A stretch of DNA of 40,190 nt from Melioribacter roseus (lineage in GTDB: Bacteria; Bacteroidota; Ignavibacteria; Ignavibacteriales; Melioribacteraceae): assembly GCA_020722005.1 (NCBI GenBank), contig DYLP01000023.1, positions 1 to 40,190 of the forward strand, in the 5' to 3' direction. Under the pieces are notes generated by a model. The model ran no database searches and had not been told where the DNA came from. It was given only the letters and a program-made list of their open reading frames with translations. The translations under genes and the position numbers were made by a program. This document shows, in pieces, positions 1 through 40,190 of this stretch (within the stretch, counting starts at the first letter, position 1; the number at the start of each line of letters is the position of its first letter).

Positions 1-82
1 AGATATTATTTCTATGTTTGTCAAAACAAACTTTTCTCTAATGACAAATCCGGGTTTATTTATAAACGTGTAATTATGTGGA

Positions 83-418
83 TTAGTTAGCTGTTTCGAG
101 ATAAGGTTCGATTTTTGACATCAGATGGTATTTAGGAACGGCGCCTATAACAGCATCGACCATTTTTCCATTTTTGAAAATTCCAAGTGTTGGAATACTC
201 ATAATTCCGTATTGGGAAGCCACGCCATAATTTTCGTCGGTATTTACTTTAACAACCTTCAACTTACCGTTCAATTCATTTGCAATTTCTTCTACAACCG
301 GCGCAACCATTCTGCATGGTCCACACCACGGCGCCCAGAAATCTACCAGCACGGGCACATCCGATTGCAAAACTTCTGTATGAAAATTAAAATCTGTACC
401 TTCAACAATATTCTTCAT
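83..418 (-). CDS. trxA: Thioredoxin
   Basis: Cytoplasmic protein disulfide reductase of 111 residues, the usual length of a single-domain thioredoxin. The active site WCGPC (Trp31, Cys32, Cys35) follows the typical FWAPWCGPC context, and the cis-proline loop SIPT (Pro76) is present. No signal peptide is visible, so it should act in the cytoplasm, reduced by thioredoxin reductase (not in this window). The ATG at 418 has a good GGAG ribosome site at 427-430, so the start is secure. It lies downstream of the phosphatase gene on the same strand with a 44-bp gap, so the two may be cotranscribed. No clear terminator is visible in the 82 bases before the window edge, only a weak 5-bp hairpin (GTTTG/CAAAC near positions 18-33). 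Confidence 0.97.
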
Positions 419-462
419 AGATATAACTCCATTTTTTTATTTGTTCGAAGAAGTTAGATGAT

Positions 463-1236
463 TCAATCACTCGAAGGATTCAGGATTTCTATAATTTTTG
501 GGTGAAGCAAAGAATTAGATGCTACTATGCTATTACCTTTCATCGGGTCGTTTCCATAGAAATCGGATATTTTTCCGCCGGCTCCTTTTATCACAGGAAT
601 TAATGCCGCCAGGTCCCATTTACTCATCATCGGATCAATCATAATATCTGCATAGCCCTGAGCCAGCAGTGAATATCCGTAACAATCACCCCAGGTACGA
701 TAAAGCTTAACCATCTTTGTTAATTTTTCAAATCCAGCTGAGTTTCTATACTTAGCAACATTATTATGGTCGGTCGTCAACAAAATTGTTTCGGATATCG
801 TATCGTTCAATTTTATTTTGATAGTTTTACCGTTGCATTCAGCGCTGAGATTATCGCCTATAATAAATTCATTCAGGATTGGATGATTGATGGCACCTAA
901 AATTGGTTCACCATTTTTCAAAAGAGCTATCAATGTACCGAACAGCGGAACACCACATATAAAACTTTTAGTGCCGTCAATCGGGTCTAATATCCATATG
1001 TATTCAGCATTCGAATTAAATTCACCGAATTCTTCACCAAGGATGCCATGATCCGGGAATTCTTTCATAATAAGTTGGCGCATTTTTTCTTCGCTCTTTT
1101 TGTCTGCAATCGTCACGGGTGTTTCATCTTCTTTGGATTCAATTTTAATATCCGTTTTGTAATATTGTTTGATAATAGCAGCTGTTTCGTCGGCTAATAG
1201 CTTCACAAATTTTTTTAGAAAAGAAAACCCTTCCAT
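463..1236 (-). CDS. hisN: Inositol-monophosphatase-family phosphatase, probable histidinol-phosphatase (HisN type)
   Basis: Mg-dependent phosphatase of the inositol monophosphatase/FBPase superfamily, 257 residues. Metal-binding motifs are intact: GEE (67-69), DPIDGT (84-89, with Asp84 and Asp87) and WD (Trp207-Asp208). The stretch WGDCYGY (182-188) and the overall spacing are those of HisN-type histidinol-phosphate phosphatases, which carry out the penultimate step of histidine synthesis. No other his genes are nearby, so inositol-1-phosphate or another sugar phosphate remains possible as substrate. The reading frame extends upstream to a TTG at 1260. I prefer the ATG at 1236, which gives the usual family length and has a GGGT-like site just upstream. 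The start region faces the divergent Sua5 gene across about 70 bp. Confidence 0.85.
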   Translation of the reverse strand: MEGFSFLKKFVKLLADETAAIIKQYYKTDIKIESKEDETPVTIADKKSEEKMRQLIMKEFPDHGILGEEFGEFNSNAEYIWILDPIDGTKSFICGVPLFGTLIALLKNGEPILGAINHPILNEFIIGDNLSAECNGKTIKIKLNDTISETILLTTDHNNVAKYRNSAGFEKLTKMVKLYRTWGDCYGYSLLAQGYADIMIDPMMSKWDLAALIPVIKGAGGKISDFYGNDPMKGNSIVASNSLLHPKIIEILNPSSD

Positions 1237-1306
1237 TTTATACCCTGTTTTTTGTATCAAGAAAGTTATAAAGTTGTTATTTTACGAGTTAAAATTTAAT
1301 GAATTT

Positions 1307-2305
1307 ATGCCCATCTACAAATACAACGACAAATCATTACACGAAGCGGCGGAACTGATTAAAAATGGTGAACTGGTCGCTTTTCCCACAGAAACAGTTT
1401 ACGGACTCGGAGCCGATGGGCTAAATCCAGTTGCTGTGGCGAAAATATTCGAAAAGAAAAACAGACCTTCATTTAATCCTCTTATACTCCATATAGCCGA
1501 TAAAACATCGTTAAAAAATTACGTTTATTATGACGAGCCTATTATTGACAAATTAATCGATGAATTCTGGCCCGGACCACTTACGCTTGTTCTGCCTAAA
1601 AAAGAATCAGTTCCTGATATAGTCACTTCAGGAAACGATACAGTTGCAATCAGAATGCCTAACAATGAAATAGCGCTGAAACTTATACGATTAAGTCAGC
1701 GTCCTATAGCAGCCCCAAGTGCAAACAGGTTCGGACATTTGAGTCCCACCGACGCAGAACACGTTAAAAAATCACTGGGAGATGATCTATTTATACTCGA
1801 TGGGGGAAAATGTGTCGTAGGTATTGAATCCACAATTATTGGTTACAAAAACGGAAAATTCTTACTTTTCAGACCCGGTGGAATTCCAGTAGATGATATT
1901 GAAAAGATTACAGGACGTCTTACCATCAACGATAAGAACGATTCAGCACCGGAATCGCCAGGTCAATTGCCTTTTCATTACTCACCCGAAATACCGCTTT
2001 TCATTATAAACAAATCTCTTTTATCCAATAAGGGTTTTCTTAATTCGCTTAAAAATAAAAAAGTAGGTTTGCTTCTGTTCAAAGACGATATAATTGTAAC
2101 TAAATTAATGTTATCCAATTATTCAAAAAAAATATTGAGTGTCTCTGGCAATATGGCAGAAGCCGCGGCAAATTTCTTTAAATTCCTCCACGATTTCGAA
2201 AAAGAAAAAGTCGACCTTATACTGGCAGAGACAGTCGAACCCGAGGGATTAGGACTGGCAATTATGGATAGACTAAAACGAGCAGCCAAACGTTATAAAC
2301 TATAG
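1307..2305 (+). CDS. sua5: L-threonylcarbamoyladenylate synthase, long Sua5/YwlC type
   Basis: Makes threonylcarbamoyl-AMP from threonine, bicarbonate and ATP, the first step of t6A37 modification of ANN-decoding tRNAs. The protein has 332 residues. The N-terminal YrdC-type domain (about 1-205) shows the FPTETVYGLGAD motif, the KxR-like region KKNRPSFNPL, PSAN, and the GIESTII stretch near its end. A linker of SPGQLPFHYSP type leads into the C-terminal Sua5 domain (about 225-332), so this is the long form and not the short TsaC/YrdC. The open frame continues 46 codons upstream, but those residues overlap the divergent phosphatase gene and do not resemble the family. The ATG at 1307 starts the conserved N-terminus. 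No strong ribosome site precedes it. Confidence 0.93.
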   Translation: MPIYKYNDKSLHEAAELIKNGELVAFPTETVYGLGADGLNPVAVAKIFEKKNRPSFNPLILHIADKTSLKNYVYYDEPIIDKLIDEFWPGPLTLVLPKKESVPDIVTSGNDTVAIRMPNNEIALKLIRLSQRPIAAPSANRFGHLSPTDAEHVKKSLGDDLFILDGGKCVVGIESTIIGYKNGKFLLFRPGGIPVDDIEKITGRLTINDKNDSAPESPGQLPFHYSPEIPLFIINKSLLSNKGFLNSLKNKKVGLLLFKDDIIVTKLMLSNYSKKILSVSGNMAEAAANFFKFLHDFEKEKVDLILAETVEPEGLGLAIMDRLKRAAKRYKL

Positions 2306-2358
2306 ATTTATTTTTACAACTTAATTTATTATATTTTATCAGACATTTGGCTATCCTA

Positions 2359-3918
2359 ATGCATAAAAAAAAGTCATCGGAAGTGCCCATTCTTAATTAC
2401 ATCAGCAATGCAGATTTAATGCTGCATACAATCAATTCGGTTCAGGAATCAATCACAATTACTGATTTAGAAGATCGTTTAGTTTTTGTGAACAAAGCTT
2501 TTACAAGAATTTACGGTTACGAGCCGGAAGAAGTTATCGGAAAGAGAACCGATTTCCTTCGTTCGAATAAAAATGACCCTGAACTGATCAATGCTATTCA
2601 TCCTTCCACTCTTCAGGGAGGCTGGCGTGGCAGAATTATCAATAAACGAAAAGATGGCTCTGAGTTTACAATTGAGTTGAGTACCTCTATCGTTAAGGAT
2701 GAAAATGGTAATCCGGTAGCTTATGTTGGTATAGCGCGTGATTTGACTCAATTAATTGAGACTGAGGAGAAACTGAGAGATGCAGAAAGTAAATTCAGGG
2801 AACTTTTCCTGGAACTTCAAGATGTCGTTTACGAAAGCACAATCGACGGTAAATTCGTTGACTTAAATCCCGCCGGCTTCGAATTCTTCGGAATTAATTC
2901 ATACGATATGCTCAAAAAAATTGATATTCTTAAAGATATTTACATTGACCCTAATGAAAGGCATGAATTCCAGAAAAGATTGGAGAAGTACGGATTTGTA
3001 AAAGATTTCGAACTACGAATCAGAAAACTTGATGGTAGAATTGCCACAGTTCTGGAGACGTCAACTGCTGTCAAAGACAAAGATGGTAAAATTATTGGTT
3101 ATCGTGGAATACTCCGCGATATTACAGAATCTAAGAGGCAGGAAGCCAAACTAAAAGATCTGGTATTACAACTTGAAGCAGTTAATAAACAATTAAAAGA
3201 ATCGGAAGAAGAATTAAGAAATCAGATTATCACAAAAGATAAATTCTTTTCGATTATTGCCCACGATCTTCGTAGCCCATTCAGTGCCCTGCTCAGTTTC
3301 TCGGAATTTTTGCGAGACGACATTAATGACTTAACACGCGACGAGATTGTAATGTTTGCCGACAAAATAAACGAAGCGGCTCGAAACGTTTTTGCCCTTC
3401 TGGAAAATCTTTTACAATGGTCGCGTATTCAGACCGGCAAAATCCACTACGAACCACATGAGTTTAAGCTACGGGAAAGAGCCGAACGGGTTATTTCACT
3501 TTTATCAAACAATGCCGGAAACAAGGATCTATTCATCATCAACGAAATTCCGACCGATGCAATTGTATTTGCAGACGAAGATATGATCTCGTCGGTGCTC
3601 CAGAATCTTATATCGAACGCAATTAAATTTACACGACCCGGCGGAAAAATTACATTAAAAGCTGAAAAGGAAGATAGTTTCTATAAAGTTTCTGTAATCG
3701 ATACAGGCGTTGGCATCAAAGAAGAAGACCTTCCCAAGTTGTTTCGTGTTGATATTCAGCACACCACATACGGTACAAACGAAGAAAAAGGGAGCGGACT
3801 CGGCTTAGTTATATGCAAAGAAATGATCGAAAAAAACGGCGGTACGATATCCGTCGAAAGCCGCGTGGGGGAAGGAACTACATTTGCTTTTACCTTACCT
3901 GCCACCAATCCAGTTTAA
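2359..3918 (+). CDS. Cytoplasmic PAS-PAS sensor histidine kinase
   Basis: Two-component sensor kinase of 519 residues with no membrane segment, so it should sense an intracellular cue. Domain order: PAS/PAC 1 (about 25-135, with the YGYEPEEVIG core), PAS/PAC 2 (about 143-260), a short coiled coil (260-290), HisKA with the phosphorylated His302 in IIAHDLRSPF, and HATPase_c with N box NLISNAIKF, G1 box DTGVGI and G2 box GSGLGL. All catalytic motifs look intact. There is no receiver domain and no adjacent response regulator, so its partner is unknown; it is an orphan kinase. The frame also has an in-frame TTG at 2347. I chose the ATG at 2359, though neither has a clear ribosome site. It follows the Sua5 gene by 53 bp and may be read with it. 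Confidence 0.93.
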   Translation: MHKKKSSEVPILNYISNADLMLHTINSVQESITITDLEDRLVFVNKAFTRIYGYEPEEVIGKRTDFLRSNKNDPELINAIHPSTLQGGWRGRIINKRKDGSEFTIELSTSIVKDENGNPVAYVGIARDLTQLIETEEKLRDAESKFRELFLELQDVVYESTIDGKFVDLNPAGFEFFGINSYDMLKKIDILKDIYIDPNERHEFQKRLEKYGFVKDFELRIRKLDGRIATVLETSTAVKDKDGKIIGYRGILRDITESKRQEAKLKDLVLQLEAVNKQLKESEEELRNQIITKDKFFSIIAHDLRSPFSALLSFSEFLRDDINDLTRDEIVMFADKINEAARNVFALLENLLQWSRIQTGKIHYEPHEFKLRERAERVISLLSNNAGNKDLFIINEIPTDAIVFADEDMISSVLQNLISNAIKFTRPGGKITLKAEKEDSFYKVSVIDTGVGIKEEDLPKLFRVDIQHTTYGTNEEKGSGLGLVICKEMIEKNGGTISVESRVGEGTTFAFTLPATNPV

Positions 3919-3989
3919 TTATGCAGAATAAATTTTGCCGACAACTATCCAATTTATAAATTTATATCGAAGTTAAAAGAGAGACGCAA

Positions 3990-5183
3990 ATGCAAAAAGA
4001 ATTAATCTTAGGAAAAATTGAACAGGCGGCTAAAATTTTAAATGAGAAAAATATCGATATGTGGATGACTTACGTCAGAGAAACAGGGAACATAAAAGAC
4101 CCGATGCTCGACATGATTGTTGGTACAAACGCCACCTGGCAATCGGCATTTATTATTACAAAACACGGCGACACCCATGCAATTATTGGTTCACTCGAAC
4201 AGGAAAATATGAAGAGCATTGGTACATATAAAAATATTCATCCCTATCTGAAAACCATAAAAGAAAAATTTCTTGAAGTAATTGAATCGATAAAACCGAA
4301 CAAGATCGCCTTAAATTATTCGGTTAATTCCAGTCTTGCCGATGGATTGACGCACGGATTGTATCTTGATTTATTGGAACAATTCAAAGGGACTGATTAT
4401 CCAGATAAATTCGTTTCTTCGGAAGATATTGTTGCAGCCTTACGCGGCAGGAAGTCGCCGTCGGAAATTAGATTGATTAAGCAAGCAATATCCGAAACGC
4501 TTAAAATATTCGACGAAGTAACTAAATTTCTTAAACCCGGAATTACCGAAAAACAAGTAGCAAAATTCGTACAGCAGATCGTTAAAGAAAGAGGTTACGA
4601 TTTAGCATGGGACAGCAAATATTGCCCTTCGGTATTTACTGGTCCCGATACAGCTGGAGCTCACTCTGGTCCAACCGAAAGAGTCATCGAGCCCGGACAT
4701 ATAATCAATATGGATTTCGGAATTAAAATTGACGGATTTTGTTCCGACCTACAGCGTACGTGGTATGTTCTCAGACCTGGTGAAGATGCTCCTCCGGATG
4801 AAGTGGTCAAAGGATTTAACGTAATTGTCGAATCAATTACAAAAGCAGCTCAGGAATTAAAACCAGGGAAAGAAGGCTGGGAAATAGACCAGATTGCAAG
4901 AAATTACATTCAAATCAACGGATACGACGAATTCCCGCATGGACTTGGTCATCAAGTGGGCAGAGCAGTTCACGACGGTGGCGCTTTGCTTGGACCAAAA
5001 TGGGAAAGATATGGAAACCTGCCAATGCTGAAAGTTGAAGAAGGTAATGTATTCACAATCGAGCCGAGACTAACTGTTGATAAATATGGCATTGCCACAG
5101 TGGAAGAAATGGTATTGGTAAATTCTGAAGGGTGTGAATTTTTGTCCGAACGCCAGAAAGAATTGATAATAATAAGAAGCTAA
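3990..5183 (+). CDS. M24-family metallopeptidase (Xaa-Pro aminopeptidase/dipeptidase-like)
   Basis: Protein of 397 residues with the two-domain layout of aminopeptidase P and prolidase: an N-terminal creatinase-like domain (about 1-155) and a C-terminal pita-bread M24 domain (about 160-397). All five dinuclear metal ligands are visible: Asp242 (MDFG), Asp253 (CSDLQRT), His321 (HGLGH), Glu358 (TIEP) and a Glu in VEEM (372-373). It would remove an N-terminal residue before proline or cleave X-Pro dipeptides in the cytoplasm; the exact substrate cannot be read from sequence. A purine-rich AGAGAG site precedes the ATG at 3990. Its stop overlaps the stop of the convergent B12-binding gene by 4 bp, so the two transcripts collide. 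Confidence 0.9.
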   Translation: MQKELILGKIEQAAKILNEKNIDMWMTYVRETGNIKDPMLDMIVGTNATWQSAFIITKHGDTHAIIGSLEQENMKSIGTYKNIHPYLKTIKEKFLEVIESIKPNKIALNYSVNSSLADGLTHGLYLDLLEQFKGTDYPDKFVSSEDIVAALRGRKSPSEIRLIKQAISETLKIFDEVTKFLKPGITEKQVAKFVQQIVKERGYDLAWDSKYCPSVFTGPDTAGAHSGPTERVIEPGHIINMDFGIKIDGFCSDLQRTWYVLRPGEDAPPDEVVKGFNVIVESITKAAQELKPGKEGWEIDQIARNYIQINGYDEFPHGLGHQVGRAVHDGGALLGPKWERYGNLPMLKVEEGNVFTIEPRLTVDKYGIATVEEMVLVNSEGCEFLSERQKELIIIRS

Positions 5184-5815
5184 TAAGCTGCAAGATACTC
5201 GTCCAATTTATTAAGACAGGAAATATACTTGATATCGTTATAACCGGTAAGATTTTTAATATCTTTACCGGCAAGCGCCTGCCCACCGATTATAATTTCC
5301 TGTGTTGGGTATTTCGTCTTTATCATCGACACTAATTTTGTCAGGCGTGGAATATTCATATAAAAATTGACAGAAAGACCAACCACATCCGGCTGTTTTT
5401 TCCCGATTAAACGAATAATCTCACTAAGAGGCGTAGAAGAACCCAGGAATGTCGAATTCCATCCGTTAATTTCGAAATAGCCTGCAACCATTTTTGCTCC
5501 GAGTTCATGATATTCTTTATCGATACACGCTATAATAACACTTTTGTCTTTCTTGCCTTTGCATTTCGAGACTTCAATCGACCAATCGATAAGAGCTTCT
5601 GTAATTTTCGTAGCAATATGCTCGTCGGCTATTGAACATCTCTCTCTTTCCCACATCTGGCCGATTCGATACATGGACCTTTGAAACAATCCAAGATAAA
5701 TTTCCTTGATGCTTTCGCCTTCTGCGAGCAATTCTTCAACTATACTTTTGCACGTGGCTTTATCACCTTCAAGTAGTGAATCCAAATATTGGTAATAAAT
5801 ACCTTCGGTAATCAT
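5180..5815 (-). CDS. Stand-alone cobalamin-binding protein with CarH/LitR-type light-sensor signature
   Basis: A 211-residue protein made of a helical-bundle cap (about 1-85) and a Rossmann-like B12-binding domain (about 90-190). The lower-ligand motif is E101-Y-H103-x-x-G106, the ExHxxG variant of DxHxxG used by CarH-type proteins, followed 41 residues later by S148-V and by a GG pair near 177. The cap carries the W-x9-EH signature (Trp55, Glu65-His66) that in CarH/LitR photoreceptors packs over the 5'-deoxyadenosyl group of adenosylcobalamin. The MerR DNA-binding domain of CarH is absent, so this is only the sensor half. The residue after the Trp is Glu56 where CarH has the His that ligates cobalt after light exposure. 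It might signal through a protein partner, or bind B12 for another purpose. It follows the PAP2-like gene on the same strand, and a perfect palindrome precedes the start codon. Confidence 0.85.
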   Translation of the reverse strand: MITEGIYYQYLDSLLEGDKATCKSIVEELLAEGESIKEIYLGLFQRSMYRIGQMWERERCSIADEHIATKITEALIDWSIEVSKCKGKKDKSVIIACIDKEYHELGAKMVAGYFEINGWNSTFLGSSTPLSEIIRLIGKKQPDVVGLSVNFYMNIPRLTKLVSMIKTKYPTQEIIIGGQALAGKDIKNLTGYNDIKYISCLNKLDEYLAAY

Positions 5816-5822
5816 TATACCA

Positions 5823-5843
5823 TAATTGTTAGAATAACAATTA
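5823..5843. promoter_or_regulatory. 21-bp perfect palindrome upstream of the B12-binding gene
   Basis: Two 9-bp arms, TAATTGTTA and TAACAATTA, are separated by GAA. The element sits 8 to 28 nt upstream of the ATG of the B12-binding gene, between it and the stop of the PAP2-like gene. That is the position of an operator or of a 5'-UTR hairpin covering the ribosome site; the gene has no clear Shine-Dalgarno. No T-tract follows on the minus strand, so a terminator for the PAP2-like gene is less likely. Function is inferred. Confidence 0.5.
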
Positions 5844-5877
5844 AACGACGTGGATGATAAAAAAATTCAAAACGGGG

Positions 5878-6519
5878 TTAAGAATTTTTATCGCGGCTGT
5901 TAATTAGAAATGCAAGTCTGTACGATGTATACGCAAAAAAAGGCGCCGAGAAGACGTCCACCGTATAATGTACATGCTGAATTAATATACAAAGTGCTAC
6001 AAGAATAGTAACCACAAAAAATATCCTCTTTAATTTTTTATTTGTGGTAACCAGAAAAAAGAGGAAAATTGTAGCAGTATGTCCCGAGAAAAAGAGATCT
6101 TTTAAGAATGTCCTCCGATTACCGAAGAATTCGACAAAGGGGTCTTTCAAAGGAATAATTGTATGAATTGCTTCCAGCGGCAGCAGATAAATGGAAATGA
6201 GACGGAAAAGTGCAACAAAACTGTAGGATTGAATTGCAAGTAAAAAAATTTCTGGATGAAAACTCAGCCAGACAAGCATCACAAGAATTGAAATGTAGAG
6301 CAGAATGAATGTAATCCAGGTAACATCTACAGGCATAAATAGAGTCAATATTGGATCGTAAATTTCAACTCCTGGGCGCTTTTCGTTATAAACGAGAAAT
6401 CTTGCCAGACTTAAAAGAACCGTAATCAATATTGCCATCGAAAGGAAAAACCTGTTTCTAAAGCTTTTGTTGAGTAGCTTGGGTTGCCAGATGTTTTTTA
6501 GTTCTCTCGATATCGACAA
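5878..6519 (-). CDS. PAP2-like / sphingomyelin-synthase-like integral membrane phosphatase
   Basis: A 213-residue membrane protein with about six hydrophobic segments (roughly 24-44, 66-86, 88-105, 145-158, 165-182, 187-205). It has the SGHT motif (145-148) and the HxHYTxD motif (His182, His184, Asp188), which are the catalytic histidines and aspartate of the PAP2_C/sphingomyelin-synthase branch of lipid phosphatases and phosphotransferases. It probably hydrolyses or transfers a lipid-linked phosphate head group at the membrane; the substrate is unknown. The start is TTG at 6519, supported by a strong AGAGGT site at 6524-6530 and the absence of a good in-frame ATG at this end. It lies 53 bp after the lamin-tail protein gene and 62 bp before the B12-binding gene, all on the minus strand. 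Confidence 0.82.
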   Translation of the reverse strand: MSISRELKNIWQPKLLNKSFRNRFFLSMAILITVLLSLARFLVYNEKRPGVEIYDPILTLFMPVDVTWITFILLYISILVMLVWLSFHPEIFLLAIQSYSFVALFRLISIYLLPLEAIHTIIPLKDPFVEFFGNRRTFLKDLFFSGHTATIFLFFLVTTNKKLKRIFFVVTILVALCILIQHVHYTVDVFSAPFFAYTSYRLAFLINSRDKNS

Positions 6520-6523
6520 TATT

Positions 6524-6530
6524 ACCTCTC
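6524..6530 (-). promoter_or_regulatory. Ribosome binding site that fixes the TTG start of the PAP2-like gene
   Basis: GAGAGGT on the minus strand lies 4 bases before TTG 6519. It is one of the best Shine-Dalgarno matches in the window and decides in favour of the non-ATG start. Confidence 0.6.
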
Positions 6531-6572
6531 AAATATGCAAAGGCAAAAATAAGAAAAATTTCTCATAACAGA

Positions 6573-9500
6573 TTACAATTTTCTTGCCGATACGAGCGGC
6601 TTCTTGAAAACAGTTTTCACTCCCCCCTCGTCAATTATTTCTATTAATAGGATGTAAATTCCAGCTCGCAGTGGTTTTAAATTATCATCGAGACCATCGT
6701 ATACAATTACGGTTTCAGGACCTACGGGACGACTCTCTTCGATAGTTTTAACACTTCTTCCTTTGCTGTCGAAAATGCGGATTCTTACCAATCCTATTTT
6801 ATTTTTCTGTTTGATTGTAATTGTAGTAAAATCTTCAAATCCGTCGTTATCCGGCGAGAATGGGTTTGGATAAATTGTTATTGCCTCTTCAGCTGTGATT
6901 CCTGATGTATATATAGAATTAATTCTGCCTGGGGTCGCTCCATTCGGATCGACCGATGTTCTCCAGTTGTTTCGATCCGTCGACGAGAATAAAGGGTTAA
7001 TTCGTTCAATCGATTTGTTTTTTGTGTTATTTATTAAGGGACTGTGCCATTCAGGATTATAAAACAGAGAATCAATAGTATTACCATAAAAATCGACAAG
7101 TATGATTTCGGCTCCAGAATTTGGCAAACTGAAAGATTTATCGACGAAAAGTTTTGCTTCAGTTTTATAGTAATCTGTTAATGCAGAATCATTCCCTATC
7201 AGAAAATATTGGCGAGGTAAAATCAATGTAAGTTCATTCACAATGCGAAGATTATTATGTCCTCCGACTGATAAACCACCAATCTGAAGCGTATCATCCG
7301 AGTTATTAAAAAATTCAATGAACTCGGAATTAATTTCATCAGGCTCGTACATTATTTCATTGATCACAATTTTTTGTTCCTCTATATGTGGCAAATTGGA
7401 TACCGAATTTTCTTTAGAAGGCGTAGAACCCTCGGGCGATAGTGACAATGCCCAATTAACCGAATCGCAGCCGCTTGAATTCGGTGATATCTTTTCGAGC
7501 GATACACCTTTTTTATAGCCCCACCCGGACTTATAAAATAAACTGTCTATTCGATTGTCGTATGAATCACAAATAACAATACCGTCTTCAGAATTATTTA
7601 ACAACGGGAATTCCGGAAGCAGAATTACATCTCTGGAGTACTCGTTTTTATCGGCTGCTCTTACAACTTTATATTGAAAAGGCGCGATGTATAGATCTTC
7701 ATTAATTATAATTCTTTTGCCTGGTTCGGGAATTACATCCGCAATACTCCACCCTTTTAAATTAATTTCATTTTCAGTTGTGTTGTATATCTCAATCCAC
7801 TCAGGTTCATTCTCACTCGGATTATACATAATTTCGTTAATCACAATTGCACCCTTTTTATAGCCGAACGTTAATTTTGCTTTCCGTTCGTTGTCGTTTA
7901 TATTTTCATCGTACAAGTAAATAATTTTAACCAGTAAATCGAAATTGTCTTTGGTGAGATATCTTTCGCTGGTACAAACAGTAATAGTATCAAACGGCGA
8001 TAATCGGTCATAGACAAATCTTTCCAATAATTCGTATACCCCGTTTTTTGCCACAAGCATCTCGACAATAAAATTGTTTGCGTCTTCTGTACCCTTATTA
8101 ATCACATCGCAACAAATTCTCAAAAGGTCGTTAGATTCTGCATACTCCTCTTCGAAGTAGATGTTTCCTACTGCAAGGTCGTGCCTATTCAAACTAACGC
8201 TGTTTTTTCTACCAGGTGTTGACTCTGAAGTCTCCAATGAAAAACACCAATTTAACGTATCGTTACTTGCTAAATCGAAGCTGCGTCTCTCATACGAAAC
8301 GCCTACTTTTTTAACGCCCTCAGGGTGATAGAAGACTGAATCAATTATAATACCCCTCACATCTTTTATTACAACTGCATCGCTGTCGTTATTTAATACT
8401 GGCAAGTCTGCAATCTTAATTCGTATATCCCGATCATAATATTCATAAAAAGAAGAATCGGAAGCTATAACCAAATAATCGTGCGGATTAACAAAAGAGC
8501 TATCTATTTCAGAGACGGTAACATTTGTAAACCTGTCATTGATTGTAAATTCATTTAGGTAAATCACATTTTCAGAATTATTATATAATTCAATCCATTC
8601 GGGCATTTCGTCACGAGGATAAAACATAATTTCGTTGACCAGTAGAGAAGTCGGTAAATATCCTGGAATTATTTCAATGCTTTGTTTATTGTTTGTTGTA
8701 TCCTCGTCATATTCCGACTTGAATAATATTTCCAGATTCACAGGACTCGATATTCGGAATAGAGTATCGAATCTCACGATATTTTCTGTGTCAATGGTCA
8801 GCATTTCATTTTTTATTTCTTCTTTTAGGCCATTCGACAACATATAAATTATTAGATTGCCGGAGAGTGGATGTATTCCTCGATTATTTAGGACAATGGA
8901 CAAACTGATGGTTTCTCCTGCGAGCGGTTTATCTGGAAAGTAGTAAACACAGTCTATTATCACGTCGTAATTTTTAATTGCATTAGAATTTTTTTTGCCC
9001 GGAGTAGAACCGCTTACAGCAAGTGATTCCAACCAATTCAAAGAATCGACACCGTTTTCATCGGCGCTTATTCTTTCGATCGATTTTCCGTTTTTACCTC
9101 CCCATTCAGAATGATAATAAACCGAATCAATTGTTCTTCCAAGCGAATCGTTGAGTACAAGCCCGTAGCCGTTGTTCCTCAAGTAATGAAAGTCCGCTAA
9201 AATAATTCTTAAATCGGTATAAATTTCCATTATCGATGAATCGTTGCTGGTGAGAATATAATTTCCGGAATCGATAAAATAATCTTCGTTTGACAAATTG
9301 AAATGCTCGTCTCCGACGATCAATTTCATTTTTTTCAAATTAATTTTTTCTAATGAATTGTTATAAATTTCAATCCACTCAGGTACTGGTGGATTTGGTG
9401 CATACATAATTTCGTTAATAACCAGGTCGTTTTTATTAAGTAATTTATCAACGTAGTCAATCGAAAAGAACATCGTGTCATTATCGTTAAATTGGTCTTG

Positions 9501-11120
9501 GTCGTTTGATACTGTGCAATAATATTTTTTCGTTCCAACTTTACCTTCCTCGATTACAAAAATGCAATTTCTTGATTCGTCGGTTTGTATAAATTCTTGA
9601 GTACAGTAATCAAGCATTTCATTTTCTTCGTCAAATATTTTTACAATGCACTTCTCTATTGCCGAAAGTCCGATGTTTTTAATTCTTACTTCACTTTCAG
9701 TAATCTCATTAATTATCTGAATAGGATTTTTCACAATAACAGTGTCGACTTCAATATCGTACATTTTGTGCGACAATGAATTAATCCTTCCCGGCGTGCC
9801 CTGTGTCTTGCTCGATGTTGCCCTCCAATTAGTCAACTGATTTGTCGGCGAATCGACGCTGATTCTTTCAAGCGATTTTCCAGAAACGCCTCCAAATTCA
9901 TTCGTATAGGAAACGCTATCGATAATATTTTGATATTTATCTTTTAAGATAACATCGTCGCCGCCGTTATTTAACCTAGGAAGATTTGTTATCAAGACAT
10001 CGAATTCATGTTTATAATATTTTGTTAGTGATGAATCCCCTGTAATTACGATATACGACTCAGGATAAAAATAGCGATCAGCTTCAGTCAATAATATCGA
10101 AGTTTTACTATCAGCAACATACCATCCTTTTATATTCAGAGTATCCTCGCTTCTGTTAAAAATTTCTATCCATTCTGGCTCTTCGTCAGCCGGTGCGTAC
10201 ATGATTTCATTAATTACAATATCGTTATAATCTGCCTCTGGCTTAAAAATTTTTATTTCGATTTCGGCACTGTCATTCGGACTTATTTCATCGTAGTCAC
10301 TTATGAGAAACACTATTATTTTATATATTCCTTCTAAGGAAAATTCGTGGTTAAAATTAATATTTAATGTGTCCCCAGAAAAAAGATTTGAGTAAGTTTC
10401 GTTAAATATTTCAGTAGTATCCGAGCCGTCTACTGATGCCAGCACTTTTACACTAAATTCATTCGACTCTTTTAAGCCATAATTGAAAATTTTTATTGTA
10501 AAACCTATACTTTTATTTATCAATTGTTCGGTATCCGTTACAGACAGTCGCACAATGCCGAGATCGTAATTCACAGGGGAGACCGAATTTTTTCTGCCAG
10601 GCGTGCCTCCGAATACTGATGAATTTTTCCATCCGAGATTTTCGTCCGCACTTACCAATTCATCTGAATACCCCGCTGCATTATCCGCAGTATAAATATA
10701 ACTGTCGATAACATTCCCGTTCTTATCGACAAGAGTAACCTCTCTGTTCGAAGAATTCGACATACCCGAACTACCGAAGGCATTGTCGTCGATTGTCATT
10801 ACGATAACAGTATCTGGGATCACATTCATATAAGCGCCAGAAACAAAATCGTAATCACCCTCGAGAATAACGGCATAACTTCGTGGAGGAAGCAGACTTC
10901 CGTTTTTTAACGGCAATAAATAATCTGCCGAGGAGGTGTGATATTTTATTCCGAATTCGGTTAAATCAATTGTTTCTGAAAATGATTTGTTGAATAATTC
11001 AATGAATTCTCCGTTGCTTTCTGAAGGACTGAACATTACTTCATTCAGTATCAGATTCTGTGCTATAATATTAGTAACAACGGGAAAAAGAAATGCGAAT
11101 AAAATTTTCCATTGTTTCAT
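6573..11120 (-). CDS. Giant secreted protein with six lamin-tail domains and a FlgD-like/type IX sorting C-terminus
   Basis: A 1515-residue exported protein. A signal peptide (about 1-22, ending in IIAQ) is followed by six lamin-tail domains, each opening with a variant of VINEIMYxPxxxxPEWIEIYN, at about residues 23, 302, 569, 829, 1095 and 1254. Most close with a TPGRxNS motif. Between the first four and their successors lie CARDB/Ig-like beta domains of about 100 residues, giving a repeating unit of about 260 residues (0.8 kb); domains 5 and 6 follow directly. The C-terminus (from about 1417) begins IYPNPFSPDNDG and has the FlgD-Ig layout typical of type IX-type sorting signals in this group. 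It is probably a cell-surface or matrix protein, possibly binding DNA or polysaccharide; no catalytic domain is seen. The frame opens at a TTG 48 bases upstream, but the ATG at 11120 starts the signal peptide. Confidence 0.9.
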   Translation of the reverse strand: MKQWKILFAFLFPVVTNIIAQNLILNEVMFSPSESNGEFIELFNKSFSETIDLTEFGIKYHTSSADYLLPLKNGSLLPPRSYAVILEGDYDFVSGAYMNVIPDTVIVMTIDDNAFGSSGMSNSSNREVTLVDKNGNVIDSYIYTADNAAGYSDELVSADENLGWKNSSVFGGTPGRKNSVSPVNYDLGIVRLSVTDTEQLINKSIGFTIKIFNYGLKESNEFSVKVLASVDGSDTTEIFNETYSNLFSGDTLNINFNHEFSLEGIYKIIVFLISDYDEISPNDSAEIEIKIFKPEADYNDIVINEIMYAPADEEPEWIEIFNRSEDTLNIKGWYVADSKTSILLTEADRYFYPESYIVITGDSSLTKYYKHEFDVLITNLPRLNNGGDDVILKDKYQNIIDSVSYTNEFGGVSGKSLERISVDSPTNQLTNWRATSSKTQGTPGRINSLSHKMYDIEVDTVIVKNPIQIINEITESEVRIKNIGLSAIEKCIVKIFDEENEMLDYCTQEFIQTDESRNCIFVIEEGKVGTKKYYCTVSNDQDQFNDNDTMFFSIDYVDKLLNKNDLVINEIMYAPNPPVPEWIEIYNNSLEKINLKKMKLIVGDEHFNLSNEDYFIDSGNYILTSNDSSIMEIYTDLRIILADFHYLRNNGYGLVLNDSLGRTIDSVYYHSEWGGKNGKSIERISADENGVDSLNWLESLAVSGSTPGKKNSNAIKNYDVIIDCVYYFPDKPLAGETISLSIVLNNRGIHPLSGNLIIYMLSNGLKEEIKNEMLTIDTENIVRFDTLFRISSPVNLEILFKSEYDEDTTNNKQSIEIIPGYLPTSLLVNEIMFYPRDEMPEWIELYNNSENVIYLNEFTINDRFTNVTVSEIDSSFVNPHDYLVIASDSSFYEYYDRDIRIKIADLPVLNNDSDAVVIKDVRGIIIDSVFYHPEGVKKVGVSYERRSFDLASNDTLNWCFSLETSESTPGRKNSVSLNRHDLAVGNIYFEEEYAESNDLLRICCDVINKGTEDANNFIVEMLVAKNGVYELLERFVYDRLSPFDTITVCTSERYLTKDNFDLLVKIIYLYDENINDNERKAKLTFGYKKGAIVINEIMYNPSENEPEWIEIYNTTENEINLKGWSIADVIPEPGKRIIINEDLYIAPFQYKVVRAADKNEYSRDVILLPEFPLLNNSEDGIVICDSYDNRIDSLFYKSGWGYKKGVSLEKISPNSSGCDSVNWALSLSPEGSTPSKENSVSNLPHIEEQKIVINEIMYEPDEINSEFIEFFNNSDDTLQIGGLSVGGHNNLRIVNELTLILPRQYFLIGNDSALTDYYKTEAKLFVDKSFSLPNSGAEIILVDFYGNTIDSLFYNPEWHSPLINNTKNKSIERINPLFSSTDRNNWRTSVDPNGATPGRINSIYTSGITAEEAITIYPNPFSPDNDGFEDFTTITIKQKNKIGLVRIRIFDSKGRSVKTIEESRPVGPETVIVYDGLDDNLKPLRAGIYILLIEIIDEGGVKTVFKKPLVSARKL

Positions 11121-11233
11121 TGCCCTGCTATTTGCTAATGCCCTGCCTGAAAAATAAACAATCCTCAATTAATTTCACAACAAAATGAGAAATAATTATA
11201 TTGCAAGTAGCCATAATTAACAGGAACAAAAAT

Positions 11234-13621
11234 ATGAAAGGACTTCTTCGGGTTACCGTTTTATTTTATTTAATCTTTATTTACACTTCTAATTGTTTTT
11301 CACAAGCCGACTCTACATTTTACAAAATTTACAAATTGGGAATTGATGATAATCGTGTTATGGAGCATCAACATTATCTTTGCAATGTATTCGGAGGCAG
11401 GATAACTGGCTCGCACGCATACACAGAGGCTGCATTGTGGGCGCTGGACAAATTCAAAGAATAGGGATTAGAAGCCTATCTTGACGAAGTTGGAGAAGTA
11501 TCTGTAGGATTCAACAGAGGTCCATGGTTCGGAAAAATGGTTGAGCCATCCAGTAAAAATCTTACGTTCGGAAAACCGTCGTACACAGCTTCAACGAGAG
11601 GCGCTCAGGAAGGATATGCAATTTATTTATCCGATTCCATTATTATTAACAGCTCGAATCTAAAAGAGATAGCCGGAGGGAAATGGGTGCTGATCGACGG
11701 TGTGAATAATGGCTGGGCACGCGATAAAGATTCTATTACGATAATTACCAAAAGACTGACGAATGCCGGCGCATTAGGAACTATACAGAAGTCGCCCTCC
11801 CCGTTGAGACTCCTTGAATCCCGCTGCGTTAATTCCTGGGAAAATCTACCTACTTTACCCGACATAAAATTACTTGCCGATGAATATGACGAAATATTTA
11901 ATTTAATAAGAGAAAATAGGTCTGTTAAACTTCAGTTCGACATTAGAAATCATTTTTATCGTGGACCGATAAAATATCATAACGTAATTGGGATATTGAA
12001 AGGCAGGGAGAAACCCGACGAATATGTAATACTTGGAGCGCATCTCGATTCCTACGACGGCGCAACCGGTGCAATCGACAATGGTTCGGGCGTAGCAAGA
12101 ATGATGGAAGCAATTAGATTATTGAGTGCCTCAGGCGCAAAGCCGAAACGTTCAATAATGATACAGTTATACGCAGCTGAGGAAAGAGGTCTGGTCGGTT
12201 CCAAATCGTGGATCGAAAGGAACAAATCATTGCTCGATAAAATTTCTATAATGTTCAACAATGACGGAGGTACAAATCCTCTTGTTGCTTTAGGATTACC
12301 CGAATCGATAATCAAGCAGGTCGAGGGTGTACTAAGTCCCATAAAACAACTTCAACTTGAATATCCATTTGAACTGGATACAATAGCAAGATTCAAACGT
12401 GCTGGCAGAGGAGGCACAGACAGTCATTCTTTTGTAATGAATAACATTCCTGCACCATGGCTTATTCTCAAAGGACCTCACGTTTACAGACGAACATGGC
12501 ACTCAATTTTCGATACTTACAACGAAGTAATTCCATCGGCTCAAAAACACTCTTCGTTAATTATTGCCCTCGCCGCTTATCAAATAGCTAACATGGATTC
12601 TTTAATTTCACGTCAGGGTGCGTTTCTTCCAGATGGATTATACGCCGAATTAACGACCAACAAAGGGAGAATATTAATAAACCTCGACTACAAGCGAGCT
12701 CCTTTAACTGTTACTAATTTTGTGAGTCTGGCAGAAGGCACAATCAAAAATTCCGTATTACCCGATGGCGTTCCTTTTTTTAATGGCTCTATATGGCATC
12801 GCGTTGTACCCGGTCACGTTATACAGGCAGGCAAAGCTGTTACCGGAGCCGAAGGACCCGGTTATGAATTTCCCAATGAAATTAGTCACGAATTACATCA
12901 CAACAAAGCCGGTATGGTTGGCATGGCTAATGCCGGTCCTCACACAAACGGCAGCCAGTTTTATATTACACTCGCAGATAGGTCATACCTCGACGGCAAT
13001 TACACTTTATTTGGCGAAGTTGTCGAAGGCTTAAATGTTGTCTTTAATATTGCAGAAGGTGACACCATCAAACGCATAGAAATTGTCAGAATTGGAGAAG
13101 AAGCCAATAATTTCAGACCAACAACAGAATCTTTCAGGGAACTTGTCGAGCAGGCACGAAAAAGAGTGGAGGAAGAAAAGAAATTAAAAAAGAAACTTGA
13201 AGAAGAAAAAATCAATAAATTATTTCCCGGAATAAAAATATACAATGATGGTTCAGGACATTTAATAATTCAAAAGGGAAGCAACGATAATATCAGCGCA
13301 CCTGCAAAAATCAAGGTAAAGTATTCAGGGTACCATTTTATAAACAAAACTAAATTTTTTTCCGACGAGCTCGGATTTCCAGAGAATACTGTCAATGCCG
13401 AAGAATTCGTTTTCATACCAGGGAAAACGAACATTAATTCAGGATTGAACAAATATATTCCGCTGATGAAAAAAGGAGAAAAGAGAATTATAATTTTACC
13501 CCCGGATATGGCATACGGTATTTATGGATATTACGGAAGAAACATTGTTAACGGCAAAAGATTTGTAATTCCGCCTGAATCAACTCTGGTCTACGAAATT
13601 GAAGTTATCGAAAAGCAATAA
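11234..13621 (+). pseudogene. M28 metallopeptidase-cyclophilin-FKBP triple fusion, interrupted by an in-frame TAG
   Basis: One reading frame of 795 codons encodes three enzymes: a signal peptide (about 1-25), an M28 zinc aminopeptidase (about 30-455), a cyclophilin-type prolyl isomerase (about 470-620), a charged helical linker rich in Glu/Lys (630-665) and an FKBP-type isomerase (690-795). Zinc-site motifs are visible: GAHLDS, the Asp of AIDNGSG, AAEERG, NNDGG and TDSHSF. The cyclophilin keeps the FHR-like WHRVVPGHVIQAG and the NGSQFYIT motifs. Codon 77 (11462-11464) is TAG, and the frame continues without any shift on both sides. The context FKE-stop-GLE matches the FKxWGL pattern of the family, so TGG (Trp) to TAG is the simplest reading. 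Either the gene is inactivated, or the base is an assembly error, or there is readthrough. A restart at the ATG at 11537 would lack the signal peptide. Start ATG 11234 has an AGGA site; an in-frame TTG at 11201 is less likely. Confidence 0.85.
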
Positions 13622-13730
13622 AAAAAGACAGGGTGACTAAAATTAATTATTCAACAATAAATTCGTAAATAATTTGTGAAATTTACGGCTTATATATTAA
13701 AAAACATTTCTTTTTTTAGTCACCCTATTT
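13621..13730. terminator. Likely bidirectional terminator with long nested inverted repeat
   Basis: Two 13-nt arms (AGGGTGACTAAAA at 13630-13642 and its exact complement at 13714-13726) enclose a 71-nt loop that itself contains a 7-bp stem (CGTAAAT 13664-13670 with ATTTACG 13681-13687). On the minus strand the outer stem is followed by a T-run (complement of 13621-13626), fitting termination of gltBD. On the plus strand it is followed by an AT-rich stretch after the peptidase gene. The loop is unusually long for an intrinsic terminator, so it could instead be a small palindromic repeat element. Confidence 0.55.
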
Positions 13731-13734
13731 AAAT

Positions 13735-15159
13735 TTATTTCAGATAATTATTAACGGCTCGAGCAACTCTTCTACCTTGATTAAATGCTCGGACAACAAG
13801 TGAAGCGCCTGAAACCGAATCTCCTGCAGCGAAAAATTTATTTTCACTTGTCATTAAATTTTTATCTACAACCAGATTGCCGCGCTCGTCTGTTTTAATA
13901 TTCAGGTCATTTACCAGCTTTCCATGTTCAACGTGGAGGAATCCCATAGCAAGCAAAACAAGGTCGGCGTCGAGTTCAAGAACCTCGCCTGGGAGTTCCT
14001 CAAAAGAAGCCCTGCCATACTTATCCGGTTCGTTCCATTTTAATTTGCTGAATTTAATTTTATTAACTCTTCCGTCTATACCCAAAAATTCTTTAGCCGA
14101 AAGCGACCAGAGCCGCTCACAGCCTTCTTCGTGAGACGTGGACGTATAAAGAATTCTTGGCCATGTTGGCCATGCATTATATGGAGTCCTTTCTTTTGGA
14201 GGTTGAGGAAGGATTTCCACTTGCGTAATTGATTTTGCACCCTGACGACGCGCCGTTCCAACACAATCAGAACCAGTATCGCCTCCACCAATAACCACTA
14301 CATTTTTATCTTTTGCAGTAATCCGTTTTTCTTCGGGTATGTTATCACCTGCATTAATTTTATTTTGCAGAGTCAAATACTCGATTGCAAAATGGATTCC
14401 TTTTAAATCTCTTCCAGGAATATTAAGGTCACGCGGCACTGTTGAACCTGCAGCAATAATAATTGCATCGAAAGTTCTTTTCAGATAATAAGCCGAAATA
14501 TCGATTCCGACATTTACTTCAGTTTCGAAGATAACCCCTTCTGCTTTCATCTGCTCAATGCGTCTATCAATTACCCATTTCTCAAGCTTAAAGTCAGGAA
14601 TTCCGTATCTCAACAGACCTCCTATTCGATCACTTTTTTCGAATACAACTACATTATGCCCGGCGCGTACAAGTTGCTGAGCCGCTGTAAGTCCCGCCGG
14701 TCCCGACCCAATAATGGCAACTTTTTTCCCGGTTTTATAAGGTGGTAGTTGAGGTTGTATCCAGCCTTCTTTCCAGCCCTTTTCGACTATTTCAAGCTCA
14801 ATATGTTTTATTGTTACGGGCTCGGTATTAATCGACAATGTACATGCCTTTTCGCAAGGGGCAGGGCATACCCTACCGGTAAATTCAGGGAAATTGATTG
14901 TCGAATGGAGTAAATCTAATGCTTTTTTCCAGTGACCTTTGTAGACCATGTCGTTCCAATCCGGAATACGATTATTTACCGGGCAGCCGTAAGAATGACA
15001 ATATGGAATTCCGCAATCCATACAACGTGCTGCCTGCTTGGTAATCTTATCATCAGGCAATAGGATTTCGAATTCCTTGAAATTTTTTATTCTCTCCTCA
15101 GGAGGTAATTTTTGAGGATTTTCTCTATTATATTCCAGAAATCCAGTTGCTTTAGCCAT
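13735..15159 (-). CDS. gltD: Glutamate synthase (NADPH) small subunit
   Basis: Electron-input subunit of GOGAT, 474 residues. It passes NAD(P)H electrons via FAD and iron-sulfur clusters to the large subunit. The N-terminal region holds two cysteine groups for [4Fe-4S] clusters: Cys46, Cys49, Cys54, Cys59 and Cys98, Cys102, Cys106. Next comes the FAD-binding GSGPAG (151-156) and, near residue 290, the NADPH-binding GGGDTGSD. A second FAD-associated motif, FAAGDSVSGASLVVRA, is at the C-terminus. Length and motif order are normal. Its ATG overlaps the end of gltB by 8 bp (ATGGCTAA), so translation is coupled and the two subunits should be made in equal amounts. The stop lies next to the likely terminator shared with the convergent peptidase gene. 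Confidence 0.97.
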   Translation of the reverse strand: MAKATGFLEYNRENPQKLPPEERIKNFKEFEILLPDDKITKQAARCMDCGIPYCHSYGCPVNNRIPDWNDMVYKGHWKKALDLLHSTINFPEFTGRVCPAPCEKACTLSINTEPVTIKHIELEIVEKGWKEGWIQPQLPPYKTGKKVAIIGSGPAGLTAAQQLVRAGHNVVVFEKSDRIGGLLRYGIPDFKLEKWVIDRRIEQMKAEGVIFETEVNVGIDISAYYLKRTFDAIIIAAGSTVPRDLNIPGRDLKGIHFAIEYLTLQNKINAGDNIPEEKRITAKDKNVVVIGGGDTGSDCVGTARRQGAKSITQVEILPQPPKERTPYNAWPTWPRILYTSTSHEEGCERLWSLSAKEFLGIDGRVNKIKFSKLKWNEPDKYGRASFEELPGEVLELDADLVLLAMGFLHVEHGKLVNDLNIKTDERGNLVVDKNLMTSENKFFAAGDSVSGASLVVRAFNQGRRVARAVNNYLK

Positions 15160-18100
15160 CGTAAACCTCCTCGGTTGCTGCTACAGTTTCAACGTCTGCA
15201 TGTTCGCTTAATTTCATTCTTTCGAGTACTTTTCTGTATTCAATTGGAATGACTTTAACAAAAAGCGGAAGACTCGATTCCCATCTCTCCAGTATCATTT
15301 TAGCCCTTGGACTGTTAGTAAAATAATAATGTTTTTCAATCAATGACCTCAGAAATAGTATATCATTTTTATCCCACACACTTTCCAGATCAACCATATC
15401 GAGATTACATTTGGTATCGAAGAGTTGTGTTTCGTCATAAACAAACGCAATACCTCCGCTCATACCGGCTGCAAAGTTTTTACCTGCCGAGCCGATACAA
15501 ACAATTGTACCGCCTGTCATATATTCACAACCGTGATCTCCGATACCTTCGACCACAGCAGTAGCGCCGCTGTTTCTAATTGCAAATCGTTCGCCTGCTT
15601 TACCGTTAATAAAGACTTCACCGCCGGTTGCGCCATAGAGTGCAACGTTTCCACAAATAACATTATCGTGAGGTGCAAATGCAGCATTCACTGGTGGGAC
15701 AACGATTATCCTTCCGCCTGCCATTCCTTTTCCCATATAATCGTTTACGTCGCCTTCGAGTTTGAATGTCATTCCCGGAGATAAAAACGCACCAAAGCTC
15801 TGTCCTGCCGAACCTTTGAAATTAATTTTAATAGTATCTTCAGGTAGTCCCTTAGCTCCATGTTTCTTCACAACATATCCGCTCAATCTTGCTCCAACAG
15901 TTCTGTGAATATTTCTAATCGGCAATTCCAGTTCAACCGGAGTCTTATCCTCAATTGCCGGTTTCAATTTATCGATAAACTCTTCGTCATAAACTTCAAC
16001 TTGATTGGGCATATTTACCATACAGCATTTACCGGCAGTTTCGACCATCGAATTGAATAGAGGACTCAGGTCAAATTTTTGGGCTTTCCACAGGTCTGGT
16101 GGAGGATTGAACTCGAGCAATTCTGAATGCCCTACCATTTCGTCGACTGTTCTGAATCCCAGTTCAGCCATAACTTCTCTGAAATCCTGGGCAAGGAATC
16201 TAAAGAATCGTTCGATATATTCAGGCTTACCTGAAAATCGAGCTCTGAGAACGGGATCCTGAGTAGCTACACCAACCGAACACGTATTTAAATGGCATTT
16301 TCTAAGCATTACACAACCAATAGTAATCAGTACAGAGGTTGCAAATCCGTATTCTTCTGCGCCCAGCAGTGTTGCAACGGCAAGGTCTCTACCGGTTTTT
16401 ATTTGACCATCAACCTGAACTATTATCTTATCTCTGAGTTTATTATGAATTAGCGTCTGATGAGTTTCTGCCAGACCAATTTCCCACGGAATTCCTGTAT
16501 GCTTAATTGAAGTCAAAGGCGAAGCGCCTGTGCCTCCTTCGTAGCCTGAAATCAGAACAATATCCGCCTTGGCTTTGGCAACGCCAGAAGCCACAGTTCC
16601 GACACCGGATTCCGAAACAAGTTTTACAGATACTTTTGCATCCGGATTAATACATTTTAAATCGTATATCAATTGAGCTAAGTCCTCAATCGAATAGATG
16701 TCGTGATGTGGAGGGGGAGAAATTAGTGTAACGCCAGGAGTTGTGTGACGGACTCTGGCAATTTCCGGAGTAACTTTATGACCCGGCAATTGCCCTCCTT
16801 CGCCGGGTTTAGCTCCCTGAGCGATTTTAATCTGTAATTCTTCGGCACTAAGTAAATATTCGGGCGTAACGCCGAATCTTCCAGAAGCTACTTGTTTAAC
16901 TTTTGAACGAGCAGTATCGCCGTTTGCATCGACTTTATTCCTATCCATATCCTCACCACCTTCACCCGAATTACTTCTGGCTCCTATTCTATTAACCGCA
17001 ATGGCAATTGTTTCGTGTGCTTCTTTGCTAATAGAGCCGAAGGACATTGCCGATACTACAAATCTTTTTATTATACTTTCTACAGGTTCAACTTCGTCTA
17101 TCGGGATGGGATTTCTCTTTTTAAATCGCAACATTTTTCTGATTGCAATCGGACTGTTTTCGCCTTCGTTGACAATTTTAGTAAACTCTTTGAACACTTC
17201 GTAGTCATTTGTTCTTGTCGCCAGTTGAAGTTTTGAAATAGAGTCGTGATTCCAGAAATGTTTTTCGCCGTTAAGTCGAATCGAATATTCACCTCCGGCT
17301 GAAAGAAGACTTTCAGGCATACCTTTTTCTGGAAAGCCGGCGCTGTGTCTCATTAATGCTTCTTTTTGTATATCTTCAAGGTCAATACCACCAAGACGAT
17401 TGATGGTGCCTGTAAAATATTTATCTACCAATTTTTGACTCAATCCGATTGCCTCGAATGTCTGGGCTGCGTAGTAACTGTGAAGTGTAGATATTCCCAG
17501 ACGACTCATTGTCTTAAGCAAGCCTTTCTTCACAGCTATAATGTATGAATCGATTGCCACTTCGGGTTTCAGATATTGTTCCAGGAAATTATTCTCGGCA
17601 AGATACCTGACAGTGTTTAATGCGAGATATGGACAGATGGCATCGACACCGTAGCTAATCAAAAGAGCATAATTCATCACTTCTCTTACTTCCCCGGATT
17701 CGACGATTATACTGGTTTTAGTTCTTAAGCCGTTTTGAATCAGATAATGATGTAAACCCGACGCAGCAAGAAGCGAGGGAATCGGAACTCTTTTTTCATC
17801 TACATTCTTATCGGTCAAAACAATAACCGTAGTACCATTTTTAATATTTTCTGCGGCTGTTTCAAATATTTTGTTCAATGCATTCTCGAGAGCGTTGTCG
17901 CCTCCGTTTTTATCGAAGAGAATATCGAGATAACTTACTTTTATGCTTGGATGATTTGCATGTTCAATTTTTTTCAAATCATCCGGGGTAAGGACGGGAT
18001 GTGAAAATTTAAATCCTCTGAAATTTTCTGGACTCTCCTCGAGGAGATTGCCTTCTCCGCCGACGAAACTTTCGAGCGACATAACAAGCTCTTCCCTCAG

Positions 18101-19717
18101 CGGGTCGATAGCTGGATTTGTAACCTGAGCAAATCTCTGTTTGAAATAATAGAATAACAAATTCGGTCTGTTCGACAAAATAGCCAGAGGCGTATCGTTG
18201 CCCATTGAGCCGACAGGCTCCTGGCTGCGTGAAGCCATTGGGGATATTATTAACTTCAATTCCTCTTCGGTGTAGCCGAATACGTGTTGTTTTCTGATAA
18301 GTGATTCTTCGCTTTCTACTTCAGGAATACTTGATGGAGTAAAAAGTCCTCTTAAAGTAATTATATTTTCTTTAATCCATCTTCTGTACGGTTTTTGTCT
18401 CGAAATTTTTGCTTTTATTTCTTTGTCGGGTACAACTCTGCTTTGCTTAAAGTCCGCCAGTAGCATTTTGCCAGGGGAGAGTCTGCTTCTTTTAATTATT
18501 TTTTCGGGTGGAAATTCGATAACACCGCTTTCGGATGCCAGTACTACCATCCCATCATTTGTAATCGAATAACGCGCCGGCCGCAATCCATTTCTGTCCA
18601 GTATACCGCCAAGAAATCTCGAATCTGTAAATACAATTGCAGCAGGTCCATCCCACGGTTCCATGATTGCCGAGTGAAAATCATAAAATGCTCTTTTATC
18701 CTCGCTCATTTGGATTTTAGGACCGTAGGCTTCGGGAACCATCATCATCATTGCATGAGGTATCGAGCGTCCACCCATAACGAGCAATTCAAGAACGTTA
18801 TCGAAGATTGCCGAGTCGCTTCCGCTTTCGACTATGATCGGTTTTATTTTTTCAATATCGTCACCGAACAATTCGGACTTGAGAGTAAATTCTCTGGCTT
18901 TCATTCGATTAATGTTGCCGCTCAAAGTATTAATTTCACCGTTATGAGCGATAAATCTAAACGGTTGAGCCAGATTCCAGGTCGGTTGTGTATTGGTACT
19001 GTACCTCTGATGAATCACCCCGAATTTCGACTTAAATCTTTCGTCCGACAAATCAGGATAAAAGCGGGGCAACTGATTTGCAGTCAAAAGTCCTTTATAA
19101 ACAATCCTGTTCGAAGAAAAACTTGCAACATAAAATTGCGATGTATCTTCGGGCAATGCTTCTATTTCTTTTTCCACCTGTCTTCTAATAACGTAAAGCT
19201 TCCTTTCGAATGCCAAGTGGCTTATCTTTCCGCGATGGACAAAAATCTGAACAATACGTGGCTCTGTTGATTTTGCCAGTTCTCCAATAACTCCATCTTC
19301 AATCGGCACATCACGCCAGCCAAGAATATCGCATCCTTCTTCGAGAACATATTTCTCGAAAATCTTTTTGCATTTTTCAGCCAGAGCAGGATCTGCTGGG
19401 AGGAAAACCATACCAACTGCATAACTTTCAAGGTTGGGCAATTTAATTCCGATTGAAGAAGTTTCATCACGGAAAAATTGGTCGGGGATGTCAATCATAA
19501 TTCCAGCGCCATCGCCTGTTGATTTATCGCCGCCAAGTGCGCCGCGGTGCTCCAGATTAACAAGTATTTTAATTGCTTCTTCCACAACTTTATGCGTCGG
19601 AATTCCATCCAGCTTTGCTAAAAAACCGACACCGCAATTGTCACTTTCAAATTTCGGGTCGTATAAAGCGTTCTTCCTCAATCGTCCATCTGCTCTATAT
19701 AAATAATTATTCCCCAT
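15152..19717 (-). CDS. gltB: Glutamate synthase large subunit
   Basis: Catalytic subunit of GOGAT: glutamine plus 2-oxoglutarate gives two glutamates. It has 1521 residues, the normal length. The class II glutamine amidotransferase nucleophile is Cys28 (DNCGVGF), so a 27-residue propeptide must be removed. The FMN-binding synthase domain follows in the second half, with SGEGGEDMDR and PGEGGQLPG. The [3Fe-4S] cysteines are in CVMLRKCHLNTC near residue 1140 (C-x5-C-x4-C). The C-terminal GXGXG beta-helix domain spans about 1230-1450. The start is firm: AAGGAGAGA at 19722-19730 is the strongest ribosome site in the window. The gene is first in the gltBD operon, with a 458-bp upstream region that may carry control elements. 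Confidence 0.97.
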   Translation of the reverse strand: MGNNYLYRADGRLRKNALYDPKFESDNCGVGFLAKLDGIPTHKVVEEAIKILVNLEHRGALGGDKSTGDGAGIMIDIPDQFFRDETSSIGIKLPNLESYAVGMVFLPADPALAEKCKKIFEKYVLEEGCDILGWRDVPIEDGVIGELAKSTEPRIVQIFVHRGKISHLAFERKLYVIRRQVEKEIEALPEDTSQFYVASFSSNRIVYKGLLTANQLPRFYPDLSDERFKSKFGVIHQRYSTNTQPTWNLAQPFRFIAHNGEINTLSGNINRMKAREFTLKSELFGDDIEKIKPIIVESGSDSAIFDNVLELLVMGGRSIPHAMMMMVPEAYGPKIQMSEDKRAFYDFHSAIMEPWDGPAAIVFTDSRFLGGILDRNGLRPARYSITNDGMVVLASESGVIEFPPEKIIKRSRLSPGKMLLADFKQSRVVPDKEIKAKISRQKPYRRWIKENIITLRGLFTPSSIPEVESEESLIRKQHVFGYTEEELKLIISPMASRSQEPVGSMGNDTPLAILSNRPNLLFYYFKQRFAQVTNPAIDPLREELVMSLESFVGGEGNLLEESPENFRGFKFSHPVLTPDDLKKIEHANHPSIKVSYLDILFDKNGGDNALENALNKIFETAAENIKNGTTVIVLTDKNVDEKRVPIPSLLAASGLHHYLIQNGLRTKTSIIVESGEVREVMNYALLISYGVDAICPYLALNTVRYLAENNFLEQYLKPEVAIDSYIIAVKKGLLKTMSRLGISTLHSYYAAQTFEAIGLSQKLVDKYFTGTINRLGGIDLEDIQKEALMRHSAGFPEKGMPESLLSAGGEYSIRLNGEKHFWNHDSISKLQLATRTNDYEVFKEFTKIVNEGENSPIAIRKMLRFKKRNPIPIDEVEPVESIIKRFVVSAMSFGSISKEAHETIAIAVNRIGARSNSGEGGEDMDRNKVDANGDTARSKVKQVASGRFGVTPEYLLSAEELQIKIAQGAKPGEGGQLPGHKVTPEIARVRHTTPGVTLISPPPHHDIYSIEDLAQLIYDLKCINPDAKVSVKLVSESGVGTVASGVAKAKADIVLISGYEGGTGASPLTSIKHTGIPWEIGLAETHQTLIHNKLRDKIIVQVDGQIKTGRDLAVATLLGAEEYGFATSVLITIGCVMLRKCHLNTCSVGVATQDPVLRARFSGKPEYIERFFRFLAQDFREVMAELGFRTVDEMVGHSELLEFNPPPDLWKAQKFDLSPLFNSMVETAGKCCMVNMPNQVEVYDEEFIDKLKPAIEDKTPVELELPIRNIHRTVGARLSGYVVKKHGAKGLPEDTIKINFKGSAGQSFGAFLSPGMTFKLEGDVNDYMGKGMAGGRIIVVPPVNAAFAPHDNVICGNVALYGATGGEVFINGKAGERFAIRNSGATAVVEGIGDHGCEYMTGGTIVCIGSAGKNFAAGMSGGIAFVYDETQLFDTKCNLDMVDLESVWDKNDILFLRSLIEKHYYFTNSPRAKMILERWESSLPLFVKVIPIEYRKVLERMKLSEHADVETVAATEEVYDG

Positions 19718-20175
19718 CTGTCTCTCCTTATGTCTCTCAAACTTATTGTTATTGTTATTTTTGGAAAGGTTATTTTTCTATTAATAAACGGAGACTACGG
19801 CATTAACGCCGTAACATGCGTATGCTGCTGATCGCAGTAATAAAATACAACGGGATGATTTCTTCTGCGTACCGGATTTTATCTCTGCCGTTTTGATTTA
19901 ATTCATTAAGTCTGTTTTTCATTTTAAATCTCTTTAAAAAACTAATTCTAGTACACAGAACCGGGTAGGTTCTTATAAGATTACGGCAGCTTTTGGCTTG
20001 CTTTATAATTTTATGCAAATGTAATGAATGAAAATGGGAATTTCAATCCTTTTTTAAAATTTTTTTGTTCTTTCCCTAAATTTTTAAGTTACTCAGATAT
20101 TTCCACATTAACTTAAGAAAGCCACATAGCATTTAGGACGCAATAATAAAAAAGAAGAAGTAAAAAACATTAAAC
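19718..20175. other. 458-bp divergent intergenic region between gltB and the SpoIID-like gene
   Basis: No tRNA or recognisable riboswitch family is visible. Toward gltB, a weak promoter candidate is TTGAAA (20041-20046 complement), a 17-nt spacer and TACATT (20018-20023 complement). Downstream of it lie a hairpin AGAACC/GGTTCT (19957-19973), a possible 39-codon ORF (19803-19922) and a second hairpin TACGGC/GCCGTA (19796-19813) overlapping that ORF's stop. The order promoter, hairpin, short ORF, hairpin and gltB resembles an attenuation leader, but this is inference. Positions 20047-20175 are AT-rich and hold the start region of the plus-strand cluster. Confidence 0.4.
19803..19922 (-). CDS. 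Possible short leader ORF upstream of gltB
   Basis: An open frame of 39 codons starts at ATG 19922, with an AAAGAGA-like site 7 bases before it. It encodes a polar N-terminal half (MKNRLNELNQ...) and a hydrophobic segment (IIPLYFITAISS) ending in Arg-rich MLRR. I do not recognise it. It ends 85 bases before gltB, and its stop lies in a small hairpin. It could be a leader peptide, a small membrane protein or chance. The frame is open further upstream to 20018, but that part looks less coding-like. Confidence 0.3.
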   Translation of the reverse strand: MKNRLNELNQNGRDKIRYAEEIIPLYFITAISSIRMLRR

Positions 20176-21555
20176 ATGATTTACAAAAACATTGCTATAT
20201 TTCCGAATGAAAAACAAAAGAACTCTCTAATGATAGAGCCGGAAATAAATATCGGAATTCTGAGCGCCAACGAAATTCGTTTCGACCTTTACGGAGAATT
20301 CAAAAGTAATTTAGGAACCAGAAAATGCAGCGGAGATTATAAAGCCTCTCTCGAAGGGGGAAAAATAGTGGTTTACAAAAGCAACAATAAAGTGGGCGAA
20401 TCCGAAGAAATCATTTTCACTCCTAATGACATTGATATCGAATCATTTGTTCTTTACGATGTTGTTATAGGAAAGAATTTCCACTGGGAGAAAAAAGAAA
20501 AGCAGCGCTTCCGTGGAACGCTTCGATTGTTTATAGAAGAAGGTAATATTACCGCTGTTAATATTATTCCACTTGAAGAATATCTAACAAGTGTAATCGC
20601 CTCAGAAATGAACGCCAATAGCTCTCCCGAATTACTCAAGGCACATGCTGTCATTTCGCGCAGCTGGATTTTATCCCAGTTAGAGAAGAAAAAAGAAACC
20701 ACCCGGCACGTCAACGAATTGATTTCAGATGATGAAATCATAAGATGGTACGACTCGACCACCCATAATAATTACGATTTTTGTTCGGACGACCATTGCC
20801 AGCGCTATCAGGGAATTACCAGAATTATTAACGAAAACGTTTATAGCGCCATAGAGAGCACCAGAGGGATAGTATTGATATACGACGGCAAAGTGTGCGA
20901 CACACGGTATTCTAAATGTTGCGGCGGAATCACCGAGTCGTTCGAAAACGTTTGGGAACCGATAAGAGTTCGATATCTTGTATCAATCACAGATTACAAA
21001 TTCGAAATCGATGGCATCCAATACGACCTTACAAAAGAACAAAATGCCGAAAAGTGGATTAACATTTCGCCCCATGCTTTTTGCAACACGACTGATCCCA
21101 AAATAATTCAACAGATATTGAACGATTACGACAGGGAAACTGATTTTTTTAGATGGGAGGTTGAATATTCTCAGGACGAACTTTCTTCAATTATAAAAGA
21201 AAAAAGCGGAATCGACTTTGGTCATATAATCGATCTGCAACCAGTCGAACGAGGGTATTCCGGAAGAATAATTAAGTTAAAAATAAGAGGTACAAAAAAA
21301 ACATTGACCGTCGGCAAAGAACTCGAAATAAGAAAATGGCTTTCGCCGACTCATCTTTACAGTTCAGCATTTTCTGTTTATAAAGAAAACATTAAAGATA
21401 ATATGCCGGCTAAGTTTATTCTCAAAGGAGCAGGATGGGGACATGGCGTGGGCTTATGCCAGATTGGCGCCGCAACGATGTCGAATATCGGATACCATTT
21501 TGACGAAATTCTTTTGCATTATTTTAAGGGAGCTAAAATCAAAAAGATTTATTGA
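20176..21555 (+). CDS. SpoIID/LytB-domain protein (peptidoglycan lytic transglycosylase-like)
   Basis: A 459-residue protein of the SpoIID/LytB family, whose founding member cuts glycan strands during endospore engulfment. The family catalytic glutamate is visible as Glu144 in VIASEMNANSS, followed by the conserved KAHAVISRSW stretch. The C-terminal GAGWGHGVGLCQIGA motif is also typical. A DDHCQRYQGI segment near residue 205 and a CCGG pair are features of the long SpoIID-like proteins outside spore formers. There is no obvious signal peptide or membrane segment, which is odd for a wall enzyme; an in-frame ATG at 20230 would not change that. It opens a tightly packed five-gene cluster. Its TGA shares a base with the ATG of the glycosyltransferase, so the two are coupled. 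It probably acts in cell-wall remodelling. Confidence 0.85.
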   Translation: MIYKNIAIFPNEKQKNSLMIEPEINIGILSANEIRFDLYGEFKSNLGTRKCSGDYKASLEGGKIVVYKSNNKVGESEEIIFTPNDIDIESFVLYDVVIGKNFHWEKKEKQRFRGTLRLFIEEGNITAVNIIPLEEYLTSVIASEMNANSSPELLKAHAVISRSWILSQLEKKKETTRHVNELISDDEIIRWYDSTTHNNYDFCSDDHCQRYQGITRIINENVYSAIESTRGIVLIYDGKVCDTRYSKCCGGITESFENVWEPIRVRYLVSITDYKFEIDGIQYDLTKEQNAEKWINISPHAFCNTTDPKIIQQILNDYDRETDFFRWEVEYSQDELSSIIKEKSGIDFGHIIDLQPVERGYSGRIIKLKIRGTKKTLTVGKELEIRKWLSPTHLYSSAFSVYKENIKDNMPAKFILKGAGWGHGVGLCQIGAATMSNIGYHFDEILLHYFKGAKIKKIY

Positions 21556-22673
21556 TGAAAATACTTAAAACTTGCTTTTCAAATAGCTGGGGTGGACTCG
21601 AAATTTATTCATTGACTACAATTCAAAAACTTAATGAAAGAGGAATAGACACTACTCTTTTATCACTTACCCAGGCACCAATTATTCAGGAAGCCAGAAC
21701 ACATCATATTAATACTGAAACAATTGATAATGCAGCTTACTTAAACCCATCTGGCATTAAAAAAATAATCACTTTACTCAAAAAAGAAAATTTCGACCTA
21801 ATTCACTGTGCAACTTCAAAAGACTTATGGCTGGTTGTACCGGCGCTGAAACTTACAAAATTAAACACTCCCCTTTTAATGACAAAACATATGGGTTCGT
21901 ACATAGTAAAAAAAGATATCCTTCATCGATTTATCTATAGACGGGTCAACATTGCAATTGCGATCAGCAACGTGATAGCAAAGAATCTGATCGACACCAC
22001 TCCTTTAAAACCAGAAAAAATTAAATTACTCCACAACGGAATCGACACGAAATCTTTCGACCCTGCAAAGCACGACAGGAATAAAGTGCGTTCCGAATTC
22101 GGAATTAATGACGACGAGTTATTAATCGGCATGACAGCGCGTTTTAGTCCGGGCAAAGGACATGAAGAATTTATTGCCGCTGCAAAAATATTATGTAATG
22201 ATTATAACAATCTCAAATTCATCATAGTTGGGAAAGCCAGTCGCGGCGAAGATGAATACGAAAATAAAATAAGAGAAGCAGCACACCAAGCGGGCATATT
22301 CGACAAAATTATTTTTACCGGATTCAGAAAAGATATTTCGGACATCCTTGCTGCAATGGATATTTTTGTATTCCCCTCTCATGCAGAAGCTTTCGGTATT
22401 GCACTCATCGAAGCATTCAGCATGGCTAAACCAAATGTTTGTTCTGCTTCAGACGGCGTTCTCGATATTGCTATCGACTGTCAAACTTCGTTGCTCTTTA
22501 ATAAACAGTCTGCCGAAAACCTTGCCATTAAATTGAAAAGATTGATTGACGATAGAAACTTGAGAGAAAAACTCGGCAAAAATGCCCGGCTTAGAGCAGT
22601 GGAACATTTCGATATCGAAATTTTTACTGACAGGTTGATTTCAATTTATAAGGAAACATTGAACGAAAAATGA
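21555..22673 (+). CDS. Family 4 (GT-B) glycosyltransferase
   Basis: A 372-residue retaining glycosyltransferase. The N-terminal half has the acceptor-domain opening MKILKTCFSNSWGGLE. The C-terminal half has the nucleotide-sugar region with MTARFSPGKGH, followed by VFPSHAEAFGIALIEAFSMAKP, which contains the E-x7-E motif of GT4 enzymes. It transfers a sugar from a nucleotide or lipid donor, probably during lipopolysaccharide or other envelope glycan assembly in the cytoplasm. Donor and acceptor cannot be read from sequence. The start is ATG 21555, overlapping the TGA of the SpoIID-like gene by one base (TGATG). A TTG just before it is in frame but not needed. Its own stop overlaps the next gene in an ATGA. 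Confidence 0.9.
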   Translation: MKILKTCFSNSWGGLEIYSLTTIQKLNERGIDTTLLSLTQAPIIQEARTHHINTETIDNAAYLNPSGIKKIITLLKKENFDLIHCATSKDLWLVVPALKLTKLNTPLLMTKHMGSYIVKKDILHRFIYRRVNIAIAISNVIAKNLIDTTPLKPEKIKLLHNGIDTKSFDPAKHDRNKVRSEFGINDDELLIGMTARFSPGKGHEEFIAAAKILCNDYNNLKFIIVGKASRGEDEYENKIREAAHQAGIFDKIIFTGFRKDISDILAAMDIFVFPSHAEAFGIALIEAFSMAKPNVCSASDGVLDIAIDCQTSLLFNKQSAENLAIKLKRLIDDRNLREKLGKNARLRAVEHFDIEIFTDRLISIYKETLNEK

Positions 22674-24718
22674 CTTTTCTCAATCCCGCCATATTGATTG
22701 GACTACTGGCTGCTGGAATTCCGGTTATAATTCATTTTCTCAATTTAAAAAAACTGAAAAAAGTTGAATTCAGTACGCTAAATTTTTTGAAAGAACTCCA
22801 GAAAAGCAAAATAAGAAAAATTAAGTTCCGTCAATGGTTGCTGTTATTAATTAGAGTAATAATAATAATGTTTTTAGTTTTAGCATTTGCTCGTCCTACA
22901 ATCAAGGGAACTATAGCCGAGTCAGGAACGATTTCGTCAATCTTCATATTCGACGATTCCTACAGTATGTCTCTTCTAACACCGCAGGGTTCACTGTTTA
23001 ATATTTCCAAAAAATTCTCCAAGGAAATCTTCTCGTCATTTTCGTCAAAAGATCGAATTGCTGTAATGACTGCCACTGCGTATGCCAATAAAATTAATTT
23101 CGTGTCACCTACCGAAGCGCTGAAATTAGTCGATGAGTTGAATGTTTCTGCTAAGTCAGTAAAACTCAACGATGCCCTGTCTAATGCGGTTAATAAACTG
23201 AAAAGTGAAACTTCGGTAAATAAAGAAATATTCGTCTTCTCGGATTTTCAGAAATCGTCTTTTAAACTTCCTAATGAATCTCTCGACGAGAAAATTAAGA
23301 TATACGCAATCACTCTTGGCGGGAAAAATTCAAATAACCTGTCAGTCGACACTATTTATTCCGAAAATCAAATTTTCGAATTAAACAAATCCGTAAGTTT
23401 TCTTGCTGCAGTTAAAAATCATTCAGAATCTCAAGCTGTTGATAGAATTGCTTCTTTATACATAAACGGAAGAAGAGCGGCTCAAAAAGGTTTTTCAATT
23501 GCTCCGAAAGAAAGAACAATCCTTAATTTCGAAACGGTATTAATTGATACGGGAATAATAAATGTGCAGGTAACGCTTGAAGACGACGATATTCTTTTTG
23601 ACAACGAGAGGAACCTCGCTTTTTACGTTCCAGGTAAAATTAGAGTTCTGATCTTGTCCGAAAAAAAAGAAGACAGTTATTTCCTTAGTACCGCATTGTC
23701 AACTTCTCTTACCAATAAAAATCAAACGGTAATTTTAGATGAAATGCCGTACGCTGCTTTAACTTCCATCGACTTAAAGAAGTACAACACGATAATTTCA
23801 ATTGGTGCACCCGAAGTATCTCAATACGGATTATTCTCCGATTATGTTTATGAAGGCGGCAATCTTGTTCTTTTCCCTTCATCTTTTGAAAAAATGGAGA
23901 ACCACGAAAAGTTTTGTAGTTCTCTCGGTATAAGAGGCAAAGGATTTCAAAGAATTTTCAATTCGGTTCATTATACCGGTAATATAAATTATGAACATCC
24001 GCTAATTACCGACTTGTTCGAAAACAAAGAAAAGGTAGAGATCGATTCGCCAGAATTTTACAGGTATTTTAGATTGAACGGATTTTATGAAGGGGAGGTA
24101 ATTATTGCGATGGATGACGGCTCGCCCTTCGTTGCAGAAATAAAAAAAGGTGCAGGAAATATTTTTTTATTTAACGTCGCACCGGTCACTAATTGGAGCA
24201 ACTTACCACTCAAATCGATATTTGCACCGTTAATTAATCGAATCGCAAGATTCGGGTCTAACTTCAATACAGACGAAGAATTCAGAACAGGCGAAAGAAT
24301 CATTATCGATTTATCAGGGATTACTGTACCCATTATAAAAGTAGAAAAACCAGACAACACCGTAACATATTTGAATAAAAACGAAAGTCCCAATCAAGAT
24401 ATAATATCGTATGACGATACCAACCTACCGGGTTTATATAAATTTTATGCAGATACACGATTGATAAAATACGCAGTTGTCAATACTGACCCACTTGAAT
24501 CGACGCCTAATTACTATACCGACGAGGAATTAAAGACTGCAGCTGGTTTTATTACCATAAACTCAAATTCATTCAAAAAGGAAAATATTATTCAACTAAG
24601 ATACGGCAGCGAGCTATGGAAATATTTTGTTATTTTAGTAATATTACTGGCGATAATCGAAACATTTTTGTCGAAAAGTAATAAAAGAGAAGTAATTGAA
24701 CTGGAGAAAGAAAGCTAA
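22670..24718 (+). CDS. BatA-type membrane protein with von Willebrand factor A-like domain
   Basis: A 682-residue inner-membrane protein. The N-terminal BatA domain has two membrane segments (about 5-23 and 56-74) around a basic loop rich in Lys (FLNLKKLKKVEF), the hallmark of BatA N-termini. A vWA-like domain follows, with a metal-ion-dependent adhesion motif D95-x-S97-x-S99. The long middle region (about 290-640) is probably a periplasmic GATase-like/beta domain, and a last membrane segment lies at about 650-668. Bat proteins are linked to aerotolerance and stress in Bacteroides and spirochaetes, but no MoxR ATPase or other bat gene is next to it here. Its start overlaps the glycosyltransferase stop by 4 bp (ATGA). 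Confidence 0.87.
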   Translation: MTFLNPAILIGLLAAGIPVIIHFLNLKKLKKVEFSTLNFLKELQKSKIRKIKFRQWLLLLIRVIIIMFLVLAFARPTIKGTIAESGTISSIFIFDDSYSMSLLTPQGSLFNISKKFSKEIFSSFSSKDRIAVMTATAYANKINFVSPTEALKLVDELNVSAKSVKLNDALSNAVNKLKSETSVNKEIFVFSDFQKSSFKLPNESLDEKIKIYAITLGGKNSNNLSVDTIYSENQIFELNKSVSFLAAVKNHSESQAVDRIASLYINGRRAAQKGFSIAPKERTILNFETVLIDTGIINVQVTLEDDDILFDNERNLAFYVPGKIRVLILSEKKEDSYFLSTALSTSLTNKNQTVILDEMPYAALTSIDLKKYNTIISIGAPEVSQYGLFSDYVYEGGNLVLFPSSFEKMENHEKFCSSLGIRGKGFQRIFNSVHYTGNINYEHPLITDLFENKEKVEIDSPEFYRYFRLNGFYEGEVIIAMDDGSPFVAEIKKGAGNIFLFNVAPVTNWSNLPLKSIFAPLINRIARFGSNFNTDEEFRTGERIIIDLSGITVPIIKVEKPDNTVTYLNKNESPNQDIISYDDTNLPGLYKFYADTRLIKYAVVNTDPLESTPNYYTDEELKTAAGFITINSNSFKKENIIQLRYGSELWKYFVILVILLAIIETFLSKSNKREVIELEKES

Positions 24719-24727
24719 AAAGCATTT

Positions 24728-25993
24728 ATGATTGAACTTAAAAATACGCCGCGTGAAAGAGCAATTTTAATCGCACTGCCAATTGGGGGTTATTCAAAAG
24801 ATCAAGTTGAAGAACATCTGGACGAACTGGAATTGCTTGCCTTGACTGCGGGAGCTGAAACGGTTTTTAAAATCCTTCAGGACAGAGTTAAACCCGACCC
24901 GGCATATTTCATCGGCAAGGGGAAAGCAGAAGAAATAGCACAATTAATCGAATTGAACGACATACAGGTTGTTATTTTCGACAACGACCTTAATCCCACA
25001 CAGCTACGCAATCTTGAGAAACTATTCAATCGTAAGATTTTAGATAGAAGCGGATTGATACTCGATATTTTTGCACTTCACGCAAAAACGAGAGAAGCCA
25101 AAACTCAGGTTGAACTGGCTCAGCTCGAATATATGCTGCCGAGACTTACGAGGGCATGGACTCACCTTTCGAAGCAATACGGCGGAATCGGAACGAAAGG
25201 ACCGGGCGAAACACAGATCGAAACAGACCGTCGTTTAATTCGTAGACGGATATCAAAATTGAAAGAAAACCTTCGTAAGATCGAATCCCAGCAAATTGTA
25301 AAAAGCTCGGCGCGCAAAAAATTAATTAATGCAACACTTGTAGGATATACAAACGCAGGGAAATCCACACTGCTGAATCTTTTAACAAATGCCAGTGTGC
25401 TGGCAGAAAATAAATTATTTGCCACACTCGACTCCACAACGCGAATTTTAAACTTAGACAGAAACAAACAAATTCTCTTGAGCGATACTGTCGGTTTTAT
25501 AAGAAAACTTCCTGCACACCTCGTTGCTTCTTTCAAGACTACTCTTAATGTGGTCAGTGAAGCCGATGTGATATTGCATGTGATCGACGCTTCGCACACT
25601 TTCTTTGAAGATCACATTAAAACTGTCGAAGATACTTTACGCCAGCTCAATTGCGATAAAAAACTACAGTTGAAAATATTCAATAAAATCGACGCTCTGA
25701 AAGAACGGGACATTATAAATTACATAATTGCAAATTATCCGGACAGTTATTTAATTTCAGCACAGCGTGGTATCGGCATTCAAAAATTGAAATCAGCACT
25801 GATTAACATCTACGAACAAAACTTCGTTGAAGGCGAACTGAGAATTAGCCACAATCAATCGAAGGAAATATCGAAAGTTTATGAAATAGCAGAAGTACTC
25901 GACACACTCTACGAAGACGAATTTGTCTTGTTGAAATACAGAACCAATAAGACTAACGAAAGTCAAATTAAAAAACTAATCCAGCACAATTAA
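24728..25993 (+). CDS. hflX: GTPase HflX
   Basis: Ribosome-associated GTPase that splits stalled or heat-damaged 70S ribosomes. It has 421 residues. The N-terminal HflX domain (about 1-190) carries the glycine-rich signature GGIGTKGPGETQIETDRR. The G domain follows with G1 GYTNAGKST, a G2 Thr near ATLDSTTR, G3 DTVGF and G4 NKID. The C-terminal extension is short. Motifs are complete, so it should be active. It starts 9 bp after the BatA-like gene and ends 8 bp before hutH, and is probably on the same transcript. The upstream sequence is A-rich with no strong Shine-Dalgarno. Confidence 0.96.
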   Translation: MIELKNTPRERAILIALPIGGYSKDQVEEHLDELELLALTAGAETVFKILQDRVKPDPAYFIGKGKAEEIAQLIELNDIQVVIFDNDLNPTQLRNLEKLFNRKILDRSGLILDIFALHAKTREAKTQVELAQLEYMLPRLTRAWTHLSKQYGGIGTKGPGETQIETDRRLIRRRISKLKENLRKIESQQIVKSSARKKLINATLVGYTNAGKSTLLNLLTNASVLAENKLFATLDSTTRILNLDRNKQILLSDTVGFIRKLPAHLVASFKTTLNVVSEADVILHVIDASHTFFEDHIKTVEDTLRQLNCDKKLQLKIFNKIDALKERDIINYIIANYPDSYLISAQRGIGIQKLKSALINIYEQNFVEGELRISHNQSKEISKVYEIAEVLDTLYEDEFVLLKYRTNKTNESQIKKLIQHN

Positions 25994-26001
25994 ATATTTT
26001 T

Positions 26002-27558
26002 ATGAAAATTATAATTGACGGCAAATCCCTCACTCTTAATCAAATCGACAATTTTCTGCATAATAATTGTAAAATCGAAATATCAAAAGAAGCGGTTAAA
26101 AGGATTACCCGCGCCAGCAAACTTGTTGACGAATGGGTTAAAAAAGGGGAAACTATTTATGGTGTTACTACCGGCTTTGGTGGTTTTTCGAATGTTAGAA
26201 TTGATAAAAAAGACATCGGCAAACTTCAGGAAAATTTAATTCTAAGTCACACGGCGGGAGTGGGAAATCTTTTGCCTTCATTTATCGTTAGGCTGATGAT
26301 GCTTTTAAGAATTAACGCCCTTGCTTCAGGTCATTCCGGTATCCGCTTGCAGACGTTACAGTTACTAATCGATATGTTGAATAACAACATTCTGCCATTG
26401 ATTCCTTCGCAGGGTTCCGTAGGTTCAAGTGGCGACCTTGCACCTCTGGCTCATATGGTTCTTGCCATGCTTGGCAAAGGCAGAGTTGAAATAAACGATT
26501 CGCCGCTCGACGAAAATAAATACCATAAAAAAATTATGAGCGCACGCTCCGCATTGAAAAAGTTCGGATTAAAACCAGTTCAACTTAATGCCAAAGAAGG
26601 ATTGGCTTTAATCAACGGTACTCAGATGATGACGGCATATGCTGCTTACATATCTATCGAGGCAAACAAACTTGTTAAAATTGCCGATATTGCCGGTGCA
26701 TTATCAAACGAGGCATTGCGAGGCACAGATTCAGCGTACGATTTAAGGATACACAGACTCAGACCGTACAAAGGTCAAATAGATTCAGCAAGTAATCTGC
26801 AGAAATTGTTAAAAGGCAGTCAAATAAGAGCGTCGCATAAATACAACGACCCACGTGTTCAAGATGCTTATTCACTACGATGTATACCGCAGGTACACGG
26901 CGCTTCGCGAGACGCAATTAATTTTATATCGCGTCAGGTCGAAACAGAATTAAATTCAGTTACGGACAATCCTTTGATTTTCCCTGATAAAAAAGATTAC
27001 ATAAGTGGCGGCAATTTTCATGGACAACCGATAGCACTGGCAATGGATTTTATGGCAATAGCATTGTCGGAGCTGGCAAGCATCTCCGAAAGACGCACTG
27101 ACAGAATATTAAACGGCTCGTTGGAAAAATTACCTAAATTTCTTGCGCATCAAGGCGGGTTGAATTCCGGTTACATGCTCGTTCAATACACAGCAGCTGC
27201 ACTGGTTTCGGAAAATAAAGTTCTGGCTCATCCTGCAAGCGTCGATTCGATTCCAACTTCTGCTCTAAAGGAAGACCATAATTCGATGGGCTCAATTTCT
27301 TCTCGCAAATGTTACGATGTGCTTCAAAATACTACAATCGTGCTCGCCTTAGAATTGCTCACTGCTGCTCAGGCAATCGAATACCATAAACCGTTAAAAT
27401 GTGGGCTGGGCACTCAGGTTGCTTACGAAATAATTAGGAAAGCAGTTCCACCTCTCAAGAAAGACAGGCTTTTGAAAGATGATATAGACAGGGTAATTAG
27501 ACTTGTTAAAGAAGGGACAATTCTGAAGAGCGTGGAGAATAAAATTAAACTTAATTAA
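26002..27558 (+). CDS. hutH: Histidine ammonia-lyase
   Basis: Converts L-histidine to trans-urocanate and ammonia using the self-made MIO cofactor. It has 518 residues, normal for the family. Active-site positions match Pseudomonas HAL numbering closely: Tyr53 (IYGVTTGFG), His83 (LSHTAGVG) and the MIO triad at 142-144. The triad is Ser-Ser-Gly here rather than Ala-Ser-Gly; a Ser at the first position falls within the family pattern. The NPLIF and KEDHNSMG segments are also typical. His83 argues for histidine over tyrosine or phenylalanine. No hutU, hutI or hutG lies nearby, so histidine breakdown may be encoded elsewhere or stop at urocanate. It is last in the plus-strand cluster, and its stop overlaps the convergent small membrane protein gene by 8 bp. 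Confidence 0.9.
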   Translation: MKIIIDGKSLTLNQIDNFLHNNCKIEISKEAVKRITRASKLVDEWVKKGETIYGVTTGFGGFSNVRIDKKDIGKLQENLILSHTAGVGNLLPSFIVRLMMLLRINALASGHSGIRLQTLQLLIDMLNNNILPLIPSQGSVGSSGDLAPLAHMVLAMLGKGRVEINDSPLDENKYHKKIMSARSALKKFGLKPVQLNAKEGLALINGTQMMTAYAAYISIEANKLVKIADIAGALSNEALRGTDSAYDLRIHRLRPYKGQIDSASNLQKLLKGSQIRASHKYNDPRVQDAYSLRCIPQVHGASRDAINFISRQVETELNSVTDNPLIFPDKKDYISGGNFHGQPIALAMDFMAIALSELASISERRTDRILNGSLEKLPKFLAHQGGLNSGYMLVQYTAAALVSENKVLAHPASVDSIPTSALKEDHNSMGSISSRKCYDVLQNTTIVLALELLTAAQAIEYHKPLKCGLGTQVAYEIIRKAVPPLKKDRLLKDDIDRVIRLVKEGTILKSVENKIKLN

Positions 27559-27718
27559 CGCGTTTATCTTTCCTGCCTTCTTTATAAATACTTTCCCTAC
27601 CCAACCGTTCTTTTTTGTCTATCCATTTGTCGAGTTTGACAACCAGAAGTCCAAAGATGGCAAGTCCTGCAATAATTAGAACTGTAACAAGTATAAAAAT
27701 AACTGTATAAAGACTCAT
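27551..27718 (-). CDS. Small single-span membrane protein (55 residues)
   Basis: An open frame of 55 codons encodes a strongly hydrophobic N-terminal segment (about 4-27, rich in Ile, Leu and Val) followed by a highly charged tail (KLDKWIDKKERLGRE...). That is the layout of a small inner-membrane protein with a cytoplasmic basic tail. The ATG overlaps the TGA of the lipoprotein gene by one base (TGATG), which implies coupled translation and makes it likely real despite its size. Its 3' end overlaps the end of hutH by 8 bp. I do not recognise the family. It may assist the lipoprotein or be an independent small protein. Confidence 0.7.
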   Translation of the reverse strand: MSLYTVIFILVTVLIIAGLAIFGLLVVKLDKWIDKKERLGRESIYKEGRKDKRVN

Positions 27719-28137
27719 CAATCCCTCGAAACAGTAAAACTTTTTTCGATGCTTGCTGATTTTTGAGTGTTGTCATCATGAACATTAATAACAATTCTAT
27801 AAGGTCCTTCGGAAAAAGTTGAGTCGATTTGAAATTGTGATTCGACCTGTAAATATTCAATTTTTTCTTCGGAAGATTTATTAACAAGCCCTTCGTCAAT
27901 ATATTCTAATTTCTTATTATCAGGCGTAATCAAGTCGACAGTGTAAGAAAGCCGTGCAACGTAAGCGTTGCCTGAACTTTCCTGACCGAATCCTCTAACT
28001 ATGCATGTAGCATTTATTTCCCATCCATTATCGATTAAAAAAGCAAAAACTTCTGCATCGGTAAGCTTAAAATCCTCTGAGTTCTGGCAAGCAAATAAAA
28101 TAAGGGCGAGGGCGAGAATCATCGATAATTTTTTCAT
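27718..28137 (-). CDS. Small lipoprotein of unknown function
   Basis: A 139-residue protein with a short basic N-terminus (MKK), a hydrophobic core and the lipobox LFAC with Cys17. It should therefore be processed by signal peptidase II and anchored to a membrane by lipid. The mature part has alternating polar and hydrophobic residues like a small beta-sandwich (FxFE-like strands GPYRIVINVHDDN), similar in feel to FxLYD/CARDB-type domains, but I cannot name it. It is first in a two-gene unit with the 55-residue membrane protein and faces away from the EamA transporter, leaving 118 bp for two divergent promoters. Confidence 0.82.
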   Translation of the reverse strand: MKKLSMILALALILFACQNSEDFKLTDAEVFAFLIDNGWEINATCIVRGFGQESSGNAYVARLSYTVDLITPDNKKLEYIDEGLVNKSSEEKIEYLQVESQFQIDSTFSEGPYRIVINVHDDNTQKSASIEKSFTVSRD

Positions 28138-28255
28138 AGTCCATTCTTAAATTTTCAGCAATCTAAATAATCGCTCTACTAAATTCAACCACACAAATCT
28201 TTTATTATGATATATTGGTATATTTCATTTTTCAAATAATCAGGACCGCTGACTA

Positions 28256-29179
28256 TTGGACAGCATAAGTAGATTCCTCCCCGTATTTGAAGCTCTATTC
28301 GTTACTTTTCTATGGTCTACATCATACATTATAATTAAGTGGGGACTGGAAGATATTTCACCTTTATTTTTTGCGGGACTGAGATATTCTCTGGCATTCA
28401 TAATTTTTCTTCCGTTCATTTTAAGAAAAAATCAAATCAACGGCTTAAAGCAATTAACCATTAAAGATTTTATGAAGTTGATTCTTTTAGGATTTGTATT
28501 CTACTTCGTAACGCAGGGAACACAATTTATTGGACTTTCTTTACTATCGTCGGTTGCTGTAAGTTTACTGTTGAACTTTACACCTCTGCTCGTACTTGCA
28601 ATGGGCATAATATTTTTAAATGAAAAACCGACTAAAAAACAGATTGCGGGAATAGCGATATTTCTTGCCGGTACTTCGATTTATTTTCTTCCGGTGGATT
28701 TCACCGGCGCACAGCTCGCAGGATTGGTAGTGATGATAGTGGGAGTTGCTGCAAATGCTTTGTCGGCGGTTCTCGGAAGGAACTTAAATCGCAGCTGTAA
28801 ACTCGATCCATTGATAGTTACATTTGTCAGTATGGGCTTCGGTTCGTTTCTACTTCTCATTACAGCAAATATTTTCGAAGAATTTCCTGTAATTAGTCTC
28901 AAAAACTGGATTTATATTTTATGGCTCGCAGGAATCAATACTGCACTTGCATTTACACTCTGGAACAAAACATTGCAAGTGCTAACTGCAGTAGAATCGA
29001 GCATCATAAACAATACGATGTTAATTCAAATTGCCATACTGTCGTTTATATTTCTAAATGAAAATTTGAGTGCAAAAGAAATTGTCGGACTGGGAATAGC
29101 TGTCTTTGGAGCTGTTTTGGTACAGAAGAGAGGAGAAAAAAGAAAGGCTGTCCTTGAAAACAGAGAGGACAGCCATTGA
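28256..29179 (+). CDS. EamA-family (DMT superfamily) transporter
   Basis: A 307-residue protein with ten predicted membrane segments in two EamA repeats (about 10-140 and 152-292). Landmarks are LWSTSYIIIKWGL near the start and the LNEKPTKKQIAGIAIFLAG and LNENLSAKEIVGLGIAVFGA stretches that end each repeat. Members export or import amino acids, nucleotide sugars or other metabolites; the substrate cannot be read from the sequence. The start is TTG 28256: an in-frame TGA at 28250 rules out anything upstream, and AGGA at 28242-28245 is a fair ribosome site. The last codons double as the hairpin of the serC terminator on the other strand. The gene stops 5 bp from the serC stop. Confidence 0.9.
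   Translation: MDSISRFLPVFEALFVTFLWSTSYIIIKWGLEDISPLFFAGLRYSLAFIIFLPFILRKNQINGLKQLTIKDFMKLILLGFVFYFVTQGTQFIGLSLLSSVAVSLLLNFTPLLVLAMGIIFLNEKPTKKQIAGIAIFLAGTSIYFLPVDFTGAQLAGLVVMIVGVAANALSAVLGRNLNRSCKLDPLIVTFVSMGFGSFLLLITANIFEEFPVISLKNWIYILWLAGINTALAFTLWNKTLQVLTAVESSIINNTMLIQIAILSFIFLNENLSAKEIVGLGIAVFGAVLVQKRGEKRKAVLENREDSH
29131..29174 (-). terminator. Intrinsic terminator of serC-DUF1015, inside the 3' end of the EamA gene
   Basis: A 9-bp perfect stem (29146-29154 with 29166-29174; GGCTGTCCT/AGGACAGCC) with an 11-nt loop is followed on the minus strand by TTTCTTTTTT (complement of 29136-29145). It lies just after the serC stop at 29185. It falls inside the last codons of the convergent transporter gene, so the transporter's C-terminal residues are partly set by the terminator. 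Confidence 0.8.
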
Positions 29180-29184
29180 TAGCA

Positions 29185-30270
29185 TTAATTCTTCTTCTTG
29201 AAATCTTCCATGAATTGGACAAGGTCTTCAACGCCTTTTTTGGGGAATGCATTGTAGATAGATGCTCTAATGCCGCCGACGCTACGATGTCCTTTCAATC
29301 CCTCAAAACCTTTCGTTCTTGCTTCTTCGATAAATTTCTTTTCGAGTTCTTCACTTGCTAGACGGAAAGTTACATTCATCAAAGATCTATCTTCTTTTAC
29401 AACTGTACCTTTATAATATCCATCACTTAAGTCAATTGCATCATATAAAATTTGTGCTTTTTCCTTGTTGCGTTTATACATTTCATCCAATCCTCCCATA
29501 TTCAATAACCACTTAAATACTAGCCCAGCTACATAAACTCCGAAAGTAGGAGGCGTATTGTAGAGCGAATTATTTTCTGCATGTACCCGGTAATTCAGAT
29601 AAGTGTGTAAATCGTCTGATGATCTTTCCAAAAGATCCTTCCGAATTATTACAACTACGACTCCTGAAGGTCCTATATTTTTTTGTGCTCCTGCATAGAT
29701 TAGTCCGTATTTGTTTACGTCAATTTTTTTGTGAAGGATATCTGAGGAAGCGTCGCATACAAGCGGAACACCGTTGGTCTCAGGTTCTGTTTTCCATTGA
29801 GTACCATAGATAGTATTATTCGATGTAAAATGGACATAAGATGCATCCGGGTCGAGTTTTAATTCGGATTGTTTCGGTAGTCTGTTAAAATTATCGCTCT
29901 CGGTACTTGCAGCAATATTTACCGTACCGACTCTTTTAGCTTCTTTCATAGCTTTCTTAGCCCACGAACCTGTAATAATATAGTCAGCTTTGTTTTTCGG
30001 GGGCATCAAATTCAGCGGCACCATCGAAAAGTGTAGCGTGGCTCCGCCTTGAAGGAACAAGACAGCGTAGTTATCGTTAATATCAAGTAATTTTCTCAAA
30101 TCGGCTTCGGCTTCTTTAATTACCTGGTCAAAAATTTTACCACGGTGACTCATTTCCATTATACTCATACCGCTGCCTTTATAAGAATAGAGTTCCTTCT
30201 GAGCTTCGAGTAAAACTTCTTCCGGTAATACGGCAGGACCTGCATTGAAGTTATAAATTCTCTTTTCCAT
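29185..30270 (-). CDS. serC: Phosphoserine aminotransferase
   Basis: PLP enzyme converting 3-phosphohydroxypyruvate and glutamate to phosphoserine in serine synthesis, and the matching step in pyridoxal phosphate synthesis. It has 361 residues, the family norm. The N-terminus YNFNAGPAVLP is the classic SerC opening. The Schiff-base lysine is Lys197 in GAQKNIGPSG, and the HRSVGGIRASIYNA stretch near the C-terminus binds the phosphate group. The ATG at 30270 has a strong AAGGAGT site. It lies 25 bp after the DUF1015 gene on the same strand and is the last gene before the terminator. Glutamate made by GltBD would be its amino donor. Confidence 0.97.
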   Translation of the reverse strand: MEKRIYNFNAGPAVLPEEVLLEAQKELYSYKGSGMSIMEMSHRGKIFDQVIKEAEADLRKLLDINDNYAVLFLQGGATLHFSMVPLNLMPPKNKADYIITGSWAKKAMKEAKRVGTVNIAASTESDNFNRLPKQSELKLDPDASYVHFTSNNTIYGTQWKTEPETNGVPLVCDASSDILHKKIDVNKYGLIYAGAQKNIGPSGVVVVIIRKDLLERSSDDLHTYLNYRVHAENNSLYNTPPTFGVYVAGLVFKWLLNMGGLDEMYKRNKEKAQILYDAIDLSDGYYKGTVVKEDRSLMNVTFRLASEELEKKFIEEARTKGFEGLKGHRSVGGIRASIYNAFPKKGVEDLVQFMEDFKKKN

Positions 30271-30295
30271 ACTTTACTCCTTTATATTAATTTAG

Positions 30296-31540
30296 TTAGA
30301 AATAGTCACTAATAAGATGAACCAACAAACCGTCTCTTAGTTTTGGTTCGAACCAGGTCGATTTCGGAGGCATAATTTCGCCTGCCTCTGAAATATTGAT
30401 CAAATCTTCTATTGATACTGGATACAATGAAAATGCCACCTCTGCAGTGCCTGAATCGACCAGACGTACAAGTTCTTCCGTCCCCCTTATACCTCCAATA
30501 AAATCGATATTTGTATCTGTACGCGGGTCTTCAATACCCAGCACGGGATGCAATAAGTAATTTTGAAGGATGCTTACATCCAGATTATCACCTAATGTAT
30601 TACCTGGTTTTACATTTCCATTTGGTTTTAAGCTATACCATTTTTTCTCTATATACATGCAATAACTTCTATTTGCAGATGGGAGGGGATTGTTGGTTTC
30701 TTCGATGTCAAAATTATTTTTTAGTTTCTCCATGAATTCATTCTTAGACATATTTAATTTGTGAACGACTCTGTTGTATGGCAGGATTTTCAATTGTTCA
30801 GCTGGAAAGAGAACAGCCAGGAAAAAGTTGTATTCTTCATCACCTTTATGAGAAGGATTTTTTTCCATCATGTATTTACATGCTCTTACAGCGCTTGCAG
30901 CTCTGTGATGTCCATCAGCAATATAAAGCGAATCCACCTGTTTCATTGCTTCAACAATAACATCAACCAGATTATCGGGCACAATCCAGATCGTATGTTT
31001 CACGCCATCAACAGCTTTAAAATCATAAATGGGTCTTTCAGTTTGAATTATCTGGTTTACTTTATCATTTATCACGTCTACGCCTTTGTAGGTAAGAAAT
31101 ACAGGTCCTGTTTGAGCTTTTGTGGTAATTATATGATTCGTGCGGTCGTCTTCTTTAACTTTTCTCGTCTTTTCATGTTTTTTTATTAAATTGTTTTCAT
31201 ATTCTTCCACAGAAAAAGTGGCAGCCAGACCAATCTGGGCATTACTTTCCCTGATTAATCGATATACGTAAATATGAGGATTATTATCCTGCAATAGAGG
31301 AGCTTCGTTTTTAAGACGTTCAAGGTTGTCTTTTGCTCGAGCATAAACTTCACTTGAATAAACATCAATATCAGCCGGCATTTCAATTTCGGCGCGTGTA
31401 ACTCTTAAAAAACTCAATGGATTTCCTTTTGCAAGTTCGGCAGCTTCTTCCCTGCTTACAACGTCATACGGTAAACTTGCCACCAGATGAGCTACTTTTT
31501 CGTGCGGTCTTAAAGCCTTAAAAGGACGAATGAGAGCCAT
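30296..31540 (-). CDS. DUF1015-family protein, paired with serC
   Basis: A 414-residue soluble protein. The start MALIRPFKALRP, the KHEKTRKxKEDDR block (121-133) and the YIADGHHRAAS motif (207-217) are the conserved marks of DUF1015. The DGHHR motif resembles the nucleotide-handling motif of ParB/Srx-like serine kinases. With serC directly downstream, that makes a role in serine or phosphoserine metabolism a reasonable guess, but the function is not established here. The frame is open 27 codons further upstream through a hydrophobic, AT-rich stretch that does not belong to the family. The ATG at 31540, with GGGGAA in front, is preferred. Confidence 0.85.
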   Translation of the reverse strand: MALIRPFKALRPHEKVAHLVASLPYDVVSREEAAELAKGNPLSFLRVTRAEIEMPADIDVYSSEVYARAKDNLERLKNEAPLLQDNNPHIYVYRLIRESNAQIGLAATFSVEEYENNLIKKHEKTRKVKEDDRTNHIITTKAQTGPVFLTYKGVDVINDKVNQIIQTERPIYDFKAVDGVKHTIWIVPDNLVDVIVEAMKQVDSLYIADGHHRAASAVRACKYMMEKNPSHKGDEEYNFFLAVLFPAEQLKILPYNRVVHKLNMSKNEFMEKLKNNFDIEETNNPLPSANRSYCMYIEKKWYSLKPNGNVKPGNTLGDNLDVSILQNYLLHPVLGIEDPRTDTNIDFIGGIRGTEELVRLVDSGTAEVAFSLYPVSIEDLINISEAGEIMPPKSTWFEPKLRDGLLVHLISDYF

Positions 31541-32192
31541 AGTTTCCCCTACTTTATAAATCAAAAAAATTATAAAAAGAAAAATAGTATATAATAGTAT
31601 TATTTTAAAACTTAATGCCAACTAAACATATTATTATTCTGCACAATATTTGCATACATTTTTAAGTAGTTCACACGATTATTTCTCTTTTCATGATTCA
31701 GGAAGTACAGCAAGCAGTTAATATATCCTGCTTGCAGATTGAATATCTTCGGTTTCTTTTTCGTTGTGAGGATATAAAAAATTATCTCTTCATTTTTCTA
31801 CCTTTGTACTTGTCTAACTCATACAATTTTCTGTTCCAAACGACCTTCATTTTCCGCCGTATGCAAGAATTTTTTACAAATATCGTCACCCTTTTCGTTA
31901 ATCTGTCCATCAAATGCTTTGATTAATGCACAATGAACGCATGCTGTTCTTCCTTTTTTGAAATCTTTCTTTACCAGTGAAATGAAATTAAGCTTGAAGC
32001 TGTAAGTTGAACTCATTAAAAAAGTGTGCACGATTTTTGATGTATTTTTCGCTGCTTTCATTCAAAACCTTTATCAAGATAATGCACAAGATTTAAAGTA
32101 ATCTGTATTCTTTTTATTTTCTTTTATTCTAAATTTTCTTAACATTAAAGTGACGTTATTTGATTAAAGGCTACACGAGAAAGGGAAACCGA
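31541..32192. other. AT-rich intergenic region between the DUF1015 and DUF2203 genes
   Basis: About 650 bp with strong AT bias. It holds one possible small gene (31819-32061, minus) and an 8-bp inverted repeat, GCAAGCAG/CTGCTTGC (31710-31717 and 31728-31735), around a 10-nt loop. No T-tract follows the hairpin in either direction, so it is not a clear terminator. The A/T-rich stretch 31560-31610 probably contains the serC operon promoter. No RNA gene is recognised. Confidence 0.45.
31819..32061 (-). CDS. Small cysteine-containing hypothetical protein
   Basis: An 80-codon frame whose ATG has an AAAGG site 6 bases upstream and whose codon choice resembles the neighbours. The N-terminal half is basic (Lys-rich) and the C-terminal half acidic. 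Cys41-x-x-Cys44 and Cys62 could bind a metal or form a redox pair. I do not recognise the family, and it could be the remnant of a longer gene. The overlapping plus-strand frame at 31693-31926 looks non-coding. Moderate to low certainty. Confidence 0.42.
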   Translation of the reverse strand: MKAAKNTSKIVHTFLMSSTYSFKLNFISLVKKDFKKGRTACVHCALIKAFDGQINEKGDDICKKFLHTAENEGRLEQKIV

Positions 32193-32570
32193 GTGGAAAC
32201 ACAAATTAAATATTTTACTGTAGCAGAAGCCAACAGGACACTACCGCTTGTAAAAAGAATTGTACGGGATATCATCAACACGGCATACGAAATAAGGTCA
32301 AAGTCGGACTTGTTAGGCGGTAACTATCAGGGCAATCCGGATATTCTTAAAATGAGTTCCCAAATAAACGGATATATTAAAGAACTCGAAGAAATTGGTT
32401 GTTTATACAAGGATTGGAATTTTCAGATTGGATTGGTTGACTTTCCTGCAATTATAAACGACAGGGAAGTTTATCTCTGCTGGAGGAGTGACGAAGAGGA
32501 AATTAAATATTATCACGAATTAACAAATGGATATTCGGACAGAAAGCCTATTCCGCCCGAATACCTTTGA
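32193..32570 (+). CDS. DUF2203-family protein
   Basis: A small soluble protein of 125 residues. The opening KYFTVAEANRTLPLVKRIV and the closing GLVDFPAI...YLCWRSDEEEIKYYH are the conserved blocks of DUF2203, a family of unknown function found in many bacteria including the Chlorobi group. The middle is mostly helical. The frame is open to a TTG at 32160, but GTG 32193 has an AAAGGG site 7 bases before it and starts the family-like part, so I chose it. It converges on the OsmC gene with 5 bp between stops. Confidence 0.82.
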   Translation: METQIKYFTVAEANRTLPLVKRIVRDIINTAYEIRSKSDLLGGNYQGNPDILKMSSQINGYIKELEEIGCLYKDWNFQIGLVDFPAIINDREVYLCWRSDEEEIKYYHELTNGYSDRKPIPPEYL

Positions 32571-32575
32571 AATAA

Positions 32576-33007
32576 TTATTTCTTTTCTTCTTCAATTCTA
32601 TAAGAATGCGTAATTTCTACTGACTTTTGCAACATTGCCGTTACACTACAATAAGTTTTTTGCGACAGTTCAATTGCTCTTTCGACTGCTTCTTTTGGTA
32701 TATCTTTTCCGTAAAAAACATATTCGAGATGAATTTTAGTAAAAACCTGAGGGTGAGTTTCTTGAGTATCCGCTTTAATATTCACTTCGAAGGCGTCGAA
32801 CTTTACTCGCTTCTTTTTCAATATTACAGCTACATCACTTGCCGTACACCCTCCGAGCGAAATTAAAATAAGTTCCTTTGGACGAATTGCCGCATCGCTT
32901 CCTCCAAATTGTTCGGGTCCGTCCATTGTTACCCAATGATTCGAATCCGTCTTGCCTAAAAACGTTACCCCCTCCACATATTTGACTAAAGCAGTTTTAT
33001 TTGCCAT
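32576..33007 (-). CDS. OsmC/Ohr-family peroxiredoxin-like protein
   Basis: A 143-residue protein of the OsmC/Ohr fold, thiol-dependent reductases of organic hydroperoxides. The peroxidatic cysteine is Cys54 in SLGGCTASDVA and the resolving cysteine is Cys120 in TYCSVTAML. The PKELILISLGGC context fits the YhfA/OsmC-like branch better than classical Ohr. The frame extends upstream to 33064, but ATG 33007 has a good AGAGG site and gives the normal N-terminus. It sits after the DUF2905 gene on the same strand and may be the end of the transcript that begins with the SPFH gene. It could be coupled to dithiol reduction by thioredoxin or lipoyl proteins. Confidence 0.88.
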   Translation of the reverse strand: MANKTALVKYVEGVTFLGKTDSNHWVTMDGPEQFGGSDAAIRPKELILISLGGCTASDVAVILKKKRVKFDAFEVNIKADTQETHPQVFTKIHLEYVFYGKDIPKEAVERAIELSQKTYCSVTAMLQKSVEITHSYRIEEEKK

Positions 33008-33071
33008 CCATTCCTCTATTTTTTTATTTAATTTTTTCTGTAAAGTAAGATGAACAATAATCAATTCGGTT

Positions 33072-33293
33072 TCACTTTCTGAAAAGATATAGAATTAACG
33101 AAATGATTAAGCTGAGAATTATTGAAGTAGCCAACGGGAAATAAATTGTATAATTTTTTCCTTTGATTGTAATATCGCCGGGTAATTTCCCGATATAAGG
33201 GATTTTACCGAAGAAGATTAATAAAAGACCAATGGCTAGCAAAGCAACACCGCCTATAACAAGAATTTTCCCGAGCGTATGAAACTCATTCAT
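33072..33293 (-). CDS. DUF2905-family small membrane protein
   Basis: A 73-residue protein with two membrane segments (about 7-27 and 48-69) joined by a loop, GKIPYIGKLPGDITIKGKN. The LPGDI motif is the mark of DUF2905, a widespread two-span membrane family without known function. ATG 33293 is chosen over an in-frame GTG at 33305 because GAGGA lies 6 bases before it. It lies 42 bp downstream of the giant fusion gene and 64 bp upstream of the OsmC gene, all on the minus strand. Confidence 0.85.
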   Translation of the reverse strand: MNEFHTLGKILVIGGVALLAIGLLLIFFGKIPYIGKLPGDITIKGKNYTIYFPLATSIILSLIISLILYLFRK

Positions 33294-33335
33294 CGACTTC
33301 CTCACTTTTCAAATATTTCTTAAACAAATTTAGCG

Positions 33336-36300
33336 TTAGCCGTTTTCACCGGCAAGTCGGGCAATCTGTAGAAGATAGAATTTCAGTTTATCCTGGTCTT
33401 TTGGGGAGAGAGCCTGTTCTTCAATTTTAATTATTCTTTCAACTTCTTTTAAAGCGCGAATAATATTAATCGGTACTTCGACCATTTCCTGCGAGATGGC
33501 GGCGAGATATTCAACGGCAGCAGAAAGAAATTGTTGCATATTGTCGTCAAAAGACGACTTTGTAAATTGAGGCACCGCTTTTATTTTTTTAGGCGAAAAG
33601 AGATATTCTTTGTATGAGGAACTCGACGATAGAGTGTAGAATGCAATAGCAAGTTCGACAAAACTGGCAACGCGTTGGTAAACCGGTTCTTCGAGCAAAT
33701 CCCAGATTTTCTGACGCCACATTCTGATTTCTTCAGGAATTTTCAAAAGGTATTGCATTTCCTTCAACCATTTATCGTCAACGTTTCCTTTAATGTCTTT
33801 CATTATCTCTTCGAGGTTCGTATTGAACAAATTCTTTTGCAGCAGTACAGCGACATCGGGTCTGAGCGTGGGTAATAAATCCGGAATGAAACAATTGCCT
33901 TCAAAGAATTCTGAAACTTCCAGCCCGTGTCTTCTTAAGAGTTCTTTCTGGAAACAGCTTAGATAATTCTGCATCGAGTCGATATCCTCACGCAATGCAA
34001 TCAATGCCGAATTGCCAGCAGGAAAAGCTTTTTCCATTTTGCTCAAATATTTAAGGTCGACGTCGTGATAAATTCTGAGTGTTTGAAGCATTTCATAAAC
34101 GGGAAGTTTAGGAAGAACCCGTTCAGATATCAAGTACATCGGTTCACCTTCGGTAAATTCGCGCTGCGAAAAGTTGTTGAGTGCCCGGAATAATCCTGTA
34201 GTCAATTGATTAATACCGAGGATGACGCTTTGCGATTGATTATGCGAAATGGCGCGTAATAGACTTCCGTATTTAGAGAATGGAATTGTACCGGCAATTT
34301 TTTCGAGTATTTTTTGTCCTGCACCTTCGCCAATGCCCTGTCCAGGACGCTCAGTGGGACGGTCGCGTAGCGGTGGTGTAGTCCTTCCAATAAAATATGA
34401 GATTAGATGAATACCAACAACGTCTTCATCTCTGCCGTACAAAATCTGGCGAAAATTTTCACGGTGCAAATTCAGGAATTCGTTGAAGATTTCGTCTTTC
34501 TTGCCGACAGTAAGTCTTTCAAGTTCCTGCAAGCCTCTCGTTTTAAATTGAAGTCTGGTTTCAGACAAAGGTTCGCCGGCTCTTTGAATTTCTTTTTCGT
34601 TGAATTCCTGAGCTTCTTTAATATGATAAAGAAGCTGTGCTCTTTGGAAAGTTGATATATATCTGAGTTTTTCGGAAATATTGCTCTGAAAAGTTCTCAG
34701 GTCGCCTCCTGCAAAAACACCCAGCAAAGGAGTGGTTGCATACTGGGTACTTTTTCGAGTCGATTCAGCCAGATACTTATTAAATCGGTTCTGCGATAAA
34801 TATGAATCGATGAACAATTCCTTGCCAGCAACTTCCGAATAATACCCGCCCTGACGTTGCATTGGCTCGCCGCTGCCCATTTTCATGCGCACTCGTCCAA
34901 TTAAATTATTCGCTGCCAGCCACGTCATTAATTCGTACTTCGCTTCCCTGTAAAGATTCATACCCATTGCCTGTCCAACCTGCTGACTTAAATCTGAACC
35001 TGCAACAAATATTTCTGTAATAATTTCATTAAAACGTTCTGCAGTATCCTGATTGATTCTTCTGCTCTGGAAGGAATATTCCCAAATTTTGTCGAGATAA
35101 TTTTTAATATTACTTACGGAGTCGAGGTCTTCGAACAAGGGTACCAGCCATACTGCGGGCAGACCAAGATCATTGTTTTCTCTTAAAATTTCTTCTCGCT
35201 TCGACCTCATTTTACGGTCAAGCGATATTAAAGCCTCAGGTTTTGTGGTCATGCTCACCTGCAAGGCCAGAACCATTCCAGGATTCCCGTACCTTGCGGC
35301 TATTTCATTAATTTCGTTTATGTTATGCACCGTCGTGTCGATGGCAAATTGATCCTGCGCTGTAATTAATTTTTGATGGATACGAGGCGTTACAACGAAC
35401 CTTCTCAATAAGTCCCTGTACATCATGACTTCAAGAAGTAACCGTTTATCCGAAAGGTTTTTAATTATTTCCGGAATATGACTGTGCAAAGTTTTTCGTA
35501 ATCTCTTGTTCAAATCGAAATAATATTCTAAAGTATTCCTTCTTCTTATTCTAAGTTCGAGCATTTTTCTTTCAAGACGGTCGTTATGGTGCCACAAACG
35601 CGTCAGCGGGTCCTGAGCAATATGAAGTTTCATACCGAGTTTTCTCAATTTGCTCGGTTGTAAATTAAATGGAAGTGTGCCGCGGTATCTTTTTTCGAGC
35701 TGATGCGTAAGTTGAGTAATCTGGTTTAAGAGAGCTGTAAACCGCTTGTTCCGTTGAGGGAGTTTTTCCAATTCTTTTATAAGATATTCATCAAGCTCAA
35801 GCGAATGATTATTTCCGATCAGCATTTCCAATATTCTTGCCTGACGCACAATATTCTCAATTAATACAAAAGCCACCAGACTGTGCCCCTGGCCCGAAGG
35901 TCGATTACTGCCGTCCCAATCGCCCCAGAAAGATAGAAATGTTTCGAACTGACAGTCGGAATAAAGGGAAATAAAATTCTCGGCTGATATTATCGTCTTC
36001 AAATCGAGTATCAATTCATGAGGTTCTTCGTTCGATATAATGGCAACGTTTAATCCCAGATATTCTTTAACAAGCTCCTCTTTCAATTTTTCCAGCTCAT
36101 TATTTGAGGGTATGATTCCTCTCAAAAGATTTTCGATTATGCGCTCGGCAATTATATCAGTTTTAATCGAATACATTTGAGTGGGATGAACAGTTCTGTC
36201 GAACATTCTGCTACGGAAAGCTTCCTTGCGCCTTTCGAGTGAATCTTTATAAAATTCGCGTTCCAGAATTGATTCGAGTTGTTTTTGATTGCCCGAAAGA

Positions 36301-38927
36301 ATATATCCAGCATATTCGTTTACATACGATTGAAGCTCTTCAAACTTGTTTTGATAGATGGACAACTTATAAGGTATAAATTCATCTAGAAATTTCTTTT
36401 TATTAAACGAATAGTCCCCTCCACCATTCATTCTATTGAGATAACCAGTAAAGATATGTTCAATGTTTTCGAGAATATGTTTTTCAAGTACTTTCCAGTA
36501 ATTCGAATAATCTACAAGAACAACTTTTTTCTTTAGATTAATTTGCTTTACTTTTAATTGACGCTTGTTATAGTTTGCAGATTCTTCGGCAATCATTCTA
36601 TTGAGATCGATTAGAACACGTCGTGTTTTCCTTGCAAGTACTTCGGCACCGTCCGAACCACCGAGCGTTAGTCTGAAAGATTTTCTTCCTGTTTCAAAAC
36701 CTTTTTCTGTACGTGCAAAAGTAGAAAGTGGAATCAACCCTATTCCCTGTCGTGCCAGTCCTGAAGCAAGCCAATCGAGCGACAAGCCAGCCGGCAGATT
36801 TTCAATAATCATTTGAGGATACATGCTTCCGACAGGTGGTTTTATTTTTATATTGAATCTGTTCCTTTCGGCAGGAAGGCTTTCGGCGGCTTCCTCCAAT
36901 GCTTTGCTTCTGTCGTAAAATATCCTGTTCCGTAATTTATGATATGCTCTGACGTCTTCAACTTTGTTACGATAAAGTAGATACGAAATGTAAATTGCAG
37001 AAACGTTATCACGAAAAGTATCAATTATACTTTGAAATTTATTTCGTAATTCGGGAAGTCTTATTTCGACAACCGATAGACGCGCCCCTGCAAACGAATC
37101 GGTCTTCGACATCGAATGAATTGTAATTAAATACTTTCCTTTTTCACTCGTAAGATAACCTTCTTCAACTAGTTCTATGCATAACTGACGCAGAGTATCG
37201 ACTTTTTCCAGACCAACAAATGGTTTAACATTTTGATACGACAAATCGTCGACGACCTTAATTTCCCTTTCGAGCAGCCACTTGAGCAGTTCTTTCAAAT
37301 CGTTTCTATCGAAAATTTGTCCCGTAGCATTATGGGGGTTGTTTAAAACCACCGCACCATATTTTTTCCAGCCGGCATCTTTCGACAATTTATTCTGAAC
37401 TGCATCTATAATTGCTTTAATATCAATTTGAAAATCATCTGTTAATGGAACGGTACATACTTCGGGAAAACAATGTTCATAAGTCCAGCTCAGATCGAGT
37501 ATAATAGCTTCTCTGATGCCACAGTGGAATCCGAGTATACTGAGCGCCGTTCTTGACGAGCCGCTTACAACCAGTGAATCTTCAAGTTTATACTCCGGAT
37601 GATGATTAATAAATGCGCTGAGGTAAGACGTCTTAAGGTCTTTTATCCAATCGTCATTGTTGAAATTATCGACCATTTCATCGTACAACTCTACTGCGTT
37701 GTACGAAGCAAATCTGTCGTAACTAATTTTCGAAGAAAATCTTTTATGTTTACCGGTATGCGAACTGAATTCTTCTATGATCCTGTTAATCTTCTTTTCG
37801 ACCTCCCTTCCCTTCAATTCGACAATATTACCGATAATTTTTTCGGCGGTTCTGGCAAAACCTGAAAGTGGTTCCAGTCCAAGCCTAACAGATTCGCCTT
37901 CAATTTCAGCATCAACCTTGATGTCAAGCGGTTCCTTTTCTTCCTCGATACCCTTCTTCAGCAGATAATTCAACAGAGTAATTTCCGTCGAAGAGGGTGT
38001 TCCCTTTAGTTTGAAATGTACATTTTCCAGAACTTTTATAAATTCGTGGTTGCCCGCAATGAATACCAGCGAAAAGCCTTTCAGCCTGTTTGAAAAAGCC
38101 GATGGAGTTATAAAACGAAGGACTCTGTTCATCATTTTGGCTTCACGCGCCAGCGAAAGGTGATTCGGTGCATTATTTATTTCAACAAAAAAGAGAGGAT
38201 ATTCTAAGCTAAGATTCCTCAAATGTCTTCTTGTCACTTCATTTGTAATTTTGCCCAGTATAAGAAATTTCGGTGCATTTTCGTTATTCAATATACTATT
38301 CAATTGAGGCAGTAAAGCCTCTTCTACATTTCCAAGATTATGAAATCGTACACCTTCATATTTTTTTAAATGTTCAGGTATTTCACAGTCGAACAGAAGA
38401 ATATCTGCCGGTAGATTGACCATAAATTCGGAAACGGAATGAAAAAAAACGCGTAATGTCTCGGGAATACCGTTTGAAGCCAGTATTATTTCCCTCTTAC
38501 CCGATTTAGCACCTGTATCGTAAGAAAGAGGTTCTTGTTGTTTATGTGAAAGCCAATCATTAAAAAATTCAATTATAAATTCGGGTTTAGATTTAATGTA
38601 TCCACCGCGCGGCGAATATGGTGCTGCCCTTTTTATTAATTCGGCTATCAATTCAACTTTTGGAGCGTCTTCATTTGACAAATCTAATTCACGGCAGAAA
38701 GCTTGAGGGTTATCTATCGATAAGCTATCGTCGAGCAGATCAATACCCATTGCCAATCGCATAAAAATAGAGTAAAGCCGTTCATCCTGAACTGGATTTC
38801 CGATATGGAAATTTACTCTTTCGTGAACTGGTACCGAAGAAGCGGCAGTTGATTCGCTAATTTCCGAAATTTTTGCCGCTTTAATTGGCTTCAGTTCAAA
38901 AAGTAACAGCGGGTCTTTTGAAATCAT
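33336..38927 (-). CDS. Giant fusion: pseudo-aminotransferase + class I/II aminotransferase + PEP carboxylase-like protein
   Basis: A 1863-residue protein in three parts. Part 1 (about 35-390) follows an aminotransferase fold (FHIGNP, YSPRGGY, ASNGIPETL), but the PLP lysine site reads SAFSN (Asn280), and the Asp/Tyr pair is Glu249/Asn252, so it should not bind PLP normally. Part 2 (about 400-790) is a class I/II aminotransferase with NNPHNATG (529-536), Asp561-x-x-Tyr564, Lys608 in HSMSK, Arg616 and Arg752 in SFRLTLG. Part 3 (about 800-1863) matches PEP carboxylase in order: TVHPTQ (His914), GDWDG (1002-1006), VSMTTKPEAL, VPLFEDLDS (Glu1266), GSDLSQQVG (Asp1312), the loop MGSGEPMQRQGG (1350-1361) and a terminal LAGENG. 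The Lys after SDS is Gln, and the HGRGGSxGRGG loop is altered, so carboxylase activity is uncertain. It could make aspartate from PEP or be regulatory. It follows the SPFH gene by 8 bp. ATG 38927 lacks a clear ribosome site. Confidence 0.8.
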   Translation of the reverse strand: MISKDPLLLFELKPIKAAKISEISESTAASSVPVHERVNFHIGNPVQDERLYSIFMRLAMGIDLLDDSLSIDNPQAFCRELDLSNEDAPKVELIAELIKRAAPYSPRGGYIKSKPEFIIEFFNDWLSHKQQEPLSYDTGAKSGKREIILASNGIPETLRVFFHSVSEFMVNLPADILLFDCEIPEHLKKYEGVRFHNLGNVEEALLPQLNSILNNENAPKFLILGKITNEVTRRHLRNLSLEYPLFFVEINNAPNHLSLAREAKMMNRVLRFITPSAFSNRLKGFSLVFIAGNHEFIKVLENVHFKLKGTPSSTEITLLNYLLKKGIEEEKEPLDIKVDAEIEGESVRLGLEPLSGFARTAEKIIGNIVELKGREVEKKINRIIEEFSSHTGKHKRFSSKISYDRFASYNAVELYDEMVDNFNNDDWIKDLKTSYLSAFINHHPEYKLEDSLVVSGSSRTALSILGFHCGIREAIILDLSWTYEHCFPEVCTVPLTDDFQIDIKAIIDAVQNKLSKDAGWKKYGAVVLNNPHNATGQIFDRNDLKELLKWLLEREIKVVDDLSYQNVKPFVGLEKVDTLRQLCIELVEEGYLTSEKGKYLITIHSMSKTDSFAGARLSVVEIRLPELRNKFQSIIDTFRDNVSAIYISYLLYRNKVEDVRAYHKLRNRIFYDRSKALEEAAESLPAERNRFNIKIKPPVGSMYPQMIIENLPAGLSLDWLASGLARQGIGLIPLSTFARTEKGFETGRKSFRLTLGGSDGAEVLARKTRRVLIDLNRMIAEESANYNKRQLKVKQINLKKKVVLVDYSNYWKVLEKHILENIEHIFTGYLNRMNGGGDYSFNKKKFLDEFIPYKLSIYQNKFEELQSYVNEYAGYILSGNQKQLESILEREFYKDSLERRKEAFRSRMFDRTVHPTQMYSIKTDIIAERIIENLLRGIIPSNNELEKLKEELVKEYLGLNVAIISNEEPHELILDLKTIISAENFISLYSDCQFETFLSFWGDWDGSNRPSGQGHSLVAFVLIENIVRQARILEMLIGNNHSLELDEYLIKELEKLPQRNKRFTALLNQITQLTHQLEKRYRGTLPFNLQPSKLRKLGMKLHIAQDPLTRLWHHNDRLERKMLELRIRRRNTLEYYFDLNKRLRKTLHSHIPEIIKNLSDKRLLLEVMMYRDLLRRFVVTPRIHQKLITAQDQFAIDTTVHNINEINEIAARYGNPGMVLALQVSMTTKPEALISLDRKMRSKREEILRENNDLGLPAVWLVPLFEDLDSVSNIKNYLDKIWEYSFQSRRINQDTAERFNEIITEIFVAGSDLSQQVGQAMGMNLYREAKYELMTWLAANNLIGRVRMKMGSGEPMQRQGGYYSEVAGKELFIDSYLSQNRFNKYLAESTRKSTQYATTPLLGVFAGGDLRTFQSNISEKLRYISTFQRAQLLYHIKEAQEFNEKEIQRAGEPLSETRLQFKTRGLQELERLTVGKKDEIFNEFLNLHRENFRQILYGRDEDVVGIHLISYFIGRTTPPLRDRPTERPGQGIGEGAGQKILEKIAGTIPFSKYGSLLRAISHNQSQSVILGINQLTTGLFRALNNFSQREFTEGEPMYLISERVLPKLPVYEMLQTLRIYHDVDLKYLSKMEKAFPAGNSALIALREDIDSMQNYLSCFQKELLRRHGLEVSEFFEGNCFIPDLLPTLRPDVAVLLQKNLFNTNLEEIMKDIKGNVDDKWLKEMQYLLKIPEEIRMWRQKIWDLLEEPVYQRVASFVELAIAFYTLSSSSSYKEYLFSPKKIKAVPQFTKSSFDDNMQQFLSAAVEYLAAISQEMVEVPINIIRALKEVERIIKIEEQALSPKDQDKLKFYLLQIARLAGENG

Positions 38928-38935
38928 TATTATAG

Positions 38936-39913
38936 CTATTCGGTTTTTCTTTCACTGTTTTTCTTTCTACTTTCCGTTAAATTATGGAGCAAGTTCTGGA
39001 ATAGAACGGAAAGCTCGGAGCCTTGTGGTAAATCGGCAGATGACAGAGATACAACCGTACGAGCATTTTTAAGTGTTTGACTTGCTTCTGCAAGACGAGC
39101 AGCTTGAGGAGTAAGAAGCAACAGTTCGGGATTATTCTTGAGTAATTCCAGCTCTTTCGACTCGAATTCGAGTTGCATTTGTTTTCTTTTTAGTTCTTCT
39201 TGAACACGTTTTTCGGCTATTGCAGCTTCTTTCTCGATCTCCTTGTTTTTCAGTTCATATTTTTTCATTTCGAGTTGATTTTCCAACAAAGCAATTTCTT
39301 CTTCAGCTTTGAATTTAGCTTTAGCAGCAGCTATACGAGCTTTCTGATTTAACTCTTCGGTTTGTTCTAAAATACGTGCAGATTCCTGCTGCTTAATGGC
39401 GTCGGCTATTTTCGTATCAAGGATTTCAATCAATTGAATAAAAATCGATACGATTTCCAGACCAAATTTATCTTTACTTATATCCGTATTTTTATTCAGA
39501 AATTGATAAATCTTCTCTCCGCTCAATTCCTCTATTTCATACTTTTCGGTTAATTCTCTCACCCAGCTTTCAATCAATATTTCGAGTTCCTTAGTAGCTT
39601 TCTCTACAGCTCTGGTATTCCATCCGCCGATTTTGATCAATTTATGAATATTCTCGAACGATAGAACTACACTGAAGGTCATTCTAATTTTTATATCAAG
39701 ATTTCCTTTAGCCGTCGAATCAATGTTTAATTGTACCGAATGAATTGTTCGAGGAAGCACCAGACACAAATGACGGGGATAAAATCTACCTTTTTTCAGT
39801 ATGATTTTTCCATCCGATTCATACAAAACTAACTGGTCGGGTTTCCGCAATCGGTATTCATAAAGCAGAAACAGGATTATCACTAATATTATTATTATTA
39901 TTGCTGGCCACAT
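38936..39913 (-). CDS. SPFH/band 7 (flotillin-like) membrane-anchored protein
   Basis: A 325-residue protein with one N-terminal membrane helix (about 3-18, nearly all Ile/Leu), an SPFH/band 7-like domain (about 24-175), a long charged coiled coil (about 175-265, rich in Glu, Lys and Ala) and a C-terminal segment with LTPQAARLAEASQTLKNA and SSADLPQGSEL, typical of this family. Such proteins form ring or lattice oligomers on the membrane and gather partner proteins in microdomains. It should face the cytoplasm with its coiled coil. ATG 39913 has a GGGAG site 7 bases upstream. It is the first gene of a transcript with the giant fusion (8 bp apart), so a physical partnership is the natural guess. 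Confidence 0.85.
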   Translation of the reverse strand: MWPAIIIIILVIILFLLYEYRLRKPDQLVLYESDGKIILKKGRFYPRHLCLVLPRTIHSVQLNIDSTAKGNLDIKIRMTFSVVLSFENIHKLIKIGGWNTRAVEKATKELEILIESWVRELTEKYEIEELSGEKIYQFLNKNTDISKDKFGLEIVSIFIQLIEILDTKIADAIKQQESARILEQTEELNQKARIAAAKAKFKAEEEIALLENQLEMKKYELKNKEIEKEAAIAEKRVQEELKRKQMQLEFESKELELLKNNPELLLLTPQAARLAEASQTLKNARTVVSLSSADLPQGSELSVLFQNLLHNLTESRKKNSERKTE

Positions 39914-40190
39914 ATTTTTCTCCCGATAATTCTGAAAATCTTTAGCTGTTTTTGTTTTGTTTTTATCCTTTTCCGATTTTCTAAAACGTTACACATACAG
40001 CTCTAAAATGGGATTAGCAAGAAGGCAAACAGACATAAAATTGCTGCTTAATGTAATATTTTTTTTGAAATTATGTAAGTTCTCTTGCAAAAAAATTTGT
40101 ATTAGCTGCCTTTAAACTTAAAAATTAAGCCTAAAATCTCGTCAAACAGTTTTTTGGAAAATATTTTTTACAATTGACAAATAATTTATA
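39914..40190. other. AT-rich upstream region of the SPFH operon at the window edge
   Basis: 277 bases with no open frame of note. It probably holds the promoter of the SPFH and fusion-protein genes, which read leftward. No hairpin or repeat stands out. Confidence 0.4.

Follow-up and report, generated by a model that had tools for sequence, protein, structure and literature searches.

PEP carboxylases (PEPCs) are tetramers that carry allosteric amino-acid sites. In the Escherichia coli enzyme (PPC), we take R396, R581 and R713 to be ligands of the PEP phosphate, as seen in crystal structures, and the first and last of these presumably correspond to Arg450 and Arg767 of the Flaveria enzyme. In maize PEPC, H177 (equivalent to E. 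coli H138) is the catalytic base and R647 (equivalent to R587) is involved in PEP binding (PMC3894211). In Flaveria PEPC, Lys600 (equivalent to K546) belongs to the bicarbonate site, and Arg or Thr at this position raises both K_PEP and K_HCO3 (PMC6363079); Arg450 and Arg767 are reported as essential in the same paper and in its reference list. As these substitutions imply measurable activity, a Gln at the lysine position alone need not abolish PEPC activity.

SPFH/Band-7 scaffolds are exemplified by flotillin, HflKC and the slipin-NfeD pairs, in which the partner is a protease or NfeD. The window analysed here, a stretch of 40,190 nucleotides from a contig of Melioribacter roseus (DYLP01000023.1), brings relatives of these systems together in two adjacent genes (Table 1).

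The two-gene unit and its distribution

A gene for an SPFH-family protein and a gene for one long chain, in which a class I/II aminotransferase is fused to a PEPC-derived half, form a real two-gene unit that is undescribed in the open-licence literature searched, where no account of such a protein was found. The long ORF, as described in a sequence-only reading of the window, is a real gene. Its homologues occupy 17 loci in Ignavibacteria/Melioribacteraceae assemblies, mostly as full-length ORFs with 53-63% identity over the full length, and the fusion is under strong purifying selection (dN/dS of 0.05 for the whole gene against the same-genus copy). The same-genus genome G153, which consists of one 3.3 Mb contig, holds the pair at 87% identity, and the host genome of the window (2.66 Mb) is 99% complete. 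The fusion occurs in 22 of the 197 class genomes sampled (about 11%). Its two halves are always together, which bears out the proposal that they are fused in one chain: no PEPC-like half devoid of the aminotransferase was found in these 197 genomes or in 395 genomes of the phylum, barring copies broken by assembly gaps, and other phyla were searched by short exact patterns only. Two apparent splits of the fusion gene, L038 and L039 (in genomes G131 and G066), coincide with runs of N and were therefore rejected as assembly gaps rather than real splits. Single-protein searches of Pfam, NCBIfam and PDB sequences returned the aminotransferase as the sole credible match, and no match was obtained in a defence-system library or in plasmids.

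The SPFH gene, which lies 8 bp upstream of the fusion and had gone unremarked in the sequence-only reading, encodes an N-terminal transmembrane helix, an SPFH domain and a coiled coil. Of 13 homologues, 6 match Band_7 (PF01145), the best of them at E 3.8e-8, and the window copy scores below the cut-off of this profile (18.4 vs 23.6 bits). The gene adjoins the fusion in 16/16 homologous loci and is its only conserved neighbour, no metabolic gene being conserved beside the pair. Both genes are found in an identical set of genomes, 22 of 197 (Fisher p 1.3e-29, a value that overstates the count of independent events because the genomes are related by descent). This co-occurrence shows that the SPFH gene and the fusion are functionally linked, not that their products bind each other. 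A paralogue of the glutamate synthase large subunit, with about 42% identity to the gltB of the window, adjoins the pair in L005 (3108-7553) and L014 (6277-10722), and a 195-aa glutamate synthase fragment does so in L016 (14634-15221); this fits a glutamate-dependent transaminase, though weakly.

Two other genes of the window encode multidomain products. In one (11537-13621), a single 694-aa chain unites an M28 peptidase with two prolyl isomerases, of the cyclophilin and FKBP types; the other (6573-11168) codes for a large secreted-type protein that contains the lamin tail domain six times and bears a CHU_C type IX secretion signal.

Table 1. Position of the two genes, of the parts of the fusion protein and of its active-site motifs in the window
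Feature	Position	Strand	Basis
SPFH/Band-7 membrane protein gene, 325 aa, first of the two-gene unit	38936..39913	-	Band_7 in homologues; adjacency
Fusion gene, 1863 aa, ATG start	33336..38927	-	ORF list; 17 homologous loci
Residues 1-330, N-terminal arm and degenerate aminotransferase-like large domain	37938..38927	-	AlphaFold2 model
Residues 331-410, variable linker with long helix	37698..37937	-	Low pLDDT at 331-356 and 390-401; alignment
Residues 411-790, class I/II PLP aminotransferase core	36558..37697	-	Pfam; structure match; invariant catalytic residues
K608, PLP Schiff-base lysine in SMSKT motif	37104..37106	-	Lys in 25/25 homologues
Residues 791-880, variable helical linker	36288..36557	-	Alignment
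Residues 881-1863 (start approximate), PEPC-like half	33339..36287	-	Profiles; hhalign; structure matches; dN/dS 0.035
TVHPTQ, residues 912-917; H914 = E. coli PPC H138	36177..36194	-	hhalign; His 25/25
SFWGDWDG, residues 999-1006, counterpart of PEPC SWMGGDRDGN	35910..35933	-	hhalign; D1003, W1004, D1005 25/25
PLFED, residues 1263-1267; E1266 = E506, metal ligand	35127..35141	-	hhalign; 25/25
GSDLSQ, residues 1310-1315; D1312 = D543 kept, Q1315 replaces K546	34983..35000	-	hhalign; Gln 25/25
MGSGEPMQRQGG, residues 1350-1361, remodelled glycine loop	34845..34880	-	hhalign; residue counts
LRDRP, residues 1520-1524; R1523 = R699	34356..34370	-	hhalign; Arg 25/25
LRAI, residues 1557-1560; R1558 = R713	34248..34259	-	hhalign; Arg 25/25

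The aminotransferase and the PEPC-like half

The assignment of a class I/II aminotransferase with its PLP residues intact is confirmed by a Pfam match (Aminotran_1_2, PF00155, at residues 451-758; E 3.6e-13, 49.9 bits for a cut-off of 19.7) and by six catalytic residues (N533, D560, Y564, K608, R616 and R752) that are identical in 25/25 homologues and correspond to the PLP lysine and to the N194, D222, Y225, R266 and R386 equivalents. The enzyme is therefore active-looking as judged from its residues. An AlphaFold2 model of residues 1-799 (pLDDT 84.6, pTM 0.84) has class I/II aminotransferases as its best structural matches, with a VIA Z of about 31 to LysN. In this model, residues ~145-330 form seven strands in aminotransferase order, and the homologue alignment has no conserved PLP lysine there; they look like a degenerate extra copy of the aminotransferase large domain, in an N-terminal third that the sequence-only reading had overlooked. 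No credible sequence match was found for this domain, and its comparison with the aminotransferase core by hhalign was not significant (P 0.51), so that it is the structure model that marks it as aminotransferase-like. The structural alignments mostly begin at model residue 1-37 and end near 780, but only ~330-390 residues are aligned in them, and the sequence match to BNA3 begins at BNA3 residue 69. The arm at the very start of the protein would thus complete the core formed by residues 411-790.

The remote homology of the C-terminal half to PEPC is established, and it is visible only with the homologues or the structure, not with the window protein alone. The profile search of this half that the sequence-only reading had named as its refuting test gave, for the window protein alone, no Pfam PEPC match even at E=10. 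The window protein stays below the curated cut-off of PF00311, which is matched weakly by 3 of 15 homologues (best E 6.8e-4); PEPcase_2 (PF14010) is matched by one homologue (E 0.0075), and a PF14010 search matched only ordinary PEPCs, at the barrel core. At the sequence level, this half thus does not qualify as a member of the PEPC family. With a reference PEPC profile of 49 members, 17 of the 25 homologous C-terminal halves outscore all 1025 shuffled or reversed decoys. Local hhalign comparisons with E. coli PPC are significant for residues 1190-1400 (P 3.1e-6; PLFED paired with PLFET, GSD with YSD, and the glycine loops with each other) and 1180-1640 (P 2.4e-5), and residues 880-1110 (P 0.004) pair TVHPTQ with TAHPTE and GDWDG with GGDRDG; the global hhalign was uninformative, and a profile of the C-terminal half gave no match among PDB sequences. 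The AlphaFold2 model of this half is poor (pLDDT 53), so that its structural matches are supporting only: Foldseek places a PEPC first (E 0.04), VIA ranks 1-16 are all PEPCs (Z 7.5-8.8), including the archaeal-type 3odm, and the barrel core superposes on 8oj9 with an rmsd of 3.3 Å across 135 residues. The PEPC fold and the order of the motifs are thus recovered by VIA and hhalign. The PEPC landmarks pointed out from the sequence are real and beyond chance, as indicated by the decoy-controlled profile and hhalign, and their claimed order stands. Their claimed spacing agrees roughly with E. coli PPC from H138 to R587, but not after R587, where two stretches exceed their E. coli counterparts by about 50 and 135 residues. 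Similarly, the claimed glycine loop is retained as a pattern but not in its residues (GRGGxxGRGG becoming GSGEPMQRQGG).

The active site is partly kept and partly replaced. The catalytic His H914, the metal ligands E1266 and D1312, and R1358, R1523, R1558 and G1863 are retained in 25/25 homologues, the R699 and R713 equivalents being assigned from hhalign and the C-terminal Gly being equated by position only. In the remodelled glycine loop (MGSGEPMQRQGG), R1358 is the kept R587, S1352 replaces R581 and M1350 replaces H579. Among the homologues, K546 is replaced by Gln, R581 by Ser or Asn and H579 by Met or Leu, each in 25/25, whereas K546 and R396 are present in 49/49 reference PEPCs, R581 in 46/49 and H579 in 44/49, although these references go down to 22% identity. 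No Arg is seen at the R396 position in a weak local alignment, which makes this assignment uncertain. The residues lost would be those that hold the bicarbonate and the PEP phosphate in PEPC. Other residues of the same motifs are newly invariant (K1349, Q1315, E1354, H1562 and N1563). The PEPC-like half is also the most constrained part of the fusion (dN/dS 0.035, the lowest value against the same-genus copy), which argues for a working site. Taken as a whole, this pattern agrees less well with a PEPC, or with a dead domain, than with a site that works on a different substrate.

R581 is also lacking in three of the 49 PF00311 PEPCs, which, like the Flaveria substitutions, speaks against the reading of a changed substrate. 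L116, L119 and L120 are PF00311 PEPC homologues in which the glycine loop reads HGTGG or HGIGG, with Thr or Ile at the R581 position; two of the three genomes concerned (G246 and G197) hold another PEPC too. These three proteins could possibly represent another PEPC subgroup with changed chemistry.

Possible functions of the unit

The anatomy of the fusion, the conservation of its residues, its co-occurrence with the SPFH gene and the selection acting on it are direct observations. For catalysis, substrate and channelling, we infer the following model, to which a probability of about 50% is given: an SPFH scaffold and a bifunctional enzyme, composed of a PLP aminotransferase and a PEPC-derived part with a changed substrate, would act together at the inner membrane. 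The product of the first gene would be a predicted SPFH-family protein, probably oligomeric, with its single N-terminal helix as an anchor in the inner membrane. The second gene would provide, in one chain, the class I/II aminotransferase with its extra degenerate domain and a metal-dependent barrel, whose putative active site would descend from that of PEPC and have retained the metal site (E1266, D1312) and H914. Transamination would convert an amino acid into its 2-oxo acid or back, and this or a related 2-oxo acid, instead of PEP, would undergo metal-assisted enolate chemistry at the PEPC-derived site, candidate reactions being carboxylation, decarboxylation or an aldol-type change of a C-C bond. 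The SPFH partner, presumably by binding the enzyme, would hold the unit at the membrane.

In the sequence-only reading, the second half was proposed to function as a PEPC within a chain that would turn PEP, bicarbonate and glutamate into aspartate, with channelling of oxaloacetate. The fold, the catalytic His, the metal ligands, the R587, R699 and R713 equivalents and the C-terminal Gly are all kept as this proposal predicts, and neither a canonical PEPC nor a PYC_OADA domain was found in the host genome. The function is nevertheless improbable, and the fusion is probably not making aspartate, because important positions of the carboxylating site (K546, R581 and H579) carry other residues in every homologue, to which the apparent absence of the R396 arginine may be added. 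Moreover, the distribution of the fusion is neither complementary to that of ordinary PEPC nor parallel to it, which weakens the aspartate-synthase reading: a canonical PEPC is found in 6 of 22 fusion genomes and in 38 of 175 others (p=0.59), so that six genomes, including that of the same genus (G153), hold both. The host also has two ATP-type PEPCK genes (G000:C41:22223-23614 and G000:C46:14170-15570), and an obligate SPFH partner in the membrane would go unexplained if the product were a cytosolic aspartate synthase.

Given the loss of several substrate ligands, the PEPC-like half could alternatively be devoid of catalysis and serve as a structural or ligand-sensing part through which the aminotransferase is regulated or oligomerised; since PEPCs are tetrameric and allosteric, their fold could indeed be kept for assembly or sensing. 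This explanation is rather unlikely, as the metal ligands, the catalytic His, K1349, E1354, R1358, H1562 and N1563 are invariant and no part of the fusion is more constrained than this half. The perfect genomic linkage to the SPFH gene, in loci that have no conserved metabolic neighbour, might instead suggest that the main role is that of a membrane SPFH assembly (in stress, lipid or protein quality control), non-metabolic, with repurposed enzyme halves. Here, the invariance of all aminotransferase catalytic residues, which suggests that transamination is used, makes such a role very unlikely. As for a chance resemblance or an assembly artefact, with which the lack of any PEPC match in the single-sequence Pfam search would agree, its probability is close to nil: it is refuted by the homologues in 17 assemblies, mostly full-length ORFs, by the decoy-controlled profile match and by the structural matches.

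Comparison with described systems

It is tentatively proposed, at odds somewhat short of even, that the unit represents an undescribed system in which a PEPC-derived site has moved off PEP, has been permanently fused to a PLP aminotransferase and is held at the inner membrane by a dedicated SPFH scaffold; the processing of an amino acid or 2-oxo acid would then take place within a membrane-bound compartment. If this proposal is right, the fusion represents a strongly diverged PEPC branch and the CO2-fixing fold is able to move to other chemistry; an SPFH scaffold would also be paired one-to-one with a metabolic enzyme, and such a simple two-gene unit would allow the question of what bacterial SPFH scaffolds organise to be tested.

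The PEPC-like half shares with bacterial-type PEPC (PF00311; E. coli Ppc) the core of the fold, the motif order, the catalytic His, the metal ligands, the R587, R699 and R713 equivalents and the C-terminal Gly. It differs from it by the replacement of K546 by Gln, of R581 by Ser or Asn and of H579 by Met or Leu, by the apparent loss of R396, by the change of GGDRDGN to GDWDGSN and by longer C-terminal stretches; in addition, no sequence cut-off is reached by the window protein, and the half is always fused to an aminotransferase. With archaeal-type PEPC (PF14010; 3odm), the modelled barrel core appears to align (Z 7.8, rmsd 3.4 Å over 152 residues), but these enzymes are about half the length and the fusion is not a Pfam-level member of PF14010. 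The aminotransferase has the full PLP core and the catalytic residues of class I/II enzymes resembling LysN and kynurenine aminotransferase, to which the fusion adds a degenerate domain of ~280 residues between arm and core as well as the C-terminal PEPC-like half. We know of no described SPFH scaffold with a two-domain metabolic-type enzyme as partner. Like flotillin, HflKC and slipin-NfeD, the unit pairs a membrane-anchored SPFH protein with a partner from the same obligate operon; unlike them, this partner is an enzyme of that type.

Follow-up and report, generated by a model that had tools for sequence, protein, structure and literature searches.

A degenerate aminotransferase large domain as the probable in-chain partner of a live aminotransferase in a bacterial fusion protein

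Introduction

PLP enzymes of the aminotransferase fold normally need two copies of the fold for the construction of each active site. What, then, is the role of a copy that has lost its own site and lies in front of a live copy in the same polypeptide chain? This question was raised by one gene in the window, that is, the whole 40,190-nucleotide stretch of DNA analysed here (Melioribacter roseus, GenBank assembly GCA_020722005.1, contig DYLP01000023.1). An earlier note, made from the sequence alone, had described a dead aminotransferase copy preceding a live one and suggested that the dead copy might be a built-in partner subunit or a ligand sensor. In this study, we followed up that suggestion computationally.

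Results

The fusion protein of 1863 residues is encoded at 33339..38927 on the minus strand, the strand of all features below, in a single frame without internal stops, and the stop codon is located at 33336-33338. One copy of the gene was found in the 2.66 Mb genome. The same architecture recurred in relatives from Ignavibacteria, Anaerolineae, Acidobacteriota and Calditrichia; a scan at species level matched it in 118 stretches, of which the best 80 loci were examined. The homologue alignment contained 92 sequences, and removal of four exact duplicates left 88 unique ones; the alignments obtained after identity and size limits had 56 (A4), 44 (A6) and 72 rows (A5), and the C-terminal profiles were built from 69 full-length homologues. 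In the one pair compared (the window and a relative, L002), dN/dS was 0.062 for the dead half and 0.056 for the live half, and the highest value among five segments, 0.165, was that of residues 326-400. Purifying selection acts on the dead half much as on the live one, and the dead half is not decaying. The open frame, its conservation across several phyla and the low dN/dS led us to reject a decayed pseudogene or an assembly artefact. A plasmid collection gave no match to residues 1-800, a phage collection gave none to the whole fusion protein, and PADLOC gave none to the fusion or to the SPFH-like protein described below (E <= 0.1); hence, a mobile gene, a phage-borne gene and anti-phage defence were also set aside.

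The live half, residues 411-790 (36558..37697), comprises a large domain and the C-terminal part of a small domain, and it passed the Pfam PF00155 cut-off with an E-value of 3.6e-13 (49.9 bits against 19.7). N533, D561, Y564, K608 and R616 were present in all 88 homologues, and R752 in all 87 with letters at that position. We take these residues to be the PLP lysine (K608, 37104..37106, in the motif HSxSKTDxxAGARL) and the Asn, Asp, Tyr and two Arg residues of the site.

Subsequently, the region in front of the live half was examined by structure prediction. When residues 8-330 were folded alone with the 72-row alignment, the model had a pLDDT of 91.2 and a pTM of 0.88, and a Foldseek search against the PDB gave 494 matches at E <= 0.001. 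The 50 listed Foldseek matches and the 50 listed VIA matches were all class I aminotransferases or closely related PLP enzymes of fold type I, C-S lyases among them. Among those listed, the best Foldseek match was the aspartate aminotransferase (AspAT) of Thermus thermophilus (4.2e-10), and the best VIA match had a Z of 18.9 over 207 aligned residues with an rmsd of 2.9. In VIA, residues 89-330 (37938..38663) corresponded to residues 47-287 of the T. thermophilus AspAT. In line with the earlier note, the N-terminal region of the fusion holds a degenerate aminotransferase fold and not an unrelated one, but only the large domain is represented. No sequence method detected the dead half as an aminotransferase: Pfam Aminotran_1_2 matched none of 72 members at E <= 1, a search of PDB sequences gave no aminotransferase at E <= 1, and hhalign against aminotransferase profiles gave alignments that were in register but weak. 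Since sequence searches fail to reveal the dead half, similar dead copies may be missed elsewhere.

The remaining N-terminal segments were assigned from the models. Residues ~1-48 (38784..38927) contain the motif N39-F-H-I-G-N-P45, of which F40, H41, I42, G43 and P45 were present in all 87 rows with letters. On the model including both halves, aminotransferase chains aligned over residues 4..780, with 377 of 394 residues for LysN (Z 31.4) and 359 of 382 for 1bjw. Because these chains align near full length over 4..780, whereas the dead half aligns only from AspAT residue 47, the arm was assigned to the live half. The block pLDDT was 57-72 for residues 18-47 without the live half and 71-89 for residues 11-50 with it; order in the arm thus depends on the presence of the live half. 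The alignment ranges and pLDDT values support this assignment, and residues ~1-48 are probably the arm and first small-domain segment missing from the live enzyme. The arm is followed in the model by a helical insertion (residues 49-88, 38664..38783; helices at 49-60 and 74-80), which most VIA matches exclude, as they begin at residue ~86 or beyond. Between the dead and live halves lies a weakly conserved and partly disordered spacer (residues ~331-410, 37698..37937) with one long helix at 355-390 and a pLDDT below 50 at 331-359 and 387-401 in the two-half model. Thus the fold described in the earlier note was retained, but its span, residues ~33-376, mixes the arm, the dead large domain and the spacer.

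The residues of the vestigial site were then compared among the homologues. The earlier note had taken Asn280 (38088..38090), at the proposed position of the PLP lysine, as the mark of the dead copy. This position was variable in the 88 unique homologues (P55, K9, S9, N4, E4, R2, Q2, A2, T1), and the Lys whose occurrence was to speak against a dead copy was found in nine of them. Residue 280 is a poor marker of the dead copy. The nine homologues were nevertheless not read as live because E249 and N251 were kept in all of them. E249 (38181..38183) occupies the place of the PLP-binding Asp of live enzymes in a register based on structure order and a weak hhalign alignment; it was Glu in 88 of 88 homologues, and N251 was likewise invariant (88/88). 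Of the pair Glu249/Asn252, proposed in place of the PLP-holding Asp and Tyr, the former was invariant, but residue 252 was mixed (D51, N34, other 3). By its PLP-lysine and pyridine-nitrogen Asp positions, the dead half (89-330) does not qualify as a class I/II aminotransferase.

Conservation in the dead half was instead observed at residues proposed to face the live site. Y104 (38616..38618) lies in a P-Y-x-P-R-G-G loop and was mapped by motif; we propose that it corresponds to the Tyr contributed by the partner subunit in aspartate aminotransferase (Tyr70*). Y104, G108 and G109 were present in 88 of 88 homologues, as were F305, K308, G309 and P311, and K308 (38004..38006) in the motif F-x-L-K-G-T-P is proposed as the second residue aimed at the live site. 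Across the 88 homologues, the live half had no conserved Tyr at the place matching the Y104 loop; in a profile alignment, the QYSPTRG loop of BNA3 lay opposite a variable NIDSEE stretch of the live half. In the alignments, conservation is complementary, with the PLP residues kept in the live half and the Tyr loop and K308-G309 in the dead half. The most divergent relative (L024), a protein of 652 residues with the dead and live halves and without the C-terminal part, retained Y104, G108, G109, F305, K308 and G309 and lost E249, N251, N255, S258, R261 and E262. Furthermore, the model of the dead and live halves together was of good overall confidence, with a pTM of 0.85. Taken together, these findings indirectly support the former suggestion of the earlier note, namely that the dead copy is the built-in dimer partner of the live aminotransferase in the same chain, to which we give a probability of roughly 0.68. 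Alternatively, the live site could be built by a homodimer of whole chains.

The latter suggestion, a ligand sensor, gained no positive evidence. In such a case, the old PLP pocket of the dead domain would bind a metabolite and tune the live half or the C-terminal module. The near-invariance in the large family of E249, N251, N255, S258, R261 and E262, and likewise of E230, R233, R234 and R237, would fit this role, and the first six of these residues are not obviously needed by a pure scaffold. However, the 652-residue relative lost these six and kept the partner-facing residues, no ligand family matched, and position 280 drifts freely. We consider a sensor unlikely.

The C-terminal ~1060 residues (800-1863, 33339..36530) are probably a distant relative of PEP carboxylase (PEPC) with changed catalytic residues, as suggested by sub-threshold matches to PF00311 and PF14010. 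In a Pfam search with the C-terminal consensus, the top two matches were PEPcase (0.011) and PEPcase_2 (0.041); the best E-values of single members against the PEPC families were 7e-4 and 1.2e-3, below the cut-off. A PF00311 search also picked out the fusion in another genome (L006) unprompted, with 4.9e-4 and 18.4 bits against a cut-off of 22.4, and when a home-made PEPC profile was used, its strongest matches in the forward direction shared one register. When the most conserved PEPC windows were placed on the module, five of ten fell in one 40-residue offset band, which was reached in none of 2000 block shuffles; this statistic was chosen after the result of the first window test was seen, and it weakened with more windows (16/2000 at 20 windows, 126/2000 at 30). 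In that first test, run without an offset band, the windows were not collinear overall (tau 0.02), and their longest run was 7, compared with a mean of 6.8 in the shuffles.

These observations argue against a module unrelated to PEPC, in which the motif likeness would be due to chance or convergence. That explanation would account for the lack of any member above any Pfam cut-off and for a profile-profile comparison with PEPC by hhalign that was not significant (probability 0.6%). It would also agree with a profile search of canonical PEPCs that did no better than the reversed-sequence control, and with the absence of canonical PEPCs among the matches (E <= 1) of the C-terminal profile (A6, 44 rows) in 58 genomes. 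Against PDB sequences, A6 gave no match and the A3 profile matched only a designed miniprotein. On balance, we regard an unrelated origin as quite improbable.

H914, E1266 and D1312 were invariant where letters were present (83/83, 76/76 and 75/75). We set them against the catalytic His138 and the metal ligands Glu506 and Asp543 of E. coli PEPC, a match that depends on weak alignments. Presumably, positions 1315, 1350 and 1352 are equivalent in the hhalign register to Lys546, His579 and Arg581 of PEPC. Q1315 was present in 75 of 75 sequences, residue 1350 was M, L, F or I, and residue 1352 was mostly Ser (S68, C4, N2, A2); in this alignment, the module thus appears to have Q, M/L and S in place of the PEPC Lys, His and Arg. 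It may be an unrecognised branch of the PEPC superfamily with different chemistry.

Eight bases upstream of the fusion and on the same strand, a membrane SPFH/Band 7-like protein of 325 residues is encoded (38936..39913). The Band_7 profile detected 20 of 33 members of this family at E <= 0.01 (best 2.3e-9), and the member in the window scored 18.4 bits against a cut-off of 23.6. Counting only loci with at least 600 bases upstream, the gene adjoined the fusion in 71 of 78 loci and was absent in seven. A hydrophobic N-terminus was found in 61 of 64 of the SPFH-like proteins. Among 81 loci, no other neighbour cluster occurred in more than eight. The two-gene module of the fusion and the membrane protein is widespread in environmental bacteria, with no function assigned in the libraries searched.

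Another improbable alternative is a docking scaffold, in which the dead domain would mainly link the aminotransferase with the C-terminal module or the membrane protein and an ordinary homodimer of live halves would build the site. The conserved operon agrees with it. So does the occurrence of the dead domain among 296 genomes of the phylum: the 12 genomes that have it all carry it within the fusion, in frames of 1250-1922 residues. However, the 652-residue relative has both halves without the C-terminal module, and the Tyr loop that each partner would have to supply in a homodimer is missing from the live half.

Discussion

If the dead copy is a built-in partner, one chain would seem to carry just the pieces for one active site: the arm with the first segment of the small domain (~1-48), a dead partner of which only the large domain is left (~89-330), the large domain of the live enzyme (~411-655) and the rest of its small domain on the C-terminal side (~656-790). 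The dead domain thus interrupts the live enzyme after its arm. It would pack on the live large domain like the second subunit of an ordinary aminotransferase dimer, and the live PLP site would borrow Tyr104 and Lys308 from it. With the dead domain's own PLP site lost, the chain would have one active site as compared with two per normal dimer. The C-terminal PEPC-like module, which appears to keep the catalytic His and the metal ligands and to have lost other catalytic residues, probably has as its substrate or signal a C3/C4 acid tied to the substrate or product of the aminotransferase. The SPFH-like gene just upstream suggests that the complex may be tethered to the membrane.

The fusion was compared with known systems. 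With PEPC (PF00311, PF14010), the C-terminal module probably shares a register of motifs, HPT, GDxDG, PLFE, SD, GxGxxxxRxGG, LRAI and a C-terminal NG, whose roles we assume to be those in PEPC. Unlike PEPC, the module falls below every family cut-off and is fused to an aminotransferase; no aminotransferase-PEPC fusion was found in the literature searched. Class I aminotransferases such as LysN, the T. thermophilus AspAT and prephenate aminotransferase have the fold common to both halves and share their PLP residues with the live half. These enzymes are ordinary symmetric dimers, whereas the fusion has the partner large domain within the chain with its own site lost.

In serine palmitoyltransferase, one subunit is a homologue that lacks the PLP lysine and the catalytic residues and reportedly serves to complete a single active site (LCB1/LCB2; PMC3794620). 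That core enzyme consists of separate chains, belongs to another PLP family and has no C-terminal module, whereas the fusion is one frame. The fusion gave no match to the GDC-P family among Pfam matches at E <= 0.1. The likeness to glycine decarboxylase (GLDC/GcvP) lies in the arrangement: in PMC7259800, a dead N-terminal copy with Gln at the Lys position is described as fused to a live C-terminal copy, and in the fusion, too, a dead fold-type-I PLP copy precedes a live one within a single chain. Large regions of the two halves of GLDC/GcvP (113-472 and 531-906) are described there as alike, whereas the dead copy of the fusion aligns as a large domain only and is inserted after the arm of the live enzyme. 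Beyond glycine decarboxylase, the fusion would offer a clean case of a dead and a live copy that divide the labour between them.

The dead copy is a large domain, probably inserted into the live enzyme

The fusion gene encodes 1863 amino acids on the minus strand (window positions 33336-38927) and is single copy in its own genome of 2.66 Mb. Its sole Pfam domain is Aminotran_1_2 (PF00155; residues 451-758, 3.6e-13). Since 12 other matches to this family were observed above the cut-off in the same genome (13 with the fusion included), the fusion is not the only aminotransferase there. Within 28256-31621, a class V aminotransferase gene (SerC-like by eye) neighbours a frame of 307 aa and a gene for a DUF1015 protein.

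The earlier note had placed a dead aminotransferase copy before the live one; this was borne out by the fold, but with different borders and a different marker. None of 72 homologous N-terminal halves matched an aminotransferase family at E <= 1, their consensus had no aminotransferase match in Pfam, and their profile found no aminotransferase among the PDB sequences. Profile-profile alignments of dead residues 117-250 with live residues 430-562 (E 0.039), and of dead residues 206-324 with ordinary aminotransferases (E 0.23), were weak and in the expected register. When residues 8-330 were folded alone (72-row alignment; pLDDT 91.2, pTM 0.88), the predicted structure matched aminotransferases (Foldseek 4.2e-10; VIA Z 18.9, 207 aligned, rmsd 2.9) rather than an unrelated fold. 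The aminotransferase nature of the dead copy, which sequence alone cannot show, is thus clear from the predicted structure. Entries of Thermus thermophilus aspartate aminotransferase, such as 1bjw, aligned with chain residues 47-287 on model residues 82-323, corresponding to residues 89-330 (VIA Z 16.5, 218 aligned). In the model, the dead copy is accordingly a large domain only, and the borders drawn previously (about 35-390) need to be moved.

In an 800-residue model (13-row alignment; pLDDT 85.3, pTM 0.85), single aminotransferase chains span from residue 4-7 to about 780, these ranges giving the first and last aligned residue only, and the live half by itself begins near residue 411. LysN (2egy_B) was aligned over 377 of 394 residues (Z 31.4) and 1bjw over 359 of 382. 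The block pLDDT of residues 18-47 was 57-72 without the live half, whereas that of residues 11-50 was 71-89 with it, the alignments being of different depth. On the basis of the full-span matches and the pLDDT of the N-terminal arm (residues ~1-48), we assigned the arm to the live enzyme and conclude from the models that the dead large domain sits between its arm and its body.

Conservation and the proposed partner role

Removal of 4 duplicates from 92 aligned sequences left 88 unique homologues. Among these, the live half retained N533, D561, Y564, K608, and R616 in all, and R752 in all 87 with a letter there; a conserved Tyr at the Tyr-loop place of ordinary enzymes was absent (cf. the BNA3 alignment). 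In the dead half, Y104, G108, G109, E249, N251, F305, K308, G309, and P311 were kept in 88/88. The marker proposed earlier, a non-Lys residue at 280, did not hold: the position is P55, K9, S9, N4, E4, R2, Q2, A2, and T1. The nine homologues with Lys280 were not read as live because all retain E249 and N251. Glu249, also proposed, is invariant, but position 252 is D in 51, N in 34, and other in 3. In one pair of sequences, purifying selection was alike in the two halves (dN/dS 0.062 for the dead and 0.056 for the live half) and weaker in the spacer (0.165 over residues 326-400).

A divergent relative of 652 aa (locus L024, 1507-3462, on contig C202 of genome G054) has both halves without the C-terminal module. 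It retains Y104, G108, G109, F305, K308, and G309 and lacks E249, N251, R261, and E262; this pattern, from one sequence, favours a partner role of the dead half over a pocket role. Its frame was not found in 296 genomes drawn from the phylum, and the contig could be foreign. By eye, the gene next to that for the 652-aa protein resembles prephenate dehydrogenase and has an ACT-like tail.

Taken together, the dead large domain most likely serves as a second subunit built into an aminotransferase with a single active site. The built-in partner suggested in the earlier note is partly supported by the conservation pattern and the 652-aa relative, while the packing of the dead on the live large domain and the lending of Tyr104 and Lys308 are inferred.

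The C-terminal module is probably a distant PEPC relative

No Pfam domain was assigned to residues 800-1863 (~1060 residues; 33339-36530), which are probably a distant relative of PEP carboxylase (PEPC) with changed catalytic residues. PEPcase_2 (PF14010) was matched by 5 of 44 module members (best 0.0012) and PEPcase (PF00311) by 3 of 44 (best 0.00068); the two were also the best matches of the consensus (0.041 and 0.011, respectively). PF00311 picked up the fusion of genome G015 unprompted (4.9e-4, under the cut-off). Of the 10 PEPC windows with the highest conservation, 5 fell in one 40-residue offset band, a result reproduced in 0 of 2000 block shuffles; the figure was 16/2000 with 20 windows and 126/2000 with 30. 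Against the assignment, hhalign of the module with PEPC gave a probability of 0.6%, no overall collinearity with the PEPC windows was observed, the reverse profile search was not above control, and the module profile found no canonical PEPC in 58 genomes.

Should the PEPC register be correct, the module retains counterparts of His138, Glu506, and Asp543 but has lost those of Lys546, His579, and Arg581 (E. coli PEPC numbering), which would make ordinary PEPC chemistry doubtful. A C3/C4 acid related to the aminotransferase's substrate or product is probably the module's substrate or the signal that it senses. Canonical PEPC was found above the cut-off in 3 of 12 fusion-bearing relatives (G001, the congener; G025; G056), and no match was found in the window's own genome.

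Distribution and the SPFH neighbour

A scan of 84,980 genomes, one per species, gave 118 stretches encoding relatives. The best 80 are labelled Ignavibacteriota (27), Chloroflexota (26), Bacteroidota (16), Acidobacteriota (8), Calditrichota (1), and no label (2), although some labels may be incorrect, since several records are MAGs. In the window's phylum, 12 of 296 genomes carry the fusion, always inside a long frame. The frame spans residues ~1-10 to 1863 where the contig permits; at L045, L050, L051, L071, and L099 it is split into two overlapping pieces, a break that errors in the draft sequences may explain.

Directly upstream on the same strand lies an SPFH/Band 7-like membrane protein gene (38936-39913). 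Among the 78 loci whose upstream stretch is long enough to show one, 71 have such a gene there, each time in the orientation of the fusion, and no other conserved neighbour was found across the loci compared. Through this SPFH protein, the complex may be anchored at the membrane.

Comparison with known systems

A literature search found no report of an aminotransferase-PEPC fusion. The new features are an inserted partner that consists of a large domain alone, within a class I aminotransferase, the fusion of such an enzyme to what is probably a PEPC relative, and the conserved SPFH neighbour. The N-terminal half of glycine decarboxylase keeps the fold with the lysine absent (PMC7259800), and LCB1 of serine palmitoyltransferase is without the lysine (PMC3794620). 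The fusion shares the principle of a dead copy with retained fold with the former and that of a lysine-less partner with the latter, but is a member of neither.
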